From Acidimicrobiales bacterium (GTDB lineage Bacteria > Actinomycetota > Acidimicrobiia > Acidimicrobiales > SKKL01), in assembly GCA_034521975.1 (NCBI GenBank), contig JAXHLR010000002.1, forward strand, positions 62,001-126,000: DNA of 64,000 bases, in the 5' to 3' direction. Position 1 is the first letter of the stretch, and every line of letters begins with the position of its first letter. The position numbers were made by a program, and so were the translations under genes. The notes beneath the pieces are model-generated. The model did not search any database. It was not told the origin of the DNA and was given only the letters and a program-made list of their open reading frames with translations. Positions 1 through 64,000 of the stretch are shown here, piece by piece.

Positions 1-1
1 G

Positions 2-253
2 GTGCTGGCCGGCAGGGAGGCACCCGGCGCCGACCCCGAGGGTGCCGGCACCGACCCCGGGGCCCTGATCGATGTGAACCGGGCGACCGCAACCGAGCTC
101 GAGCGCCTGCCGGGCATCGGGCCGGCGACCGCAGCGTCGATCATCGATCACCGCGAGCGTCACGGCCCCTTCGCACGGGTCGACGATCTGTTGTCGGTGC
201 GTGGCATCGGCGATGCCAAGCTCGCCGCGCTGCGCGACCTCGTCCATGTGTGA
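2..253 (+). CDS. comEA: ComEA competence protein, C-terminal part (5' end outside window)
   Basis: The 83 visible codons encode the tandem helix-hairpin-helix DNA-binding domain of ComEA, with the signature VNRATATELERLPGIGPA followed by a second hairpin (VRGIGDAKL). ComEA is a membrane-anchored surface protein that binds incoming DNA and hands it to the ComEC channel during transformation. The signal anchor and linker would lie upstream of position 1, so the GTG at position 2 is probably not the true start. The stop overlaps the comEC start (TGATG), which indicates translational coupling. Assignment is secure at family level. Confidence 0.9.
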   Translation: MLAGREAPGADPEGAGTDPGALIDVNRATATELERLPGIGPATAASIIDHRERHGPFARVDDLLSVRGIGDAKLAALRDLVHV

Positions 254-2043
254 TGCCGAGGCGATGGTGCGGGCTGTCCCCGCTCACCTGGATGGCGGCG
301 GCGGCCTGGCTGGGCGCGCTCGTGGCCGTACCGGTCCCGTTGGCCGTTGGCCCGGTGGTCGCCGCCGCCGGATGGCACACCAGACGGACCGCGGTGGTGG
401 GTGTCGGGCTGCTGTTGCTCACTTCGGCGCTCGCGGCACGGACCCACCAGGCGCTCGACCCGGCCGACCACGAACGGTTCCACGGCGTGGTCACCGTGGT
501 CGGCGACCCTCAGTCCTTCGGGCCGTCGCTACGGGTGGATCTCCGTGTCGGCGACCGACGCTTCGAGGCATGGGCGCGTGGCACTTCGGCGGCAGACCTG
601 GCCGACCGCCTCACCGGCGAGCAGGTCGAGGTCGCCGGGCGCCTCGGTCCACCACCACCGGACGCGCCGTGGTTGGCCCGGCGCCACGTCGTGGGCCGCA
701 TGACCGTCACCGAGGTGGGCCAGTGGCGTCCGGGCGACCCCGCCAGCCGGGCGGCCAACGGGCTACGGCGGACGCTGGTCGCGGGCGCGCGGACCATGGA
801 CCGCGACACCCGGTCGCTCTATGTGGGTCTGCTGTTGGGCGACCAGCGGGACCAGTCGCCCGAGGTGGCCGACGCGTTCATCGGCTCGGGCCTGACGCAC
901 CTGCTGGCGGTGTCGGGACAGAACGTGGCCTTCGTCCTGGCGCTGGCCGGGCCGCTGCTGGTCCGCATGCGGTTGGGCAGCCGGCTGGTGGCCACCCTGG
1001 CCGTGCTGGGGTTCTTCGCCCTCGTCACCCGCTTCGAACCGTCGGTGCTGCGGGCCACCACCATGGCCGGGTTCGCGGCGATGGCGGTCACCTTCGGCAA
1101 CGAGGCCGACAGTCGCGACATCCTGGCGCTCGCGGTCGTCGCCTTGTTGCTCGTCGATCCGCTGATCGCCACCCAGCTGGCGTTCCAGCTGTCGGTCGCG
1201 GCCACCACCGGCATCCTGGTGTGGAGTCGCCGCATCGCCGATGCGCTGCCGGGGCCCGGGCCGCTGGCCAACGCGATCGGGATCACCGTGGCGGCCCAGC
1301 TCGCCGTGGCCCCGCTGCTCATCCCGACCTTCGGAGGCATGCCGGTGGCCGCGCTGGTGGCCAACGTCCTCGCGGCCCCGGTGACCGGCCCGGTCGTGGT
1401 GTGGGGCCTGCCGGCAGGGATCGTGGCCGGGGTGTTCGGTGGGACGGTGGCCGAGCTGGCTCACCTTCCCACCTCGGTGCTGGTGGGATGGATCGGCGGT
1501 GTTGCCGAGCGGTGCGCGGTCCTTCCCCTCGGCGAGGTCCGGACCCCGCACCTGGTGCTGGCGACGCTGGGGGCGGTCCTGGTGTGGATCGGTCGGCGCT
1601 GGTCCCGACGGGTGCCGGCCACGGTGGGGGTGGTGGTGATCCTGGCGGTGGTGCTGCATCCCGCGGTCGTGCTGCGCGGCGGGCCGGATCCGGTCACCGA
1701 GCTGGCCGACGGCAGCCGCCTGTACGCCTCGGGCGGTGCCACCGTCCTCGAGCTCGACAGCGGGGCCCGGCCCGACGTGGTGCTCGAGGCGCTGCGCCGC
1801 ACCGGTGTCGGGCGGGTCGACGTGGTGGTCGCCCGCCACGGCGGTCGCGACGTGGCCGAGACCGTCGCCGTCCTCCGGACCCGGGCCGAGCCCCGCCTGG
1901 TGCTCGCTCCACCGGGTCACCGGGTGCCGGGTGGTTCGGTGGCGGTTGCCGGCTCCACCATCGCCGTCGGCGATCTCGAGATCCGTGTCGAGGAGGTCGG
2001 CGAGCGAGCCGTCGACGTCGAGGTCATCCCCTCGGAGGCTTGA
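253..2043 (+). CDS. comEC: ComEC/Rec2 DNA-uptake channel protein
   Basis: This 596-residue polytopic membrane protein matches ComEC, the inner-membrane channel for single-stranded DNA in transformation. The N-terminal third has two membrane segments and an OB-like soluble part. The competence-domain motif GLTHLLAVSGQNV is followed by many hydrophobic helices (about residues 190-470). The C-terminal region (about 480-596) resembles a reduced metallo-beta-lactamase-like domain: only a VVARHGGRD stretch remains and the usual HxHxDH cluster is not visible, so nuclease activity is doubtful. The ATG at 253 overlaps the comEA stop; a GTG at 250 is the alternative start. Confidence 0.92.
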   Translation: MPRRWCGLSPLTWMAAAAWLGALVAVPVPLAVGPVVAAAGWHTRRTAVVGVGLLLLTSALAARTHQALDPADHERFHGVVTVVGDPQSFGPSLRVDLRVGDRRFEAWARGTSAADLADRLTGEQVEVAGRLGPPPPDAPWLARRHVVGRMTVTEVGQWRPGDPASRAANGLRRTLVAGARTMDRDTRSLYVGLLLGDQRDQSPEVADAFIGSGLTHLLAVSGQNVAFVLALAGPLLVRMRLGSRLVATLAVLGFFALVTRFEPSVLRATTMAGFAAMAVTFGNEADSRDILALAVVALLLVDPLIATQLAFQLSVAATTGILVWSRRIADALPGPGPLANAIGITVAAQLAVAPLLIPTFGGMPVAALVANVLAAPVTGPVVVWGLPAGIVAGVFGGTVAELAHLPTSVLVGWIGGVAERCAVLPLGEVRTPHLVLATLGAVLVWIGRRWSRRVPATVGVVVILAVVLHPAVVLRGGPDPVTELADGSRLYASGGATVLELDSGARPDVVLEALRRTGVGRVDVVVARHGGRDVAETVAVLRTRAEPRLVLAPPGHRVPGGSVAVAGSTIAVGDLEIRVEEVGERAVDVEVIPSEA

Positions 2044-2280
2044 CACCCCCTGACCTCCAGGAGATACACCTTGGCCTGCAAGTGCCTGCTGGGTTTGGAG
2101 CCTGAACGTGTCGCAACGTCAGAATCCCCCGCAGGCAGGCTCTTGCGCGGATGGTTCTGGCCAGCTCAAGCGGACTTGTGAAGTATCGGTGCTCAAGGCC
2201 CCCCGAATCTCGCACAGCGATGCACTTGACCCACGCGCGCCTTGACGCTGAGATTGGAGGCCATCGAAAGGCGGTAGGCG
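2044..2280. other. Intergenic gap after comEC
   Basis: This 237-bp stretch has no convincing gene or RNA. It looks less GC-rich than the flanking housekeeping genes and leads into an accessory block. I see no strong -10 box near 2281, so the promoter of the next gene is unassigned. Confidence 0.5.
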
Positions 2281-3915
2281 ATGGCGAGTTGGTGCAAGCG
2301 GCGGAGGCGCCGGCTGTGGGTCCCGGCTTTGGGTTCGATTGTTGGGCTGCTAGCCGGGATGGCTGCTGGCTTGATGCCGGCGATCCCAGCTGACGCAGTA
2401 CCGGCCGGTGAGCAGGTGAACGGACCGCCCGGTGAGCAGGTGAACGGACCGCCCACGGCATCGTCTACCCGGCCAACCGTAGCGTTTGTTGTTGACACGT
2501 CCGGGTCGATGTCGGGGTCGAGGCTCACCCAAGCGAAAGCCGCGCTACGGACCGGTATCGACGCTCTCGCGGGTGACCAGGCCGCAGGCCTGCGGTCCTT
2601 CGCTGGGGCATGCTCGTCGCGGGGCGCGGTCCGGACGCCGATCGGGACAGGTAATCGCGAGGCGATGCGGACCGCCTCCGACGCGCTGTTCGCGTCCGGA
2701 ACGACGCCGACGCCTGGCGCTCTGCTCGGCGCGGCCGACGAGTTGCGCGACGTCACCGGCCCCAAGATCGTGTTGCTCATCTCAGACGGGGCGTCCACCT
2801 GCGGTGACCCATGTCCAACGGCTGCATCCATCAAGGACGACCTCGGCGCTGACTTCGCTGCGGTTACTGTCGGATTTCGAGCCCCGGACTCGGCCGCCGA
2901 CGAGCTTCGTTGTATCGCAGAAGTCACAGGTGGGGAGTACTTCCCTGCCGACGACGAAGCCGGCCTCGCCGAGGCGATCGGTGCCGCAGTCGGTAGTTCC
3001 TCGGCCGCCTACGTCGCCGTAGGCGATTCCACTACCACTGGGTTCTCCGTCCCCACATGTTCGGAGGACCGGGAGATCTCGCCGTACGGCTGCGTAGGTG
3101 ACGACCCGCCGGCCCAGCCGTACCCCGAACGTGTCGCCGAAGCGGATGACCGCTTCGACGACCTGAACCGGGTCGGCATCTGGGGTTACACGATCGCTGA
3201 CGCAGTCGCCGCCCACGAGGCCGGCGAGAACGTGGAGGGTCCGTGGACACCACAGCTCACCGCAGCAGCGTCAGCGACGGAACTCGTCACTGTGTCCCTC
3301 GGCGCGAACGACATGGAGTTCAGTGACGTTGAGACCTGGTTGGCGCGGTGCGTGAGCATCCACCAGAAGGAATTCCTCGGCGTAACCTACGACGTCGATA
3401 TCAACGTGAACAACGAGTCGTGCGAGGCCGCCGCCGCCGCCCGCGTCGACGAGCTCGACGACGAGTTCGATGCCTTGTTCGATGCATTGTCTGACGCAGC
3501 GGATGGCGGCGTGGAGATCGTCGTCACGAAGTACTTCAATCCGTTCAACGACACAAAGAACGTGCGTTTCGCGCCGGACCGGTCCTGTGCGCTGTTGCAC
3601 GGCATCGGCGACCACGTCGTCGGTGCCCTGAACGACGAGCTCGACCGCCGGTCGCGTCAGGCTGGGTTCACCGTCGTCGACCTGTACCCGGCCTTCGAGG
3701 GCCACGGGGCAGGGTCGTCAGATTCGTATGTGTTCGGCTCGGACTGCGAGACCCTCGGTGCGGCGACAAGTATCGATGTCGACTTTGACTTCGGCTGGCC
3801 GCCGGTGAGCTTCGACGGTGATGACACCGTCGCCGAGATCCAAGTGCGGTTCGACCCTCACCCGAATGATAGGGGCACTGAGGCACAGGCAGACGCGATC
3901 CTGGAGGCGTTGTGA
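2281..3915 (+). CDS. Secreted von Willebrand factor A domain fused to SGNH/GDSL hydrolase
   Basis: This 544-residue protein starts with a Sec signal (KRRRRR, a hydrophobic core, cleavage near ADA at residue 39). Residues about 66-238 form a vWA domain with the metal-binding motif DTSGS (72-76), a central TPTPGA threonine motif and ISDG. Residues about 243-544 are an SGNH hydrolase: GDS with Ser250, GAND at 341-344 and a C-terminal DPHPNDRG block with Asp525 and His527. The predicted product is an exported esterase-like enzyme joined to an adhesion or metal-sensing module. An 8-residue tandem repeat (GEQVNGPP twice) links the signal to vWA. The substrate is unknown. The next gene overlaps by 4 bases. 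Confidence 0.85.
   Translation: MASWCKRRRRRLWVPALGSIVGLLAGMAAGLMPAIPADAVPAGEQVNGPPGEQVNGPPTASSTRPTVAFVVDTSGSMSGSRLTQAKAALRTGIDALAGDQAAGLRSFAGACSSRGAVRTPIGTGNREAMRTASDALFASGTTPTPGALLGAADELRDVTGPKIVLLISDGASTCGDPCPTAASIKDDLGADFAAVTVGFRAPDSAADELRCIAEVTGGEYFPADDEAGLAEAIGAAVGSSSAAYVAVGDSTTTGFSVPTCSEDREISPYGCVGDDPPAQPYPERVAEADDRFDDLNRVGIWGYTIADAVAAHEAGENVEGPWTPQLTAAASATELVTVSLGANDMEFSDVETWLARCVSIHQKEFLGVTYDVDINVNNESCEAAAAARVDELDDEFDALFDALSDAADGGVEIVVTKYFNPFNDTKNVRFAPDRSCALLHGIGDHVVGALNDELDRRSRQAGFTVVDLYPAFEGHGAGSSDSYVFGSDCETLGAATSIDVDFDFGWPPVSFDGDDTVAEIQVRFDPHPNDRGTEAQADAILEAL
2405..2452. repeat. 24-bp tandem direct repeat inside the vWA-SGNH gene
   Basis: Two exact 24-bp copies (2405-2428 and 2429-2452) lie end to end in frame and encode GEQVNGPP twice, between the signal peptide and the vWA domain. 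The copies are identical at DNA level, so the duplication is recent. Confidence 0.9.
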
Positions 3916-4622
3916 AGGGAACGAGTCGACTGCTGGCAACAGCCGCCGCGGTCGTCGGCGTCGCCATGACCGCTGGCTGTGGTGACGACACGACAGTGGA
4001 AACTGCGGCGACACTCGGGGAGCGGACGACACTCCCCGAAGTTGCCGAAGCCTGCGACGACGGCGATCCCACCGAACCCGGTGTCATTGAGGTGACTGGT
4101 GAGCTGCGCGACTCGAACACGACCGTGAACCTCGAGGACTGCGTCGTCCATCTCGGTAGCGGCGCTGACGTCACGTTGAACAATGTGACGGTGACCGGCG
4201 GAATCCTCAATCTGCATGACCGGGACACAGACCGCGCCCGCAACGTCGTGCGTCTCCAGCGGGTCACCTTCGACTCCCGCGCGGTGCTCATCGAGCTGAA
4301 CGACGCCGACGACGAGTTCCGGGCCGAACGCCTCGAAGCGACGGTCGCCGAAGGCTGGTCGTTGCAGGTCGCCGAGACCGACGATGACGCGAACGAGGGT
4401 GGATCGGTCCGTCTCGTGTCATCGACGGTGCTCGCCACGGGCACCGACGCGCCGGTGACCGTGACCGCCTCGGAGCATTCCGGTACCGTCGAGCTCGTGA
4501 ACACGACGCTCGACACGCGCGGGCTGCTCCTCGTGACCGCCGCCGACTGCTCCGCCCGGATCCGTGGCAACGCGCTGGACTGTTCGACCGACGCACTCGT
4601 CGCTGATGTCGCCGGTCCGTGA
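3912..4622 (+). CDS. Putative lipoprotein, beta-helix-like, unknown function
   Basis: This 236-residue product starts with a signal peptide ending in a lipobox (AMTAGC), so it is probably lipid-anchored at the membrane. The mature part has short repeating strands (VTLNNVTVTGG, VRLQRVTF, VRLVSSTV, VELVNTTL) typical of right-handed parallel beta-helix or pectate-lyase-like folds. No catalytic residues are recognisable. The GTG start overlaps the vWA-SGNH stop (GTGA), so the two are one transcript. Two Cys residues near the C-terminus could form a disulfide. Function is unknown. Confidence 0.72.
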   Translation: MKGTSRLLATAAAVVGVAMTAGCGDDTTVETAATLGERTTLPEVAEACDDGDPTEPGVIEVTGELRDSNTTVNLEDCVVHLGSGADVTLNNVTVTGGILNLHDRDTDRARNVVRLQRVTFDSRAVLIELNDADDEFRAERLEATVAEGWSLQVAETDDDANEGGSVRLVSSTVLATGTDAPVTVTASEHSGTVELVNTTLDTRGLLLVTAADCSARIRGNALDCSTDALVADVAGP

Positions 4623-4659
4623 CGACCGTGGTCGCCAGGGGCGGACGGGCACGGTCACA

Positions 4660-5094
4660 ATGGTGAACGCGGTGTTCAGAGCGGCCGCAGTGGCCGTGCT
4701 TGCCGCTGCCACCGCGTGCGGCGGCTCCGACACCCCCGACGTGGATGTGGACGCCGTGATGGCCGATGCGCTCGAAGCGCTGGAGCTCTCCGAGGTCGAC
4801 GACCCCGAGGAGGTGGTGTCGAAGGACATCTCCTACCTGGCCACGACCGGGGTCGCCGACGGTGACGTGGCCGACGTGGCCGACGACGCCCGCGACGCGC
4901 TCGACGCCGCCGGGTTCACCGTCGACGACCCAGTCGAGGTCCCTGGCGGTCTGTCCATCACCGCGTCTCGCGACGGCGTGACGGTGAGCGCGGCCGCCTA
5001 CGCCCAGGTGGGCGTCAACCCCGCCCCCGAGGGTTCCTCGTGGGTGCGGGTCCGGGCCGCCGACAACGAGACCAACCTCGCCTGGACGAGATGA
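4660..5094 (+). CDS. Small secreted, lipoprotein-like protein, unknown function
   Basis: This 144-residue protein has an N-terminal hydrophobic stretch followed by AAATAC, a plausible lipobox, then an acidic region rich in Asp and Val and a compact alpha/beta C-terminal part. I chose ATG 4660 because it puts the signal peptide at the N-terminus; an in-frame start at 4564 would add an unlikely leader overlapping the preceding gene. Together with the two genes upstream it forms a block of three exported proteins between comEC and folP. No family is recognised. Confidence 0.65.
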   Translation: MVNAVFRAAAVAVLAAATACGGSDTPDVDVDAVMADALEALELSEVDDPEEVVSKDISYLATTGVADGDVADVADDARDALDAAGFTVDDPVEVPGGLSITASRDGVTVSAAAYAQVGVNPAPEGSSWVRVRAADNETNLAWTR

Positions 5095-5203
5095 CCGAGC
5101 AATTCGCGACGTGCAAGCTCTCCGCCCTCCTCCGGGCTCCGGACAGGTTCGTAGCCTGACGCCAGGGCGGCGGCCGTTCTCCTCCGGTGTAGGTTCGGCA
5201 TCC

Positions 5204-6034
5204 GTGGAACTGTGGCTGGGCGAGCACCGCTTCGACATCACCCATCGCGCGGTGGTGATGGGCATCTTGAACCGCACGCCCGATTCGTTCTACGACCAGG
5301 GCAGCTACTGGGACTTCGACGGGTTCCTGGCCAAGGCCGACCAGCTCGTCGCCCATGGCGCCGACTTCCTCGATGTCGGCGGCGTCAAGGCCGGGCCGGG
5401 CGAGGAGGTGGGGGAGCAGGAGGAGCTCGACCGCGTCATCCCCGCGGTCGAGGCGCTGCACGCCCGGTTCGATCTGGCGTTGTCGGTCGACACGTGGCGG
5501 GCGTCGGTCGTGGAGCACGCGATCGAGGCGGGGGCGGTGGTCGGCAACGACATCTCCGGCTTCGCCGATCCCGACTACCTGCCGGTGTGTGCTGCCGGCG
5601 GCGCGTCGGTCGTCGCCACCCACATCCGCCTCGCCCCTCGGGTGCCCGATCCCGAGCCCGTCTACGACGACCTGGTGGCCGACGTCCGGTCCTTCCTGGT
5701 CGACCGCGCCCGGTGGGCGGTCGACGCCGGGATCGCGCACGAGCGGGTCATGGTCGATGCCGGGCTCGACCTGGGCAAGACCGAGGCCCAGTCCCTCGAG
5801 CTCCTCCGCCGATCCGACGACCTGGTGTCGATCGGCCACCCCGTGTTCCTGTCGGCGTCGAACAAGCGCTTCCTCGCCCACCTGCTCGAACGCGACGTCA
5901 CCCAGGTCGCCGCCGGCACCGATGCCGCCCACACCCTCGGGATCATGTTGGGCTGTCGGGTTCTGCGGGCCCACGATGTTCGGGCCGCCCGCCGGGTCGC
6001 CGACCTGTGCGCCGACCTGCTGGAGGCGGCATGA
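5204..6034 (+). CDS. folP2: FolP2-type dihydropteroate synthase homologue
   Basis: This 276-residue TIM-barrel protein belongs to the dihydropteroate synthase family but carries variant motifs: MGILNRTPDSFYD (not NVTPDSF) and DVGGVKAGPG in place of the sulfonamide loop (usually GGESTRPG). SVDT and NDISG are retained. These changes are typical of actinobacterial FolP2, whose mycobacterial member is reported to lack synthase activity, so a folate role is doubtful. GTG 5204 is chosen because TAGGTT (5190-5195) sits 8 nt upstream, giving a near-leaderless transcript. The stop overlaps holA (ATGA). Confidence 0.82.
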   Translation: MELWLGEHRFDITHRAVVMGILNRTPDSFYDQGSYWDFDGFLAKADQLVAHGADFLDVGGVKAGPGEEVGEQEELDRVIPAVEALHARFDLALSVDTWRASVVEHAIEAGAVVGNDISGFADPDYLPVCAAGGASVVATHIRLAPRVPDPEPVYDDLVADVRSFLVDRARWAVDAGIAHERVMVDAGLDLGKTEAQSLELLRRSDDLVSIGHPVFLSASNKRFLAHLLERDVTQVAAGTDAAHTLGIMLGCRVLRAHDVRAARRVADLCADLLEAA

Positions 6035-7050
6035 GCACCGAGGCGTCGGTCCATCTCGTCAAGGGCGACGACCCGGTGCTGGTCGGCGACGAGCTGCGGC
6101 GCATCGTCACCGAGCTGGTCGGCGACGGCGACCGCTCGCTCATGGTCGACGAGCTCGACGAGGAGCGCTACCTCACCGGCGACGGCGCCCACATCTCGCC
6201 ACTGGTCGATGCCGCCCAGACACCGCCCTTCCTCACCGATCGGCGCGTGGTCGTCGGTCGCCATCTGGCCCGCTTCACCACCGCCGAGTCCGTGGCACCC
6301 CTCGTGGCCTACCTCGACGATCCGTTGCCCACCACCGCCCTGGTGCTGGTGTGGGACAAGGGACCGAAGTTCACGGGCCGTTCGGCGGTTCCCAAGTCGC
6401 TCACCGAGGCGCTCAAGCGAGCGGGGGCGGTCACCGTCGCCACCGACGTGCCCGCCAACGCCCGCGGCCGCGACGCCTGGTTCAAAGAGCACCTGGCTTC
6501 GGCTGCGGTGAATCTGGACAACCGGGCCCAGAAGCATCTGGTGGACCGACTCGGCGAGGACGTCAACCGGTTGGGGGCGATCCTCGAGGTGCTCGAGAGC
6601 ACCTTCGGGCCCGGGGCCAAGGTCGGTGTCGACGACCTCGAACCGTTCCTCGGCGAGGCCGGAGGTGTGCCGCCGTGGGAGCTGACCGACGCCATCGCCG
6701 CGGGCGACATCGCCACCGCACTCGATCGGCTGCACCGGATGCTGATCGGCGGCGACCGTCACGCCCTGCAGATCCTGGCGACCCTGCACCGCCACGTGTC
6801 GGGTCTGTTGAAGCTCGACGGCGCCGAGGTCCGAGGTCGCGAGGACGCGGCGGCGATCGCGGGGATGGCACCGTTTCCGGCCGAGAAGCTGCTCAAGCTC
6901 TCCCGGGCGCTCGGGTCGGAGCGGATCGCCCGGCAGGTGACGCTGGTGGCCGACGCCGACCTCGACCTGAAGGGTGCGAGCGAGTGGCCCGACGAGCTGA
7001 TCCTCGAGGTGCTGGTGGCCCGCCTCGCTCGGCTCAGCGCCGCCCGCTGA
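6031..7050 (+). CDS. holA: DNA polymerase III subunit delta
   Basis: This 339-residue product matches HolA, the clamp-loader subunit that opens the sliding clamp. The N-terminal part begins with VHLVKGDDPVL, the central region has FKEHL and a lid-like AAA fold, and the C-terminal helical collar contains DRLHRML and ILATLHRHV. Its length is normal. The ATG overlaps the folP2 stop. holA next to comEC and rpsT is a standard actinobacterial arrangement. The gene ends just before a strong hairpin shared with rpsT. Confidence 0.92.
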   Translation: MSTEASVHLVKGDDPVLVGDELRRIVTELVGDGDRSLMVDELDEERYLTGDGAHISPLVDAAQTPPFLTDRRVVVGRHLARFTTAESVAPLVAYLDDPLPTTALVLVWDKGPKFTGRSAVPKSLTEALKRAGAVTVATDVPANARGRDAWFKEHLASAAVNLDNRAQKHLVDRLGEDVNRLGAILEVLESTFGPGAKVGVDDLEPFLGEAGGVPPWELTDAIAAGDIATALDRLHRMLIGGDRHALQILATLHRHVSGLLKLDGAEVRGREDAAAIAGMAPFPAEKLLKLSRALGSERIARQVTLVADADLDLKGASEWPDELILEVLVARLARLSAAR

Positions 7051-7067
7051 GCCAGGTGGCCAGGCGC

Positions 7068-7098
7068 GACACGACCCCGCCTCAGGCGGGGTCGTGTC
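7068..7098. terminator. Bidirectional intrinsic terminator between holA and rpsT
   Basis: A perfect 14-bp inverted repeat (7068-7081 and 7085-7098) has a 3-nt loop and is followed by TCTT. It lies between two convergent genes (holA ends at 7050, rpsT ends at 7134), so one hairpin probably serves both strands. Confidence 0.88.
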
Positions 7099-7133
7099 TC
7101 TTCCGGTTCCCCCGAACGTGACCGGTAGGTGCT

Positions 7134-7409
7134 CTAGGCGTCGGCGCTGATGCGGGCCAGGCGCTTGGTGAGGCGAGACTTCTGACGGTTGGCGGCGTTG
7201 CGGTGCAGCACGCCCTTGGCGGCGGCCTGGTCGATGCGCTTGATGGCGAGGCGCATCAACGCCTCACTGTCCTCATTGTCATCGCCCTTGGCGGCGGCGG
7301 TCTCGGCGTGTTTGATGCGGGTCTTCAGCTCGGAGCGCACGGCCTTGTTGCGGGCCCGGCGCTTCTCGTTCTGGCGGTTGCGCTTCTTCTGGCTGGCGAT
7401 GTTGGCCAC
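7134..7409 (-). CDS. rpsT: 30S ribosomal protein S20
   Basis: This 91-residue, very basic helical protein has the S20 hallmarks: [21 protein letters not shown] at the start and [16 protein letters not shown] near the end. S20 binds 16S rRNA early in small-subunit assembly. It is transcribed alone, divergent from lepA and convergent to holA, as in many bacteria. Length and start are standard. Confidence 0.97.
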
Positions 7410-7513
7410 GATGCCTCTACTGGGTCGTTCTGACGGTGTCGTTGGGGAACCGTGAGATGATACCGGTCCCTGGACCGCGTGTCACACCCCGATCGGTATC
7501 GTCAGTAGCTCCC

Positions 7514-9298
7514 ATGGATCTGTCGCGCATACGCAACCTCTCGATCATCGCCCACATCGATCACGGCAAGTCGACCCTCGCCGACCGGATCCTCGAGGTC
7601 TGTGGTGCGGTCGACCCTCGCGAGATGCGCGAGCAGTACCTGGATTCGATGGATCTCGAGCGCGAGCGCGGGATCACCATCAAGTTGCAGAGCGTCCGCC
7701 TCGACTACCGGGACCACGTCATCAACATGATCGACACCCCGGGCCACGTCGATTTCGGCTACGAGGTGTCGCGGTCGCTGGCCGCCTGCGAGGGCGTGAT
7801 CCTGCTCGTCGACGCCTCCCAGGGGATCGAGGCCCAGACCCTCGCCAACTGCCTGCTGGCCCTCGAGCACGACCTCGAGATCGTCCCCGCCCTCAACAAG
7901 ATCGATCTCCCCGCTGCCGATCCCGACCTCTACGCCGAGGAGATCGAGCGCGTGCTCGGCATCCCCGCCGAGGACGTGTTGCGCATCAGCGCCAAGACCG
8001 GCGACGGTGTCCCCGAGCTGCTCGACGCCGTGGTCGAGCGCGTGCCGCCCCCGGTCGGCGACGTCGATGCCCCGTTGCAGGGGCTCATCTTCGACTCGCA
8101 CTTCGACCAGTACCGCGGGGTGGTCTCGTCGATCCGGGTGGTCAACGGCCGTTTGATCACCGACACCAAGCTGCGGTTCATGCAGGCGGGCACCACCCAC
8201 GAGGTCAGCGAGGTCGGTGTCCGCCGTCCGATCCCCACCCCGGTGCGCGAGCTGGGCCCCGGCGAGGTCGGCTACCTGATCGCCGGCATCAAAGACGTCG
8301 GCGAGGCCCGGTCGGGCGAGACGGTCACCACCGCGGCGAACCCCGCGCCCGACCCGTTGGAGGGCTACCGCGAGCCCCAGCCCATGGTGTTCTGCGGGCT
8401 GTACCCCATCGAGGGCGACGACTTCTCCGACCTCCGCGAGGCGCTGGAGAAGTTGCGTCTCAACGATTCCAGCTTCACCTACCAGCCCGAGACGTCGGGC
8501 GCGCTCGGGTTCGGGTTCCGCTGCGGGTTCCTCGGCCTGTTGCACATGGAGATCGTGCGTGAGCGTCTCGAGCGCGAGTTCGACCTGTCGCTGATCGCCA
8601 CCGCTCCCTCGGTCGGCTACGAGGTCCACCTCACCGGTGGCGGCGTCACCGAGATCGACAACCCGAGCGAGATGCCGAGTCCGGGCGAGATCGAAGGGGT
8701 CGACGAGCCCTACTTCAAGGTCACGGTCCTCACGCCGTCCACCTACACCGGCACCGTGATGGATCTGTGCCAGTCGAAGCGGGGCGCCATGCAGTCCATG
8801 GAGTACCTGTCACCCGAACGGCTCGAGCTGGTCTATGAGATCCCCCTCGCCGAGGTGGTGATGGACTTCTTCGACCAGCTCAAGAGTCGCACCCAGGGCT
8901 ATGCCAGTCTCGACTACGAGCCGATCGGGTACCGCCGGTCCAACCTGTCCAAGGTCGACATCCTCCTGCAGGGCGAACCGGTCGACGCCTTCAGCATGAT
9001 CGTGCACCGCGACTCGGCCTACGAGTACGGGCGCAAGATGTGCGACAAGCTCAAGGAGCTGATCCCGCGCCAGCAGTACGACGTGCCGATCCAGGCCGCC
9101 ATCGGTGGCAAGATCATCGCCCGCCAGACGGTCAAGGCCTACCGCAAGGACGTCACCGCCAAGCTCTACGGCGGCGACGTCACCCGCAAGAACAAGCTGT
9201 TGCAGAAGCAGAAGGCGGGCAAGAAGAAGATGAAGTCCATCGGCCGGGTCGAGATCCCCCAGGAGGCGTTCATCTCCGCCCTCAAGCTCGACGACTGA
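7514..9298 (+). CDS. lepA: Elongation factor 4 (LepA), ribosomal back-translocase GTPase
   Basis: This 594-residue translational GTPase contains AHIDHGKST (G1), DTPGHVDF (G3) and NKIDLP (G4), the EF-G-like domains II, III and V, and the LepA-specific C-terminal domain ending with [18 protein letters not shown]. LepA acts on stalled or mistranslocated ribosomes. ATG 7514 fits the family start; an upstream in-frame start at 7436 would add 26 atypical residues. A possible -10 (TATCGT, 7497-7502) lies 11 nt upstream. Confidence 0.97.
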
Positions 9299-9319
9299 AG
9301 GCTCGACGGAAGGTCTGCC

Positions 9320-10270
9320 ATGTTCGACCAGTGGAGCGAGATCGAGATCCCCGACCAGTCGGGCCGGGTGGCGGTGATCACCGGCGGCAACGGTGGCCTG
9401 GGGTTCGAGACCGCGCGGGCCCTGGCGGCGGCCGGCGCCCACGTGGTGATGGCCGCCCGCAACCTCGACAAGGCCGAGTCGGCCACCGGGGCGATCGTGT
9501 CGGCCCATCCGGCCGCATCGGTCGAAGTGGTCGGGCTCGACCTCGGGTCGCTCGACTCGGTGACCGAGGCGGCGTCGACGATCGCTCGGGCCCACCCCCG
9601 GATCGATCTGTTGATCAACAACGCGGGGATCATGGCCGTGCCCGAGGGACGCACCGCCGATGGGTTCGAATCGCAGTTCGGGACCAACCATCTGGGCCAC
9701 TTCGCCCTCACCGCCGGGTTGTTGCCCGCCCTGTTGGCGGTCACCGGCTCGCGGGTGGTCACGGTGACCTCCACGGCGCGCCATCTCGGGCGGTCGCTGC
9801 GCGCCGACCGCGACCTCGACCGCGGGCGGTACGACCCGTGGCTCGCCTATGGCCGATCCAAGCTCGCCAACCTGCACTTCGCGGTGGGACTGCACCGTCG
9901 GCTCACCGCCGCCGGTGGCACGGCCGCGAGCCTGGTCGCCCATCCCGGGCTGACCAACACCGACCTGCAGGCCACCAGCGCTGCCTCCTCCGGTGGGGCC
10001 AGCCAGAAGCTGGCTCACGGCACCGCTCGGTTCGTTGGCATGAGCCCGGCGCGTGGCGCGCTGTCCCAGCTCCGTGCCGCCACCGATCCCCGGGCCCGTT
10101 CCGGTGAGCTCTACGCGCCCCGGTTCGTCAACAGCGGCAGCCCCGTGGCGCGACCGCTGGTGGGCCGGTCGGTGAGCGAGCGCGCCGGCGACGAGCTGTG
10201 GGCGGTCTCCGAGCGCGAGACCGGTGTGGCCTTCGACGTGGAGGCGATGGTGCGTCAGGCAGGTCCCTGA
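9320..10270 (+). CDS. Short-chain dehydrogenase/reductase (retinol-dehydrogenase-like)
   Basis: This 316-residue Rossmann enzyme has the NAD(P) motif TGGNGGLG, the NNAGIM motif and a YGRSK active site (catalytic Tyr and Lys) with a preceding VTSTA serine. The layout matches classical SDRs related to retinol dehydrogenase and protochlorophyllide reductase. The substrate cannot be inferred. It starts 21 bp after lepA and could be cotranscribed; the photolyase gene begins 46 bp downstream. Confidence 0.85.
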   Translation: MFDQWSEIEIPDQSGRVAVITGGNGGLGFETARALAAAGAHVVMAARNLDKAESATGAIVSAHPAASVEVVGLDLGSLDSVTEAASTIARAHPRIDLLINNAGIMAVPEGRTADGFESQFGTNHLGHFALTAGLLPALLAVTGSRVVTVTSTARHLGRSLRADRDLDRGRYDPWLAYGRSKLANLHFAVGLHRRLTAAGGTAASLVAHPGLTNTDLQATSAASSGGASQKLAHGTARFVGMSPARGALSQLRAATDPRARSGELYAPRFVNSGSPVARPLVGRSVSERAGDELWAVSERETGVAFDVEAMVRQAGP

Positions 10271-10316
10271 GCGCTCGGGCAGGAGAATCCGGTCGCGCCC
10301 ACGCGATGCTGGTGCG

Positions 10317-11681
10317 GTGACCGACCGGACGATCATGTGGTTCCGTCGCGACCTGCGGTTGTCGGACAACCCCGCGCTGGTCGCGGCACACGCCCGCGGT
10401 CGGCCGGTCGTGCCGCTGTTCGTGGTCGACCCCGCGTTGTGGGGCCCGGCCGGGGCGAACCGCCGGGCGTTTCTCGCCGGATGCCTCCGAGCGCTCGACG
10501 ACGACTCGGGCGGCACGTTGGTGGTGCGCCACGGCGACCCGGCCGAGGTCCTGCCCGCCCTGGCCCGGGAGGTGGACGCGAGTGCGGTGTACGCCGCGGC
10601 GGACTTCGGTCCCTACGGCCGCCGGCGCGACGATGCCGTGGCCGAGGCCCTCGCGGCCGACGACCGTGAGCTGGTGCTCGAGGGCTCGCCCTATGCGGTG
10701 GAGCCGGGCACGGTCCTGAACAAGGAGGGGGAGCCATACAAGGTGTTCACGCCCTTCCTCAAGGCGTGGCGACAGGTGGGATGGCCGGCGCCGGTGCGCC
10801 GCCCGGTTGGGCTCGGCTGGGTGTCGGGGGTCGAATCCGACGCCCTGCCCGAGGTCGAGCCCACCGCCGACGAGCTGCCCGACCCGGGGGAGCAGGCCGC
10901 TCGCCGCCGCCTCGACAGCTTTCTGCGGACCCACGTGGAGCGCTACGCCGACCGTCGCAACGATCCGGGGGTCGACGGCACCTCCCGTCTGTCGCCCTAC
11001 CTCAAGTGGGGCTGCCTGCATCCCCGCCAGATCCTGAACCGCCTCGGCGACACCGAGGGCGCGGCGACCTTCCGCACCGAGCTGGCGTGGCGCGAGTTCT
11101 ACGCCGATGTGCTGTTCCACCGCCCCGACACCGCGCGAGCCGCGTTCCGGGAGGCCATGGCGGCCATGGCCGTCGACGAGGGGCCCGACACCGACGAGGC
11201 GTTCACCGCGTGGTGCGAAGGTCGCACCGGCTATCCGATCGTCGACGCCGGCATGCGCCAGCTCCTCACCGAGGGCTGGATGCACAACCGCGTGCGCATG
11301 ATCGCTGCCAGCTTCCTGGTGAAGGACCTTCACCTCGACTGGACCCGCGGCGCCCGTCACTTCATGGCCCACCTGGTCGATGGTGACCTGGCTTCGAACC
11401 AACACGGTTGGCAGTGGGTCGCGGGCACCGGTACCGACGCTGCCCCCTACTTCCGAGTCTTCAACCCGGTGACCCAATCCCGTCGCTTCGACCCCGACGG
11501 CACCTACCTGCGCCGCTGGCTGCCCGAGCTGGCCGATCTGGACGACGTCGCGATCCACGAACCGTGGACCGCCGATCCGACGTTGTTCGCCGAAGGAACG
11601 GGGAGCGGCTACCCGCCCCCGATCGTCGACCACGCCACCGAGCGGGCCGAGGCCCTCGCCCGCTACGCGGAGCTCGGGTGA
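10317..11681 (+). CDS. phrB: Deoxyribodipyrimidine photolyase (cryptochrome/photolyase family)
   Basis: This 454-residue protein begins with the photolyase signature MWFRRDLRLSDNPAL. It contains the FAD-binding core motifs LAWREFYADV, GMRQLLTEGWMHNRVRM and SNQHGWQWVAGTGTDAAPY. It would repair cyclobutane pyrimidine dimers using blue light, with FADH and an antenna cofactor. The GTG at 10317 puts the family start at residue 1. Class I is the likeliest assignment. Confidence 0.93.
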   Translation: MTDRTIMWFRRDLRLSDNPALVAAHARGRPVVPLFVVDPALWGPAGANRRAFLAGCLRALDDDSGGTLVVRHGDPAEVLPALAREVDASAVYAAADFGPYGRRRDDAVAEALAADDRELVLEGSPYAVEPGTVLNKEGEPYKVFTPFLKAWRQVGWPAPVRRPVGLGWVSGVESDALPEVEPTADELPDPGEQAARRRLDSFLRTHVERYADRRNDPGVDGTSRLSPYLKWGCLHPRQILNRLGDTEGAATFRTELAWREFYADVLFHRPDTARAAFREAMAAMAVDEGPDTDEAFTAWCEGRTGYPIVDAGMRQLLTEGWMHNRVRMIAASFLVKDLHLDWTRGARHFMAHLVDGDLASNQHGWQWVAGTGTDAAPYFRVFNPVTQSRRFDPDGTYLRRWLPELADLDDVAIHEPWTADPTLFAEGTGSGYPPPIVDHATERAEALARYAELG

Positions 11682-11693
11682 CGGTGTGATGGC

Positions 11694-11720
11694 CTGGCAC
11701 TCGGTATCATCGAGTGCGAA
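11694..11720. promoter_or_regulatory. CIRCE heat-shock operator upstream of hrcA
   Basis: CTGGCACTC - 9 nt - GAGTGCGAA matches the CIRCE consensus TTAGCACTC-N9-GAGTGCTAA at all core positions with the exact 9-nt spacer. It lies 30 nt before hrcA. A TATCAT -10-like box is inside the spacer, so HrcA binding would block the promoter. Confidence 0.9.
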
Positions 11721-11750
11721 CGAAGCCGTCGATCGCTCTGTAACGACCTC

Positions 11751-12749
11751 ATGCTCGATGAACGCAAAGCCTCGATCCTGCGAGCAGTGGTCGAGGAGTA
11801 CATCCAGACCGCGCAACCGGTGGGGTCCCGCCACGTGGCACGCGATCCCGCCATCGCCGTGTCTCCGGCCACGGTGCGCAACGACATGGCCCAGCTCGAG
11901 GCCGACGGATTCCTCGTGCAGCCACACACCAGCGCCGGCCGTGTCCCCACCGACAAGGGGTACCGGTTCTTCGTCGACACCCTGAGCGAACCCGGGCGTC
12001 TCGGAGCGGCCGAGACCCAACAGGTCCGCAACTTCTTCGACCGGGCCCATGGTGAGCTCGAGGCGATGCTGGCCGACACCAGCCGGCTCCTGTCCAACAT
12101 CACCAAGCAGGCAGCGGTCGTGGTCGGCCCGCCACACGAGGTCGCCACCGTGCGTTCGGTCCAGCTGGTCGGCTTGTCACCACGGGTGGTGCTGCTGGTG
12201 GTGGTGCTGTCCAACGGCGCCATCGACAAGCACACCCTCGAGCTCGCGGACGACACCGACGACGACGCGCTGGCCACCGCGTCGGCGCGGCTGAGCGAGC
12301 ACCTGGTCGGCGGATCGCTCGCCAACCTGGCTCCGGTGGGCCCCACCGGCGACGGGGAGGCCGATGCGCTCATCGACGTGGCGCTCCGCGAGCTCACCCA
12401 TCACCACCACGATCCCGATTCCGTGTTCGTCGGGGGGACCTCGCTCATGGCAGGCTCGTTCGATGCCGTCGACACCGTCCGCCAGGTCCTCACCATCCTC
12501 GAACAACAGATCGTCGTCGTGACGCTGCTGCGCGACGTGCTCGATCGCGGGTTGAGCGTGGCCATCGGCTCCGAGACCGGGGTCGAGACACTGGCCGAGT
12601 GCTCGCTGGTGGTGGCGCCCTACGCCGTCGACGGCGAGGGTGTCGGCACGATCGGGGTGCTCGGTCCCACCCGCATGAACTATCCGCAAGCGCTGGCCGC
12701 GGTGGCCATCGTCGGCCAGCGTCTCGGTCACCGGCTGAGCGAGGGTTAG
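11751..12749 (+). CDS. hrcA: Heat-inducible transcription repressor HrcA
   Basis: This 332-residue protein has the HrcA winged helix (MLDERKASILRAVVEEYI, VGSRHVA, SPATVRNDMAQLE) followed by HTSAGRVPTDKGYRFFVD, a hallmark of the family. The C-terminal GAF-like dimerisation domain ends with GVLGPTRMNYPQAL. HrcA represses heat-shock genes through CIRCE, and a CIRCE lies just upstream, so the hrcA-dnaJ-rsmE operon is autoregulated. The stop directly abuts the dnaJ start. Confidence 0.96.
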   Translation: MLDERKASILRAVVEEYIQTAQPVGSRHVARDPAIAVSPATVRNDMAQLEADGFLVQPHTSAGRVPTDKGYRFFVDTLSEPGRLGAAETQQVRNFFDRAHGELEAMLADTSRLLSNITKQAAVVVGPPHEVATVRSVQLVGLSPRVVLLVVVLSNGAIDKHTLELADDTDDDALATASARLSEHLVGGSLANLAPVGPTGDGEADALIDVALRELTHHHHDPDSVFVGGTSLMAGSFDAVDTVRQVLTILEQQIVVVTLLRDVLDRGLSVAIGSETGVETLAECSLVVAPYAVDGEGVGTIGVLGPTRMNYPQALAAVAIVGQRLGHRLSEG

Positions 12750-13871
12750 ATGTCGGACTACTACGCCTCCCTCGGGGTGGGCCGCAACGCGTCGGCCGAC
12801 GAGATCAAGAAGGCCTACCGTCGGCGGGCCCGCGAGCTGCACCCCGACACCAACCCCGATCCCGCGGCCGAGGCCGAGTTCAAGGAGGTCGCCCGGGCCT
12901 ACGAGGTGCTGGGCGACCCCGAACGTCGTCGCCGCTACGACACCTACGGCGAAGCCGGGGTGTCCGGTGGCGGCCGTGGCGGTTCACCGTTCGACACCGG
13001 TGGGTTCACCGACATCTTCGACGCCTTCTTCGGCGGCGGAGGAGCCGGTCCCTTCGGCGGTCGGGCCACCCGCAGCTCGGGACCCAGCCGTGGCCCCGAC
13101 CTCGAGGCGGTGGCCCAGGTCCGCTTCGAGGACGCGGTGTTCGGTTGCCAGACCGATGTCGCGGTGCGCACCGCGGTGGCCTGCGAGTCCTGCGAGGCCA
13201 CCGGTGCCGCGCCGGGCAGCTCGGCCCAGGTGTGCAGCGAGTGTGGCGGCAGCGGCCAGGTGCGGCGCATGCGCCAGTCGATCCTCGGCCAGGTCGTCAC
13301 CGCCGGACCGTGCGGTGCGTGTGGCGGGCTGGGCGAGGTGATCGCCGACCCCTGCCCCGACTGCAAGGGCGACGGCCGCCGCATCGTCGAGAAGCACTAC
13401 AACGTCGACGTGCCCGCCGGGGTCGACACCGGCTCCACGCTGCGACTCATCGGTCGGGGAGCGGTCGGCGCCCGCGGCGGTGGCGCGGGCGATCTCTATG
13501 TCCATCTCGAGGTGTTGGCCCACGACCGCTTCGAGCGGGTGGGCGACGACCTGGTCCACGAGCTGCACCTCAGCGTCGCCCAGGCGGCGCTGGGCGTCCA
13601 CCTCGAGTTCGAGACCCTCGACGGTGCCGAGGACCTCGTCATCCCGCGGGGCACCCAACCGGGGCGGGTGTTCCGCCTGCGGGGCCGCGGCGTGCCCCAC
13701 GTCAACGGCCGGGGCCGTGGCGACCTGCTGGTCCAGGTGGCCGTCGACGTCCCCGACGATCTCACCGCCGACCAGGAGGAGCTGCTGCGGCGGTTCGCGG
13801 CCGAGCGTGGCGACGATGTCGCCCCCGCCGAAGAGGGCTTCTTCGCCAAGATCCGCTCGGCGTTCAAGTAG
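12750..13871 (+). CDS. dnaJ: Chaperone DnaJ
   Basis: This 373-residue co-chaperone has a J domain with the HPD motif near residue 31, a Gly/Phe-rich linker, and four zinc-binding repeats ([32 protein letters not shown]). These are followed by the two beta-sandwich substrate domains and a dimerisation tail. It stimulates DnaK ATPase. Its position after hrcA marks it as the CIRCE-controlled DnaJ copy common in actinobacteria. Confidence 0.96.
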
Positions 13872-13879
13872 CGCCGGGG

Positions 13880-14626
13880 GTGGGTGTGCCCGGCGCCAGC
13901 GCACTCGGTGGTCCCGACGGGCGTGGCGGTCCGCACGTGTTCGTCGACGATCTGGACGCGCCGGTGCTCAGCGCCGACGACCGTCACCACCTGGAGCGGG
14001 TCCTGCGGGTGCGTGGCGGCGATCGCCTCACCGTGTCCGATGGTGCCGGCGGCTGGCGCGCCTGCCGTTTCGGCGACCGGCTCGAGCCGGTGGGCGAGGT
14101 GGCCCACGAGCGGGCACCGGTGCCCGAGCTGGCGGTGGGGTTCGTCCCGGTGAAGGGCGATCGGCCCGAGTGGGTGGTCCAGAAGCTGACCGAGCTGGGG
14201 ATCGATCGCATCGTCGTGATGGCGTCGGATCGGTCGGTGGTGCGCTGGGACGGCGAGCGGGGGGTGCGCCACGTCGAGCGCCTGCGCAAGGTGGCGCGCG
14301 AGGCGGCCATGCAGTGCCGGCGCTGCCACCTGCCCCGCATCGAGGGGGTGGTGCCGGTGGCCGAGCTGGCCGGCGAGCCGGGGGTGGTGCGGGCGGAGGT
14401 GGGCGGTGCCCGGCCGTCGCCCGACCACCGGATGGTGCTGATCGGTCCCGAGGGCGGGTGGAGCGACCCCGAGCGCGAGCTGGTGCCGGCCACGGTCGGC
14501 CTCGCCGACCACGTGTTGCGGGCCGAGACCGCCGCGGTGACGGCAAGCGCGCTGTACACCGCGTTGCGCGCGCGTCGGGTCGAGCGGGGCGCCAGACCCT
14601 CCACCGTTGACACCGAGGGTGATTGA
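13880..14626 (+). CDS. rsmE: 16S rRNA (uracil-1498-N3)-methyltransferase RsmE
   Basis: This roughly 248-residue SPOUT methyltransferase starts with an RNA-binding PUA-like region (HHLERVLRVRGGD). The trefoil-knot SAM site follows: KLTELGIDRI, MQCRRCHLP, LIGPEGGWSDPE and LRAETAAVTA. It methylates U1498 of 16S rRNA. A GTG at 13880, 9 bp after dnaJ, is the likely start; GTG 13886 is equally possible. The stop codon overlaps the predicted bldD promoter. Confidence 0.92.
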   Translation: MGVPGASALGGPDGRGGPHVFVDDLDAPVLSADDRHHLERVLRVRGGDRLTVSDGAGGWRACRFGDRLEPVGEVAHERAPVPELAVGFVPVKGDRPEWVVQKLTELGIDRIVVMASDRSVVRWDGERGVRHVERLRKVAREAAMQCRRCHLPRIEGVVPVAELAGEPGVVRAEVGGARPSPDHRMVLIGPEGGWSDPERELVPATVGLADHVLRAETAAVTASALYTALRARRVERGARPSTVDTEGD

Positions 14627-14651
14627 ATCGGTCACACAACGCGGTTAGGGT
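14619..14651 (+). promoter_or_regulatory. Promoter of bldD with GTGA-N9-TCAC inverted repeat
   Basis: TTGAAT (14623-14628), 17 nt and TAGGGT (14646-14651) form a good -35/-10 pair. GTGA (14619-14622) and TCAC (14632-14635) make an inverted repeat spanning the -35, resembling the AGTGA-Nm-TCACC sites described for BldD. Autoregulation is an inference. Confidence 0.6.
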
Positions 14652-14713
14652 GACCTTGAACCATTCTGACGGTCGGCGAACGGGCGAACGCCGACCGGAC
14701 CGACCGCGGAGCG

Positions 14714-15271
14714 ATGCGCATGACCATGGACCTGGATCTCCCCGACAGCGACGAGGCAGTCTCGGAGTACGGCCGCATGGTCGGCGATCGACTTCGGGCG
14801 ATCCGCCGCCAGAAGCGCATGTCGCTGCACGACGTCGAGGCCGCGTCCGACCAGGAGTTCAAGGCGTCGGTGCTCGGCGCCTACGAGCGCGGCGAGCGGG
14901 CCATCTCGGTGCCCCGCCTCCAGCGCCTGGCCCACTTCTACGGTGTGCCGGTCGACCAGCTGCTGCCCCGCGACGAGGGATCGGGAACCTACGGTGCCGA
15001 TACCTCGGTGGTCGACCTGGTGTCGTCCAAGCAGCCCGAGCGGGCGTCGTTCACCATCGACCTGACCCGCCTCGAGTCGCTCTCGGGCCCCGAGGCGGCC
15101 ATGCTCAACCGGTTCCTGGCCTCGATCCAGGTGCAGCGCCAGGACTTCAACGGCCGGGTGCTGACGATCCGCAACGACGATCTGCGCGCCATCGCCTGCA
15201 TCCTCGGCATCGATCCCGAGCACGCCGAAGCCCAGCTCGCCGGTCTCGGCCTGTTCAACGGCACCCACTGA
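14714..15271 (+). CDS. bldD: BldD-family transcriptional regulator with c-di-GMP signature
   Basis: This 185-residue protein is a BldD homologue. The N-terminal HTH (about residues 15-85) contains RLRAIRRQKRMSLHDVE, YERGERAISVPRL and FYGVPVDQLLP. The C-terminal domain carries Arg142-x-Asp144, eight residues, then Arg153-x-x-Asp156. This is exactly the RxD-X8-RxxD motif through which Streptomyces BldD binds tetrameric c-di-GMP. In Streptomyces, c-di-GMP-bound BldD represses developmental genes. The target genes here are unknown. ATG 14714 or 14720 is the start; GGAG at 14708 favours 14720. Confidence 0.88.
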   Translation: MRMTMDLDLPDSDEAVSEYGRMVGDRLRAIRRQKRMSLHDVEAASDQEFKASVLGAYERGERAISVPRLQRLAHFYGVPVDQLLPRDEGSGTYGADTSVVDLVSSKQPERASFTIDLTRLESLSGPEAAMLNRFLASIQVQRQDFNGRVLTIRNDDLRAIACILGIDPEHAEAQLAGLGLFNGTH

Positions 15272-15280
15272 GCCCCGGTC

Positions 15281-15886
15281 TCACCCCGCGGCCACCGTCC
15301 TCGTCCGCCAGATGAGGTGGAGGAAGAACGGGGTGCCCACCAGTGACACCACGAGGCCGACCGGGAGCTCGGTGGGGGCGAAGAGGCTGCGACCGAGCGC
15401 GTCGGCCACGACCACGACGAGCGCGCCGAGCAACGCTGCCACCGGCAGGAACCGCCGGTGGCCGGGTCCGGTGAGCGGGCGCGCCAGGTGGGGGCCGAGC
15501 AGCCCGACGAAGCCGAGGTTGCCCACGATGCCCACCGCCGCCGCGGCCAGCGCGCAGGCCAGCACCACCGCCAGCACGCGGGCGCGCTCCACGCTGAGCC
15601 CGAGCGTGCGGGCACCGTCGTCGCCCACTCCCAGCAGGTCGAGGTGTCGTCCGCTGAGCACCAGCAGCGGCACGAGCAGGATCGGAAACCAGGCGAGGAG
15701 CATCACCTCGTCCATCGCCCGCCCGTAGGTCGATCCCGACAGCCACACCAACGCCTGGGTCGCCTGCCCCGGATGGCGCACGACGAGCAGATCGATCACC
15801 GCCGCGCCGGTCGCCGAGACCGATGCCGACCAGGGCGAGGCGATCGGGTGCCAGGCCGCCGCGACCCGGCGCGGTGTGCCGGTCCG
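15281..15886 (-). pseudogene. Remnant of a FecCD-family iron-siderophore ABC permease
   Basis: About 170 residues match the C-terminal half of a FecCD permease: LVWLSGSTYGRA, DLLGVGDDGARTLGL, GFVGLLGPHLARPLTG and FAPTELPVG, through to the normal C-terminus. The N-terminal half is absent. A further break is visible near 15825, where LALVGIGLG reads in one frame and AAVIDLLVV continues in another. No ATP-binding or solute-binding partner is nearby. It looks like a decayed leftover at the downstream edge of the pilus locus. Confidence 0.75.
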
Positions 15887-15921
15887 CCCAAGTTTCGGGT
15901 GCTGGCAGGGGGAGCGTCGGG

Positions 15922-16731
15922 TCAGGTCGTCGGTGGGAGGCGGAGCTCGAGGCCGCGGTACACCAGGTCGGGGTTGTCGGGGTCGGGCAGCCGGTCCCGG
16001 TTCGCGTCGATGAGCGCCTGCCAGTGCGGTGCGACCGCCTGCGCCGTCGGCCGCCCGCCCTGCTCGGAGGCGAGATGGGAGGCCGCGATCGACCACAGGT
16101 TCTCACCGGCCTGCACGATGTGGGTGGTGCTGGGTGTCGAGGCGTGCGTCGCTGGGGTGTCGTCGCCGTGGGGATCGTCGGCTGGCTCGGTGTCGGGCTC
16201 GTGCCACCGCATGGTGAGCGTGCGGGGTGACGGCTCGGCCTCGCCGGCCGGAGTGACCGGCCCGGGGCGGGACATGACCAGCACCTGGCCGTTGGTGTCG
16301 GTGACATCGGTGGACACGTGTTGGTCGGGGGCGCCGGTGTCGGCAACCTGGGCGACCGCGGTGCTCATCGTGGCCGCGGGCAGCACGACCTGGGGTGTTG
16401 CCAGGGCGGTGACCACGACCGGGCGCAGCACGAGACTGCGCCACAGGCGTGGCGAGAGCCGCTCGGTGATCCGACGCAGCGGCCGTGCCCGTACAGCAAC
16501 CGCCATCGTGTCGAGGGCGGTGACGCCGATGAGCCAGTAGCAGGCCACCAGCGAGCCCGCCCTGAGCAAGGTGGCCACCGCCACGGTGGGCCCGCTGTGG
16601 TTCCACCACCTGACCGCCTGATCGAGATCGGCCGGAGGCGTTGGCAACACCTGTCCGGCGGCGTGCAGCACCGCGGCGATCGAGGCGAGGGCGGCGAGCG
16701 CGAGCGCTCGTCGGGTCCAGTTGCTCGTCAT
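15922..16731 (-). CDS. Membrane protein with C-terminal LysM domain
   Basis: This 269-residue protein has two or three N-terminal hydrophobic segments (about residues 8-25, 47-72 and 100-125), then a Pro/Thr-rich linker. Residues about 205-267 form a LysM-type peptidoglycan-binding module (HIVQAGENLWSIAASHLA, then DANRDRLPDPDNPDLVYRG). It overlaps the pseudokinase gene by 4 bases. LysM proteins of this type often lie beside actinobacterial Tad loci and may anchor the machine to the cell wall; this role is inference. Confidence 0.75.
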   Translation of the reverse strand: MTSNWTRRALALAALASIAAVLHAAGQVLPTPPADLDQAVRWWNHSGPTVAVATLLRAGSLVACYWLIGVTALDTMAVAVRARPLRRITERLSPRLWRSLVLRPVVVTALATPQVVLPAATMSTAVAQVADTGAPDQHVSTDVTDTNGQVLVMSRPGPVTPAGEAEPSPRTLTMRWHEPDTEPADDPHGDDTPATHASTPSTTHIVQAGENLWSIAASHLASEQGGRPTAQAVAPHWQALIDANRDRLPDPDNPDLVYRGLELRLPPTT

Positions 16732-18065
16732 GGGTCCTCCGTGGCGGATTCGGTGAGGATGTGGCGGATCCCGAACTCGTCGAGCGCCACCAGTCGGTGA
16801 CAGTCAGAGGGGGTGGGCTCGGCGAGCAACCGCCGTCCGCCGGTGACCTGGTCGGCCACGGCGGCGGTCGCCGGTTGGCCCGCTCGCGCCCAGCGGTCGA
16901 ACACGAACACCTCGCCAGACTCCAGGTCGAGGACCGCGGCCTGGGCCCCGCCCGAGCACGAGAAGTCGCCGATGGCTGCCGCGGCAGGATCGAGACCGAG
17001 GTGGAACTCGTCGTTGCCGACCCTGAGCACCCCATCGGCCAGCGCGAGCGCGGTGGGGCAGGTCTCGCCATCGGCCAACGTCGGCGGACCATCCGCCGAG
17101 ATGCTGCACCCGCTGGCGCGATCGGCCTGGTCGGAGAGCGGGGCCGGCGGTCGGGAGGGTGCTGCGGTCGTGCTCGGTGCCGGGACCGCTTCGGGGAAGG
17201 GTGGGGCCCGACCAGAAGTGCTCTCGCGGACCGGTTCGGGGGCGGTGGTCGTGGTTGCGGGCGTCGGGCCGGCACCTTCGGCGGGAAGAATGAGCGCGGT
17301 GACCAGGGTGAGCACCAACACCAGCGAGGCGGTGCCGGCGCCAGTGAGCGCCAACCACTTCGATGGTTCGCGCTCGGGGGGCTCCGCGGGACTGTCCCCG
17401 CCGGTGTCGCCCCCGGGCTCGAACAGGGTGGCGTCGGGAACGGTGGCCCGGATGTTCTGGGCGAGCTGTCGGGCCGAGGGCCGCGCTGAGGGGTGGTCGG
17501 CGGAGGCCTGGTCGGCGAGGTTCAGCAGCGCCCTGCGCTGATAGCCCGACCAGGCTCCTCGCCGCCCCAAGCGGCTGGCAGGGATCGGGGCGACATCGTC
17601 CAACGGCGCAAGGATCTCCTGCAGCAGGACCCCCATGGCCGCCACGTCCTCGGAGCAGGCGTGGTCGTCGGCGTCGAGGGTCGCCCCACCGAAGCCGCAC
17701 AGAACCGGTCGGCCATCGCCCCCTATGAGGATGTGGTCGGCGCTGATCCTGCCGTGGCTGACTCCGAGCTCGTGAAGATCCGCGACCGTGGCAGCCAGCG
17801 CCGCGACGATGCCGGCGGCACGGGCGACCGACAGTGGGCCGACCGTGGCGAGGGTCCGTGACCCGCAGAACCGGGTGCGAACCACCACCTGGTCCTCGGA
17901 GTCGGTCGCATCCAGCAGGGACACCACACCGGGGTGCTGGACCCGTCGCAGCACGTCGATCTCGTGGCGCACGCGCTCGATCGCCGGCCTGTGGGTCGCC
18001 TCCTTGATGACGAGCGGGCGCGTTCCGCTTCCGTCGACGCGCAAGGTGGCTCGCTCCAGGTCCAT
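16728..18065 (-). CDS. Membrane-anchored Ser/Thr kinase-like protein, predicted pseudokinase
   Basis: Residues 1-205 resemble a Hanks-type kinase: VIK with Lys21 and the alpha-C Glu35 (RHEIDVLRRVQHPGVV). The catalytic loop reads HGRISADHIL (104-113), not HRDLKPxNIL, and the DFG motif is GFG (124-126). The catalytic Asp, the Lys of the loop, the Asn and the metal-binding Asp are all missing, so phosphotransfer is unlikely. A TM helix (about 237-261) leads to a Pro/Thr-rich linker and a roughly 130-residue extracytoplasmic domain. It follows the Tad genes after a 44-bp AT-rich gap, which may carry its own promoter. Confidence 0.82.
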   Translation of the reverse strand: MDLERATLRVDGSGTRPLVIKEATHRPAIERVRHEIDVLRRVQHPGVVSLLDATDSEDQVVVRTRFCGSRTLATVGPLSVARAAGIVAALAATVADLHELGVSHGRISADHILIGGDGRPVLCGFGGATLDADDHACSEDVAAMGVLLQEILAPLDDVAPIPASRLGRRGAWSGYQRRALLNLADQASADHPSARPSARQLAQNIRATVPDATLFEPGGDTGGDSPAEPPEREPSKWLALTGAGTASLVLVLTLVTALILPAEGAGPTPATTTTAPEPVRESTSGRAPPFPEAVPAPSTTAAPSRPPAPLSDQADRASGCSISADGPPTLADGETCPTALALADGVLRVGNDEFHLGLDPAAAAIGDFSCSGGAQAAVLDLESGEVFVFDRWARAGQPATAAVADQVTGGRRLLAEPTPSDCHRLVALDEFGIRHILTESATEDP

Positions 18066-18109
18066 TGCAGGAGTCTCTCAAAATGCATGAAACTTATCAA
18101 GAGGCATTT

Positions 18110-18541
18110 CTAGCCATCGTCGAGTACGGCATCGGCGCCGACGGTTGCCCGAACCGTCCTGCCCCCGCGGTCGCCGGGAAGGGCAGGGGCGATCACGTAG
18201 TCGGCGTGGGCCACCAAGGTCACCTCGACCCGGGAACCTCCAAGGACCACGACCTCAGGTGGTTCGAGCAGCGAGTCGAGGACTCCGCGTCGCTCGAGGG
18301 AGGCCTCGACCTCCTCGGTGACCCGCACCGGATCGAGCCACACCTCGCCATCGTGGCGCAGCCGTTCGTGGGCGAGCCCGAGCGTGGCGGCATCGTTGGC
18401 TGCTGCACCGGCGGCAGCCGCCAGCTCGCGCTGGTGGAGGAACACCGCGGCGGCGTCGATGGCCAGCGCCCCGAGGACGAGAACGATCATGAACGCGGCG
18501 GGGAAGAGCAACAGGACCGACCCACGATCAGGCTCAGGCAC
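18110..18541 (-). CDS. TadG/Rv3654c-like pilus-assembly protein
   Basis: This 143-residue protein begins EPDRGSVLLLFPAAFMIVLVLGALAIDAAAVF, a type III-like signal and single TM helix typical of TadE/TadG-like minor pilins (the quoted stretch is residues about 3-34, with key residues DRGS before the helix). The rest is an exported alpha/beta domain. The start is taken as GTG 18541, which overlaps the upstream gene by 8 bases; longer readings upstream give no sensible signal. It is the last of three tandem TadE/G-like genes. Confidence 0.72.
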   Translation of the reverse strand: MPEPDRGSVLLLFPAAFMIVLVLGALAIDAAAVFLHQRELAAAAGAAANDAATLGLAHERLRHDGEVWLDPVRVTEEVEASLERRGVLDSLLEPPEVVVLGGSRVEVTLVAHADYVIAPALPGDRGGRTVRATVGADAVLDDG

Positions 18542-19004
18542 AGCCCACCTCTCCGTCGAGGCCGGACCGGTAGGGATCGACCACCTCCGAGTGGCTCGCG
18601 CGGACATCGAAGGTCCGTCCGAAGCCCCCGATGAAGGGAAGGTTGATGCTCGATACCGCCAGCGCGGCCTCCGCTTCGATCCGGGCACACCGCACGAAGC
18701 CCCGGTCGGTCTCGATCCGCAGCACAAGGCCGTCGGGATCGCGGCCGTGCCCGCTGATCGACTCGCGGGCCGCTCGGTTGGCGGCCAGATGCGCGGCGGC
18801 TGCGTCCTCGGCTTCGACGAAGGCCCTCGCCGCCTCCCTCGCCGTGGCGGTCACCGCCAGCTTGGCGTCGACCACGGCCCAGGCGTTGGCCAGGAGCAAC
18901 GCTCCCGCAACGAAGATCAGGAAGCCGAACGGCAGGACCTCGATGCCCGCCACCTGACCGGCGTCGTCGAAGCGACGGACCCGTCGCCGCGGTCGGAGCC
19001 TCAC
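18534..19004 (-). CDS. TadE-like minor pilin/assembly protein
   Basis: This 156-residue protein has a short basic N-terminus, DDAGQVAGIEVLPFGFLI, and one hydrophobic helix (about residues 20-45). An exported domain with AREAARAFVEAEDAAAA follows, a pattern seen in TadE-like proteins. One Cys pair (VRCARIE and GCA at the C-terminus) could form a disulfide. It overlaps both neighbours by a few bases, so it belongs to the same transcript. Exact role within the pilus is inferred. Confidence 0.7.
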   Translation of the reverse strand: MRLRPRRRVRRFDDAGQVAGIEVLPFGFLIFVAGALLLANAWAVVDAKLAVTATAREAARAFVEAEDAAAAHLAANRAARESISGHGRDPDGLVLRIETDRGFVRCARIEAEAALAVSSINLPFIGGFGRTFDVRASHSEVVDPYRSGLDGEVGCA

Positions 19005-19417
19005 CGGGTCCGTTCCACTCGCACCTCGACCGTGCGTTCGAACCGGTTGAGTCCGAACACCGAGGCCACGTGGTCCATGGCGAGGCTCGGGTGCTCGGCG
19101 GTGACGGTGAGCCTGACCCGATCGGTGTCGATCTGCCAGTCGAAGTCGACCCGCTCGTGATACCCGCCGAGCACGGTTCGGGCGCGGGTCTCACCCCGTT
19201 CGATGGCAGCGGAGACCGCGTCCGGGTCTCGGTGGTCGACCGAGCCGGACGCAGCGAGGTGGGCCGCGTCGTGGGCAGCGGCGGTGAGCGCCGAGTTGGC
19301 GTACAGGTTGAACAGGAGTTGCACGGCGAAGGTCAACAAGGTCAGGAACACCAGAAGCCCGCCGATGGCACCGATCATGCCGGCGCCGCGGTCGCACCGC
19401 TGGTGGATGGCGGTCAT
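19001..19417 (-). CDS. TadE-like pilus assembly protein
   Basis: This 138-residue protein starts MTAIHQRCDRGAGMIGAIGG and has one TM helix with the conserved pattern of TadE-like pilins: a short leader, a Gly-rich junction, then FLTLLTFAVQLLFNLYA. The exported part contains AAAHDAAHLAASG. ATG 19417 is chosen because the leader then has the expected length and overlaps the flp stop by 4 bases. Confidence 0.7.
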   Translation of the reverse strand: MTAIHQRCDRGAGMIGAIGGLLVFLTLLTFAVQLLFNLYANSALTAAAHDAAHLAASGSVDHRDPDAVSAAIERGETRARTVLGGYHERVDFDWQIDTDRVRLTVTAEHPSLAMDHVASVFGLNRFERTVEVRVERTR

Positions 19418-19632
19418 CGCCCGATCGTGTCGACCTGGTCTCCGATGTTGGTCTCGGCATCGGCCCAGATCGCGTTGAAGCCGACCCACATGGCTGCTCC
19501 GAGAAACGCCATGACCAGGACCGCGATCGCGGCCGAGATCACGCCTTCGCCCCGGTCGTCGAAGGGCAGCCGGATCGCGCTGGCCCGAAGTGCGGCGAGC
19601 ACGAGGTTGGTGATGAGCAGGATGAGGGACAT
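19414..19632 (-). CDS. Flp-type pilin-like small membrane protein
   Basis: This 72-residue protein has a hydrophobic N-terminus, then DDRGEGVISAAIAVLVMAFL, resembling the G/E junction plus hydrophobic helix of Flp prepilins processed by a TadV-type peptidase. The C-terminal 20 residues are polar. By size and position (between tadC and the tadE genes) it is the best candidate for the major pilin. No prepilin peptidase gene is visible in the window. Confidence 0.65.
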   Translation of the reverse strand: MSLILLITNLVLAALRASAIRLPFDDRGEGVISAAIAVLVMAFLGAAMWVGFNAIWADAETNIGDQVDTIGR

Positions 19633-19644
19633 GGGCGGCTCACT

Positions 19645-19682
19645 TTCGGTGTGGGATCAGTGGTTCGGTGTGGGATCAGTGG
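19645..19682. repeat. 19-bp tandem direct repeat between tadC and the flp-like gene
   Basis: TTCGGTGTGGGATCAGTGG occurs twice end to end (19645-19663 and 19664-19682) in the 56-bp spacer between the tadC stop and the pilin start. A partial third copy (TGTGGATCAG) follows. It sits in the leader of the pilin gene on the minus strand. Confidence 0.88.
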
Positions 19683-19688
19683 TGTGGA

Positions 19689-20597
19689 TCAGGGGTTGGT
19701 GAAGAGGCGCATGGCCTCGAGGAAGGGGACGACGAGGAACAACGTTCCGGGCAGCAGCGCGGCGACGGTGACCGGGATCCAGACGAGCTGAGCTCGGCGT
19801 TCGATCGTCTCGATCAGGTCTCGCTGTGCGTCCCGGCGGACGGCGCGGGCCTCCTCGGAGATGAGCCGACCGAGGTCGCCGGCCTCGTGGTTGAGCGCGA
19901 GCACCGAGACGAGCCGGTCGACCGCATCGACCTGGACCAGCTGGGCCCACTCGCGCAGGGCGTCGACCTCGCTCGTTCCGTGGCGGACGCGGGCACAGAC
20001 CCGGCGCAGGTCGTGGCCGCACGCACCGGTTCCACGTTCCGCGAGTCGGCTGAGCGCTGCCCCGAGGGAGAAGCCGGCGGAGAGCAACATGCCCAGCTGC
20101 TCGGCCACCACCGGCAACTCGAGGAAGACCCGCCGTTTCCAGCGGTTGGACGCGGTGGTGAGCTGTTGCTCGGGGATCAGGAAGGCGAGAACCGGTGCTC
20201 CGACGACGAGCAGGACACCCACCGGCGCCGGTGCGCCCCACAGGATCGTGGCGGCGGTCCCCGCCGTGGCGGCGACGACTGCGTAGCCGAGCTGGCGGAC
20301 CCGGAACGTGGTGGGATCGAGCGGGGAGTGGATGCGGGCGAGCCGGGTCGTGATGTCGTCGTCGATACGCAAGGCGGCCGAGCCGGCATGGCCGATCCAG
20401 CCGGCGAGGGGCCCGATGACCTCGGCGAACGATCCCGCTGACAGACCGTGATGGCGGCGGGTGGTGGATGCCGCGGGTGAGTAGGGGCGCAAGCGGTCGG
20501 TGAGCGCGAGGCGCCGGAACCATCGCAACTCGGCGAGCAGCAGGGTGGCACCGACGGCGCCGGTGCAGACGACGACGAGAAGCAGGCGGTCGATCAC
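19689..20597 (-). CDS. tadC: TadC-like type II secretion system F-domain protein
   Basis: This 302-residue membrane protein has an N-terminal TM helix, a pair of TM helices near the middle and a conserved GspF domain (LPVVAEQLGMLLSAGFSLGAAL, ARVRHGTSEVDALREWA) with terminal hydrophobic helices. It would form the inner-membrane platform of the Tad pilus with TadB. GTG 20597 overlaps the tadB stop by 4 bases. Confidence 0.85.
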   Translation of the reverse strand: MIDRLLLVVVCTGAVGATLLLAELRWFRRLALTDRLRPYSPAASTTRRHHGLSAGSFAEVIGPLAGWIGHAGSAALRIDDDITTRLARIHSPLDPTTFRVRQLGYAVVAATAGTAATILWGAPAPVGVLLVVGAPVLAFLIPEQQLTTASNRWKRRVFLELPVVAEQLGMLLSAGFSLGAALSRLAERGTGACGHDLRRVCARVRHGTSEVDALREWAQLVQVDAVDRLVSVLALNHEAGDLGRLISEEARAVRRDAQRDLIETIERRAQLVWIPVTVAALLPGTLFLVVPFLEAMRLFTNP

Positions 20598-21475
20598 GAC
20601 AAGACCCGTTCGGTCTCGGGGAGTCGCATGATCTGGCCGGCCCAGGCCCAACAGATCGCCACCAGTCCGATGGCGACGAGCACCACCACCTGACCGTGGA
20701 CCGTTCCGTACGCGGCGCGACCCTCGCCGATCTGGAGTCCCACGACGGCCATGCCGATCGGAACCAAGATCACGAAGCGCCGGGCCAGGCGGGCCCCCGC
20801 CTGTTCGGCCCGGGCGTCCTTGCGGCCTTGGACGTCCTGGATCCGGTCCTCTGCCAGCGCGGTGAGGCGGCGCCCCAGGTCGGCGCCACCCAGTTGATGG
20901 GCCACGAGGAGGGTCTCGCAGGTGACGTCGGCCGTCGGGTCGGCGAGCTGGTCCTTCAGGACCGCGATGGTTCGCTCGAAGTCGGTCGTGAGCAGCCACT
21001 CCCTGTGCGCTTCGTCGAAGGCAGGGCGCAGCTCGTGTGGCCCGCGGGCTCCGACCTCGAACAGCGCTTGGGGGATCGACCGACCGAGCGCTCCCGTGCG
21101 GAGGCGGATCTCCTCGATCATTCGTGGCCATGCCTCCTGTGAGCGAGCGCGGCGTTGCGCTCGTCGGAACCGGTACGAGGCGATCGGTGCCGAGCCACCG
21201 AAGGCTGCGAGCGCGAGCGCCGGGAGCAGCCCTCCGAACAGCGCGGCGCCCACCAGGCCGCTCACGAGGGCGAGGATGGTGACCACACCGACGAACTCAC
21301 CGGTGCCGACATCGCCGAGCCCTGCCTGGGTCATCCAGTCGCGAACCCGGGGGCGGCGCAACCTGCTGCTGCCGACCTTGGGTCCGAGTCCGAGCCCACG
21401 CCATCGGAAGGCGAAGGCGGTGTAGAGCAGGAAGGTTCCGTAGGCGGCCGCGGTCGCGACGAGGAGCTCGATCAC
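20594..21475 (-). CDS. tadB: TadB-like type II secretion system F-domain protein
   Basis: This 293-residue membrane protein has N-terminal TM segments, a basic cytoplasmic part (YRFRRAQRRARSQEAWPRMIEEI) and a GspF-type domain with LVAHQLGGADLGRRLTALAEDR before the final TM helices. It partners TadC and the TadA ATPase in the inner-membrane platform. GTG 21475 overlaps the tadA stop; longer readings upstream lie inside tadA and are rejected. Confidence 0.85.
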   Translation of the reverse strand: MIELLVATAAAYGTFLLYTAFAFRWRGLGLGPKVGSSRLRRPRVRDWMTQAGLGDVGTGEFVGVVTILALVSGLVGAALFGGLLPALALAAFGGSAPIASYRFRRAQRRARSQEAWPRMIEEIRLRTGALGRSIPQALFEVGARGPHELRPAFDEAHREWLLTTDFERTIAVLKDQLADPTADVTCETLLVAHQLGGADLGRRLTALAEDRIQDVQGRKDARAEQAGARLARRFVILVPIGMAVVGLQIGEGRAAYGTVHGQVVVLVAIGLVAICWAWAGQIMRLPETERVLS

Positions 21476-22791
21476 CGCGCCTCCCGTCCGGGGTCGAGGT
21501 GGCCCACGAGGTCGATGCCAGCTTCGGCGAACTGACGATTCAGCCGGACCGGGACGTTCCCCGTCCACTGGAGGTGGTCGGCGGGGTGGTCGCGAGCGAA
21601 GATCTCGGTGGTGGTGAACTGGCCGAGGTCGGCCTGGCCGGTGAGGTCTTCGACGGCCAGCACCGACGTCACGACCGGTCCACCGGGGCGGCGGGCCGAA
21701 TGAACCACCACGTCGACCGCTTCGGTCACCAGCGACGTGAGCGCGCCGACCGAGAGATCGTGTCCCGTACCCGAGAGCTGGGCGACGAAGCGAAGGCGGG
21801 ACAGTGCCTGTCGGGCGGATCCGGCATGGATCGTGGTGTAGCCCTTGACCCCTGAGGAGAGGGTGAGCAGAAGCGGCAGCGCCTCTCGGTCCCGGACCTC
21901 ACCCACGATCGCCACGTCGGGCGCCATCCGAAGGAACCCGGCGACCAGCCGGCGTAGGTCGACCTCTGGTCGGTCGGCGCGGGCCGGGCGCGTCTGCATG
22001 CTGGCGACGTTGGCCACGGGTACATCGGCCTCGAAGACCTCCTCGGCGATCACGACGCGCAACGACGGGTCGAGCTCGGCCGCGCAGCACGACAGCAGCG
22101 TGGTCTTCCCTGCACCGGGTGCTCCGGCGAAGACGATCGACAGGCGTGCCCGCACACACGCGGCCAGAAACCTGGCCGCCGGTGCATCGAGGGTCCCCCG
22201 ATCCACCAGCTCGCTCAGGTCGGCGAAGGGCACCCCGGTGAACTTGCGGATGTTGACCATCACGTGTCCACCCCGGCTCACATCGCCATGGACGATGTGG
22301 AGTCGGGCACCGTCGTCGAGCTGGGCGTCCTGGAGGCCCTCGGTGGGATCGAGCTTGCGGTGAGCCGAGGTCGAGCTGTCGAGGATCTTGGTCAGGACGC
22401 GGACGACGTGCTCGTCGTCGTGGAAGACCTCGCCGTGATAGCCCGAGTGACCCTGGTGCCGCTTCACGAAGACCGCGTCGGGCGCGTTGATCATGATCTC
22501 CCACACGTCGTCGTCGGCGAGGAGTGGCGACAGGGGACCGAACCCGGCCACGTTGCGCAGGGCCCGTTCGGCGACCTGCTCGGGATCGGGGAGCGGATGC
22601 GATCGCCGGCCGCGACGGTGGTCGTCGTCCCACTGGCGGATCTCGTCGTCGATCAGCTGGCGGAGGGCCGCCTGGGTGTCGCCATGGTCGAGCTCGATGG
22701 AGAGCTCCTTGGCGCGCTCGGTGACGCGTCGCTCGATCTCGACCAGTGGGTTGAACGCGGAATCGTCGACGGCGTGGACCTGAACGGTCAT
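21472..22791 (-). CDS. tadA: TadA/CpaF-type secretion ATPase
   Basis: This 439-residue ATPase has the Walker A GAPGAGKT (223-230), an Asp box region VVIAEEVFEADV, Walker B-like APDVAIVGEVRDREAL and a His box (GYTTIHAGSARQAL). The N-terminal region matches CpaF (FGPLSPLLADDDVWEIMIN). It powers assembly of Flp pili at the inner membrane. ATG 22791 overlaps the tadZ stop by 4 bases. Confidence 0.93.
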   Translation of the reverse strand: MTVQVHAVDDSAFNPLVEIERRVTERAKELSIELDHGDTQAALRQLIDDEIRQWDDDHRRGRRSHPLPDPEQVAERALRNVAGFGPLSPLLADDDVWEIMINAPDAVFVKRHQGHSGYHGEVFHDDEHVVRVLTKILDSSTSAHRKLDPTEGLQDAQLDDGARLHIVHGDVSRGGHVMVNIRKFTGVPFADLSELVDRGTLDAPAARFLAACVRARLSIVFAGAPGAGKTTLLSCCAAELDPSLRVVIAEEVFEADVPVANVASMQTRPARADRPEVDLRRLVAGFLRMAPDVAIVGEVRDREALPLLLTLSSGVKGYTTIHAGSARQALSRLRFVAQLSGTGHDLSVGALTSLVTEAVDVVVHSARRPGGPVVTSVLAVEDLTGQADLGQFTTTEIFARDHPADHLQWTGNVPVRLNRQFAEAGIDLVGHLDPGREAR

Positions 22792-24095
22792 GCGAGGTCC
22801 TCCTCGATCTCGTTCGGGTCGGTGAAGTGCCCCAGCGAGCCCGGTGCGATCCGTTCGGGGCCGACAGGAGCATCGCTGGCATCGACCGCCCGTTCGAGCG
22901 TGGCCTGCACCGCTGAACGAAGGGAGCGCGCCAATGGGTCCGGCCACCGGGAGCCGGCGCGGATGATCTCGTCGAGGTGACGACGATCGGCCAGCGTGAT
23001 CGGGCTGGCGACGTCGCGGCACTGCGAACCGGTGAGATCGGCGATGGCGGCCGCGATCTCGGCTCGCTGACGGCGCGAGCGAGGACCGCGGTTGATGACC
23101 GGCAGAAGTCGTTGGGGCGAGACACCGGAGCTGACCAGACGCCGGATGAGTCGGGCGAGGCGATGGACCCCCACGGGCCCGGGCGCGCCCACCACCACGA
23201 GTGCATCGGCCTCGGTGGCGCAGTGGCGGGCGAGCATGTTGCGCTCCTCGATGTCGGTGGAGCCGGTGTCGCGCTCGCCTTCGAGATCGTGATCGACATC
23301 GGCGATGACCATGCGGTACGAGCGTCGAAGGCCATCGATCGCGGCGGCGACCGCTCGTGGCCGGAGCGCGGTCCAGTCGCGGTGGTGTCGTAGGCCGAGC
23401 AGCAGGTGGTAGCTCCGCGGGTCGGTGTCGAAGGTGAGGTTGCGCACCTCGTCGGGCTCGGGGCGCCCCAGCCGGTGCGCATCGATGAGCTCTGGCAGCC
23501 CTGGCATGACGTCTCCGGCGTCGTGGATGACCGCCTGATCGGCATCGAGCGCGAGATCGGCGAGGACGACGAGTCCGTGCTCGGTGACCTCCGAGCCCAC
23601 GCCCTGAGCGAGCATGGCCGCGACCGTGGAGGCCCCGGTGCCACCCGGTCCGGTGACGGCGACGAGCTTGCCCCGCCACGGCGAGGTGGCGACGGTCGGG
23701 GACGGCTCGGGTCGAGGGGTCGAGCGAGCGACCGGCTTGGCGTGTTCTGCGAGCGCGGCGAGGAGGTCGTCGCGCTGGAGCTGGGATGGCAGCACCGCGG
23801 TTGCGCCGAGCACGCTCCACGAGCGGTCGACCCGAGGATCGTCGATGACCAGGACCGCGGCGCCGACCTCGCGGGCGCGGTCGATCAGGTCGCGATCGGC
23901 TCCCGGCACCTTGCCGTCGACGAGGAGGGCGGACCACCGACGTCCGCTGGAGAGGCGCGAACGGGTCTCCTCGACCGTCAGGCACTTGACGAACTCGACC
24001 GGCAACGCCGCAGTGGTCGCCCAACGGGTGATCTCGGCGAACCAGTGGGCGCGCGGTCGAGCCAGCCCGAGCACGACGTAGCGCTCACCTGGCAT
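22788..24095 (-). CDS. tadZ: TadZ/CpaE-like MinD-family ATPase
   Basis: This 435-residue protein has a receiver-like N-terminal domain (about residues 5-120) and a MinD/ParA-type ATPase domain with GPGGTGASTVAAML as a deviant Walker A lacking the usual lysine. IADVDHD serves as Walker B, and VVVGAPGPVGVHRLARLI follows. TadZ positions Tad machinery at the pole. Loss of the P-loop Lys (GxGGxGA form) suggests altered ATP use, as in several TadZ proteins. It is coupled to cpaB by TGATG. Confidence 0.85.
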   Translation of the reverse strand: MPGERYVVLGLARPRAHWFAEITRWATTAALPVEFVKCLTVEETRSRLSSGRRWSALLVDGKVPGADRDLIDRAREVGAAVLVIDDPRVDRSWSVLGATAVLPSQLQRDDLLAALAEHAKPVARSTPRPEPSPTVATSPWRGKLVAVTGPGGTGASTVAAMLAQGVGSEVTEHGLVVLADLALDADQAVIHDAGDVMPGLPELIDAHRLGRPEPDEVRNLTFDTDPRSYHLLLGLRHHRDWTALRPRAVAAAIDGLRRSYRMVIADVDHDLEGERDTGSTDIEERNMLARHCATEADALVVVGAPGPVGVHRLARLIRRLVSSGVSPQRLLPVINRGPRSRRQRAEIAAAIADLTGSQCRDVASPITLADRRHLDEIIRAGSRWPDPLARSLRSAVQATLERAVDASDAPVGPERIAPGSLGHFTDPNEIEEDLA

Positions 24096-24922
24096 CAGCG
24101 ACCCTCCGGCGCAGCGTTGCCCCCGGTGTCGGCGCCAGGGCCGGGTTCGGGCTCGGGCCGGAACGGGTGGAGCGTGGAGGCGTCGTCGGTGGGGGCGGTC
24201 GTCGTGCGAACGACGGTGATGTCGGCGTTGTCGACCGCGTGGGCGAGCGAGATCGTGTCGTCGCGCCTCGAGAGCGCGAGGGTGAGCACGAGCGCCCGCC
24301 CGCTCGACACCCCCGCGTCGGTTCGAGCAGCGGACAGCACCGGGGCATCGGCGAGCACCACATAGGTCAGGGCATCGATGCCGTTGCCGTAGGTGGCCAG
24401 CACATCGACTCGGTCGCCCGCCTCGAGTCGGCCATCGACCGCTCGGTCACCGTCGACGCGCAGCGACACCTCGCGTGCGGGTGCCGCGTCGCGTTGCACC
24501 GCTGTCGACTCGACGACGCCGCCTCGCTGGAGCACCTCGCCCACACCGATGTGGGATCGCGAGACGGTGCCGGCGAGCGCGTCGGGGCCGGGGTAGGTGT
24601 TGTCGATCAGCTCGTCGGGCAGGGCCAGATCGGCCACCGTGAGGTTGTGAGGTCCGAGCGCCTCCGAGGGTGAGATCGCAGTCGAGGCGACCACGGTGGG
24701 CACCGTCGGGGGCGCGCCGGCGGCCCGCGAGAGTGCGACCGCGCCGACCATGGCCACCGCCACGAGCAGCCCGCCCACCATCGCTCGACCGCTGGGCAGA
24801 CCACGCGGCCTGCCCGTGTGGCGGCGGGGTGCACCCGGCTCGGGTCCGGGCGCACCCGGCTCGGGTCCGTTGCCGTTGCCCGTCACCCGGGCGAGGAAAG
24901 AGGTGTTGCGCTTCAATGTCAT
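24095..24922 (-). CDS. cpaB: CpaB/RcpC-like Flp pilus assembly protein
   Basis: This 275-residue protein has a cytoplasmic head with a repeated GPEPGAP motif, one TM helix (about residues 48-66) and an exported SAF domain (TAISPSEALGPHNLTVADLALP) followed by the RcpC/CpaB domain (LEAGDRVDVLATYG, VVLADAPVLSA). CpaB is a periplasmic pilus component. As the first gene of the minus-strand operon it follows a divergent promoter region rich in GTGA/TCAC half-sites. Confidence 0.85.
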   Translation of the reverse strand: MTLKRNTSFLARVTGNGNGPEPGAPGPEPGAPRRHTGRPRGLPSGRAMVGGLLVAVAMVGAVALSRAAGAPPTVPTVVASTAISPSEALGPHNLTVADLALPDELIDNTYPGPDALAGTVSRSHIGVGEVLQRGGVVESTAVQRDAAPAREVSLRVDGDRAVDGRLEAGDRVDVLATYGNGIDALTYVVLADAPVLSAARTDAGVSSGRALVLTLALSRRDDTISLAHAVDNADITVVRTTTAPTDDASTLHPFRPEPEPGPGADTGGNAAPEGR

Positions 24923-24956
24923 GTCAACTCATGTGTAGTACATCGGTATGTTTCCG

Positions 24957-24977
24957 TCACTCTCACAGTGATCACTG
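24957..24977. promoter_or_regulatory. GTGA/TCAC half-site cluster between the tad operon and a divergent HTH gene
   Basis: Within 20 bp there are TCAC (24957), TCAC (24963), GTGA (24968) and TCAC (24972). The last two form the perfect palindrome CAGTGATCACTG (24966-24977). It overlaps the expected -35 of the HTH gene, whose -10 (TATGCT, 24998-25003) lies 7 nt before its ATG. The half-sites resemble BldD-type sequences; the binding protein is unproven. Confidence 0.55.
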
Positions 24978-25010
24978 CACTCCGGGACCGCGTCATCTAT
25001 GCTGGGTGCC

Positions 25011-25268
25011 ATGACCGAAGACATCCGCTGGCTCTCCACCGGCGAAGCCGCTCGTCGCCTGGGCGTGACCGCCCGCACGCTGTACCGGTTCATCGACGAA
25101 GGCCAGATCCCCGCGTACCGGTTCGGCCGGGTCATCCGGCTCCAGGCCGGCGAGGTGGACGAGTTCATCCAGCGCTGCCGCATCCAGCCGGGCTCGCTCG
25201 AACACCTCTACCCCGATCCTGTCGAAGCCGGGACCAACGCCTCCGAGACCGAGGCCAACGGGGCATAG
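25011..25268 (+). CDS. Excisionase-family HTH DNA-binding protein
   Basis: This 85-residue protein is almost entirely a MerR/excisionase-type winged helix (WLSTGEAARRLGVTARTLYRFIDEG, then IPAYRFGRVIRLQAGEVDEFI; key residues Thr8-Leu16 and the GRVIRL wing). It is divergent from the Tad operon and has a leaderless-type promoter, so it may regulate that operon or itself. There is no integrase beside it, so a phage origin is not required. Its 3' end overlaps the convergent gene by 61 bp. Confidence 0.8.
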   Translation: MTEDIRWLSTGEAARRLGVTARTLYRFIDEGQIPAYRFGRVIRLQAGEVDEFIQRCRIQPGSLEHLYPDPVEAGTNASETEANGA

Positions 25269-25795
25269 GCCAGTCCTCGTTGATCGGGGGGTCGCACCAT
25301 CACCACGTCGCGACCGACCGCAACGAGCTCACCCGCCAGTTGCCCGCCCGAGCGCGACACCAGCGTCACCTCGGGCCGGTCGGCCGCCACCAGCCCCAGG
25401 ACCTCGCCCATCGAGATCGGATCGGCGCCGCCGCGGTGGCCCACCGGGTCGGGGGCGTCGCCCCCGTCACCGTGATGGGCCCTGAAGGTCTCGATGCTGT
25501 CGAGCCGGATGAAGCCCAACGCCCCGGTGACCTCGACGGTCACCAGCTCCCACCCCGCGCCGCGCACCCGCCCGACGTAGCGGTTGCCCGACCAGGTGGT
25601 GACCGACACCGTCGACCCCCGCTCGGCATGGGTGATGAGCACGCCCACCACGCTGGCGTCCTCGGCGGCCTGGCGGCGCAACCATGCCTCGCGCCGGCGC
25701 AGCTGACCGGCGGTGTCGACACGCGCCCGGTCGGCCCACTCGTCGAGGCCAACCTCACCGCCGTCTGCTCCTGGGTTCCCGCCGAGTGGTTGCAT
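25208..25795 (-). CDS. Conserved-looking hypothetical protein with two related beta-rich domains
   Basis: This 195-residue product has a short helical N-terminus (AGQLRRREAWLRRQAAEDASVV), then two similar beta-rich segments: VSVTTWSGNRYVGRVRGAGWELVTV and VTLVSRSGGQLAGELVAVGRDVVMV, each over 20 residues with a SG-G-V pattern. They look like an internally duplicated small beta-barrel (Sm/SH3-like), which is a guess. ATG 25795 is preferred because the longer reading upstream encodes the 8-bp repeats. It overlaps the convergent HTH gene. Confidence 0.6.
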   Translation of the reverse strand: MQPLGGNPGADGGEVGLDEWADRARVDTAGQLRRREAWLRRQAAEDASVVGVLITHAERGSTVSVTTWSGNRYVGRVRGAGWELVTVEVTGALGFIRLDSIETFRAHHGDGGDAPDPVGHRGGADPISMGEVLGLVAADRPEVTLVSRSGGQLAGELVAVGRDVVMVRPPDQRGLAYAPLASVSEALVPASTGSG

Positions 25796-25796
25796 C

Positions 25797-25862
25797 GCCT
25801 GTCCGCCTGTCCGCCTGTCCGCCTGTACGCCGGTGTGGCTCTGTCCCGGTGTGGCTCTGTCG
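25797..25862. repeat. Short tandem repeats upstream of the beta-barrel-like gene
   Basis: Four 8-bp units (GCCTGTCC three times, then GCCTGTAC; 25797-25828) are followed by two 16-bp units CGGTGTGGCTCTGTCS (25831-25846 and 25847-25862). They begin 2 bp before the start codon of the minus-strand gene, so they fall in its leader or promoter. Confidence 0.88.
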
Positions 25863-25981
25863 CCTCCGGCCAGCCCTTCAGACCCTAGACGATCGGCTCC
25901 GGGAGGCGCCAGGGGAGCCACGTCCGCTCACGATCCGATGCGAACCCGTGCCATCGGAGCGATAGCCTGATGTCACACCGG

Positions 25982-26965
25982 ATGAAAGCGGCGATGTCAG
26001 AACCAGAGGTCAAGATCAGCGTCCCGGGCAACCACCTCATGGTGGGGCTCCTGGGGCAACGGGACGAACTGCTACGGGTCGTCGAGGACGCGTTCAGCGC
26101 CGCGGCCATCCACGTGCGAGGCAACGAGATCACCGTCGCCGGTCCCGACGCCGACGAGATCGGCCGCATCTTCGAGGAGCTGGTGCTGCTGCTCGAACAA
26201 GGTCAGGCCCTCGACCCCGGCAGCATCACCCGGACCATCGAGATGATCCGTGCCGACGAGAGCCCCTCACAGATCCTCACCCACGAGGTGGTGCGCACCT
26301 CACGGGGTCGATCGATCCGCCCCAAATCCAGCGGCCAGGGCCGCTACGTGCAGGCCATCACCGACAACGTCATCACCTTCGGCATCGGCCCGGCCGGCAC
26401 CGGCAAGTCGTGGCTCGCGGTGGCCGCCGCGGTGCACGCCCTGCAGACCAAACAGGTCGAGCGGATCATCCTCACCCGGCCCGCCGTCGAGGCCGGCGAG
26501 CGCCTCGGGTTCCTTCCCGGCGACCTGATGGCCAAGGTCGACCCCTACCTGCGGCCCCTCTACGACGCTCTCTACGACATGGTCGACGCCGAAGGCGCCC
26601 AGAAGCTGCTCGACCGCACCACCGTCGAGGTCGCACCCCTCGCCTTCATGCGGGGACGTACCCTCAACCACAGCTTCATCATCCTCGACGAAGCCCAGAA
26701 CACCACGCCCGAGCAGATGAAGATGTTCCTCACCCGCATCGGGTTCGGCTCCAAGGCCGTCATCACCGGCGACACCACCCAGGTCGACGTCGCCGGCGGC
26801 CGCAGCGGGCTCGACGGGCTCGAGCGGGTGCTGTCGGGCATCACCGGTCTGGCCTGGGTCCACCTCGACAGCCGCGACGTGGTGCGCCACCGCATCGTGC
26901 AGGACATCGTCGACGCCTACGCCAAGGCCGACACCGCCGACCGGGGAGGTGGCACGCCCCGGTGA
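25982..26965 (+). CDS. phoH: PhoH-like ATPase
   Basis: This roughly 327-residue protein is PhoH-like: an N-terminal KH-like region (GNHLMVGLLGQRDELLRVVED), then GIGPAGTGKSWLAV (Walker A), ERIILTRPAVEAGERLGFLPGD, FIILDEAQNTTPEQMKMFLTRIG (Walker B and DEAQ-type motif) and VITGDTTQVD. It probably acts on RNA with YbeY. TAGCCT at 25963-25968 would place transcription start near 25975, so ATG 25982 or 25994 is likelier than ATG 25970. Its stop overlaps the ybeY GTG. Confidence 0.93.
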   Translation: MKAAMSEPEVKISVPGNHLMVGLLGQRDELLRVVEDAFSAAAIHVRGNEITVAGPDADEIGRIFEELVLLLEQGQALDPGSITRTIEMIRADESPSQILTHEVVRTSRGRSIRPKSSGQGRYVQAITDNVITFGIGPAGTGKSWLAVAAAVHALQTKQVERIILTRPAVEAGERLGFLPGDLMAKVDPYLRPLYDALYDMVDAEGAQKLLDRTTVEVAPLAFMRGRTLNHSFIILDEAQNTTPEQMKMFLTRIGFGSKAVITGDTTQVDVAGGRSGLDGLERVLSGITGLAWVHLDSRDVVRHRIVQDIVDAYAKADTADRGGGTPR

Positions 26966-27510
26966 GCGAGCCCCCCAGTCCCACGCGCCCCGCGGACACC
27001 GGTGCCGGGGTCGTGGTCGCCATCGCCGACGAGCAGTCCGACCACGCGATCGACACCGACCGTTGGGCGCACCTCGCCGAGCTCGCCCTCGTCCACCAGG
27101 GCATCACCCACGGTGAGCTCACCGTCACCTTCGTCGACGAGTCCACGATGGCCGAGCTCAACGCCGCCCACATGGGCGCCGACGGTCCCACCGACGTGTT
27201 GTCGTTCCCCCTCGACGCCGGGCTCGCAGCCGACGACCTCCCGACCGACGCGGCCCCCGTCCTCCTCGGCGACGTCGTCATCTGCCCCGCGGTGGCCGCC
27301 GGCAACGCCCCCGGCCGCCCGGGCACCGAACCCCACCCCGGTCACCCGAGCCACGACGGAGGCCTGGACGACGAGTTGGCCCTGCTGGTCGTCCACGGCG
27401 TGCTCCACGTCGCCGGCCACGACCATGCCGAACCCGGCGAGGCCGAGGCCATGTGGGCCGCCGAACGACAGGTCCTCGCCGCCGCGCCCCGAAAGGTTCC
27501 ACCCTCGTGA
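26962..27510 (+). CDS. ybeY: Endoribonuclease YbeY
   Basis: This 182-residue protein has the YbeY zinc motif HGVLHVAGHDH (H-x3-H-x5-H), plus LTVTFVDESTMAELN and GPTDVLSFPLD. YbeY is a metallo-RNase needed for 16S rRNA 3' maturation and ribosome quality control. It lies in the conserved phoH-ybeY-corC-era order and overlaps both neighbours by 4 bases. A Pro/His-rich insertion (about residues 112-130) precedes the catalytic helix. Confidence 0.94.
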   Translation: MSEPPSPTRPADTGAGVVVAIADEQSDHAIDTDRWAHLAELALVHQGITHGELTVTFVDESTMAELNAAHMGADGPTDVLSFPLDAGLAADDLPTDAAPVLLGDVVICPAVAAGNAPGRPGTEPHPGHPSHDGGLDDELALLVVHGVLHVAGHDHAEPGEAEAMWAAERQVLAAAPRKVPPS

Positions 27511-28767
27511 CCGATCGAGTCGTCTACGGACTCATCGCCGCCGCAGCGCTGGTGTCGTCCGCCGCGGTGCTGGCCATGGCCGAGACCAGCCTCACCCACC
27601 TCAGCCGAGGTCGGGCCCGCGCCCTGGAGGAGGACGGAGCCAAGGGTGCCCGTCACCTCACCCGCATGCTCGACGACCGCGAGCAGCACCTCAACCCCGT
27701 GTTGTTGCTGGTGCTCATCTGCCACCTGGGAGCGGCCACCATCATCGCCGTGCTGGCCGACCACCAGTGGGGGATCCAGGGCGTGCTCGTCGCCCTGGGT
27801 GTCGAGGTCGTCATCATCTTCGTGGTGGGCGAAGCCGCTCCCAAGACCTGGGCCCTGCAAGATCCGGGCCGCTCCGCGATCGTGGCCGCACCCCTCGTTC
27901 GGGGCCTTGCCGCGGTGCCCCCACTGCGTTGGATCACCGGCCTGCTCGTCGCCATCGCCCGCTTCCTCGTCCCCGGCCGCACCCGCAGCCAGGGCCCCGC
28001 CGTCTCCGAGGAGGAGCTGCTGGCCATGGCCGGCGTCGCCGCCGACGAGGCCGTGATCGACTCCGACGAACAGGAGCTGATCGAGTCGATCATCGAGTTC
28101 GGCGACACCGTCGTGCGCGAGGTCATGGTCCCGCGCCCCGACATGATCAGCGTCCAGGCCGAGTTCCGCATCGCCGACGTGATGGAGATCGTGGTCATGA
28201 ACGGCTTCAGCCGCGTGCCCGCCTACGGCGACGGGATCGACGACATCGTCGGTGTCGCCTACGCCAAGGACCTCATGCGTGCCGACCTCGACGGTCGCTC
28301 CGACGACCCGGTCCGCACCGTGTTGCGGCCCGCCCACTTCGTCCCCGAATCCAAGCGGGTGGCCTCGCTGCTGCGCGAGATGCAGGCCGAGCAGTACCAC
28401 ATCGCCGTGGTGGTGGACGAGTACGGCGCCACCGCCGGGCTGGTCACCCTCGAGGACCTGATCGAGGAGCTGGTCGGCGAGATCGTCGACGAGTTCGACG
28501 TCGAGGACCCCATGATCGAGCCGCTCGGAGGAGGCAACCTGCGGGTCAACGCCCGGCTTCCCGGTCGACGAGCTCAACGAGATGCTCGACGCCGAGCTGC
28601 CCGAAGGCGACTGGGACACCGTCGGCGGCCTGGTGTTCGACCTGCTGGGCCACGTGCCGGTGGAGGGCGAGTGCGTCGAGGTCGACGGGTTCCGCCTGCG
28701 TGCCGAGAAGGTCCAGGGCCGCCGGATCGGCCGTGTCCGGGTCGATCGCCTCGCCGGGTCGGCCTGA
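27507..28767 (+). CDS. CNNM/CorC-type CBS-domain transporter, single frameshift
   Basis: This product has a DUF21 membrane domain (about residues 1-150 with three to four TM helices), a CBS pair (VMVPRPDMISV to VVDEYGATAGLVTLEDLIEELVGEI) and a CorC_HlyC domain. The frame breaks near 28562: RVNARLP is followed by an extra base, after which VDELNEMLDAELPEGDWDTV continues in another frame to the natural stop at 28767. Removing one base gives a full-length protein of about 419 residues. CNNM proteins are linked to magnesium export. Only the frameshift is odd; it may be a sequencing error. Confidence 0.85.
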
Positions 28768-29603
28768 TGCGGTCGGGCTTCGTGACCATCGTGGGGCGGC
28801 CCAACGTGGGCAAGTCCACGCTGCTCAACCGCATCCTGGGCCAGAAGGTCACCATCGTGTCCGACAAGCCCCAGACCACCCGCACCGAGGTGCGCGGGGT
28901 GCTCAACCGGCCCGACACCCAGATCGTGTTCGTCGACACGCCCGGCATCCACAAGCCCCGCACCCTGCTGGGGGAGCGGCTCAACGACACCGCCACCTCC
29001 ACCCTCGAGGGCGTCGACGCCGCCTGCGTGGTGATCGACGCCACCGCTCCGCTCGGGCCCGGCGACCGCTGGGTCGCCGCTCGCTGCCGCTCCGACGCCA
29101 TCGTCGTGGTCAACAAGGTCGACATCGCCTCGCCCGACCAGGTCATCAGCCAACTGGCCAAGGCCTCGGAGCTGGACTTCAGCGAGTACTTCCCCGTGTC
29201 GGCCACCACCGGCGAGGGCGTCGACGCCCTGGTCGACCACCTCGTCGAGCGCATGCCCGAAGGACCCCAGTACTACCCCGACGACATGATCACCGACGTG
29301 CCCGAGGCGTTCTGGGTGGCCGAGCTGGTGCGCGAGCAGCTGCTGGCCGTCGCCCGCGAGGAGTTGCCGCACTCGATCGCCACTCGGGTCACCGAGTGGG
29401 AGTGGCCCCGCATCCGGGTCGAGATCCTCGTCGAGCGCGACTCCCAGAAGGGCATCGTGATCGGCGCGAAGGGCTCGGTGCTCAAAGAGGTCGGCACCCG
29501 GGTGCGCGAGCAGCTCCCGGCGGGTGCCTACCTCGAGCTGTTCGTCAAGGTCGACAAGGACTGGCAGCGCCGCTCCAAGGCGCTCGAGCGCCTCGGCTAC
29601 TGA
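28767..29603 (+). CDS. era: GTPase Era
   Basis: This 278-residue protein has GRPNVGKSTLLN (G1), SDKPQTTRTEVRG (G2), VDTPGIHKP (G3) and NKVD (G4), followed by a C-terminal KH domain (RDSQKGIVIGAKGSVLKEVG) that binds the 3' end of 16S rRNA. Era is required for 30S maturation. ATG 28767 overlaps the corC stop (TGATG), so the true end of corC is at 28767. Confidence 0.97.
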   Translation: MRSGFVTIVGRPNVGKSTLLNRILGQKVTIVSDKPQTTRTEVRGVLNRPDTQIVFVDTPGIHKPRTLLGERLNDTATSTLEGVDAACVVIDATAPLGPGDRWVAARCRSDAIVVVNKVDIASPDQVISQLAKASELDFSEYFPVSATTGEGVDALVDHLVERMPEGPQYYPDDMITDVPEAFWVAELVREQLLAVAREELPHSIATRVTEWEWPRIRVEILVERDSQKGIVIGAKGSVLKEVGTRVREQLPAGAYLELFVKVDKDWQRRSKALERLGY

Positions 29604-29639
29604 CCGGGCAACAACAGTGGTCGTCTCGGTGGCGAGGGC

Positions 29640-30218
29640 TCAGGCCGGTGGAGGCTCGAGCTCGCTGTCGATGTACATCTCGACGGCGCGATCGATGAGG
29701 ACGGCCCAGCGATCGCCATGGGGGTCGTTGCTGAGCTGTTGGCTCGCCAGCCCGGTGTTGATCGCGGTCCACAGGTCCATGGCGCCCTCGTGGGAGATCC
29801 CGAGGTCAGCGAGGACCTCCTGGAGCAGGTCCAGGGCGTGCTGAGCGAGGGCGTAGCTGGCGGGCGAAGGGGTGAAGTCGGGGATGACCCGGAGGAACAG
29901 CAGCTGGAATCGAGCGGGGTCGGTGACGCAGAAGTCGAAGTACCCGTGCGCGATCCGACCGAGCACCTCGGACGGGCTACCGGACCTCGACACTCCCTCG
30001 ACCTCGGCGAGGAGCTGCTCGTAGCCCTGGGCGAACATCGCGTCGTAGATCGCGTGCTTTCGGTCGAAGTAGACGTAGAGCGACGGGGCGCGCATCCCGA
30101 CCGAGTCCCCCAGCTCACGGAGGGTCCAGCCAGTGAGTCCACGCTCGCGGGCGAGGGTCCACGCACCCTCGAGGATCTGGGCGCGGATCTGCTCGTGTCG
30201 TTGAGCTCGACGGTCCAC
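29640..30218 (-). CDS. TetR-family transcriptional regulator
   Basis: This 192-residue protein has a TetR DNA-binding domain at residues about 10-55 (RAQILEGAWTLARERG, LRELGDSVGMRAPSLYVYFDRK) and a helical ligand-binding C-terminus with a WHG-type pattern (ARFQLLFLRVIPDF). GTG 30218 gives the usual short N-terminal arm; a longer reading is unlikely. It is divergent from an MDMPI gene, with an inverted repeat between them. Confidence 0.88.
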   Translation of the reverse strand: MDRRAQRHEQIRAQILEGAWTLARERGLTGWTLRELGDSVGMRAPSLYVYFDRKHAIYDAMFAQGYEQLLAEVEGVSRSGSPSEVLGRIAHGYFDFCVTDPARFQLLFLRVIPDFTPSPASYALAQHALDLLQEVLADLGISHEGAMDLWTAINTGLASQQLSNDPHGDRWAVLIDRAVEMYIDSELEPPPA

Positions 30219-30251
30219 GGTCGGTCCACCTCCAGCTGATGGCCCATTGAC

Positions 30252-30285
30252 CCTAACAGAGTTTGGAAAACCTATTGACGTTAGG
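30252..30285. promoter_or_regulatory. Putative TetR operator CCTAAC-N22-GTTAGG
   Basis: CCTAAC (30252-30257) and GTTAGG (30280-30285) form an inverted repeat in the divergent spacer. A TTGACG hexamer (30275-30280) overlaps the right half-site. The same half-sites form a tight palindrome at 31736-31753, suggesting one shared regulator. Confidence 0.5.
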
Positions 30286-30336
30286 CGGGAAGAGGCATAC
30301 GTTGTCCCAGGTGTTCGCACACCGGAAGGAGCGATC

Positions 30337-31131
30337 ATGAACCGAACCGCGACCACGATCGACCGTCTCGAGCGCATCGATCGCGGTCCCGAGGCCTGGC
30401 GCCTCGCGACCGCGGCCTACGACGCGCTGCTCGACCAGCTGAGGTCCCTGTCGCCCGAGGAGTGGGAGCGCCCCACCGTCTGCAAGCCGTGGACCGTCGC
30501 CGACATGGTCCGCCACCTGCTCGGCGCCGCCGAGGCGCACGCCTCCATCCCCGAGTTCCTCCGCCAGCAGGCATGGGCCATGCGACACAAGGGCGAATAC
30601 GACGGCAACGGCCTCGACGCATGGACCGGTCTCCACATCCGCAAGCACGCCGAGCTCGAGCCTGACGCGCTCCTGGCGCGACTGCGCGACGTCGCGCCCC
30701 GAGCGGTGCGCGCCCGGTCGCGCTTCCCGACGCTGCTCGGACGCATCCCGGTCCCCGTCGACGCGTCCGGCAACACGCCCGCCGGTTCCCCGGCCCGGGT
30801 CACCCTCGGCGAGCTGAACACGGTGATCTTCACCCGCGACGCCTGGTTGCACCGCGTCGACATCGCGCGGGCGGTCGACCGTGAGCCGAACATCGATCCG
30901 GACGTCGACGGGAGGATCGTGGAGGATGTCGTCATCGAGTGGGCGCAGCGCCACGGGGCGCCGTTCCGTCTCGCCCTCACCGGGAAGGCCGGCGGCGACT
31001 ACGCGCAGGGGTCCGACGGTCCCCAGATCGAGCTCGATGCGCTGAGTTTCGCCTGGATCGTCTCGGGGCGAGGCGATCCCGCCCCGGACACACCGGGCGT
31101 CGAGCTCCTCACGACCCGCGTGCTCTTCTGA
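30337..31131 (+). CDS. Maleylpyruvate isomerase-family (mycothiol-dependent-type) protein
   Basis: This 264-residue protein has a DinB/MDMPI-like four-helix N-terminal domain: WERPTVCKPWTVADMVRHLLGAAEAH carries the metal-binding His pattern, and FTRDAWLHRVDIARAVDRE supplies the third His. A C-terminal SCP2-like part is present (FRLALTGKAGGDYAQG). Such proteins often use mycothiol in isomerisation or detoxification. Substrate is unknown. An RBS (GGAAGGAG, 30324-30331) supports ATG 30337. Confidence 0.8.
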   Translation: MNRTATTIDRLERIDRGPEAWRLATAAYDALLDQLRSLSPEEWERPTVCKPWTVADMVRHLLGAAEAHASIPEFLRQQAWAMRHKGEYDGNGLDAWTGLHIRKHAELEPDALLARLRDVAPRAVRARSRFPTLLGRIPVPVDASGNTPAGSPARVTLGELNTVIFTRDAWLHRVDIARAVDREPNIDPDVDGRIVEDVVIEWAQRHGAPFRLALTGKAGGDYAQGSDGPQIELDALSFAWIVSGRGDPAPDTPGVELLTTRVLF

Positions 31132-31173
31132 TCCTGCGCCCCGATCGGCAGCTGCTGGCGGTCTCGGGGACGC

Positions 31174-31728
31174 TCAGAAGTGGTCCACGGTGAGGGGGTT
31201 GAGGTCCGCGACGAGCTCCTCGACGACACAGCAGGCGGCAAGGTCGCCCAGGGCGCGACGGGCGAACGTATCGGTGGCGTCGTGGATGTGTCCGATGGTG
31301 ATCCCGAGGGCCCGGTCCTCGTGGAACTCGACGGGGGTGTGGGGTCCGGTGAGTTCGCGCACGGTGTCGAGTTCGAGGGTGGTGGCGAAGAGGGCGATCT
31401 GCTCGGCGCCGAACCGGATGCGGAACACGCCGTCGGGTTCGGGGTCGGCCGCCAGTCCGGTCACGAACCGCAGGTGCAGGTGCTCGTTCCCGCTGAGGTG
31501 GAGGAAGGAGAGCCGGTGTCGGTCGCGGTGCAGCGACCAGGCCCGGGCCACAGCGCTCCGGAACCCACAGGTCGAGGTTCGCATCGCGGCCGTCGTGGCA
31601 CCCGGGGCGTCGGGACCGGCCCGGAGGACCGCCCGTCCATCGGCGGAGATGACGAGCACGCTGTCGGGAATGCAGTGAAGCAGGGCAGCGGTTCGGCGGA
31701 GGCAGGCGAGGATCCGGTCATTGAGCAT
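31174..31728 (-). CDS. Hypothetical protein, unknown function
   Basis: This 184-residue protein matches no family I recognise. It reads as an alpha/beta soluble domain (SVLVISADGRAVLRAG, RLSFLHLSGNEHLHLRFV, FRIRFGAEQIALFATTLEL) and ends with a two-Cys segment (LAACCVVEELV). The N-terminal part looks like a PAS- or sensor-type strand pattern, but that is weak. A perfect palindrome with the TetR-type half-sites sits 8 bp before its start, so it may share control with the TetR/MDMPI pair. Confidence 0.6.
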   Translation of the reverse strand: MLNDRILACLRRTAALLHCIPDSVLVISADGRAVLRAGPDAPGATTAAMRTSTCGFRSAVARAWSLHRDRHRLSFLHLSGNEHLHLRFVTGLAADPEPDGVFRIRFGAEQIALFATTLELDTVRELTGPHTPVEFHEDRALGITIGHIHDATDTFARRALGDLAACCVVEELVADLNPLTVDHF

Positions 31729-31735
31729 GCCCTGA

Positions 31736-31753
31736 TGTTAGGAGCACCTAACA
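31736..31753. promoter_or_regulatory. Perfect palindrome TGTTAGG-N4-CCTAACA
   Basis: TGTTAGG (31736-31742), AGCA, CCTAACA (31747-31753) is a perfect 7-bp inverted repeat directly upstream of the minus-strand hypothetical gene. It shares half-sites with the spacer at 30252-30285. Confidence 0.65.
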
Positions 31754-31795
31754 CTACATGCAAGGGTCAGAAGGGGAGCCTGCGAGGCTGATCGC

Positions 31796-33730
31796 TCAGC
31801 CGTCCCGCATCTCCTTGAGAAACGCCTCGACCTCGGCGCTGTCCTTGGTGCGACGCATCGGGGGGAGCGCGTTGACGATGTCCCAGCGGTAGCGGGCCGC
31901 GGTGGCCAATCGCTTGTCGAGCACCGCGACCACACCGCGATCCTGGTCGCTGCGGATGAGCCGGCCGGCGCCCTGGGACAGCATCATGGCCGCACGGGGG
32001 AGATCGATCAGGCGGAACGCGTCGCCCCGCACCCGTTCGCGGCGCGCCGACAGCACCGGGTCGTCGGGTCGGGGAAACGGCAGCCGGTCGATGGTGACCA
32101 GCGACAGGGTGCGGCCGGGAAGGTCCACGCCCTGCCAGAACCCGAGGGTGGCGAACAGACAGCTCTGCTCGTCGTCGCGGAACGCCTCGACCAGCGCCGG
32201 CTTGGGGAGGTCGCGCTGGGTCAGCACCTTCCAGGGTAGTCGCGGTTCGAGCACCCGCGCCGCGGCGTCCATGGCCCGCCACGACGTGAACAGCGCCAAG
32301 GTGCGCCCTCCAGCGGCGACGATCAGCGCCTCGAGCTCGGAGTGCAGCGCCGCCTCGTAGGCGGTATCGCGGGGATCGGGCATCGACGCCGCGCAGTACA
32401 GCAGCGCATTGGTCTGGTACTCGAACGGACTGCCGACGTCGAGCTGATCGAACCCCCCATCGGGGAGGCCCACCACCGCCGCCAGGTTGGGTGGGATCGT
32501 CGCGCTGGTGAGCACGGCGGTGCGCTGGGCCCACAAGCCGTCCACCAGCAACTCCGCCACGTCCACCGGGGTGAGCTGCAACGAGGAGAACTCCGGGCTC
32601 CCGCTGACCCAGGCGACGTGGGTGTCGGGCACCGCGAGGGCGGTGTCGAGATCGTCGATGAGCGCGCCGGCCGAGGTGAGCGCCCGCTCGCGGCGCGCCG
32701 CCACGTCGGCGGTGCTGTCCTTGGGGACCCGACGGACAGCGTCGAGGACGCGGTCCGCGTGCTGACGGGCGGTCACCAGCGCTTCGGCCACCGGCCCCTC
32801 GATCGGTGCCCGCAGGCGTGTGCCGGCCAGCTCTCCCAGCTCGTCGGCCAGGGCCGATCCCGCTGCCTCGAGTGAGGCGGCCAGGGTGTCGTCGGCGATG
32901 ATCGCTCGTGCTGCCCGGCCGAGGTGCTGGAACCGTCCGGCGCCGATCTCGATCCCGGAGGTGGCGGAGATGACCTCTTCGAGCTGGTGGGCCTCGTCGA
33001 TCACCACCACGTCGTGCTCGGGGAGCACCGCGCCCATGGTGGCCACGTCGAGTCCGTAGAGGTGGGTGTTGACGACCACCACGTCGGCGTCGGCGGCGGC
33101 CCGGCGGGCGGCCTCGGTGAAGCACACGTCGCCCTTCGGGCACTTGTTGGCCCCGGGGCACTCGCGGGGGCCGACCGACACCGCGGTCCACGCCCGCACC
33201 GAGGGCTCGAAGCTCAGCTCGGCGCGGTCGCCGGTCTCGGTGGTGGCCGCCCAGGCGACCAGCTGGGCGATCTCCTCGGCCGGCGCCCGCTCGGCCAGTC
33301 CGTCGAGGCCGAGCTGCTCGTCGTCGCCGCCCCCACCAACCTCGGCCACCCGCTGCAGGCACACGTAGTTGGACCGGCCCTTCAGCACCGCGAACCCGAC
33401 GTCGTGGTCGAGCTGCTCGGCCAAGAAGGGGAGGTCCTTGCCGGCGAGCTGGTCCTGCAGCGCCTTGGTCGCGGTGGCGACGACGACCCGTTGACCGGAC
33501 AGCACCGCGGGCACGAGGTAGGCGAGCGACTTGCCGGTGCCCGTGCCCGCCTGGACCACCACGTGGCGGCCCGACGCGATGCCCTCGGCGACCGCACGGG
33601 CCATCTCCACCTGTCCCGGTCGATCCTCGCCACCACCGGGCAGGTTGGCGACGACCGACTCCAGCGCGGAGACCGTGTCGCTGGGATCGGTGGAGGGGAC
33701 CGGCACCCACACGACGCTACCGGTGTCCAT
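31796..33730 (-). CDS. dinG: DinG-type ATP-dependent DNA helicase (XPD-like)
   Basis: This 644-residue superfamily 2 helicase has Walker A QAGTGTGKSLAYLVP, an iron-sulfur-type Cys set (NYVCLQRV, then ECPGANKCPKGDVCF), VVVIDEAHQLEE (DEAH box) and C-terminal motifs FATLGFWQGVDLPG and QGAGRLIRSDQDRG. DinG unwinds R-loops and forked DNA. The four Cys residues suggest a 4Fe-4S cluster. It is divergent from a small HTH gene across a spacer with three palindromes. Confidence 0.9.
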   Translation of the reverse strand: MDTGSVVWVPVPSTDPSDTVSALESVVANLPGGGEDRPGQVEMARAVAEGIASGRHVVVQAGTGTGKSLAYLVPAVLSGQRVVVATATKALQDQLAGKDLPFLAEQLDHDVGFAVLKGRSNYVCLQRVAEVGGGGDDEQLGLDGLAERAPAEEIAQLVAWAATTETGDRAELSFEPSVRAWTAVSVGPRECPGANKCPKGDVCFTEAARRAAADADVVVVNTHLYGLDVATMGAVLPEHDVVVIDEAHQLEEVISATSGIEIGAGRFQHLGRAARAIIADDTLAASLEAAGSALADELGELAGTRLRAPIEGPVAEALVTARQHADRVLDAVRRVPKDSTADVAARRERALTSAGALIDDLDTALAVPDTHVAWVSGSPEFSSLQLTPVDVAELLVDGLWAQRTAVLTSATIPPNLAAVVGLPDGGFDQLDVGSPFEYQTNALLYCAASMPDPRDTAYEAALHSELEALIVAAGGRTLALFTSWRAMDAAARVLEPRLPWKVLTQRDLPKPALVEAFRDDEQSCLFATLGFWQGVDLPGRTLSLVTIDRLPFPRPDDPVLSARRERVRGDAFRLIDLPRAAMMLSQGAGRLIRSDQDRGVVAVLDKRLATAARYRWDIVNALPPMRRTKDSAEVEAFLKEMRDG

Positions 33731-33733
33731 CTG

Positions 33734-33791
33734 CGGGGTGGGACACCCCGGTTGGGTCGTCCGACCTAGGTCGTACGCACCGAATCGGTGC
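33734..33791. promoter_or_regulatory. Three consecutive palindromes between dinG and the HTH gene
   Basis: CGGGGTG-GGA-CACCCCG (33734-33750), CGACCTAGGTCG (33762-33773) and GCACCGA-A-TCGGTGC (33777-33791) lie in a row in the divergent spacer. They could be operators for the neighbouring HTH protein or one hairpin plus two operators. No actinobacterial LexA box is evident. Confidence 0.6.
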
Positions 33792-33832
33792 CCCCGACCT
33801 TGACTGCCGCGTCGGGGCGCCGATGGGGTCCC

Positions 33833-34201
33833 ATGCCAGGCACGAGCGCGAGCGAGCAGGAGCCAGCAGAACAGACCATCGAGTCGCTGGTCGACCGGGT
33901 CGCCGAGCTCGAAGCACGCCTCGAGGCCACTCGATCACGCAGCGATCACACCTCGGAACCTTCCATGACGAACGGCCAGCGCAAGCCCAAGGGTGGACCC
34001 ATCGACGACGCCACCCGCAAGACCCTCGTGGCCAAGCGTGAGCGCCTCGAACTGGCGCGGCTGGCCGAGCAGGCCGCCTGGGAGGAGCTCAAGGTCGAGG
34101 TGCGCGCCGCGGCCGGTTCAGGGGTGAGCTACCGCGAGATCGGCGATGCCATCGGCGTCACCAGGGCCCGGGTGTACCAGATCGTCTCCGGCAAGCGGTA
34201 G
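33833..34201 (+). CDS. Small coiled-coil/HTH protein
   Basis: This 122-residue protein has an N-terminal coiled-coil stretch (TIESLVDRVAELEARLEATRS), a basic linker, a second helix (ERLELARLAEQAAWEELKVEV) and a C-terminal helix-turn-helix (VSYREIGDAIGVTRARVYQIVSG) similar to sigma region 4 or transposase HTHs. The C-terminal HTH and coiled-coil dimerisation suggest a small DNA-binding regulator. ATG 33833 is chosen over ATG 33788, which lies inside a palindrome. Confidence 0.68.
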   Translation: MPGTSASEQEPAEQTIESLVDRVAELEARLEATRSRSDHTSEPSMTNGQRKPKGGPIDDATRKTLVAKRERLELARLAEQAAWEELKVEVRAAAGSGVSYREIGDAIGVTRARVYQIVSGKR

Positions 34202-34227
34202 GCGACCGGCGCGGTAGCGTTCGGGAC

Positions 34228-34950
34228 GTGGCCCCCGACGAGATCGATCCCACGCGCATCCCCGCCCACGTCGCCTGTGTGATGGATGGCAACGGCCGCT
34301 GGGCCAAGCGCCGTGGCCTGAAGCGGACCGAGGGTCACGCCGCGGGCGAGGGAGCGCTGTTCGACACCGTCGAAGGTGCGCTCGATCTCGGGCTCGGCTG
34401 GCTGACGGTCTATGCCTTCTCCACCGAGAACTGGCGACGTCCCCGAGACGAGGTGAAGTTCCTCATGAACTTCAACGAGTCGATCCTGGTCCGTCGTCGC
34501 GACGAGCTGCACGAGCGGGGGGTGCGGATGCGGTTCATCGGGCGCCGCGACTGGCGGGTGCCCAAGCGCCTCCTGCGTCGCATGGAGGAGTCCGAGGAGC
34601 TCACCGCCGACAACCGCACCATGACCTTCACCATGGCGTTCAACTACGGCGGGCGGGCCGAGCTGGTCGACGCGGTGCGGGCGATCGTCGATGAAGGGAT
34701 CCCGAGCGACAAGATCGACGAGCGGGCCATCGCCGCTCACCTGTACGCGCCCGACATGCCCGACCCCGACCTCATGGTCCGCACCTCGGGCGAGTTCCGC
34801 ACCTCGAACTACCTGCTGTGGCAGCTGGCCTACAGCGAGCTGGTCTTCACCGACGTGTTGTGGCCCGACTTCCGGCGCGAGCACCTCTTCGACGCCGTCG
34901 CCGAGTACCAGCGGCGCGAACGACGCTTCGGCGGCGTCGACGAGACCTGA
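34228..34950 (+). CDS. uppS: Isoprenyl (undecaprenyl-type) diphosphate synthase
   Basis: This 240-residue cis-prenyltransferase has CVMDGNGRWAKRRGL (catalytic Asp), EGHAAGEGALFDTV, YAFSTENWRRP, MAFNYGGRAELVDAV and VRTSGEFRTSNYLLWQLAYSE. It makes the lipid carrier for cell-wall polymers; exact chain length is unknown. TAGCGT (34215-34220) lies 7 nt before the GTG start, suggesting a leaderless transcript. Confidence 0.94.
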   Translation: MAPDEIDPTRIPAHVACVMDGNGRWAKRRGLKRTEGHAAGEGALFDTVEGALDLGLGWLTVYAFSTENWRRPRDEVKFLMNFNESILVRRRDELHERGVRMRFIGRRDWRVPKRLLRRMEESEELTADNRTMTFTMAFNYGGRAELVDAVRAIVDEGIPSDKIDERAIAAHLYAPDMPDPDLMVRTSGEFRTSNYLLWQLAYSELVFTDVLWPDFRREHLFDAVAEYQRRERRFGGVDET

Positions 34951-34992
34951 GCAGTCCGCGGCGCCGAGCCGGTGCGGCGGTAGCGTCCGGGT

Positions 34993-35718
34993 GTGAGCAA
35001 GGGAGCGATCTACCGCGACCACGGGATCGTGCTGCGCACCTACAAGCTGGGTGAGGCCGACCGCATCGTGGTGTTCATCACCCAGGGCCGGGGCAAGGTC
35101 CGCGCCGTGGCCAAGGGAGTGCGCAAGACCCGCTCCAAGTTCGGTTCCCGTCTCGAGCCCATCAGCCACGTGGCCCTGCAGCTCTACGAGGGCCGCGAGC
35201 TCGACATCGTGACCCAGGTCGAGTCCATCGACCACTTCCGACCGATCCGCGAGGACCTCGATCGCTTCTCGCGGGCCACCTCCATGCTCGAGGCGATCGA
35301 TCAGATGGCCCAGGAGCGCGAGGACAACCCGCACCTGTACCGCATGCTGCTCGGGGCGTTGCGGGCCTTGGCGGCCCAGGACTCGCCGCTGGTGATGGGC
35401 GCCTTCTACTGGAAGCTGCTCACCCAGGAGGGGTTCGGGCCGGTGCTCGACCGGTGCGTGAGCTGCGGCGAGGACGCCGAGCTGGTGGCCTTCGACCTGC
35501 ACGAGGGCGGCACGCTCTGCCACTCGTGTCGTTCCGGCGTGCCGCTGACACCCGAGGCGCTCGACCTGATGCGACGGATCCTCGGAGGCCATCTCGGCGC
35601 CGCGCTCAACGAGCCCGGATCGCCGGCGACCCACGAGGTCGAACAGCTCGCCACCAGGGCGATGGAGCACCACCTCGAACGGCGACTCCGGTCGGTGGGG
35701 GTCATCGAACGGGCCTAG
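34993..35718 (+). CDS. recO: DNA repair protein RecO
   Basis: This 241-residue protein has an N-terminal OB fold (RDHGIVLRTYKLGEADRIVV) and a C-terminal helical domain with a Cys4 zinc site (CVSCG and CHSCR). RecO loads RecA with RecFR and anneals SSB-coated DNA. TAGCGT (34981-34986) is 6 nt before GTG 34993, giving a leaderless promoter. Confidence 0.94.
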   Translation: MSKGAIYRDHGIVLRTYKLGEADRIVVFITQGRGKVRAVAKGVRKTRSKFGSRLEPISHVALQLYEGRELDIVTQVESIDHFRPIREDLDRFSRATSMLEAIDQMAQEREDNPHLYRMLLGALRALAAQDSPLVMGAFYWKLLTQEGFGPVLDRCVSCGEDAELVAFDLHEGGTLCHSCRSGVPLTPEALDLMRRILGGHLGAALNEPGSPATHEVEQLATRAMEHHLERRLRSVGVIERA

Positions 35719-35764
35719 TGCGTCCATCACGACATGACGGCGCCTTGTGGTGATCGAAGAGGAG

Positions 35765-35780
35765 TGGCATAGTCATGCCA
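35765..35780. promoter_or_regulatory. Toxin-antitoxin operator overlapping the antitoxin start
   Basis: TGGCAT-AGTC-ATGCCA is a perfect inverted repeat whose last base is the A of the antitoxin ATG. CATAGT (35768-35773) could be the -10 with TTGTGG (35745-35750) at 17 nt, so the antitoxin could block its own promoter. Confidence 0.6.
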
Positions 35781-36016
35781 TGGCTCGAACACGCGTGAGC
35801 ACCACGGTCGATGACGAGTTGCTCACCCAGGCGCGCCAGGTGACCGCCGCTGTCTCGGACGCTGTGCTGTTGGATCAAGCGCTCACCGCGCTCCTGGCAC
35901 AGCATCGACGCGCCGAGGTCGATCGCGCCTATGCCGCGTACGACGAGCATCCCCTCGACGAGCCCGACGAGTGGGGCGATCTGGCGTCGTTCCGCACGGG
36001 TGCTGGCCTATCGTGA
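35780..36016 (+). CDS. MazE/VapB-type antitoxin
   Basis: This 78-residue protein has a ribbon-helix-helix-type N-terminus ([19 protein letters not shown]) and a flexible acidic C-terminus ([17 protein letters not shown]), the layout of MazE-like antitoxins that block the toxin active site. The stop overlaps the toxin GTG (GTGA). ATG 35780 follows a palindromic operator. Confidence 0.82.
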
Positions 36017-36339
36017 CCGACCGGCCGCGACGGGGAGAGCTGTGGTGGTGTGAGCTTCCCCACATCGGGCGACGACCGGTTGTCGTGTTGAGTCGCGACA
36101 TCGCCATCCCCCACCTCGGTCGATCGCTCGTCGCGCCGTGCACCACGACGATCCGGCACCTACCGAGCGAGGTGACCCTCGAACCGGGCGCGGACCCAGT
36201 GCCGCTGGTGAGTGTGGTCAACCTCGACTCCGTCGAGAGTGTGTCGCTCGGTGTGCTCGTCGACCGACTCGGTCGGCTCAGCGACGACCGGATGCGGCAG
36301 GTCTGCGCCGCGCTCGCCGTGGCCGTCGACTGCGCCTGA
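36013..36339 (+). CDS. mazF: MazF/PemK-type endoribonuclease toxin
   Basis: This 108-residue protein has the MazF fold signatures [49 protein letters not shown] and [13 protein letters not shown]. Key residues (the early Arg and the Thr of APCTTT) are present, so it should be an active mRNA interferase. It is coupled to its antitoxin by a 4-base overlap. Confidence 0.88.
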
Positions 36340-36484
36340 ACCGATCCGCCGCAACGTCTCGGTGGCCTTGATCATCACGCATGGCCTGACGCCGGCTGCA
36401 CACCTCCTCATCATGGCGCGCCGATGTGCACGGTGGCGGATCCCGTTGGGGGCCACGAGGGCACCCCTTGTAGCCTTGTCCACC

Positions 36485-37807
36485 ATGTCCGAGCCCGAAG
36501 CCGAGTACGCGCTGTTCGACAAGATCGTCAACCTCACCAAGCGGCGGGGTTTCGTGTTCCCCTCGGCCGAGATCTACGGCGGCTTCCGGTCGACCTACGA
36601 CTACGGCCCGGTCGGCGTGCTCATGTTGCGCAACGTGAAGAACGCGTGGTGGCGCTCGATGGTGCAGATGCGCACCGACGTGGTCGGCATCGACGCCGCC
36701 ATCCTCTCCCCACCGCAGGTGTGGGAGGCGTCGGGTCACCTCCAGAACTTCACCGACCCGCTCGTCGACTGCCGGGCATGTGGCGCCCGCCACCGCGTCG
36801 ACAAGCTCGACGACCCCGACACCTGCCCCACGTGTGGCGAGTCGGGCCAGTTCACCGAGCCCCGCCAGTTCAACCTGTTGTTCAAGACCCACGCCGGCCC
36901 GGTGGAGAACGACGGCGCCGTCGCCTACCTGCGGCCCGAGACCGCCCAGGGCATGTTCACCAACTTCGCCAACGTGTTGAACACCAGCCGCAAGAAGCCC
37001 CCGTTCGGCATCGCCCAGGTCGGCAAGTCGTTCCGCAACGAGATCACTCCCCAGAACTTCGTGTTCCGCACCCGCGAGTTCGAGCAGATGGAGCTCGAGT
37101 TCTTCGTCCCGCCCGACGAGGCCCAGCGGTGGTACGAGTACTGGTGCGCCGAACGGCTCCAGTGGTACATCGACCACGGCATCCCCGCCGATCAGCTTCG
37201 CCTGCGTGCCCACGACGCCGACGAGCTCAGCCACTACTCCTCGGGCACCGCCGACGTCGAGTACCTGTTCCCCTGGGGCTGGGACGAGCTGGAGGGCATC
37301 GCCAATCGAGGCGACTACGACCTGACCCAGCACGCCAACCACTCCGGCGAGAAGCTCGACTACTTCGATCAGGCCACCAACGAGCGCTACGTGCCCCACG
37401 TCATCGAGCCCGCGGCTGGTGCCACCCGCACGATGATGGCGTTCCTCATGGCCGCCTACGACGAGGAGGAGGTTCGGGGCGAGACGCGCACCGTGCTGCG
37501 CCTGCACCACCGCATCGCGCCGTACCAGATCGCGGTGCTGCCCCTTTCGAAGAAGGACACGCTCATCCCGCCGGCCCAGGAGGTCCTCGCCGCCCTCCAG
37601 CCGCACTTCATGTGCGACTACGACGAGACCCAGGCCATCGGCCGGCGTTACCGCCGCCAGGACGAGCTCGGCACTCCCTACTGCGTCACCATCGACTTCG
37701 ACAGCCTCGACGACAAGGCGGTCACCATCCGCGACCGCGACTCGATGGAGCAGGAGCGCGTACCCATCGCCGAGCTGGTCGACTGGTTCCGCTCGCGGCT
37801 GGTGTAG
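36485..37807 (+). CDS. glyS: Glycyl-tRNA synthetase (class II, homodimeric type)
   Basis: This 440-residue enzyme has motif 1 (FPSAEIYGGFRSTYDYGPVG), a zinc pair (CRACG, CPTCG), motif 2 (GKSFRNEITPQNFVFRTREF) and motif 3 (GATRTMMAFLMAAY), plus a C-terminal anticodon domain. The symbol glyS or glyQS is used for this type in actinobacteria. TAGCCT (36471-36476) ends 8 nt before ATG, so it may be leaderless; no T-box is seen. Confidence 0.95.
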   Translation: MSEPEAEYALFDKIVNLTKRRGFVFPSAEIYGGFRSTYDYGPVGVLMLRNVKNAWWRSMVQMRTDVVGIDAAILSPPQVWEASGHLQNFTDPLVDCRACGARHRVDKLDDPDTCPTCGESGQFTEPRQFNLLFKTHAGPVENDGAVAYLRPETAQGMFTNFANVLNTSRKKPPFGIAQVGKSFRNEITPQNFVFRTREFEQMELEFFVPPDEAQRWYEYWCAERLQWYIDHGIPADQLRLRAHDADELSHYSSGTADVEYLFPWGWDELEGIANRGDYDLTQHANHSGEKLDYFDQATNERYVPHVIEPAAGATRTMMAFLMAAYDEEEVRGETRTVLRLHHRIAPYQIAVLPLSKKDTLIPPAQEVLAALQPHFMCDYDETQAIGRRYRRQDELGTPYCVTIDFDSLDDKAVTIRDRDSMEQERVPIAELVDWFRSRLV

Positions 37808-37833
37808 TGGATGACCGTCGCCTGGGCCGGCAT

Positions 37834-38364
37834 TCAGCCCAGCAAGCGCAAGCGCTCGATGCGGTGGTCGTCGACGCCCAGGTAGTGCACGAGCACCCCG
37901 AGCACTCCGGGCACGTCGAGCGTGCCGGCGGCCGCCATGTCCTCGAGGTCGGCCCAGTCGCGGGTGCGGTCGAAGAACGCCTTGAACACCGCCAGGTCGC
38001 CACAGGCCAGGAACGGCAGGTCGTGGCCGAGGAACGGCTCGAGTCGCACCCGGTCGAGGACCTGGCCGTGGAACTCGGTGGTGTTGAAGAACAGGTCGAC
38101 CGGTGTGCGGTCCCACCACAGACGCACCTGGCCGTCGCGGCCGATGGTGGTGATGTCGTCGTCGGTCCAGGTCATCTCGCGGGGGAGCGCGCCGAGGACC
38201 TTGTCGAGATCGCTCGGGGGGACGAACACGTTGAGGTCGACATCGATCGTGCCTCGTGCCTGGTGGGTGCACCAAGCGAGGGCCAGCGCGCCGCCGAAGG
38301 CGTGGGGCACAGCGCCGCCGTCGAGGGCGAGGTGCAGCGCGACGATGCGTTCGGGCAGATCCAC
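37834..38364 (-). CDS. AbiEii-like nucleotidyltransferase domain protein
   Basis: This 176-residue protein has the nucleotidyltransferase pattern FGGALALAWCTHQARGTIDVDLNVFV (GG, then T-x-DVDL) in residues about 20-46, so catalytic Asp residues are likely intact, plus VDLFFNTTEFH. Such proteins pair with small HTH proteins in toxin-antitoxin or AbiE-like systems. The gene starts 5 bp after the XRE stop on the same strand; GTG 38364 is used. Whether it acts on a tRNA or another target is unknown. Confidence 0.75.
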   Translation of the reverse strand: MDLPERIVALHLALDGGAVPHAFGGALALAWCTHQARGTIDVDLNVFVPPSDLDKVLGALPREMTWTDDDITTIGRDGQVRLWWDRTPVDLFFNTTEFHGQVLDRVRLEPFLGHDLPFLACGDLAVFKAFFDRTRDWADLEDMAAAGTLDVPGVLGVLVHYLGVDDHRIERLRLLG

Positions 38365-38369
38365 CGGGC

Positions 38370-38693
38370 TCAGGCGACCTGGCCGAAGCGGGGATATCCC
38401 ATGGTGGGCGCGTGCCGGGCCGGGAACCGAGCGGCCAACCGCAGCGCCTCGACCAGTTCGTCTCCCTTGGCCCGGCGGGCGGCCAGGTCGTGATCGCTGC
38501 GTCGGATGGGGGTGGGGACCAGGGCGACGCCTGCTGCGTCGAGGATGCGGGCCAGGGTGTCGGCCCGGGGCACCTTGCGGCCGTGCTCGTAGGCGGCGAG
38601 GGTGGCGTGTGAGGTGCCGGAGCGTTCGGCGAGGCCCCGGAGACTGAGCCCCGCCCGCTGTCGTGCGGTGCGGATCACCGTGTCGACCTTCAT
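38370..38693 (-). CDS. XRE-family HTH protein, likely antitoxin/repressor
   Basis: This 107-residue protein has a canonical Cro/CI HTH at residues about 5-60 (IRTARQRAGLSLRGLAERSGTSHATLAAYEHGRKVP, key residues QRAGLS and SHATLAAYE). A C-terminal DUF-like tail continues to ARFPARHAPTMGYPRFGQ. A perfect 18-bp palindrome 8 bp upstream of its ATG is the probable operator. The pairing with the downstream nucleotidyltransferase suggests a toxin-antitoxin cassette. Confidence 0.8.
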   Translation of the reverse strand: MKVDTVIRTARQRAGLSLRGLAERSGTSHATLAAYEHGRKVPRADTLARILDAAGVALVPTPIRRSDHDLAARRAKGDELVEALRLAARFPARHAPTMGYPRFGQVA

Positions 38694-38701
38694 GCCAACA
38701 T

Positions 38702-38719
38702 GGTATCCGAGCGGATACC
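38702..38719. promoter_or_regulatory. Operator of the XRE-nucleotidyltransferase cassette
   Basis: GGTATCCG-AG-CGGATACC is a perfect 8-bp inverted repeat with a 2-bp spacer, 8 bp upstream of the XRE start codon. Its symmetry and place suggest binding by the XRE dimer. Confidence 0.75.
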
Positions 38720-38722
38720 GCT

Positions 38723-39043
38723 TCACCAGGGCCAGATCGCCTCGATGACCATGAGTCCTCCGATCCCCAGCGCCAGGGTGAGGGCGACCGACCGCGTCTT
38801 CCACGCCACCAGTGCCGCGAGGAGCCCGGCGGCGAGTCGGGGTTGGAGCAGATCGACCGTGCCCTCGGGGCGCACCAGCGACGGAAGGATGATCGCGGCG
38901 AGCACGGCGGGCGGGATCTGGCGAAGGATCCGGTTCGCCCACGGCGGGACCTCGGACAGGCGCCCGGCCGCGGCGAGGAACGACGCCCGCATGGCGTAGG
39001 TGCCGGCGCCCGCGAGCGCGAGGGCGATCCACACGTCACTCAT
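38723..39043 (-). CDS. azlD: AzlD-type branched-chain amino-acid exporter subunit
   Basis: This 106-residue protein has four hydrophobic helices (GTYAMRASFLAAAG, LRQIPPAVLAAIILPSLV, AGLLAALVAWKTRSVALTLALGIGG) matching AzlD, the small partner of AzlC. The pair exports branched-chain amino acids or analogues. It overlaps azlC by 8 bases. Only 3 bp separate its stop from the XRE operator. Confidence 0.88.
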   Translation of the reverse strand: MSDVWIALALAGAGTYAMRASFLAAAGRLSEVPPWANRILRQIPPAVLAAIILPSLVRPEGTVDLLQPRLAAGLLAALVAWKTRSVALTLALGIGGLMVIEAIWPW

Positions 39044-39770
39044 CGACCGCTCCCGACCCAGAGGCGGTGCCCGCGGCGTCGGACCGGCCGAGGGTGGTGA
39101 GCCAGTCGACCACCGAGCCCGCCGCGATCCCGCTCAGGCCTCCCACGATGATCGACCACGGCCCGAGCCCCGACTCGGCGGCGGCCACCGCGACGACGCC
39201 CCCGACGATGGTGGCCGCCACCGCCGGTCGGTTGGTGAGGATGGGGATCAGCAACACGAGGAACACCAGCGGCACCGCGAAGTCGAGGGGGAGCTCGTCG
39301 GGCAGCGTCTCGCCCAGCACCCCACCGATCGCGGTGGAGGACAGCCACGCCGAGCCGAGCAGGAGCCCACCGCCGATGTGGAAGCTGGCATCGGGCACGC
39401 GGTCGTGTCCGGTCCAGCGCGAGACCGACAGGGCGTAGGTCTGATCGACGGTCATGTAGGCGGCGGCCAGACGCCGCCGCAGTGGCTCGTGGGCGAGGAA
39501 CGGTGCCAGCGATGCCGAGTAGAGCAGCATGCGCAGGTTGATCGTCAACGCTGCGGTCGCCGCCACCCAGAACGAGCCACCGTCGGCGAGCACCTCGGTG
39601 AGCGCGAGCTGGGAGGCACCGGCGAACATGAACAGCGACATGCCCAGCGCAGCGAAGACGCCGAACCCGGCCGCGACCGGGGTGGCGCCGGCGACGAGCC
39701 CGAAGGGGATCACCGCTGCCAGCATGGGAGCGGCGGCGCGGGCGCCCGCTCGAAGCTCTGATCGACTCAT
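39036..39770 (-). CDS. azlC: AzlC-type branched-chain amino-acid exporter subunit
   Basis: This 244-residue membrane protein has the AzlC motifs IPFGLVAGATPVAAGFG, FMFAGASQLALTEVLADGG, TINLRMLLYSASLAPF and YMTVDQTYALSVSRW. It is expected to work with AzlD. The final 18 residues are Ser/Gly-rich. Confidence 0.9.
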   Translation of the reverse strand: MSRSELRAGARAAAPMLAAVIPFGLVAGATPVAAGFGVFAALGMSLFMFAGASQLALTEVLADGGSFWVAATAALTINLRMLLYSASLAPFLAHEPLRRRLAAAYMTVDQTYALSVSRWTGHDRVPDASFHIGGGLLLGSAWLSSTAIGGVLGETLPDELPLDFAVPLVFLVLLIPILTNRPAVAATIVGGVVAVAAAESGLGPWSIIVGGLSGIAAGSVVDWLTTLGRSDAAGTASGSGAVDE

Positions 39771-39798
39771 GCCCGCATCATGGCGGGGCGAGGGTCGA

Positions 39799-40218
39799 TC
39801 AGGCGACCCGGATCTCGATCCGGCCGTCGCCGGTGTGGTTGGTCCTGACCTGCAGACCGCGGCCGCGTGCCGCTTGACGCACCGCGGAGCGCAGGGCGGT
39901 CACCATCGCGGGGTCGACCCGGGCCGTTGCCTGGCCCTCGGCCTGGCAGTCGTCGACCACCCGTTCGGCGATGCGGGCGAGCCGCTCGGCGAACGCAGCC
40001 GACATTCGTTCGACGGGGGGCCGGCGGAACGGCCGTTCGAAGCCCTCGAAGCTGCACTCGCCGAGCGTCGCGTGCCGGCACCGGTACACCCGCCCGCTGT
40101 CGGTGCGGGTCACCCGCAGGGCATCGGGACGGTGGCACACCGGACAGGTCGAGCCCGCCGGCGGCACCGGCACCGGGCTCTGATCGGAGGATCGGTGGTG
40201 GGCGTCGGTCATGGGCAT
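39799..40218 (-). CDS. Zinc-ribbon hypothetical protein
   Basis: This 139-residue protein has one N-terminal zinc ribbon (CPVCHRP, then YRCRHATLGEC). A helical middle segment (ERMSAAFAERLARIAERVVDDC) and a basic C-terminus (LRSAVRQAARGRGLQVRTN) follow. Function is unknown; the zinc ribbon and basic tail suggest nucleic-acid binding. ATG 40218 or 40212 is the start. It is divergent from dnaG. Confidence 0.65.
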   Translation of the reverse strand: MPMTDAHHRSSDQSPVPVPPAGSTCPVCHRPDALRVTRTDSGRVYRCRHATLGECSFEGFERPFRRPPVERMSAAFAERLARIAERVVDDCQAEGQATARVDPAMVTALRSAVRQAARGRGLQVRTNHTGDGRIEIRVA

Positions 40219-40344
40219 GGTGGTGAGGGAGTGGGCACGGGCAGCACACATCGATGCGGTGATCGGCCGCGACGACGTCGTGGTGACCTTCGGCGCCGTG
40301 AATGAGTCGAACGGCCCCGACGGTGGCGGGGGTAGCCTCGGCGT

Positions 40345-42122
40345 GTGGGGATCCGTGACGAGGACGTGGCGACGGTCCGCGAAGCGGCCGACCTGGTGGC
40401 CATCGCCGGTCAGTACACCCAGCTCAAGCGGGTGGGGCGGAGCTTCACCGGCCTGTGCCCGTTCCACTCAGAGAAGAGCCCCTCGTTCTCGGTCAACGGC
40501 GAGAAGGGGGTCTTCTACTGCTTCGGCTGCCAGGCCAAGGGCGACGCCATCAGCTTCGTGCGAGAGATCGAGCACCTCGACTTCGTCGGCGCGGTCGAGT
40601 GGCTCGCTGCCAAGTCCGGCATCACGCTCCGCTACACCGACGAGAACGAGTCCGAGCACCGCAAGTACCGCGCCAAGCTGATCGAGGTCATGAGCCGGGC
40701 GGTCGACTGGTACCACGACCGCCTCATGACCGCACCCGACGCCGGCGCTGCCCGCTCGTACCTGCGGTCGAGAGGGTTCACCAAGGACACGGTCGAGCGC
40801 TACCGGCTCGGCTGGGCACCCGACGACTGGGACCAGCTCGCGTCGGCGCTGGGGGTTCCCGACAAGGTCTTCCGCGATGCCGGACTGGGGTTCGTCAACC
40901 GGCGCGGCCGGCAACAGGACGCGTTCCGGGCCCGGGTGCTGTTCCCCATCTTCGACGCCGGCGGTGATCCCGTCGCCTTTGGTGGACGCATCCTGCCCGG
41001 CACCGAGGGGGCCAAGTACATCAACTCCCACGAGTCGCCCATCTACGCCAAGAGCCGGGTGCTCTATGGCCTGAACTGGGCGAAGTCCGACATGGTCGCC
41101 GCCGACGAGGCGGTCATCTGCGAGGGGTACACCGACGTCATCGCCTTCGCCGAGGCCGGCGTCGCCCGTGCGGTCGCCACCTGCGGTACCGCCCTCACCG
41201 AGAGCCACGTCCAGGTGCTGCGCAAGTTCGCCCGGCGGGTGGTGCTGGCCTTCGACGCCGACGCGGCTGGTCAGGCCGCCGCCGAACGCTTCTACGAGTG
41301 GGAGCAGCGCTTCGACGTCGACGTCGCCGTCGCCGCGCTGCCGGCGGGGGTCGACCCCGGTGAGCTCGGGCGCAGCGACCCCGACGCGCTGCGGGCCACG
41401 GTGGCCGACGCGCGCTCGTTCCTCGGGTTCCGGCTCGAGCGGGTCCTGTCCGGCGCCGACCTTTCCGCGCCCGAGGGTCGGGCCCGGGGGGCCGAAGCCG
41501 CCCTCGACGTCGTGGCCGAGCATCCCAGCGACCTGGTGCGCGACCAGTACCTCATGACCATCGCCGATCGCTGCCGGATCGATGTCGACCGGTTGCGCGA
41601 CCAGTTGCGAGGCGGGCGACGCCCCCGGAGGCCGCAGCGCCAAGCGACCGGAGGGGAGGGGAGCCGCCCGGTGGTCAGCTCCGGTCCCCCGCGCAACACC
41701 CCGGCGTTGGAGTCGTTGCGGGTGCTCACCCACCGACCCGCTGAGATCGCGGATCTGCTCGACGAGTGCCTCTTCGACGACGAGCTGCACCTGGGCGCCT
41801 ATCGGGCGCTCGTCAGCGGCGGCGAGCTCCGGGACCTCATCGCCGAGGCCGACCCCGCCACCGCCGACCTGCTCCAGCGGCTCGCGGTTCAGGAGTCCGA
41901 GGCCGATGCCACCGACGTGGCCACCCGGCTGGTCGAGGAGGCCACCCGCCGGGCCATCGGCCAGGTCGAGGCCGATGCCCGCCAAGCCGACGATGTGGCC
42001 GACTACGCCCCGACGCTGCAGTGGCTCAAGGAGCGGCTCATGGAGCTGCGGGACCCGCACGCGGACCGGAGACCGCTGGACCAGTTGCTAGCCTGGCATC
42101 GGCAACGGGCCATAGGGGAGTG

Positions 42123-42123
<1 letters not shown>
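40345..42123 (+). CDS. dnaG: DNA primase DnaG
   Basis: This 592-residue primase has the zinc finger ([26 protein letters not shown]), the RNA polymerase core with [16 protein letters not shown] (TOPRIM Glu) and [16 protein letters not shown] (Asp residues), then a C-terminal helicase-binding domain. It makes RNA primers. TAGCCT (40333-40338) is 6 nt before the GTG start, so the mRNA is probably leaderless. The stop overlaps rpoD (TGATG). Confidence 0.96.
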
Positions 42124-43481
<1,358 letters not shown>

Positions 43482-43487
43482 CGGCCT

Positions 43488-44708
43488 TCAGCGCCGAGCC
43501 CGGGTCCGGCGCAGCAGTGGATCGGCTGCGGCCAGGGCACGGTCGGCGACCCGCAGCACCCGGCCCGATGCCCCCGGGCTGTCGGAGTCGACCAGGTTGC
43601 CCATCACCGCCAGGGTGATGTCCGCGGTGAGCTGGCTGCCGACCGCCACCCGAAGCCCAGCTCGCAGGATCCGCGGATGGCCGATCAGGAAGCTGAACCG
43701 GCGACCGGTGCGAAGGAACGCATCGAAGCGGTCGCTGATCTCGTGGTCGTAGCGGTCCGGCGCGGTGCCCGGATCGTCGAGGAACAGGTCGGCGGCCAGG
43801 ATCCCCGACTCGAGGCCGTAGTCGATCCCCTCGCCGTTCATGGGGTTCACCAGTCCTGCCGCATCGCCGATGGCGACCCAGCCAGGACCGTGGCGACGCT
43901 GGGTTGCCATGGGGAGACGCCAGGCGCGGGGGCGCTCCAGCGGCTCGCCGAGCTCCCACGGTTCGTGCACCGAGGCCAGGTACGAGTCGAGCAACCGGTT
44001 GAGGTTGAGGCGGGTGAAGCCGTTCATGGTCGACAGCGCTCCGACCCCGACGTTCACGGTGCCGTCACCGGCGGGGAACATCCACCCGTAGCCGGGGACG
44101 GCGACCCCGTGGGTGTCGGTGAGGGTCAGGCACGCCTCGAGGTGTCGCTCCGCATGGCGCGGTGAGGGAACGTAGGTGCGGATGGCGAGGCCGAACGGTT
44201 CATCCTGTGCGCGGCCGGCACCGAGCACTCGGGCCGCGGCCCCGGGTGCACCGGCGGCGAGGATCACCAGGTCGGCCGACCACTGCCGTCCATCGGCCTC
44301 GACGCCACAGACCCGCCCGCGGGGGTCGATCACGGGCGAGGCCGTGGTCGACCAGTGGATCTCCGCGCCCGCCTCGGTGGCGGCATCGGCCAGGTGGGCG
44401 TCCAGCGCCCGTCGTGGCATCACCGCCCCATGGGCGGGAAATCGCGACGAGGCCGGCCACGCCAGCTCGCGGGTGGTGCGGCCGGCGATCATCCGCAGAC
44501 CGTCGATCCGGTGGGCGGCAGCTGGTTCGACCTTCAACTCGTGCAGCGCGCCGACGGCACGAGGGGTGAGCCCGTCCCCACAGACCTTGTCGCGCCCGTA
44601 GGCGCCCTTCTCGAAGACCGCCACCGAGGCACCGCCACGCGCGGCCCTGATGGCCGCGGCAGATCCCGCGGGCCCGGCGCCGATCACGACGATGTCTCGG
44701 TGCTCCAC
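43488..44708 (-). CDS. Geranylgeranyl-reductase-family FAD oxidoreductase (MenJ-like)
   Basis: This 406-residue flavoprotein begins DIVVIGAGPAGSAAAIRAARGG (FAD dinucleotide fold). It contains KVCGDGLTPRAVGALHEL and GYGWMFPAGDGTVNVGVG, the hallmarks of geranylgeranyl reductases. The KVCGDGLTPRAV form recalls mycobacterial MenJ, which reduces one double bond of menaquinone; an isoprenoid lipid substrate is likely. It is convergent to rpoD with a 6-bp gap. Confidence 0.85.
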   Translation of the reverse strand: MEHRDIVVIGAGPAGSAAAIRAARGGASVAVFEKGAYGRDKVCGDGLTPRAVGALHELKVEPAAAHRIDGLRMIAGRTTRELAWPASSRFPAHGAVMPRRALDAHLADAATEAGAEIHWSTTASPVIDPRGRVCGVEADGRQWSADLVILAAGAPGAAARVLGAGRAQDEPFGLAIRTYVPSPRHAERHLEACLTLTDTHGVAVPGYGWMFPAGDGTVNVGVGALSTMNGFTRLNLNRLLDSYLASVHEPWELGEPLERPRAWRLPMATQRRHGPGWVAIGDAAGLVNPMNGEGIDYGLESGILAADLFLDDPGTAPDRYDHEISDRFDAFLRTGRRFSFLIGHPRILRAGLRVAVGSQLTADITLAVMGNLVDSDSPGASGRVLRVADRALAAADPLLRRTRARR

Positions 44709-44762
44709 GGACCAAGCCTGCCCGAAAAGCCCGACCGATCGCGACTCGAAGCGATCGATCGG

Positions 44763-47546
44763 TTAGCGCGGCGCCTGCTCGAAGGCGGTGTCGATGTCGG
44801 TGGGACGGCCGAAGAACCAGCCCTGACCCAGATCGCAGCCCAGATCGAGCAACAGATCGGCCTGCTCCTCGGTCTCGATCCCTTCGGCGATGCTGGTGAT
44901 CCCGAGGGACTCGGACAGGTGCAGCACGGCTTCGATGATCGACCGCTGGTCGTGCCGGCCAACGGCGTCGGCAGTGAACGACCGGTCGATCTTCAAGAAC
45001 TCGGGCTGGAACCGGGCGAGGTAGGCGAGCGACGAGTAGCCGGTGCCGAAGTCGTCGATGGCGATGGCCACTCCCCGGTTGCGCAGGGGTTGCAGCGCGG
45101 TCGCGACTCCCGGTGGGTCACGCATGATGCTGTGCTCGGTGATCTCGAGGCACAACCGGTGGGGATCGATGCCGGCCAGGTCCAGCGCCTGTTGGATCTG
45201 GGACGCGAAGTCGGGGTGCTCGAGCTCCTCGGGGGCGGCGTTGATGGCGATCCAGGCGTCGGAGAGCGTCGGGGGGATCCGGCTGAGCGCCGCGGCCGTC
45301 TCGGCGACGACGAAGCCACCGATGCGGTGCATCAATCCCGCGTCGGAGGCGATGGGCAGGAACCGGTCGGGTGGCACGTTGGTGCCGTCCGACGTGGTCC
45401 AGCGGAGGAGTGCTTCGAACCCGATGGTGTGACGGGTGGCGAGATCTACCTCGGGTTGGAAGTGCAGTCCCAGGCCGGTGCCGGCGTCGAGGCTGGCGTG
45501 CAGCTCGCTCTGGAGGCGGAGCCGGTCGCCGGTGCGTGCTCGCAGCGACTCGTCGGCGATGACCCATCGGTTCCGGCCGGCATCCTTGGCGGCGAACATC
45601 GCCGACTCGGCCAAGCTCAACAGCATGTCGCGGTGCTCTCTGCCGCTGATCGTAGCCACACCCATCGACACCGTGAGGTGGATGGTCGTGTCCGACACCG
45701 TGAAGGGCTCGTCGAAGGCACCGCGGATCCGTGCGACCAGTCGCATGGCGTCGTCGTCGTTGCTGAGGTCTTGGGAGAGCACGACGAACTCGTCGCCGCC
45801 GAATCGAGCGACGGTGTCGGTCTCGCGGACGAGCGACCGCAGCCGTTGCGCGGCGTCCATCAGCACCTCGTCGCCCGCGGTGTGGCCGAGCGCGTCGTTG
45901 ATGACCTTGAAGTGGTCGAGATCGCAGAAGAGCAGGGCCGACCGCTCGCCGGTGCGACGCGCCCGCCGGATGGCCTGGTCGATGCGGTCGGCGAGCAGGC
46001 TGCGGTTGGGCAGGCCCGAAACCGGGTCGTGGAGGGCCGTGTGGGCGAGGAGCGACTCGGTCCGGCGCCGCTCGGTGATGTCGAACGCCACCACCTGCAC
46101 CGCCTGGCCCCCATCCCAGGTCGTCGGGATGCTGGTGATCTCCAACACGGCGGTCGAGCCATCGAGGCGGGTCACCGAGGTCTCGAACGGCCCGACGATC
46201 TCGCCCCGCTCCAGAGCTGCCGTCTGCTGCCCGGTGACCTGGGAACTGGTGGAGGAGAACCGGGCGATCGGCCATCCGATGAGGTCGCTGGAACGGTTCG
46301 CCCCGAGAAGATCCACCGCCGCCTGGTTGACGAACACGAGGTTGCCGTCCTGGTGGATGACGATGGCCTGTGGCGACGCCTCGACCAGGGTCCGGTAGCG
46401 CGCCTCCTCGGCTCTGGCCCGGGCGAGGGCCTCCATCTCCTGGGTCACGTCACGCGCCGACACCACGGCCACGTCGCTGCGGCCGGGGGCGATCATCGAC
46501 CTGGCCTCCATCCACGCCCAGGTGCCGTCCTGGCGCAGGAACCGGAAGCGGCCTGCACGGCGCTCCCCTGGCTCCTGCAAGGTGGAGCCGAGGGAGGTGG
46601 CCACCTGCTCGAAGTCGTCGGGGTGGATCAGTTCGAACACGGTGCGCCTCAGGAACTGCTCGACGGGCCACCCGAGCACCCGCTGGACCGAGGGGGTGAC
46701 GAACTCCGCGGTGCCGTCCCCGCGGAACACCGCGATGATGTCGACCGAGTTGTCCAGGATGAAGCCCATCCGTTCCTGCTCCGCCTGGAGCGCGAGGTGG
46801 GCCTCCACCAGGTCGGTGACGTCGCGGCAGGTGAGGATCACGCCTCGGATGACCGGATCGTCGAGCCGGTCGGCGGACACGGTCTCGATCCAGCGCCACG
46901 AGCCGTCCGAATGGCGGACCTGGGCCCGCAGTGGTGATTCGGCCCGTGCCGCCGGGCCGCGGGGTTCGCCGAGGTGCCGATCGACGCTGGCGATCAGATC
47001 GGGTACGTGGTCGGGGGTCAACAGGGTGGTGACGTCGGTGCCGATCAGGTCGGACGGTCGATACCCCAGGACGACGCGCACCGAGTTGCTGACATGGGTG
47101 ATGAGGCGCGTCGCATCGAGCACGACCACCACATCTGGCCCGGCCTCGGTCAGGGTCTGCCACCACAGTCGGGCCAGGACGGCCTGCAGGGCGCCAGCGA
47201 CCGACTCGACGATGGCCTCCAGCGTGAGGTCGTCGACTCCGTCGGGGACGGCGACCACCACTTGGTGCTGGGTCGTACCGCCATCGGTGGCGGTCGCGGC
47301 CATGGCGGTCCACTCGTCCTGTGGTCCGACCCGGAAGCGGCGCGATTCGCCGTTGAAGGTGTCGATCTCGGAGCGAAGCGTGGCTGCCACCGGCTCGAGG
47401 ATCGTGGGCTCGACCAGCGGACCGACCACGTCGAGGTGGTCCGAGTCATGCAACCGCCAGGCCACCACGAGGGGCCGGTGCAGCGCGGTGGCCACGGCGG
47501 TAGCCACGCTGTGCGCGTCATCGGGGATGCGCCGACCGTTGTCCAT
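44763..47546 (-). CDS. PAS-GGDEF-EAL cyclic di-GMP signalling protein
   Basis: This 927-residue cytoplasmic-looking protein has an unrecognised N-terminal region (1-115), three PAS domains (about 115-235, 250-370, 375-490), a GGDEF domain (about 495-655) and an EAL domain (about 670-925). ARFGGDEFVVL is intact, with RETD five residues upstream as an I-site (RxxD). EAL motifs FEALLRW, ITEHSIM, IDDFGTGYSSL, LKIDRSF and EGIETEEQ are intact. Both synthesis and degradation of c-di-GMP are possible. A hairpin lies just before the start (47554-47570). Confidence 0.93.
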   Translation of the reverse strand: MDNGRRIPDDAHSVATAVATALHRPLVVAWRLHDSDHLDVVGPLVEPTILEPVAATLRSEIDTFNGESRRFRVGPQDEWTAMAATATDGGTTQHQVVVAVPDGVDDLTLEAIVESVAGALQAVLARLWWQTLTEAGPDVVVVLDATRLITHVSNSVRVVLGYRPSDLIGTDVTTLLTPDHVPDLIASVDRHLGEPRGPAARAESPLRAQVRHSDGSWRWIETVSADRLDDPVIRGVILTCRDVTDLVEAHLALQAEQERMGFILDNSVDIIAVFRGDGTAEFVTPSVQRVLGWPVEQFLRRTVFELIHPDDFEQVATSLGSTLQEPGERRAGRFRFLRQDGTWAWMEARSMIAPGRSDVAVVSARDVTQEMEALARARAEEARYRTLVEASPQAIVIHQDGNLVFVNQAAVDLLGANRSSDLIGWPIARFSSTSSQVTGQQTAALERGEIVGPFETSVTRLDGSTAVLEITSIPTTWDGGQAVQVVAFDITERRRTESLLAHTALHDPVSGLPNRSLLADRIDQAIRRARRTGERSALLFCDLDHFKVINDALGHTAGDEVLMDAAQRLRSLVRETDTVARFGGDEFVVLSQDLSNDDDAMRLVARIRGAFDEPFTVSDTTIHLTVSMGVATISGREHRDMLLSLAESAMFAAKDAGRNRWVIADESLRARTGDRLRLQSELHASLDAGTGLGLHFQPEVDLATRHTIGFEALLRWTTSDGTNVPPDRFLPIASDAGLMHRIGGFVVAETAAALSRIPPTLSDAWIAINAAPEELEHPDFASQIQQALDLAGIDPHRLCLEITEHSIMRDPPGVATALQPLRNRGVAIAIDDFGTGYSSLAYLARFQPEFLKIDRSFTADAVGRHDQRSIIEAVLHLSESLGITSIAEGIETEEQADLLLDLGCDLGQGWFFGRPTDIDTAFEQAPR

Positions 47547-47553
47547 CGTGCTC

Positions 47554-47570
47554 CGCCGGCAACACCGGCG
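47554..47570. other. Hairpin in the leader of the GGDEF-EAL gene
   Basis: CGCCGG-CAACA-CCGGCG, a perfect 6-bp stem with a 5-nt loop, sits 7 bp upstream of the start codon on the minus strand. It could affect ribosome access; it does not look like a known c-di-GMP riboswitch. Confidence 0.5.
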
Positions 47571-47651
47571 TGTTCGACTGTCCGAGGGGGTTCCCTCTAC
47601 CGATCGGCCGTCACCGGCGCCACATGAGGACTGATGTCGTGGGTCGAGCGG

Positions 47652-48371
47652 TCAGCGGGAGGCAGGCTTGGAGATGAGCGCACCGACCGCGGCGACGGCG
47701 GGACCGGCCACCGCGACCCAGGCGCCGATGGCGAGCTCATCGACGCTCTCGGTGATGTCGAAGAGGGTGAACAGCACCCAGGCCGTGCCGATGGCGCACA
47801 CGAGGGCCACCGGGAGCTTGAGCGCGGGCACGAACGGGACGAGGAGCGCGGCGATGGCCGCGACGAGCACCACGATCCAGCCGAAGGAGAAGAACAGCTC
47901 GCTCACCACGGTGAAGTCGGCTTCGGCGAAGCCCGAGATGGCATCGCCGATGTCGGCGCGGTCGATGGAGAACGGTCCGTCGCCGATCCAGTCCAGGGCG
48001 AACATCGCCAGCAGGGTGGCGATGGCGCCGACGGCGCTGACGATCAGGCCGGCGCCGACTGCGATGTTCGAGGAACCGCTGGCGGCCGGGGTCGCGGGGG
48101 TGGCCTGGCCCTGCTGCGGTGGAGACCAGTTCTGTTGGGGTGGTGGTGCTTGTTGGGGCGGTGGTGCTTGTTGGGGTGGTGGTGCTTGTTGGGGTGCTGG
48201 TGCGGCCGCGGTGGGTGGCGCGGCCGGTGCGGGGACCGAGGGGTCGACCGGCACCGGATCCTGGGATTGGCCGCCATCGGCCCCCGCCACGTGTGGGGTC
48301 CAGCGTTGGCCGTCGAAGTACCGCTGCACATGGCGCCCGGTGGGGTCTGGGTACCAGTTGGCCGCGCTCAT
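47652..48371 (-). CDS. DUF2510 domain membrane protein
   Basis: This 239-residue protein opens with a DUF2510 motif (NWYPDPTGRHVQRYFDGQRWT). It has a Pro/Gln-rich linker with repeated QQAPPP units, then four hydrophobic segments (about residues 103-125, 155-175, 177-195 and 215-233). DUF2510 is common in actinobacterial membrane proteins; its function is not known. A TAGGGT -10 (48414-48409, minus strand) lies upstream. The gene lies downstream of tRNA-Ile on the same strand. Confidence 0.8.
   Translation of the reverse strand: MSAANWYPDPTGRHVQRYFDGQRWTPHVAGADGGQSQDPVPVDPSVPAPAAPPTAAAPAPQQAPPPQQAPPPQQAPPPQQNWSPPQQGQATPATPAASGSSNIAVGAGLIVSAVGAIATLLAMFALDWIGDGPFSIDRADIGDAISGFAEADFTVVSELFFSFGWIVVLVAAIAALLVPFVPALKLPVALVCAIGTAWVLFTLFDITESVDELAIGAWVAVAGPAVAAVGALISKPASR
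48127..48195. repeat. 18-bp tandem repeats in the DUF2510 gene
   Basis: About three and a half copies of an 18-bp unit (TGTTGGGGTGGTGGTGCT with small variants) encode the QQAPPP repeats of the linker. Such arrays change length readily. Confidence 0.8.
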
Positions 48372-48408
48372 CTCGTTGGTTCTCCCTCGGACGGTAGCTG
48401 CGTCATGA

Positions 48409-48414
48409 GTGACC
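48409..48414 (-). promoter_or_regulatory. Probable -10 of the DUF2510 gene
   Basis: On the minus strand TAGGGT (48414-48409) lies 37 bp before the ATG at 48371; GGGAGAA further down is a plausible RBS. No clear -35 is visible. Confidence 0.4.
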
Positions 48415-48428
48415 CTAGTTGCACCCGG

Positions 48429-48501
48429 TGGGCCAGGCAGGGATCGAACCTGCGACCGAGCGATTATGAGTCGCCTGCTCTGACCACTGAGCTACTGGCC
48501 C
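48429..48501 (-). tRNA. tRNA-Ile2 (anticodon CAT, lysidine-type)
   Basis: A 73-nt cloverleaf reads 5' GGGCCAGTAGCTCAGTGG, then anticodon loop CTCATAA, and GGTTCGATCC in the T arm, with a GGGCCAG/CTGGCCC acceptor pair and discriminator A. The anticodon stem region AGAGCAGGCGACTCATAATC is typical of tRNA-Ile2, whose CAU anticodon is modified to lysidine by TilS to read AUA; it is not an elongator Met tRNA. CCA is not encoded. The repeat that reappears at 61520 begins in its anticodon stem. Confidence 0.88.
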
Positions 48502-48513
48502 TGACGGGGGGAG

Positions 48514-48586
48514 CTCCGGGGGTGGGGCTCGAACCCACGACCTACTGATTAACAGTCAGTTGCTCTGCCGACTGAGCTACCCCGGA
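48514..48586 (-). tRNA. tRNA-Asn (anticodon GTT)
   Basis: A 73-nt cloverleaf reads 5' TCCGGGGTAGCTCAGTCGG, anticodon loop CTGTTAA and GGTTCGAGCC in the T arm, with acceptor TCCGGGG/CCCCGGA and discriminator G. It is 12 bp from tRNA-Ile2 on the same strand. CCA is not encoded. Confidence 0.93.
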
Positions 48587-48652
48587 ATGCAGCGGTGAGG
48601 ATAGCAGTGCCGGCGGTCGTGACCTGCCGCTCGGGCTGGCAGAATCGTGCCC

Positions 48653-49537
48653 GTGAGCGACGAGGAGCTGGGCGACGAGGTCGAACGGCTCCGCGCCCTC
48701 GTCGCGGCGATCCCCGATCCCATCTACCGGATCACCGCCGACGGCACCTTCATCAGCGTCGAACGGCCCGACGACCATCCCAGCGCCATGCCCCAGGATT
48801 CGATCCCGGGCCGTTCGGTGCGCACCGCGATGCCCGCAGCCCAAGCCGAGGTGGTGATGGCCGGCATCCAGGAGGCGCTCGCCACGGGGAGGCTCTGCAC
48901 CGTCGAGTACGACCTGGTCCTCGACGGCGAGCAGCGCTGGTGGGAGGCCAGGATCGTCCCCACCGGTGGCGAGGTGCTGGGCATCGTCCGCGAGGTCACC
49001 GAGCGCCGCCGTGGTGAGGCCGAGACCCTTCGAGCGGCCCGCAGCGACGCGCTGACCGGGCTCGCCAACCGGGCGGCGTTCACCGCAGAGCTCGAGCACG
49101 CGATCGCCCGCTCACGCCGTTCGGGACGTGCTCTGGCGGTCTTCTACTGCGACCTCGACCGGTTCAAGGAGGTCAACGACCGGCACGGACACGCGACCGG
49201 CGACATCGTCCTCGCGGAGGTGGCCGACCGGGTACGTAGGGCGCTCCGCGACATCGATCTGGCGGCCCGTCTCGGTGGTGACGAGCTCGCGGTGCTGGTC
49301 GAGGAGTTCGACTCGGCCCACGCGCTCGAGGCCGTCGGGCTGCGCGTGGTCGACTCGGTGTCCCAGCCCTATGTGGTCGACGGCGCCGAGCACCTCATCG
49401 GGATGAGCATCGGCATCGCCGTCCTCCCCGACGATGCCGACACCGCCGGTGCACTCCTCGAGATCGCCGATGCCGCCATGTACCGAGCCAAGGCGCGGGG
49501 AGGGTCGCAGCTGGCGTTCGGCGGTCGCCTCGACTGA
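48653..49537 (+). CDS. PAS-GGDEF diguanylate cyclase, copy 1
   Basis: This roughly 294-residue protein has an N-terminal PAS domain (IPDPIYRITADGTFISVE) and a C-terminal GGDEF domain (about residues 125-290): DALTGLANRAAFTAELE, FYCDLDRFKEVND, ARLGGDELAVLVEEF. The signature is GGDEL, not GGDEF, with RDID five residues upstream as an I-site. CAGAAT (48640-48645) lies 7 nt before GTG 48653, favouring this start over GTG 48647. It belongs to the duplicated segment. Confidence 0.88.
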   Translation: MSDEELGDEVERLRALVAAIPDPIYRITADGTFISVERPDDHPSAMPQDSIPGRSVRTAMPAAQAEVVMAGIQEALATGRLCTVEYDLVLDGEQRWWEARIVPTGGEVLGIVREVTERRRGEAETLRAARSDALTGLANRAAFTAELEHAIARSRRSGRALAVFYCDLDRFKEVNDRHGHATGDIVLAEVADRVRRALRDIDLAARLGGDELAVLVEEFDSAHALEAVGLRVVDSVSQPYVVDGAEHLIGMSIGIAVLPDDADTAGALLEIADAAMYRAKARGGSQLAFGGRLD

Positions 49538-49553
49538 TCGCTGGGGTCGAGCG

Positions 49554-50114
49554 CTACTCGTCCAGCCAGACCGGGGCTCGGTCGAGCAAGAAGCGGCTCA
49601 CCTCGAGGCAGCGGTCCAACACGTCGCACAGCTGCTCCTGTCCGAGAAAGATCCGGGTCAGCGAGACCTCGATCCGTCCCACGATGGAGAGGCTCCGCTC
49701 GGTGGCCTCGGTGGCCGATGCCGTGGAGTCGATCGCCGAGACGTCGAGAGGGAGATCGGGACCGCCGATGCCGGCCAGCTCGGTGGCCAGCACCAACAGG
49801 TCGGGGCCTTTGGGCAGCGGCGGCATGGCCCAGGTGAACAGCAGCGGGAAGTTCCACACATCGGGTGGCTCGTCGGTCTCGGGCAGGTCGAGGATGGCGT
49901 CCTCGAAGCCGAGCATGACCCGGGGGTCGACCTCGAGCGCCAGGTGCAGGTCAAGCGGTCCGCCGCAGGCCTCCTCGGGGTGGAGATCGACCTCCCAGGC
50001 CTGGCGCAGGGAATAGGTCTCGACGAAGTGTCGCTCGTCGTGGACGTGGAACCCGTGGTCCACGGCGTGGTCCTTGAGGTCGGCGACGAAGACGGGAACA
50101 TCGATGGCTGCCAC
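49554..50114 (-). CDS. Hypothetical protein, copy 1
   Basis: This 186-residue soluble protein belongs to no family I recognise. Its middle contains an acidic segment (DLHLALEVDPRVMLGFEDAI) and FPLLFTWAMPPLPKGPDLLVLATELAG; the C-terminus is helical (LCDVLDRCLEVSRFLLDR). It is convergent to the GGDEF gene (16-bp gap) and divergent from the IMPase-like gene. GTG 50114 is the likely start. Identical in copy 2. Confidence 0.65.
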   Translation of the reverse strand: MAAIDVPVFVADLKDHAVDHGFHVHDERHFVETYSLRQAWEVDLHPEEACGGPLDLHLALEVDPRVMLGFEDAILDLPETDEPPDVWNFPLLFTWAMPPLPKGPDLLVLATELAGIGGPDLPLDVSAIDSTASATEATERSLSIVGRIEVSLTRIFLGQEQLCDVLDRCLEVSRFLLDRAPVWLDE

Positions 50115-50162
50115 GCCGTCAAGACTGCCAGCATTGGTGGTCTCTCGGCTAGGTTGCGCCCG

Positions 50163-50915
50163 ATGCGGCCCCCCGCGGATGCATCGATCCCCGAGCTGCT
50201 GGACGAGGTTGCCGGCCTCGTCCAGATATCGCTCGCAAGGCTGGACGCATGGGGGTTGGCGGGGACCGCGCCCGGCCAGCACCACAGCGATGTCGAGGCG
50301 GACCAGGTGGCGGTGCGGAGGTTGGTCGACGCCGGTGTCGGGGTGCTCAGCGAGGAGAGCGGTCTGCACCATCCGGGGCGGGACGTCGTCGTGGTCCTCG
50401 ATCCCCTCGATGGTTCGACCAACGCCGCCCATGGGGTCCCGTGGTACGCGACCAGTCTCTGCGCGGTCGACGCCGACGGGCCGTTGGCGGCGGTGGTGGT
50501 CGACCTGGCGCACGACCGGTGGTACCGGGCCCAGCGCGGCGGGGGAGCGACGCTCGACGGCGGCTCCATCGCCCCCGGCGTCGCCACCTCCCTCGACGAT
50601 GCCTTCGTCGGACTGTCGGGCCTGCCGCCTCGGCACCTGGGATGGCGCCAGTTCCGGGCTCTGGGTGCGGCGGCGCTCGACCTGTGTGCGGTCGCCGACG
50701 GCACGCTCGACGCCTTCGTGGACTGCAGCGTCGATGCGCACGGATCCTGGGACTACCTCGGGGCACTGCTGGTGTGCGAGGAGGCCGGGGTCGCGGTGCG
50801 CGATGCGCATGGACGGTCACTCGTGGTGCTCGCCCACGACGCCCGCCGAACCCCGGTCGCCGCCTGCACGACCGAGCTGCTCGACGAGGTGGTCGCGGCC
50901 CGCGGCGGGTTCTGA
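50163..50915 (+). CDS. Inositol monophosphatase-family protein, copy 1
   Basis: This 250-residue protein has the FIG/IMPase metal-site motifs LSEESG, VVLDPLDGSTNAAHG and SWDYLGALLVCEEAGV. Metal-binding Glu and Asp residues are present. It may hydrolyse inositol-1-phosphate (mycothiol or phospholipid inositol pathways), 3'-phosphoadenosine phosphate or a sugar phosphate; the substrate is not determined. TAGGTT (50150-50155) is 7 nt before ATG. Confidence 0.87.
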   Translation: MRPPADASIPELLDEVAGLVQISLARLDAWGLAGTAPGQHHSDVEADQVAVRRLVDAGVGVLSEESGLHHPGRDVVVVLDPLDGSTNAAHGVPWYATSLCAVDADGPLAAVVVDLAHDRWYRAQRGGGATLDGGSIAPGVATSLDDAFVGLSGLPPRHLGWRQFRALGAAALDLCAVADGTLDAFVDCSVDAHGSWDYLGALLVCEEAGVAVRDAHGRSLVVLAHDARRTPVAACTTELLDEVVAARGGF

Positions 50916-50963
50916 GGCGCGGATCCCGATGGGATGGGTCGGGCCCGGCCGTAGGCTCATGAG

Positions 50964-51443
50964 GTGATCGCTGCGGTGCATCGGCTCCTGCTCGGGGTGT
51001 TCGGATGGCTTCCACGTCGTGTTCGCCGCCGGATCGTGGGCACCCTGACGCCCTCCTACACGGTCGGGGCCATCTGTGTCATCGAACGGGCCGACGGCCG
51101 CATCGCGCTCATCCAGCACCGGTACCGGAACCGGTGGGGCCTTCCGGGTGGCCTGCTGGCCCGTCGGGAGGATGCTCGTGACGCCGCCCGACGAGAGGTG
51201 CGCGAGGAGATCGGCATCGACGTCGACCTGGAGGGCGAGGCCCAGGTCGTGGTCGAACCTGTTGTGCGCCGGGTCGATGTGGTGTTCAGGGCCCGCCCGG
51301 TCGACGACGAGCCGCTGGTGTCGCCCACGAGTCCCGAGATCGTCGCTGTCGAGTGGTTCGAGCCCGATGCGCTCCCCGATCTGCAGGACGAGACGGCGGT
51401 CGCCCTGGCCACCATCGAGAGGGCGTTGCGGCACCATGACTAG
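50964..51443 (+). CDS. Nudix hydrolase
   Basis: This 159-residue protein has a Nudix box GGLLARREDARDAARREVREEIGI (G-x5-E-x7-REVxEE) in residues about 63-86 with all catalytic Glu residues. The N-terminus has a short hydrophobic-basic stretch (LLLGVFGWLPRRVRRRI) that may be membrane-associated. Substrate is unknown. TAGGCT (50952-50957) lies 6 nt before GTG 50964. It is followed by tRNA-Val. Confidence 0.88.
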   Translation: MIAAVHRLLLGVFGWLPRRVRRRIVGTLTPSYTVGAICVIERADGRIALIQHRYRNRWGLPGGLLARREDARDAARREVREEIGIDVDLEGEAQVVVEPVVRRVDVVFRARPVDDEPLVSPTSPEIVAVEWFEPDALPDLQDETAVALATIERALRHHD

Positions 51444-51446
51444 GCT
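51441..51446 (+). promoter_or_regulatory. Probable -10 of tRNA-Val
   Basis: TAGGCT lies 12 bp before the mature 5' end of tRNA-Val. The surrounding AGGCTGACCCG (51442-51452) is also found exactly at the right boundary of the element (61511-61521). Confidence 0.5.
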
Positions 51447-51458
51447 GACCCGTCTCCG

Positions 51459-51532
51459 GGGCGCTTAGCTCAGCTGGCGAGAGCACCTCCCTTACAAGGA
51501 GGGGGTCGGGGGTTCGAGTCCCTCAGCGCCCA
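51459..51532 (+). tRNA. tRNA-Val (anticodon TAC)
   Basis: A 74-nt cloverleaf reads GGGCGCTTAGCTCAGCTGG, anticodon stem-loop CCTCC-CTTACAA-GGAGG, and GGTTCGAGTCC, with acceptor GGGCGCT/AGCGCCC and discriminator A. CCA is not encoded. The integrase gene begins 117 bp downstream, so tRNA-Val is the likely attachment-site neighbour, although no second copy of its 3' end is visible to 61.5 kb. Confidence 0.94.
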
Positions 51533-51595
51533 CGAGATCGGTACAAATCCGCAGGTCAGAGGCCATATCCCCGCCTCGCTCGGTTCCATCGGGTA

Positions 51596-51617
51596 CTCTA
51601 GCACAGCGCAGCTAGAG
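51596..51617. promoter_or_regulatory. Inverted repeat upstream of the integrase
   Basis: CTCTAG-N10-CTAGAG (51596-51601 and 51612-51617) is a perfect 6-bp inverted repeat between tRNA-Val and the integrase. It could be an integrase arm site or an operator. Confidence 0.4.
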
Positions 51618-51648
51618 CGCATAACATTCGCCCTGAAAGATCCCGAGA

Positions 51649-52572
51649 ATGGCCACCTACAAGCTCCCCGCCGACCAGTCGCCCGGCTCCATCGGACGCC
51701 TCGCCGCCTCGTTCGTGCTCGCCCTCGAAGCCGAACGCAAGAGCCCCCGCACCGTGGACGGCTACACCTCGTCGCTGCGCCTGTTCGACCGGTTCTGCCG
51801 CGACCACGACCATCCCACCATCGTGGCCGAGGTGACCCGCGACTCGATCCGAGCGTTCATGGCCGACCAGTTGGCCCGCAACAAGCCATCGACAGCACAG
51901 ACCCGCTACAAGGGCCTGCGGGTGTTCTTCGGGTGGCTCGTCGCCGAGGGTGAGCTCGACGCCGACCCGATGGCCAACATCAAGCCCCCGGCCATTCCCG
52001 AAGAACCGGTCCCGATCCTCACCGACGACGACCTCGACCGGTTGTTGAAGGCGTGCGCCGGTGACACCTTCGACGCTCGTCGCGACACCGCCATCGTGAT
52101 GATGCTGCTCGACACCGGCATGCGTCGCGGCGAGCTGGCCAACCTGGCGGTGGCCGACATCGACTGGGAGAACCGCGTCGCGGTGGTCATGGGCAAGGGG
52201 TCGAGGCCCCGAGCGTGCCCGTTCGGCGCGAAGTGCGCCAAGGCCCTCGACCGGTACCTGCGCCACCGAGACCGCCACCCCTACACCGAGTCGCCCCGGC
52301 TGTGGCTCGGCACCCGCGGGCCACTCACCGACCAAGGGGTTCGCCTCATACTCGAACGACGGGGGCGACAGGCCGGGATCGACGGGCTCCACGCTCACCA
52401 GTTCCGCCACACCTTCGCCCATCGCTGGCTCGAAGCCGGTGGCAACGAAGGTGACCTCATGCGCCTCACCGGTTGGCGTGCCCGGCAGATGCTCGCTCGC
52501 TACGGCGCCTCGGGTGCGGACTCGCGGGCCCGCGACGCCCACCGGCGTCTGTCACCGGGGGACCGGCTGTGA
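51649..52572 (+). CDS. int: Tyrosine recombinase / phage-type integrase
   Basis: This 307-residue protein has an N-terminal SAM-like core-binding domain ([14 protein letters not shown]) and a C-terminal catalytic domain with TGMRRGEL (Arg159), GKGSRPR (Lys183), [11 protein letters not shown] (His250, Arg253), [14 protein letters not shown] (Trp276 in the His/Trp position, Tyr285). All catalytic residues are present. It would integrate the following element. The stop overlaps the next GTG. Confidence 0.92.
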
Positions 52573-53102
52573 TCGAGATCGACCTCGCGGAACCGATGGG
52601 AGTTGAGTGGGTACCGGCACTTGAGCACGTCGAGAGCGATCCCCGAGCCTCGCTCGTGGCAGAGGTGAAGTGCGGCGAGAAGGGGTGTGGCGTCGACGTC
52701 GGGCTCCGGGTGATCTCGGTCGGGGGCACCCGCTTACTGGTCGGTGAGCGACGCCTCGTTCCTCGTCGAATGGAGGATGAGTCCCGCCGCACCATCGAGG
52801 AACGAAGGGATCGAGCACGAGTTGAGCGACGCCCGCTTACCAACGGCCTAGGAAGGGTCGCCATCCCGCTCGAAGGCGAACCCGGTCGGCCCGTGACACT
52901 CACGCAGGCCATTCGCAACGCTGTCGCTGACCCGACACGATTCCAAGGGTGGGAAGCCTGGCTCTCATCGATGGATGATCCTCGATGGGAGACGGTGCTG
53001 ACGGCTGATTGCGGCTACCACGACAGGGTGTTCTTGGTGGCGGATGCCCACAGTGCACGGCGCAGGCAGGTTCTCGTCACCCGCGAGTACCGGGCCGTGT
53101 AG
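52569..53102 (+). CDS. Element hypothetical protein
   Basis: This 177-residue product has one CxxxxxC pair ([10 protein letters not shown]) near residue 36, a basic stretch ([16 protein letters not shown]) and a C-terminal segment [16 protein letters not shown] do not recognise a family. It is coupled to int by a 4-base overlap (GTGA). It is followed by a 104-bp gap with an RBS for the next gene. Confidence 0.55.
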
Positions 53103-53206
53103 CGGTCCACCACCCGATAGCACAGCGCTGGTAGGTTGGCTGACAACTGATCCGGCCGGGCAAGGCTGCTCCCCGATGGCAAGCGGGACCTCCTAGGAGG
53201 CCTGCC

Positions 53207-53461
53207 TTGCCTGCCCTCACACCGAACGAACGCTCTCTCCGAGCGAGGATGGCCGCCCACAAGCTCCACGCTGGTGGCGGCACTAACACCGAACCGGCCC
53301 GTGCCGCGTTTCTGGAGCGCTTCGAAGCCGAAGTCGACCCCGATGGGGCGCTCACGCCCGAGGAACGAGCCCGCCGAGCCGAACACGCCCGAAAGGCGTA
53401 CTTCGCTGACCTCGCCCTCAGGTCAGCCAAGGCCCGCCGCCAAGCCAAGGGGGCGGCGTGA
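53207..53461 (+). CDS. Small element protein, Arg/Ala-rich
   Basis: This 84-residue protein begins PALTPNERSLRARMAAHKLHA and contains FEAEVDPDGALTPEERARRAEHARKAYFADLALRS-type sequence (residues about 44-75 with EERARRAEHARKAYF). I recall similar small proteins from actinobacterial integrative elements and phages, but no function is known to me. TTG 53207 is used as start because AGGAGG (53195-53200) lies 6 nt before it. The stop overlaps the next GTG. Confidence 0.7.
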   Translation: MPALTPNERSLRARMAAHKLHAGGGTNTEPARAAFLERFEAEVDPDGALTPEERARRAEHARKAYFADLALRSAKARRQAKGAA

Positions 53462-53925
53462 CGCGGCAGGACCTCCCCAGGGGGGAGGCCCAAACCGTCG
53501 CACGGCACAGCGACAGCATACCCCACCCGGTACCACTATGGGGTGACCCCGAGCCGATCGAGGCCCCCTGCTGGCGGTGCCGAACCGGCACCGTCGAGCG
53601 CGACCACCGCGGTGTACTCCCCGAGTGCCGCAACTGCCACCGCATCGACGACGCACGACCCGATGACCACGAGACGAGCCGGGCCGCTGCGCGACAAGCT
53701 GACCGCGGCCCGCGGTCGCGTCTCGCCCGCCTGATCCTGGCCGACCTGGCCGAGCACGGCCCATCGACCGACGACGAGGGGCACGCCCGTCATCCTGACG
53801 AGCTGCTCGGCTCATGGTCGAAGCGAAGGGGTGATCTGGTGGCCGCTGGTCTGGTGCGTGACACCGGCCGGACCCGCCCGACCCGTCGAGGGGTCGGGGC
53901 CGTCGTGTGGGAGGTGGTCGAGTGA
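53458..53925 (+). CDS. Zinc-ribbon plus winged-helix element protein
   Basis: This 155-residue protein has a zinc ribbon (PCWRCRTG and PECRNCHR, four Cys) and a C-terminal winged-helix-like region (SRLARLILADLAEHGPS, KRRGDLVAAGLVRDTGRTR). The RTRPTRRGVGAVVWEV ending resembles phage-encoded HTH proteins. It may regulate the element. It overlaps both neighbours by 4 bases. Confidence 0.65.
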   Translation: MTRQDLPRGEAQTVARHSDSIPHPVPLWGDPEPIEAPCWRCRTGTVERDHRGVLPECRNCHRIDDARPDDHETSRAAARQADRGPRSRLARLILADLAEHGPSTDDEGHARHPDELLGSWSKRRGDLVAAGLVRDTGRTRPTRRGVGAVVWEVVE

Positions 53926-54206
53926 GCGATCACCTGACGATCCCGACGACCTGTCACGTCACCGGACTACCCATCATGGTGGAGCCTGACGGGCTACTCG
54001 ACGAGGCCGTGTCGCTGCTGTTGCGCCGAGCGCTGGATGAGGCCGCCGCAGCGGCCGAGGACTTGCATGCCTACCGGCTCGCGCCGGCCGCACGCCGGTA
54101 CCGCCGCCTCGCCGACCTGTTGGACCGGGCCGAGCCCGACGTGGCCCGGTGGGTCGAGGCCCGTGCTCGTGCACTCGCTGAGCGGTTCGAGGAGGTGATC
54201 GAGTGA
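53922..54206 (+). CDS. Element hypothetical protein
   Basis: This 94-residue protein has one CHVTGLPIMV segment and a long helical region (LLLRRALDEAAAAAEDLHAYRL, ARRYRRLADLLDRAE). GTG 53922 overlaps the previous stop (GTGA) and its own stop overlaps the ATPase start, so all five genes from int to the ATPase form a dense early-type operon. No function is inferred. Confidence 0.55.
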   Translation: MSDHLTIPTTCHVTGLPIMVEPDGLLDEAVSLLLRRALDEAAAAAEDLHAYRLAPAARRYRRLADLLDRAEPDVARWVEARARALAERFEEVIE

Positions 54207-55318
54207 GCATCCTCGACACCCTCCGCCAGACCGCGATCCTCAACGGCACCGACCCCGACGAGGACGAGACCATCAAGCTGTTGTCCGGGCTCCGTGACGG
54301 TACCTGGCTCGACGCCCAGGAGTTCCCACCACTGCGGTGGCACCTTCCCGGCATCATCCCCGAAGGCTCCAACCTGCTGGTAGGACCCCCGAAGGTCGGC
54401 AAGTCCTGGTTCGTGCTCGCCCTGGCACTCGCGGTCGCCTCGGGCGGCCGGATGCTGGGCGAGACCGTCGAGTCGCGCCCGGTGCTGTACCTCGCGCTCG
54501 AGGACGGCGACCGCCGTCTACAGGACCGCTGTCGGACCCTGCTCGAAGGCGAGGCCATCCCCGAGGGGTTCACCTACTTGACCCGCATCGAACCGGGATC
54601 GGTGCTCGCCACGATTGATGCGTGGCTCGACTGCCACCCCGACACCTCGCCGCTGGTCATCTTGGACACGTTGGGCAAGGTCATGCCTCCGGCGCTCATG
54701 GGCGAATCGAGCTACGGCCGCGACTATCGGGTCGGGTCCGCGCTCAAACGCCTGGTCGACCATCACCCCGGCTCCGCGCTGCTGGTGAACCACCACGACC
54801 GCAAAGCGCAGTCCGAGGACTTCGTCGAGCGAGTGTCGGGCACCAACGGGCTGGCCGGTGCTGCGGACACGATCATCGTCCTGGCCCGTGACCGTCACGC
54901 CGATGAGGGGACCATCGCGGTCACCGGCCGAGACGTGGGCGAAGGTGAGTACGCGGTCCGCTTCGACGGCACTACCGGCACCTGGTCGACCCAAGGCCGC
55001 ACCCTGGCCGATGCTGCGGCCCGAGCTGCACAGCAACGTGCCGCCTCGGGGATCGGTGACCGCTCCGCTGAGATCGTCACCTATGTGGCCGAACACCCCG
55101 ACGGTGTGCGGGCCCGCGAGGTGGCCACCACCTTCGAGATGGGCGACAAGGCAGCGGGAACCTACCTGGGCCGACTGGCCGACGCCGGGCGCATCCAACG
55201 GGCGAGCCGGGGCCTCTATACCCCTGTTGGAAGTGTTGAGTTGTTGGAAACGAAGGTCCTCGACTTTCCACAACTCAACACTTCCAACACCCCCACTGGG
55301 GGTCCCGATGCCTCGTGA
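54203..55318 (+). CDS. RepA-like AAA/RecA-fold ATPase
   Basis: This 371-residue protein has Walker A GPPKVGKS (61-68), SRPVLYLALEDGDRRLQDR, Walker B PLVILDTLGK and LLVNHHDRKAQSEDFVERVSGTNGLAGAADTI, the layout of RecA-fold helicase-type ATPases (RepA/AAA_25) in plasmids and phages. The C-terminal 60 residues form a winged-helix segment (HPDGVRAREVATTFEMG). It may be the replication or mobilisation ATPase of the element. A long hairpin is embedded in its last 30 codons. Confidence 0.8.
   Translation: MSILDTLRQTAILNGTDPDEDETIKLLSGLRDGTWLDAQEFPPLRWHLPGIIPEGSNLLVGPPKVGKSWFVLALALAVASGGRMLGETVESRPVLYLALEDGDRRLQDRCRTLLEGEAIPEGFTYLTRIEPGSVLATIDAWLDCHPDTSPLVILDTLGKVMPPALMGESSYGRDYRVGSALKRLVDHHPGSALLVNHHDRKAQSEDFVERVSGTNGLAGAADTIIVLARDRHADEGTIAVTGRDVGEGEYAVRFDGTTGTWSTQGRTLADAAARAAQQRAASGIGDRSAEIVTYVAEHPDGVRAREVATTFEMGDKAAGTYLGRLADAGRIQRASRGLYTPVGSVELLETKVLDFPQLNTSNTPTGGPDAS
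55226..55288. repeat. Long inverted repeat at the 3' end of the RepA-like gene
   Basis: Arms at 55226-55250 and 55265-55288 pair over 19 perfect base pairs, then a one-base bulge and five more, around a 14-nt loop. A second short palindrome (ACCCCC-ACT-GGGGGT) begins at 55289. Both are inside or just after coding sequence. They could be a replication-origin hairpin, a terminator or an attenuator. Confidence 0.85.
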
Positions 55319-55544
55319 AACCGCACGCACGAAGGCCCACCGCCTGCTCACCGAAGGGCGACTGATTGTCACGCGGCTCGAGCCGCGTGGCGTCGTCGAA
55401 GCCCGGGCTCGCGGCGAGGGTCACGTCTACAAGCTCGGATTCGAGTTGGGCGACTGGCATTGCTCGTGCCCGCACCGCGGACCGGGCTGCTCGCACCTGG
55501 TAGCGCTGCGATCGGTGGTCGCGGTCGGGGGAGGCATCCGGTGA
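55308..55544 (+). CDS. SWIM-type zinc-finger small protein
   Basis: This 78-residue protein has a SWIM-like motif WHCSCPHRGPGCSHLVAL (CxC-x6-CxH) at residues about 51-68 after a short basic N-terminus. SWIM domains bind nucleic acids or proteins and occur beside phage and plasmid genes. ATG 55308 lies inside the hairpin region, and its stop overlaps the next start. Confidence 0.7.
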   Translation: MPRETARTKAHRLLTEGRLIVTRLEPRGVVEARARGEGHVYKLGFELGDWHCSCPHRGPGCSHLVALRSVVAVGGGIR

Positions 55545-55966
55545 GCGGGCTGACCACCCTCGCCGCCGACACCGCTCGCGGCCGGGCCCGTACCTCCACC
55601 CTCGCCTCCGAGCTGCGAACCAAGCTCGAAGCGATCCAGGCCAACGACGAGGCCGGTAGGTGGGTAGGTAGGGACGGGGGACTCCCCGAGCCCGACGCCG
55701 AGGCGACGACCACCGAGCTGCGGACCCACGCTGTCGTCGGGCTGTCGCCGCAAGGACGACCCCCTCCGGGTCACCGATCTCGCATCGGCGATCGAAGCGT
55801 GGGCCGGGCTGTGACCCCCCACCGGGGGGTCCCCTCCCCAGGGCCCAAGACCGGGCCGGGAGCGTCTTCGCAGGTTGTACGGGTTCAAAGGTTCGGACAT
55901 TTGATGGCGATGACGGGCTGTTTCGGGCGTTTTGAGGACGTTGAGGGGGAGCCCGGCCGGTGTTGA
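55541..55966 (+). CDS. Element hypothetical protein, possible frameshift
   Basis: The first 80 residues (SGLTTLAADTARGRARTSTL, EAIQANDEAGRWVGRDGG) read as normal coding sequence. Downstream, another frame offers a more natural ending (KDDPLRVTDLASAIEAWAGL, stop at 55813), and GGTA-type short repeats lie at 55661-55680. The true product may therefore be about 90 residues, with a frame change near 55700. Function unknown. Confidence 0.45.
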   Translation: MSGLTTLAADTARGRARTSTLASELRTKLEAIQANDEAGRWVGRDGGLPEPDAEATTTELRTHAVVGLSPQGRPPPGHRSRIGDRSVGRAVTPHRGVPSPGPKTGPGASSQVVRVQRFGHLMAMTGCFGRFEDVEGEPGRC

Positions 55967-56388
55967 GGCGTCGGATGGTCGACGTGCGGGTGTCGGGTGG
56001 TGTGCCGGTGTTGGTGGTCGAACCCGACGCGGCCCGGACGGTGGCGGAGTTGGTGGATCGGGCCTACCGCCAGCACCTGCAGCGCCGTCATGCTCCGCTG
56101 CCTGAGGCGGAGGAGTTGATCGACGTGCTCGGTGTGATCGCCCGGGCAGGTATGTCCTCTCGCGGACAGTTCGTCGCTCGCGAGGTGCCGGAACCGTCAT
56201 CGTTTGTGTCGTCGGCCATGGCGGCCGAGGTCATCGGGTCCCACCCACGAACGGTGCGCCGCAAGGCGGCCAACGGGACGATCCCGGGGGCTCAACGTCA
56301 TGGCCGGGACTGGTTGATACCGGTCAGATTTCTCACCAAGGAGACACATCGAGATGCCGAGCCAAGAACCGACCCTGATGTTGCGTGA
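55960..56388 (+). CDS. HTH-containing element protein
   Basis: This 142-residue protein has a helical N-terminus and a C-terminal excisionase-like winged helix (MAAEVIGSHPRTVRRKAANGTIPGAQRHGRDWLIPV, residues about 87-122, with SHPRTVRRK as recognition helix). Such proteins often act as excisionases or small repressors. GTG 55960 is used. Its 3' end overlaps the start of the next gene by 35 bp. Confidence 0.65.
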   Translation: MLRRRMVDVRVSGGVPVLVVEPDAARTVAELVDRAYRQHLQRRHAPLPEAEELIDVLGVIARAGMSSRGQFVAREVPEPSSFVSSAMAAEVIGSHPRTVRRKAANGTIPGAQRHGRDWLIPVRFLTKETHRDAEPRTDPDVA

Positions 56389-57118
56389 CGTGGTGGTGCG
56401 GGGATTCCTCGCCTGGGACTCCTCGATTCCCGATGGGCGGTTGCAGAACAGCCGCTACCGCAGCACCCAGCTTGTCCTGCAGCGGAACTACCGCCGGGCC
56501 GTGGGGCTGTGGTCCACGGCCGAGGCTGCGGTCGACGCGGCCGATGAGCGGGCACGACAGATCCACCACAACCAGCGCCTCACCGACGAAGCACGCGCCG
56601 ACGCGACCCGCGAGGTTGTCGCGTCCGAGGGCGGCAACGCCCGTGAAGCGGCAGAGGAGATCCGCCAGCTTGTGGACGCGTCTGCGGAACGACTGCGGGC
56701 GACGATGTTGCCGCCGCGACCCCAACCGGCTGATGCCGCCCAGGAGGCGGCTCTGGCAAACCTGCGCTCGGATGTGGCGATGGTTCTCGACCGCCTGAGC
56801 GCGAACGAGGTACCCGAGCGCATGGAGGCCATGGTGCGCGAAGCCAACGACGAGGGCGATGCTCTGTCGAGGTGGTTCCTGGTGGCCACGCCGTGGGCGA
56901 AGCGCTACCTCGAGTCACGCGGGGCGGAGCTGGCCGGGTGGAGCAACCGCCTGCCGCGGATCGTCGCCGCCGTTGGCGATGACCTCGAAGAGGCACGGGC
57001 CATGCACCGGGTGTTGGAGACCCTCGAGTCCCCGAAGGGGATGCTCGGGGCAGTCTCGGCGCTCGACCACTGGATCAAGGCCCGCCTTGACGGCGCGTCC
57101 ATGAGGCTCGCAGCGTGA
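56354..57118 (+). CDS. Alpha-helical element protein
   Basis: This 254-residue protein is nearly all helix and rich in Ala, Arg and Glu (ERARQIHHNQRLTDEARADAT, ASEGGNAREAAEEIRQLV). It has no Cys and no signal. It lies upstream of the tape-measure gene in the position of phage tail or chaperone genes, but the identity is not supported by a motif. An AGGAGA RBS lies upstream. Confidence 0.55.
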   Translation: MPSQEPTLMLRDVVVRGFLAWDSSIPDGRLQNSRYRSTQLVLQRNYRRAVGLWSTAEAAVDAADERARQIHHNQRLTDEARADATREVVASEGGNAREAAEEIRQLVDASAERLRATMLPPRPQPADAAQEAALANLRSDVAMVLDRLSANEVPERMEAMVREANDEGDALSRWFLVATPWAKRYLESRGAELAGWSNRLPRIVAAVGDDLEEARAMHRVLETLESPKGMLGAVSALDHWIKARLDGASMRLAA

Positions 57119-57134
57119 CCACGCCCAGGCTTGT

Positions 57135-57425
57135 TCACGTCGGCGGACCGCCACGCGAGCTGGTAGGGGTCGAGTCTGGTGGCGCAGCCAGGAAGATCAC
57201 TCCGGCAATCCCGGAGAACGCAGCGAACCCGAACACTGCGATCGCTGGTGTGCGGTCCGGTTCGGGTTCATCGCGGCCGAGGTCGACATCGTACGCCTCT
57301 ATCAGATCCTCTGCTCGCTGTTTGGCGGCCACGTTCTCAGTTTCGGCCTGCCACATCCACCACCCGGCGAGCAGCAGCACGACACCGAGCACGAGCAGGC
57401 CGGCGCCGATCGTCCGCTTGTTCAT
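57135..57425 (-). CDS. Small two-helix membrane protein
   Basis: This 96-residue protein has two TM helices: IGAGLLVLGVVLLLAGWWMW (about residues 6-26) and IAVFGFAAFSGIAGVIFLAA (about 62-81). They flank a charged loop (DLGRDEPEPDRTP). It is on the minus strand inside an otherwise plus-strand block, so it may be a lysogeny or immunity-type membrane protein; that role is a guess. Confidence 0.6.
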   Translation of the reverse strand: MNKRTIGAGLLVLGVVLLLAGWWMWQAETENVAAKQRAEDLIEAYDVDLGRDEPEPDRTPAIAVFGFAAFSGIAGVIFLAAPPDSTPTSSRGGPPT

Positions 57426-57457
57426 AGCTCCGACCGTACCTGCGAAGGAGATGACGC

Positions 57458-60145
57458 ATGGCTGATGATCGGGACGTGAGGGTTCGCTTCATCGCGAACG
57501 TCTCCAACTACACCCAGGGGGTCCGCCAGGCCGGTCGTGCGACACGCGACTTCGGTCGCGAAGTGTCGGGCAGGGGGCGGGCCGCCGAGGCCCAGTTGCA
57601 GGCGGTGGGCCGGTCGTCGCTGTTGATGGCTGCGGGTATGGCCGGTGGGTTCGCGCTCGCCACCAAGGCCGCGATCGATTGGGAGTCGGCGTGGACTGGT
57701 GTGCTCAAGACCGTCGACGGTTCCGACGAGGAGCTGGGTGCGCTCGAGGACGGGTTGCGCCGGATGGCGACCGAGCTTCCTGCGACCCACACCGAGATCG
57801 CGGCGGTGGCTGAGGCTGCGGGCCAGTTGGGGATCTCGACCCCGGCGATCGAGGACTTCACGCGCACCATGATCGACCTGGGGAGACGACGAACCTGTCG
57901 GCTGGTGAGGCCGCTACGAACTTGGCTCGTGTGGCGAACATCATGCAGACCTCGCAGTCCGACTTCGATCGGATGGGGTCGACGGTGGTTGATCTCGGCA
58001 ACAACATGGCGACCACCGAGTCTGAGATCGTCGAGTTCTCGACCCGTCTCGCTGCTGCGGGCCAGATCGCGGGGTTGTCCGAGGCGGACGTGTTCGCGTT
58101 CGGTGCGGCAATGACCTCGGTCGGTGTGCGGGCCGAGGCTGGTGGTACCGCACTGAGCAAGGTGTTCACCGGGATGCGTGACGCGGTGCTGACCGGCACC
58201 GAGGAGTTGGACACGTTCGCTGATGTGGCGGGGATGACTGTCGACGAGTTCGTGACCGCGTTCGAGGACGATCCGGCCCAGGCGATCGACAGCTTCATTC
58301 GTGGGTTGGGGACGATGAACGAGGCGGGCGAGTCGACCACCGAAGTGTTCGAGGCGCTGTCTCTGACCGATCAGCGGTTGATGCGTTCGCTGCTGTCGGC
58401 TGCGTCGGCTGGTGATGTGCTCACCGAGGCGTTGGAGATCGGCAACCGGGCGTGGGAGGACAACACGGCCCTCGCGTCGGAGGCCGAGATGCGTTACGAC
58501 ACGACAGCGGCACAGATGCAGATCCTCCGCAACCGGGTGACCGATCTGGCGGTCGATGCCGGTTCGACGCTGCTGCCGGTGCTCAACAATGTGGTCGAAG
58601 CTGTGGGTGATATGGCGGTCGGGTTCGCTGAGATGCCCGGTCCGATCCGCACCGCCGGTCTGGCGTTCGGTGGTGTGTCGACCGCGGGGCTGACCGTGCT
58701 CGGTGTGACGGCGATGCTGGTCCCGAAGGTCCGTATCCTGCGGGCGTCGATGATGGGGATGGGTACTGCTGGGCAGTTCGTCGGCCGCAACATGGGCCGC
58801 ATGGCGACCGGTGTCGGCCTCGCCGCTGTCGCCATCGCTGGTGTGTCCTACATCATGGGCCAGAACGCGAAGAAGGCCGAGGAAGCACGGCAACGGATGC
58901 TCGGTTTCGCCGACGCGATCCGCGAAGCGGGCGACGCTGCTGAGGGCACCGCTTCCGAGATCGCTCGGGTGGTGGGTGAGACCCCCGACCTGGCTCGGAT
59001 GTTGAATGACGCCGAGGTGTCGGTCGCCGACCTGTCGAGGGCGATCCACGGCAGCGACGATGATTGGGAGCAGATGCGAGACCGGCTGCTCGCCACCGCC
59101 GACGCGGCCGGTGAAAGCACTCTCGCGTTCGCCGCCTTTCTCCACCGCATGCGCGACGACGCTCGGGAGGCGGTCACCCACGTCGAGAACGTGGAGGGTG
59201 CCGTCGACGGGGCAGGCGACGCCGCTTCCGGTGCCGCCGGCCAGGTCGGCGAGATGACCGATGCGTTCGATGACAACAAGACCGCTGCCGAGGAAGCCGA
59301 GGATGCGGTCAAGAACTACCGGGACACTCTCCGAGCGATGTTCGACCCGTGGTTCGGTGCGATCGACGCGCTACAGAAGAACGCCGAAGCTCAGGATGAT
59401 GTGACCGCAGCAGAGTGGAAGCTGATCGCCGCCACCCAGGAGTACGACAAGGCGATCCGTGAGCACGGCCAAGGGTCCGACGAGGCCCGCGAAGCCTCCA
59501 TGAAGCTCCTCGAAGCCCAAGGGAATCTGGAGGACGCCAACTACGACGCGGTGCGGTCTGCGTTCGATCTCGACGGTGCCCTGAACGAGTTGCAGATCCG
59601 TTTGGCGGGGGGCATGTCGCTCGACGAGGCCGAAGCGAAGCTCGACAGCTGGGCGGACCAGGGTTGGATCACCGAGCAACAGGCCGCTGACCTGGCGGAG
59701 GAGTTGGGGATTGTGCGCGACGAAGCGCACTCGATCCCGTCGGAGATCACGATCTCGTTCTATGCGGACACCTCGGAGTTCGACCGCAAGTTCGGGGTGT
59801 TGACCGAGCAGGCTCGTTCGACTCGTTCGCACACGATCCCGATCACGGTCCGGTCGTGCGGTGGGGATGGCGGGCCGTGCGCTGGGTGGCCCGGTGCAGG
59901 CCGGTACGTCCTATCTGGTGAACGAGGACACGCCCACGTTCGGAGATGTTCATCGCCGGTCACCGACGGGCACGTGAGCACCCAGCGGCAGTTCCTCGAA
60001 GCCTTGTCGGGCGCTGGTGGCGGTAATGAGGTGCACATCCATCGAGCACTTCGACCGCGGGCTCTCCGAGCTCGAGACGGACGCTCTCGCTGAGCACTCC
60101 CAGCGTCGAGCCGGGTGGCAGATGCACTTGGCGGGGGTCCGTTGA
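57458..60145 (+). pseudogene. Phage tail tape-measure protein, several frameshifts
   Basis: The product matches TP901-type tape measure proteins: VRFIANVSNYTQGVRQAGRATRDF, GTALSKVFTGMRDAVL, SEAEMRYDTTAAQMQILRNRV and the hydrophobic core MLVPKVRILRASMMGMG. Frame breaks occur at about 57882 (MIDLG to ETTNLSAGEAATNLARV), then near 59850, 59945, 59955 and 60040, each joining good coding segments. The last segment ends at 60145 (HFDRGLSELETDALAEHSQRR). An RBS (GAAGGAGA) supports ATG 57458. It is either a decayed tail gene or poorly sequenced. Confidence 0.82.
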
Positions 60146-60146
60146 G

Positions 60147-60383
60147 ATGGACGACGCCGACGCCGACCTCGCCGCAGCGTTCGACCTGCGGGCGGTCAAC
60201 TGCAACGTTGAGCACTACGAGTTCCACGTCGGCACCCACCCCGACACCCTCGCCTCGGAAGTGATCCTGATCCTGCACACCACCGACGGCCAGGATCTCG
60301 TGGTCGCGTTGGACCCGCTCGCTGCGGTCGGGCTCGCTGTCACCGTGGTCGACTGCGCCGAACAGGCACTCGACTTGCCGTGA
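60147..60383 (+). CDS. Small element protein
   Basis: This 78-residue acidic protein (FDLRAVNCNVEHYEFHVGTHPDT, LILHTTDGQDLVVALDPLAAVGLA) looks like a small beta-sandwich. Its ATG lies 1 bp after the tape-measure stop and its stop overlaps the next GTG. No family is recognised. Confidence 0.55.
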   Translation: MDDADADLAAAFDLRAVNCNVEHYEFHVGTHPDTLASEVILILHTTDGQDLVVALDPLAAVGLAVTVVDCAEQALDLP

Positions 60384-60693
60384 CCTGGGACGGCGACCCC
60401 GACGCCGCTCCCGACGGTGCCGATCTGTTGGTCGAGCTGCTGGGCCGTTCCCGCGGTGGCACGCCGACGCTGCGTGCCGTGGCGAGGGCCCGAGCCGATG
60501 GTTCCCCGAGCTGGGGCAACAGGGCACCGACGCCAAGGCCGTCTGCGCCCGGTGCCCGGTGCGGTCTGAGTGCCGCCAGGCGGGCCAGGACGAGCCCCAC
60601 GGCATCTGGGCGGGTGAGTCACCACGGGAGCGCAGGCGGGCTCGCAGGAACGCTCAGGGCGCCGCATCGACGCGAAGCGACCCCCGACCGTGA
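60380..60693 (+). pseudogene. WhiB-family transcriptional regulator, frameshifted
   Basis: Two frames join to give a WhiB protein of about 104 residues. The first part (60380 to about 60445) reads MTWDGDPDAAPDGADLLVEL. From there frame +1 gives WHADAACRGEGPSRWFPELG, DAKAVCARCPVRSECRQAGQ and HGIWAGESPRERRRARRN, ending at 60693. Four cysteines (CRG, CARC, SEC) and the G-I-W turn are intact, enough for a 4Fe-4S cluster. A single missing base near 60445 (GGGCCGTTCCC) would restore the frame. WhiB-like proteins are actinobacteria-specific redox-sensing regulators, also found in actinophages. Confidence 0.75.
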
Positions 60694-60726
60694 TGGCCGG
60701 GGGTCGCTGTCGCGGCACGGGGTCGG

Positions 60727-60870
60727 TCAGGCTCGTAGCTCGATGAGCCGCTGCTCAAGCTCGCTGGTGTCGTGGCCGTGACGCTCGCACAGTTCGATCG
60801 TGCGCTGCACGAGCTTGATCGCCATATCGCGGCGTTCGGCTTCCTCGCGTTCGACGGTGGTGACGGTCAC
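60727..60870 (-). CDS. Small coiled-coil-like protein
   Basis: This 47-residue helical protein (EREEAERRDMAIKLVQRTIELCERHGHD, key residues 7-35) starts at GTG 60870, which overlaps the stop of the upstream minus-strand gene (TGA, 60869-60867). Its translation is therefore probably coupled. Function unknown. Confidence 0.5.
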   Translation of the reverse strand: MTVTTVEREEAERRDMAIKLVQRTIELCERHGHDTSELEQRLIELRA

Positions 60871-61420
60871 TGGTCGCCTCCGTCGTCGATCATGGAGTCA
60901 GGGTGGAAGGTCCACACGCTCGCCGCCGCTGCCTCCGTCATGAGCTTCTGCATGCCCGGATCGCAGTACATGCGAGCATCCCCGAGCAGTTCGTCGTCGA
61001 GATCGGCAGGGTCGACCGTCCACCCGGCACCGCTCGCCGAGACCGGCGTCGATCGCCCGCCGCTCCGGTTCGGCCAGATCCTCGATCAGCGCCGCCCGCC
61101 GCAACTCCTGCCGCCGCTCCAAGGTGAACCCGGCGGCGTTGAGCTTGGCCCGTCGCGCATCGCTCTCGCTCGATGAGCTTGGCCGCCGAGGAGGATCTCG
61201 TCGAGGTAGGCGTCGGCTTCATCGACCCCGGTTTCGAGCGAGAACGCAGCGTCCATCAGGCGCATGCGGTCCAGGCTCGCGGTCGGATCGGCCTGGAGCC
61301 GGTGATCGAGGTCCTCTCCGCGTCGTCGAGGTGGTCGTCGTGCCAGATCGGGCAGTAGTCGTCGTCGAAGCCCTTGAGGCCCGGCACCTGGTCGATGGTC
61401 GGAAGCTGGTCGGTGGTCAT
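60867..61420 (-). pseudogene. Frameshifted minus-strand gene, unknown function
   Basis: Starting at ATG 61420, four coding segments can be joined: MTTDQLPTIDQVPGLKGFDD, then (shift near 61265) DLDHRLQADPTASLDRMRLM, then (shift near 61170) AKLNAAGFTLERRQELRRAA, then (shift near 61030) ADLDDELLGDARMYCDPGMQ. The reading ends at TGA 60867. There are at least three single-base breaks and no internal stops in the good segments. The intact product would be about 185 residues. No family is recognised. It is coupled to the small gene at 60727. Confidence 0.5.
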
Positions 61421-61519
61421 GGGTGGGTGGTCCTCCTGGTGGTGAGAGCAGGAGATTCCGACGCCACGGTTGGCACCGACCCAGGGGTTTCGCTCGTTAG
61501 CAGGCCGTTCAGGCTGACC
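61421..61519. other. Right end of the mobile element
   Basis: About 100 bp without a gene, between the minus-strand gene and the duplicated segment. It ends with AGGCTGACCCG (61511-61521), the same 11 bp as just upstream of tRNA-Val (51442-51452). No copy of the tRNA-Val 3' end, which a normal attR would carry, is visible. Confidence 0.6.
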
Positions 61520-61560
61520 CGATTATGAGTCGCCTGCTCTGACCACTGAGCTACTGGCCC
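61520..61560 (-). pseudogene. Truncated tRNA-Ile2 (5' 41 nt only)
   Basis: This is the 5' part of tRNA-Ile2 through the anticodon loop, identical to 48461-48501. The 3' half (T arm and acceptor) is missing and replaced by element sequence. Confidence 0.9.
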
Positions 61561-61572
61561 TGACGGGGGGAG

Positions 61573-61645
61573 CTCCGGGGGTGGGGCTCGAACCCACGAC
61601 CTACTGATTAACAGTCAGTTGCTCTGCCGACTGAGCTACCCCGGA
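61573..61645 (-). tRNA. tRNA-Asn (anticodon GTT), copy 2
   Basis: Identical to the tRNA-Asn at 48514-48586: 73 nt, anticodon loop CTGTTAA, complete acceptor stem. It should be functional, doubling tRNA-Asn gene dosage if the duplication is real. Confidence 0.93.
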
Positions 61646-61711
61646 ATGCAGCGGTGAGGATAGCAGTGCCGGCGGTCGTGACCTGCCGCTCGGGCTGGCA
61701 GAATCGTGCCC

Positions 61712-62596
61712 GTGAGCGACGAGGAGCTGGGCGACGAGGTCGAACGGCTCCGCGCCCTCGTCGCGGCGATCCCCGATCCCATCTACCGGATCACCGCCGA
61801 CGGCACCTTCATCAGCGTCGAACGGCCCGACGACCATCCCAGCGCCATGACCCAGGATTCGATCCCGGGCCGTTCGGTGCGCACCGCGATGCCCGCAGCC
61901 CAAGCCGAGGTGGTGATGGCCGGCATCCAGGAGGCGCTCGCCACGGGGAGGCTCTGCACCGTCGAGTACGACCTGGTCCTCGACGGCGAGCAGCGCTGGT
62001 GGGAGGCCAGGATCGTCCCCACCGGTGGCGAGGTGCTGGGCATCGTCCGCGAGGTCACCGAGCGCCGCCGTGGTGAGGCCGAGACCCTTCGAGCGGCCCG
62101 CAGCGACGCGCTGACCGGGCTCGCCAACCGGGCGGCGTTCACCGCAGAGCTCGAGCACGCGATCGCCCGCTCACGCCGTTCGGGACGTGCCCTGGCGGTC
62201 TTCTACTGCGACCTCGACCGGTTCAAGGAGGTCAACGACCGGCACGGACACGCGACCGGCGACGTCGTCCTCGCGGAGGTGGCCGACCGGGTACGTAGGG
62301 CGCTCCGCGACATCGATCTGGCGGCCCGTCTCGGTGGTGACGAGCTCGCGGTGCTGGTCGAGGAGTTCGACTCGGCCCACGCGCTCGAGGCCGTCGGGCT
62401 GCGCGTGGTCGACTCGGTGTCCCAGCCCTATGTGGTCGACGGCGCCGAGCACCTCATCGGGATGAGCATCGGCATCGCCGTCCTCCCCGACGATGCCGAC
62501 ACCGCCGGTGCACTCCTCGAGATCGCCGATGCCGCCATGTACCGAGCCAAGGCGCGAGGAGGGTCGCAGCTGGCGTTCGGCCGTCGCCTCGACTGA
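61712..62596 (+). CDS. PAS-GGDEF diguanylate cyclase, copy 2
   Basis: Same protein as the gene at 48653 with three amino-acid changes (SAMP to SAMT, GDIVL to GDVVL, FGGRLD to FGRRLD) and two silent changes. The GGDEL signature and upstream RDID are kept. The CAGAAT box 7 nt before the GTG is unchanged. Two of the three changes lie in or beside the GGDEF domain. Confidence 0.87.
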   Translation: MSDEELGDEVERLRALVAAIPDPIYRITADGTFISVERPDDHPSAMTQDSIPGRSVRTAMPAAQAEVVMAGIQEALATGRLCTVEYDLVLDGEQRWWEARIVPTGGEVLGIVREVTERRRGEAETLRAARSDALTGLANRAAFTAELEHAIARSRRSGRALAVFYCDLDRFKEVNDRHGHATGDVVLAEVADRVRRALRDIDLAARLGGDELAVLVEEFDSAHALEAVGLRVVDSVSQPYVVDGAEHLIGMSIGIAVLPDDADTAGALLEIADAAMYRAKARGGSQLAFGRRLD

Positions 62597-62612
62597 TCGC
62601 TGGGGTCGAGCG

Positions 62613-63173
62613 CTACTCGTCCAGCCAGACCGGGGCTCGGTCGAGCAAGAAGCGGCTCACCTCGAGGCAGCGGTCCAACACGTCGCACAGCTGCTCCTGT
62701 CCGAGAAAGATCCGGGTCAGCGAGACCTCGATCCGTCCCACGATGGAGAGGCTCCGCTCGGTGGCCTCGGTGGCCGATGCCGTGGAGTCGATCGCCGAGA
62801 CGTCGAGAGGGAGATCGGGACCGCCGATGCCGGCCAGCTCGGTGGCCAGCACCAACAGGTCGGGGCCTTTGGGCAGCGGCGGCATGGCCCAGGTGAACAG
62901 CAGCGGGAAGTTCCACACATCGGGTGGCTCGTCGGTCTCGGGCAGGTCGAGGATGGCGTCCTCGAAGCCGAGCATGACCCGGGGGTCGACCTCGAGCGCC
63001 AGGTGCAGGTCAAGCGGTCCGCCGCAGGCCTCCTCGGGGTGGAGATCGACCTCCCAGGCCTGGCGCAGGGAATAGGTCTCGACGAAGTGTCGCTCGTCGT
63101 GGACGTGGAACCCGTGGTCCACGGCGTGGTCCTTGAGGTCGGCGACGAAGACGGGAACATCGATGGCTGCCAC
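62613..63173 (-). CDS. Hypothetical protein, copy 2
   Basis: Identical in sequence to the gene at 49554-50114; see that entry. No substitution is seen. Confidence 0.65.
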   Translation of the reverse strand: MAAIDVPVFVADLKDHAVDHGFHVHDERHFVETYSLRQAWEVDLHPEEACGGPLDLHLALEVDPRVMLGFEDAILDLPETDEPPDVWNFPLLFTWAMPPLPKGPDLLVLATELAGIGGPDLPLDVSAIDSTASATEATERSLSIVGRIEVSLTRIFLGQEQLCDVLDRCLEVSRFLLDRAPVWLDE

Positions 63174-63221
63174 GCCGTCAAGACTGCCAGCATTGGTGGT
63201 CTCTCGGCTAGGTTGCGCCCG

Positions 63222-63974
63222 ATGCGGCCCCCCGCGGATGCATCGATCCCCGAGCTGCTGGACGAGGTTGCCGGCCTCGTCCAGATATCGCTCGCAAGGC
63301 TGGACGCATGGGGGTTGGCGGGGACCGCGCCCGGCCAGCACCACAGCGATGTCGAGGCGGACCAGGTGGCGGTGCGGAGGTTGGTCGACGCCGGTGTCGG
63401 GGTGCTCAGCGAGGAGAGCGGTCTGCACCATCCGGGGCGGGACGTCGTCGTGGTCCTCGATCCCCTCGATGGTTCGACCAACGCCGCCCATGGGGTCCCG
63501 TGGTACGCGACCAGTCTCTGCGCGGTCGACGCCGACGGGCCGTTGGCGGCGGTGGTGGTCGACCTGGCGCACGACCGGTGGTACCGGGCCCAGCGCGGCG
63601 GGGGAGCGACGCTCGACGGCGGCTCCATCGCCCCCGGCGTCGCCACCTCCCTCGACGATGCCTTCGTCGGACTGTCGGGCCTGCCGCCTCGGCACCTGGG
63701 ATGGCGCCAGTTCCGGGCTCTGGGTGCGGCGGCGCTCGACCTGTGTGCGGTCGCCGACGGCACGCTCGACGCCTTCGTGGACTGCAGCGTCGATGCGCAC
63801 GGATCCTGGGACTACCTCGGGGCACTGCTGGTGTGCGAGGAGGCCGGGGTCGCGGTGCGCGATGCGCATGGACGGTCACTCGTGGTGCTCGCCCACGACG
63901 CCCGCCGAACCCCGGTCGCCGCCTGCACGACCGAGCTGCTCGACGAGGTGGTCGCGGCCCGCGGCGGGTTCTGA
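63222..63974 (+). CDS. Inositol monophosphatase-family protein, copy 2
   Basis: Identical to the gene at 50163-50915, including the -10-like TAGGTT 7 nt upstream. The window ends 26 bp after its stop, before the Nudix position of copy 1. Confidence 0.87.
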   Translation: MRPPADASIPELLDEVAGLVQISLARLDAWGLAGTAPGQHHSDVEADQVAVRRLVDAGVGVLSEESGLHHPGRDVVVVLDPLDGSTNAAHGVPWYATSLCAVDADGPLAAVVVDLAHDRWYRAQRGGGATLDGGSIAPGVATSLDDAFVGLSGLPPRHLGWRQFRALGAAALDLCAVADGTLDAFVDCSVDAHGSWDYLGALLVCEEAGVAVRDAHGRSLVVLAHDARRTPVAACTTELLDEVVAARGGF

Positions 63975-64000
63975 GGCGCGGATCCCGATGGGATGGGTCG

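Follow-up and report, generated by a model that had tools for sequence, protein, structure and literature searches.

We find that the window, the whole 64,000-nucleotide stretch of Acidimicrobiales DNA that was analysed, on balance probably carries a cassette of three genes, gained by horizontal transfer, that centres on an exported serine esterase. In this reading, the vWA domain of the enzyme (gene A) is its aiming module and the products of genes B and C are its partners. The features of the locus are as follows.

2281..3915, forward strand: gene A, exported vWA-SGNH protein, 544 aa, ATG start (ORF, Pfam)
2281..2397, forward strand: signal peptide of gene A (sequence inspection)
2400..2447, forward strand: 24-bp tandem duplication, giving the linker GEQVNGPP twice, copies 96% identical
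2479..2967, forward strand: vWA domain of gene A, residues 67-229 (Pfam, alignment)
2998..3912, forward strand: SGNH hydrolase domain of gene A (Pfam, alignment)
3912..4622, forward strand: gene B, 236 aa, GTG start, probable lipoprotein (Cys23), predicted parallel beta-helix
4660..5094, forward strand: gene C, 144 aa, small probable lipoprotein (Cys20)
2044..5165, no strand: inserted stretch from comEC to a DHPS-like gene, ends approximate

Open reading frames and Pfam matches agree with the preliminary description, in which a signal peptide, a vWA domain and an SGNH hydrolase were joined in one protein. By inspection, the signal peptide has a basic n-region, a hydrophobic core and an AxA-like end at about residue 39. 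The GEQVNGPP duplication in the linker has a recent look. The GTG start of gene B at 3912 lies within the stop of gene A (GTGA), giving an overlap of 4 bp, and in the homologous genes of a second genome, G021, the start of B is likewise placed inside the stop of A, as ATGA, again with a 4-bp overlap. The beta-helix-like lipoprotein described earlier as overlapping gene A corresponds to gene B, a probable beta-helix lipoprotein, and the further small exported protein downstream corresponds to gene C, a 144-aa lipoprotein-like ORF. The start of gene C is best read at 4660 rather than at 4564 (176 aa), because a lipoprotein-like N-terminus is found there and the 4564 reading runs into gene B.

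The vWA domain matches PF00092 over residues 67-229 with 41.5 bits, above the cut-off of 23.8. Its metal site (MIDAS), earlier called intact, is complete, with D72-x-S74-x-S76, T142 and D169 all present. When plasmids were searched by tblastn, seven Rhodococcus records were closest to this domain (53.6-55.9% identity; 54-57% over all comparisons made with these proteins), and the next group reached at most 36%. All seven matches lie N-terminal to a cutinase, in genes annotated 'cutinase family protein', and Pfam recovered vWA followed by cutinase in each of the four proteins scanned. Cutinases are a family of lipid and polyester esterases. The MIDAS residues are invariant in four aligned Rhodococcus vWA-cutinase proteins, and Cys111, 174, 178 and 211 of the window domain also occur in the vWA-cutinases. 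In a tree that also took in 22 other vWA domains, the window domain and four cutinase-linked ones formed one group (94/88, just below the strict mark), and none of 500 label shuffles was equally clustered. The best vWA matches in 296 genomes of the phylum reached at most 44% identity, and the ones examined carry a C-terminal membrane anchor in place of an esterase. Because its nearest kin sit N-terminal to cutinases, which have an unrelated esterase fold, the vWA subtype of gene A is, as judged from these comparisons, one that travels with secreted serine esterases.

Genes B and C are absent from the neighbourhoods of the four vWA-cutinases that were read. The proteins of the Rhodococcus plasmid loci L052-L055 are exported vWA-cutinases whose C-terminal region looks rich in beta structure and whose conserved tail has FGS at its end; strains CX-1 and JCM 15477 each have two vWA-cutinase copies, on separate plasmids. 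Loci L036 and L041 gave long vWA matches that extended in the direction of the SGNH start and were considered as further vWA-SGNH fusions, but were rejected as vWA-beta-membrane proteins. The literature searches yielded no paper on a vWA-SGNH or vWA-cutinase fusion. The earlier statement that no system of this make-up has been described therefore holds for the papers searched, but not for public records, where vWA-esterase (cutinase) proteins are present.

The SGNH domain of gene A matches PF13472 (clan CL0264) with an E-value of 1.6e-7 and 32.5 bits, which falls slightly short of the 32.9 cut-off, and its homologue in G021 reaches 33.0 bits, above the cut-off. Comparison with ordinary SGNH proteins by hhalign gave 96.5%, with an alignment ending ahead of the His block. 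Ser250 (GDS), Gly302, Asn343 (GxND) and His527 are invariant across five sequences, namely the window protein, that of G021 and three ordinary secreted SGNH proteins. This upholds Ser250, Asn343 and His527 as first listed; the loss of catalytic residues in homologues, named at the time as a refuting observation, was not seen. The fourth residue on that list, Asp525, is present, but its catalytic role is doubtful: in F524-D525-P526-H527 it stands at -2 from His527, not at -3 as in DxxH, and it is common to the two cassette proteins alone, the position being non-acidic in the three ordinary SGNH proteins.

The nearest solved chains in a profile search were the phospholipase A1 of S. albidoflavus, SaPLA1 (4hyq), and the lipase of S. 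rimosus, SrL (5mal). Both enzymes use Ser-His dyads, in which the imidazole is supported by Ser216 (SaPLA1) or Ser214 (SrL), each at -2 from the His (PMC10779480). By residue spacing, Asp525 matches this -2 Ser position of the Streptomyces lipases. As far as these relatives indicate, the SGNH domain of gene A is most likely of the Ser-His dyad type. Its presumed substrate would most likely be a lipid or glycan ester. A single-sequence model of the domain (pLDDT 41) was too poor for a 3D reading of fold or active site.

Among 99 relatives, G021, which belongs to a different family of the same order as the window genome, alone gave a strong match to gene A, and this match was limited to the SGNH half (60% identical). 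Gene A of G021 (L002:406-2412) is followed by B (53% identical) and C (35% identical) in the same order as in the window. The two loci are unrelated; the G021 cassette lies on contig C225, and the comEC of G021 on C104. Window-to-G021 alignment scores were 954 for the SGNH half, 571 for B and 184 for C, where shuffled sequences reached no more than 55, 84 and 59, respectively, and both SGNH and B have diverged less at first and second codon positions than at third positions. The first 363 residues of G021 gene A show no kinship with the vWA domain (best BLASTP E 0.058). The first SGNH strand, YVAVGDSTTTGFSVPTC, is the exact point at which the two proteins begin to resemble each other, and there the alignment becomes near-perfect. 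The N-terminal domain of the G021 protein (~300 residues, L002:406-1494) had no match in Pfam, PDB, plasmids or the genomes of 98 relatives. Since SGNH-B-C is retained in G021 behind an N-terminus of unrelated sequence, the conserved travelling unit is, on this sequence evidence, SGNH-B-C, with an exchangeable N-terminus on gene A. A search across genomes for the architecture first described thus recovered SGNH-B-C in G021, but not the vWA domain at its front.

The cassette is rare. In the order, 2 of 397 genomes carried gene B. For the SGNH half the counts were 2 of 395 genomes in the class and 1 of 396 in the phylum, the latter at E 1e-8. No carriers besides G000 and G021 were found in these samples of order, class and phylum (~400 genomes each), and scans of genome contigs added none, a weak negative as exact short peptides were required. 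The cassette is missing from a genome of the same genus and from nearly the whole sampled order. With just two carrier genomes, its conservation is read from one comparison. A lone homologue of gene C (33% identical) occurs in G003:C148 (L051, reverse complement 7879-8370) without A or B, adjoining a PIN-domain-like ORF and a PhoH-like gene. Because gene C occurs alone in G003, is only 35% identical between the two cassettes and has a third-position GC (0.90) unlike that of A and B, its link to the cassette appears weak.

B and C are two protein families without a Pfam or NCBIfam model. No sequence match to gene B passed the threshold in Pfam, NCBIfam, PHROGs or PDB, and gene C had no Pfam match above the cut-off. 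A single-sequence model of the gene B protein (pLDDT 66, pTM 0.66) consists nearly entirely of short strands. VIA-align matched this model to parallel beta-helix proteins (Z 11-14, rmsd mostly 3-4.5 Å over 160-200 residues), and the best Foldseek match (E 0.034) was not significant. The model points to a probable beta-helix lipoprotein, which we do not call a lyase. Both genes persist in G021, where the vWA domain is replaced, which argues that they belong with, and serve, the hydrolase half rather than the vWA domain.

The cassette was earlier placed as an insertion within the com/hol region, and relatives without A-B-C bear this out. The order comEC, DHPS-like gene, holA, rpsT and lepA is common to G001 (same genus as the window genome) and to G002 and G003 (same family), all of which are without the cassette. 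In G001, the alignments of comEC and of the DHPS-like gene end 67 bp apart; the corresponding stretch of the window runs from 2044 to about 5165. A and B have a third-position GC of 0.73-0.80, compared with 0.90-0.94 in comEC, holA and lepA, and by this measure they look acquired. Gene C, at 0.90, has the third-position GC of the flanks, unlike A and B, though the three genes are linked in G021, and its composition is of no help in deciding on acquisition.

In G002 and G003 (L025, L026) a transporter-like gene, by eye of the major-facilitator type, lies on the opposite strand in the gap between comEC and the DHPS-like gene. The gap accordingly takes varied insertions and may be an insertion hot spot. 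No transposase and no flanking repeats of note were found around the inserted stretch, and the 251 bp upstream of the cassette are single-copy in the genome, with no trace of a mobile element. A phage or plasmid origin was rejected, as SGNH and B had no match in plasmids or viral contigs; a P0001 search gave just one weak vWA match, in one phage record. Membership in a defence system was likewise rejected, there being no PADLOC match.

We propose that gene A is exported via Sec and that its SGNH domain would cut ester bonds, with Ser250 and His527 as catalytic residues and Asn343 and Gly302 as the oxyanion hole. The vWA domain, as an exchangeable module of gene A, may fix the enzyme to its target, a surface or polymer, through its metal site. 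Gene B would be translated in coupling with A and is probably a lipid-anchored beta-helix, and gene C a small, presumably lipidated protein. Both would accompany the SGNH half as its constant partners, most likely to hold or assist the enzyme on the external side of the membrane or to bind its glycan or lipid substrate, possibly in contact with A. Adhesion plus hydrolysis, as first suggested, is still the best reading, but the vWA domain is not a fixed part of it, as G021 keeps SGNH-B-C without it.

Other readings were weighed against this one. Gene A could serve cell-wall upkeep, stripping O-acetyl or other esters from the cell's own wall glycans while the beta-helix of B binds the glycan chain. 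The predicted fold of B resembles glycan-active beta-helix proteins, and SGNH hydrolases are in wide use on carbohydrate esters (PMC9487903). We nevertheless regard a wall role as unlikely: it would be odd for a cassette so rarely found in the sampled order, even among close relatives, the closest solved enzymes are lipases or phospholipases, and cutinase, with which this vWA type is also paired, is a lipid or polyester esterase. An exchangeable N-terminus, a conserved enzymatic C-terminus, an overlapping downstream gene and a patchy spread also recall the layout of polymorphic toxins. Gene A might then be a Sec-exported antibacterial phospholipase whose delivery module can be exchanged, with B, C or both acting as immunity lipoproteins. 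This is quite improbable, considering that PADLOC gave no match and Pfam and NCBIfam no trafficking domain, that B, unlike the majority of immunity genes, is large and hardly less conserved than the enzyme (53 vs 60%), and that the vWA-cutinases have no partner gene. A related version, to which we assign a similarly low probability, has a Sec-exported, toxin-like esterase whose SGNH domain attacks the lipids of neighbours, whose N-terminal module picks the target and whose producer is protected by B, possibly with C.

It is also conceivable that the three genes are mere neighbours without a joint function, their arrangement carried along by transfer. The solitary C of G003 and the existence of two known carriers only would fit, but the gene order, the strand and the overlap of 4 bp are the same in two families whose cassettes lie at unrelated loci, and the codon-position pattern of B and SGNH also speaks against it, making such a coincidence very unlikely. 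Least credible to us is a sensing or assembly role led by the vWA domain, in which it docks A to B in a surface complex and hydrolysis is secondary. vWA domains often mediate metal-dependent protein binding and the metal site here is complete; B and C are, however, kept without the vWA domain in G021, so that B is not there for it.

One vWA subtype is joined to two unrelated secreted esterase folds (SGNH and cutinase), and one esterase cassette (SGNH-B-C) to two unrelated N-termini. These pairings point to a role of the vWA domain in Actinomycetota as an aiming module that different extracellular esterases can reuse, comparable to the carbohydrate-binding modules of glycoside hydrolases, with possible relevance to lipid or polyester breakdown.

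The vWA-SGNH cassette is a new arrangement of domains that are themselves known. G021 gene A shares the SGNH half and the homologous B and C genes, but carries an unrelated N-terminal domain without a Pfam match where the window protein has vWA. The Streptomyces SGNH lipases (4hyq, 5mal) are secreted and similar by profile match and by the Ser, Asn and His blocks, but are single-domain enzymes with Ser at the -2 position, where gene A has Asp. The S. rimosus lipase has three disulfides, and the SGNH domain of gene A six conserved Cys. Relative to ordinary secreted SGNH proteins, gene A has two inserted loops. The actinomycete signal-vWA-beta domain-membrane proteins (L033, L034, L040) have the next nearest vWA domains (~35-44% identical), but are membrane-anchored and without an esterase domain. 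Closest in plan are the Rhodococcus cutinase family proteins (e.g. WP_197486222.1, WP_113683975.1 and WP_338481327.1), which are likewise exported, with a C-terminal serine esterase and an N-terminal vWA domain of the same subtype, including the same four Cys and metal site. They differ in having a cutinase (alpha/beta hydrolase) instead of SGNH, an additional C-terminal domain and no adjoining B or C.

Follow-up and report, generated by a model that had tools for sequence, protein, structure and literature searches.

A mirrored array of short repeats at the end of a helicase gene as a candidate replication origin of an integrative phage-derived element

Closest described systems

In PICIs the origin lies immediately 3′ of rep and holds two sets of short iterons, and the rep-ori unit alone replicates autonomously (PMC6092414). 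In pRN1 of Sulfolobus a stem-loop 3′ of rep is a required and movable origin, which keeps its structure while its sequence changes (PMC4234260). DNA helicases were noted in some candidate PICIs of Mycobacterium (PMC10654092), and the word "iteron" is absent from the main text of that paper. Within the literature covered, which is mostly open-access and includes passages of PMC3643907, PMC6092414, PMC7145576, PMC5779722, PMC7157519, PMC3986857, PMC10690885, PMC10654092 and PMC4234260, no description of iterons or hairpins behind an AAA_25-type Rep was found.

The locus described here lies at the 3′ end of a rep gene within a stretch of 64,000 nucleotides, which was analysed as a whole and is called the window below. 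It resembles the PICIs of Gram-positive bacteria and E. coli in position and layout only, with an array directly 3′ of the part of rep that encodes the winged helix and with two iteron sets. It differs from them in that an AT-rich centre is absent and in that its helicase belongs to the AAA_25/RSF1010-RepA type; the Pri-Rep of E. coli PICIs is described as a distant relative of a P4 protein (PMC6092414). The likeness to pRN1 is a large stem-loop just behind a replication gene with a C-terminal winged helix (PMC4234260). In contrast to pRN1, the stem-loop of the window overlaps the end of the Rep ORF and is built of iterons, while the pRN1 authors report none there; furthermore, pRN1 Rep combines a prim-pol with an SF3 helicase (PMC4234260), whereas the ATPase of the window is AAA_25. 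RSF1010 (IncQ) is similar by family and fold of its RepA-type helicase only (1g8y, E 8e-11). The iterons of the RSF1010 oriV are longer. A further difference is that RSF1010 has separate initiation proteins (PMC4234260), while in the window one protein, Rep, comprises both the helicase and the winged helix; the relative on plasmid pATHE01 has a Prim-Pol domain in addition. A separate iteron-binding RepC or a primase RepB had no match among the nine element ORFs scanned besides Rep itself.

Candidate Mycobacterium PICIs and phiRv1/phiRv2-like elements integrate and are about 10 kb long, and one relative from a viral contig (L047) fits them by gene content (PMC10654092). This locus encodes an integrase, a repressor-like gene product, Rep, a terminase, a portal protein and a protein with a weak scaffold match. 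No tail gene was present among the ten ORFs of L047 scanned, and a Megablast comparison of L047 with phage records gave no match. The window element differs from these elements, as it keeps tail-gene debris, and terminase, portal and capsid genes are missing among the nine ORFs scanned (Pfam, PHROGs).

The Rep protein and the mirrored units of the window

The source assembly comprises 3.3 Mb in ten contigs, and the window lies on contig 2. The element starts beside a tRNA-Val gene (51459-51533) and encodes a tyrosine integrase (51649-52572, forward strand; Phage_integrase, E 2.6e-30). It looks like a truncated prophage and may be defective in replication or spread; it may be unable to spread because the structural genes look truncated. 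A tape-measure protein is distributed over two overlapping frames (57458-58114 and 57922-60093).

Rep is a protein of 371 amino acids (54203-55318, forward strand) in which an AAA_25 helicase of RecA fold, RSF1010-RepA/DnaB-like, is followed by a C-terminal winged helix. The ATPase domain covers residues 35-203 (54305-54811, forward strand) and is recognized by Pfam AAA_25 with an E value of 2.3e-24. The best PHROG is phrog_6357 (E 2.1e-39), a family without known function, and the motif PKVGKSWF is invariant in 11 aligned Rep sequences. The best solved relative of a profile of 11 sequences, the one from the window included, is RepA of RSF1010, the replicative helicase of that plasmid. Residues 62-282 of the predicted model (mean pLDDT 81.3) align to DnaB, T7 gp4 and RSF1010 RepA with Z scores of about 15-17; the values for 1olo are Z 15.4 and rmsd 3.5 over 186 aligned residues. 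The winged-helix domain, at about residues 283-340 (55049-55222, forward strand), is assigned from weak profile matches together with the model, which has helices and strands in this part. Pfam matches of winged-helix type in the C-terminus stay below their cut-offs, residues 276-342 weakly match a replication initiation protein in PHROGs (E 0.0088), and PDB chains of winged-helix type match the C-terminal part of the Rep profile. We propose this domain as the iteron-binding domain of Rep. Pfam gave no Prim-Pol match in the 371 residues.

The array begins 2 nt behind the winged helix, within the non-conserved end of the Rep ORF. A repeat search of the window yielded two arms, 55225-55249 and 55265-55289, which are 92% complementary over 25 nt. 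Their core is a perfect stem of 20 bp (55225-55244 and 55270-55289, with 25 nt between), which is the longest perfect stem of the whole 64-kb window at loops of up to 60; the runner-up has 14 bp. The stretch 55210-55320 folds as RNA with −53.7 kcal/mol (z −6.7) and as DNA with −32.3 (z −7.75), and in either case none of 200 shuffles was as good. The G+C content is 45.5% in 55225-55290 vs. 67.9% in 51543-61519.

The stem can be read as three units, a 14-nt spacer and three inverted copies of the units. On the forward strand these are L1 (TGTTGGAAG, 55225-55233), L2 (TGTTGAGT, 55234-55241) and L3 (TGTTGGAAA, 55242-55250), followed by the spacer or loop at 55251-55264. The inverted units on the reverse strand are R3 (TGTGGAAA, 55265-55272), R2 (TGTTGAGT, 55273-55280) and R1 (TGTTGGAAG, 55281-55289), of which the innermost, R3, is one base short. 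The deviant 8-bp unit L2 is exactly mirrored in R2, and the arms pair at 20 of 20 positions in the perfect stem. The spacer, CGAAGGTCCTCGAC, contains 9 G or C among its 14 bases; an AT-rich region between the two iteron sets of the window is thus missing, which counts against an origin.

Directly behind the hairpin and ahead of the ATG of a small ORF lies the short palindrome ACCCCCACTGGGGGT (ACCCCC-ACT-GGGGGT, 55289-55303, forward strand), which is evident from the sequence and the folds. From its position, the G run of this palindrome is likely the ribosome-binding site of the next gene. That ORF (55308-55544, forward strand) is outside the origin; it resembles a SWIM zinc finger by a weak Pfam match (E 0.0012, 18.8 bits at a cut-off of 19.6). 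The sequence-only reading had pointed to both the large hairpin and the second palindrome, and both are real. It had placed them in the coding end of rep and at the start of the SWIM gene; the hairpin does lie in the Rep coding end, but both features precede the ATG of the SWIM-like ORF.

Conservation of Rep among aligned relatives stops at residue ~339. Residues 341-363 are the array read as codons and cannot be aligned among relatives, and residues 347-371 have pLDDT values under 50. The earlier idea that protein and hairpin are conserved together is therefore wrong, and a hairpin in a coding end need not imply double coding selection.

Repeats behind rep in related loci

Relatives were collected from genome contigs (21 loci) and from viral contigs (13 loci in one search, the best 80 of 194 in another). 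Among 296 genomes of the class, 3 gave a match at E 1e-20, and among 396 genomes of the phylum, 12 did so at E 1e-25, G000 included in both cases. Contigs of 9-12.5 kb carry 36 of the best 80 of the 194 viral loci, and the others are up to 70 kb long. A relative of Rep is held by 27 of 50,697 phage records at E 1e-5, none of which covers 80% of the protein.

The repeats were counted from an anchor, for which the Rep profile was truncated where the winged helix ends. This truncated profile is matched by 134 loci, of which 98 extend to the winged-helix end and have a further 250 nt behind it; a stricter de-duplication left 84. The array of the window is one of the 84, as a locus of 4.1 kb (L035). 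A broken copy (L037/L038) was left out even though L037 has an 18-bp stem, and so were five loci (L014, L017, L018, L030 and L034) whose match ends short of the winged-helix end of the profile; these five have repeats at their gene ends. An earlier count over 92 loci with laxer de-duplication was replaced, as its anchor overshot in the window protein and only 5 pairs were scored there.

Direct and inverted repeats alike peak sharply at +50 from the winged-helix end and return to background by about +350. Inverted pairs of 8-mers reach 6.0 per 150 nt at +50 against a background of about 0.35 (about 17-fold), and direct pairs 7.1 against about 0.6 (about 12-fold). Within single loci, the site tops every other counting window in 49 of the 84, among them the locus of the window's own array; no more than 1% of the other counting windows equal or exceed it in 58 loci, and no more than 5% in 65. 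Comparison with other ORF ends of the same loci gave a similar picture. An inverted pair of 24 nt with at least 18 matches is present at 57 of 84 Rep ends vs. 13 of 427 other ends, and with at least 20 matches at 35 of 84 vs. 1 of 427. Perfect stems of at least 12 bp occur in 28 of the 84 loci vs. 2 of 226 control segments. Over the whole set, A+T content in the 120 nt that follow the winged helix exceeds that of the respective locus by 6-9 percentage points.

The repeats have a period of 9 bp: identical 6-mers recur at this distance 530 times vs. 10 times in a control stretch. In 21 of the 84 loci the Rep ORF ends no more than 45 nt after the winged helix, and there the stretch is thus for the most part outside the Rep coding sequence. 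In these early-stop loci the 6-mers recur at 9 bp 91 times within the 200 nt downstream of the stop, and the codon phase of Rep is thus not the cause of the period. At least three recurrences at 8-10 bp were counted in 60 of 84 loci vs. 2 of 84 controls. The window's own array, with three units a side of which one has 8 bp, fails this recurrence test, which counts against the origin reading.

Unit words vary among relatives (TGTCACAAG, TGTCCGAAG, TGTTGAAAG, CGATAACG, GATAGTAG and others). Nevertheless, the two arms are complementary within each relative. Covariation of the stem had been proposed as a check, and it was applied in a form fit for repeats that cannot be aligned: when, among the 57 loci with paired arms, left arms were compared with right arms from other loci, they agreed at 6.4 of 24 positions on average, about chance. 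The spacers between paired arms measure 6-125 nt in these loci. Similarity of the units rises with similarity of Rep, with partial correlations of 0.11 both for the winged helix and for the ATPase core, and 0 of 500 permutations reach the value of the winged helix. Since the units track the ATPase core equally, these values do not mark the winged helix as the part that reads them. A further count, according to which the arms are more alike than the units within an arm in 47 of 57 loci, was dropped, as it is biased because the arms had been picked for their best match.

Two plasmids also carry such an array. Of 72,556 plasmid records 8 hold a relative of Rep; the repeats were examined in two of these, and in both the array lies at the place predicted from the other loci. 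One of the two, C. bescii pATHE01, is a circular plasmid of 8.3 kb with one protein that combines Prim-Pol, AAA_25 and a winged helix. Its array (L136, 1728-1918) lies inside the rep gene, begins some 37 nt downstream of the winged-helix match and consists of six 9-bp ATTCACTCT units followed by inverted units; it is likely the origin of pATHE01. An identification of this 8.3-kb record with pBAS2 was rejected, as pBAS2 is published as a small plasmid of 3.7 kb and the published size of 8.3 kb is that of pBAL. In Tsukamurella plasmid 5 (250 kb; L137, 9007-9083) a perfect stem of 26 bp with three 9-bp units and a 25-nt spacer starts 5 nt after the rep stop.

Homologues that lack the stem had been named by the sequence-only reading as evidence against a function. 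This holds in part: 70 of the 84 loci pass at least one of the two array tests, while 14 pass neither (L015, L010, L022, L087, L001, L074, L128, L133, L084, L089, L088, L090, L006 and L135). Among the loci listed, units were read by eye. Direct units are still visible in L022, L001, L087 and L074, units are doubtful in L006, L084 and L089, and none were seen in L015, L010, L128, L133, L088, L090 and L135. The locus from Streptosporangium (L001, 51% identity) is the closest named relative among the genome-contig loci, so that its weak score has to be counted as a genuine exception. Two of the failing loci, L088 and L090, come from contigs of 39-48 kb, and phages such as L088 perhaps have another origin. 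Behind the array-less Rep relative of L088 (6890-8995), the next ORF resembles a DNA polymerase by eye, an observation made post hoc. On contig 57 of genome G379 there are two copies of Rep, separated by about 20 kb (L128 and L133), and both fail the array tests.

Origin reading and alternatives

We read the hairpin, from comparative sequence evidence, as a probable iteron-type, hairpin-capable replication origin of the integrative phage-derived element, recognized by the Rep encoded upstream, and give this reading a probability of roughly 0.8. It is supported by the anatomy of the site, its recurrence at the same place, the 9-bp period, the changing words with complementary arms and the two plasmids, and further by the likeness of Rep to RSF1010 RepA and DnaB and by the PICI and pRN1 precedents. 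An origin had been among the suggestions of the sequence-only reading, and the comparison of 84 loci supports it well. We infer binding by Rep, melting, loading of the helicase and replication of the element, which might proceed as follows. The element would excise and circularise, the winged helices would then bind the iterons, and Rep would gather on both arms. The DNA could open between or beside the arms, and the mirrored arms might extrude as a hairpin in the process; the helicase ring would be placed so that host primase and polymerase copy the circle. Binding of Rep to the array is not to be taken for granted, since the pRN1 authors observed that their Rep did not bind specifically to its stem-loop region (PMC4234260).

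A rather unlikely alternative, which overlaps with the origin reading and differs in what is recognized, is that the hairpin acts as a folded single strand, either as an ssi-like site where primase is loaded or as a cruciform by which the helicase ring is loaded, the repetition of units being secondary. The perfect stems of at least 12 bp enriched behind rep would suit it, and so would the pRN1 origin, a stem-loop that needs its integrity (PMC4234260). In the window the arms match each other better than the units within an arm do, because the deviant L2 is mirrored exactly in R2; template switching between arms can, however, also make perfect mirrors. Many loci have inverted iterons without a long perfect stem and with widely differing spacers, and by eye some (L022, L074) have direct units only, which speaks against this alternative.

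It is improbable that the array is an operator to which Rep or another element protein binds, repressing or coupling rep and the following genes, while replication starts elsewhere. Iterons can also act in autoregulation, as in iteron plasmids, and the array does lie between rep and the following genes. Nevertheless, it is situated behind rep and not ahead of it, and no promoter-like site was detected in 53000-57500, a weak test for such hosts. Two-sided, multi-copy 9-bp arrays at the same place on plasmids and integrating elements fit an origin better.

A role in attenuating or terminating transcription of the genes that follow rep, suggested as an attenuator in the first reading, found little support and appears very improbable. 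The predicted RNA fold is very stable, but a T run follows neither hairpin and no terminator-like site was scored in 53000-57500, by a scan confined to loops of 3-8 that leaves the large hairpin itself unscored. Rfam at gathering score returned two tRNAs and nothing else in 50000-62500, and direct repeats, 9-bp period and plasmid arrays would be left unexplained. A rolling-circle or transfer nick site, a nicking site being the remaining suggestion of the first reading, is scarcely credible: hairpins mark many nick sites, but the nine ORFs of the element that were scanned (Pfam, PHROGs) gave no match to a HUH or Rep_trans protein, a relaxase or a rolling-circle initiator, and Rep is an ATPase of ring-helicase type.

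Beyond the single origin, a broader and tentative proposal, which we hold to be possible yet doubtful, is a so far unrecognized replicon type that crosses phyla. It would combine a DnaB/RSF1010-RepA-like helicase and a winged helix, with or without Prim-Pol, with its own mirrored 9-bp iteron origin at the 3′ end of the gene. The protein tail would be the origin read as codons, and the hairpin would itself load the helicase ring on the two strands, making a separate loader unnecessary. Such replicons would join the iteron type (PICI, RSF1010) and the stem-loop type (pRN1).

On the origin reading, a group of integrating elements, of which many measure about 10 kb, and some plasmids gain a specific origin that can be put to the test. 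Such replication genes are annotated merely as "AAA family ATPase", and distant phage relatives as "RecA-like DNA recombinase". With a length of about 1.1 kb, the rep-ori unit fits on one cloned fragment for a test of autonomous replication, and it could give small vectors for poorly tractable Actinobacteria. The varying unit words represent a natural set of Rep/iteron specificity pairs.

A repeat of 3082 bp was observed around the element. A chromosomal segment that begins within tRNA-Met (48461) and ends shortly after tRNA-Val (51542) recurs at 61520-64601, at an offset of 13059 and with five mismatches; the last 601 bases of the second copy lie beyond the window (L040). The repeat is possibly an artefact of assembly or strain mixture. 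Its order matches the one that an aberrantly excised specialised-transducing (lambda-dgal-like) form integrated at tRNA-Val would give.
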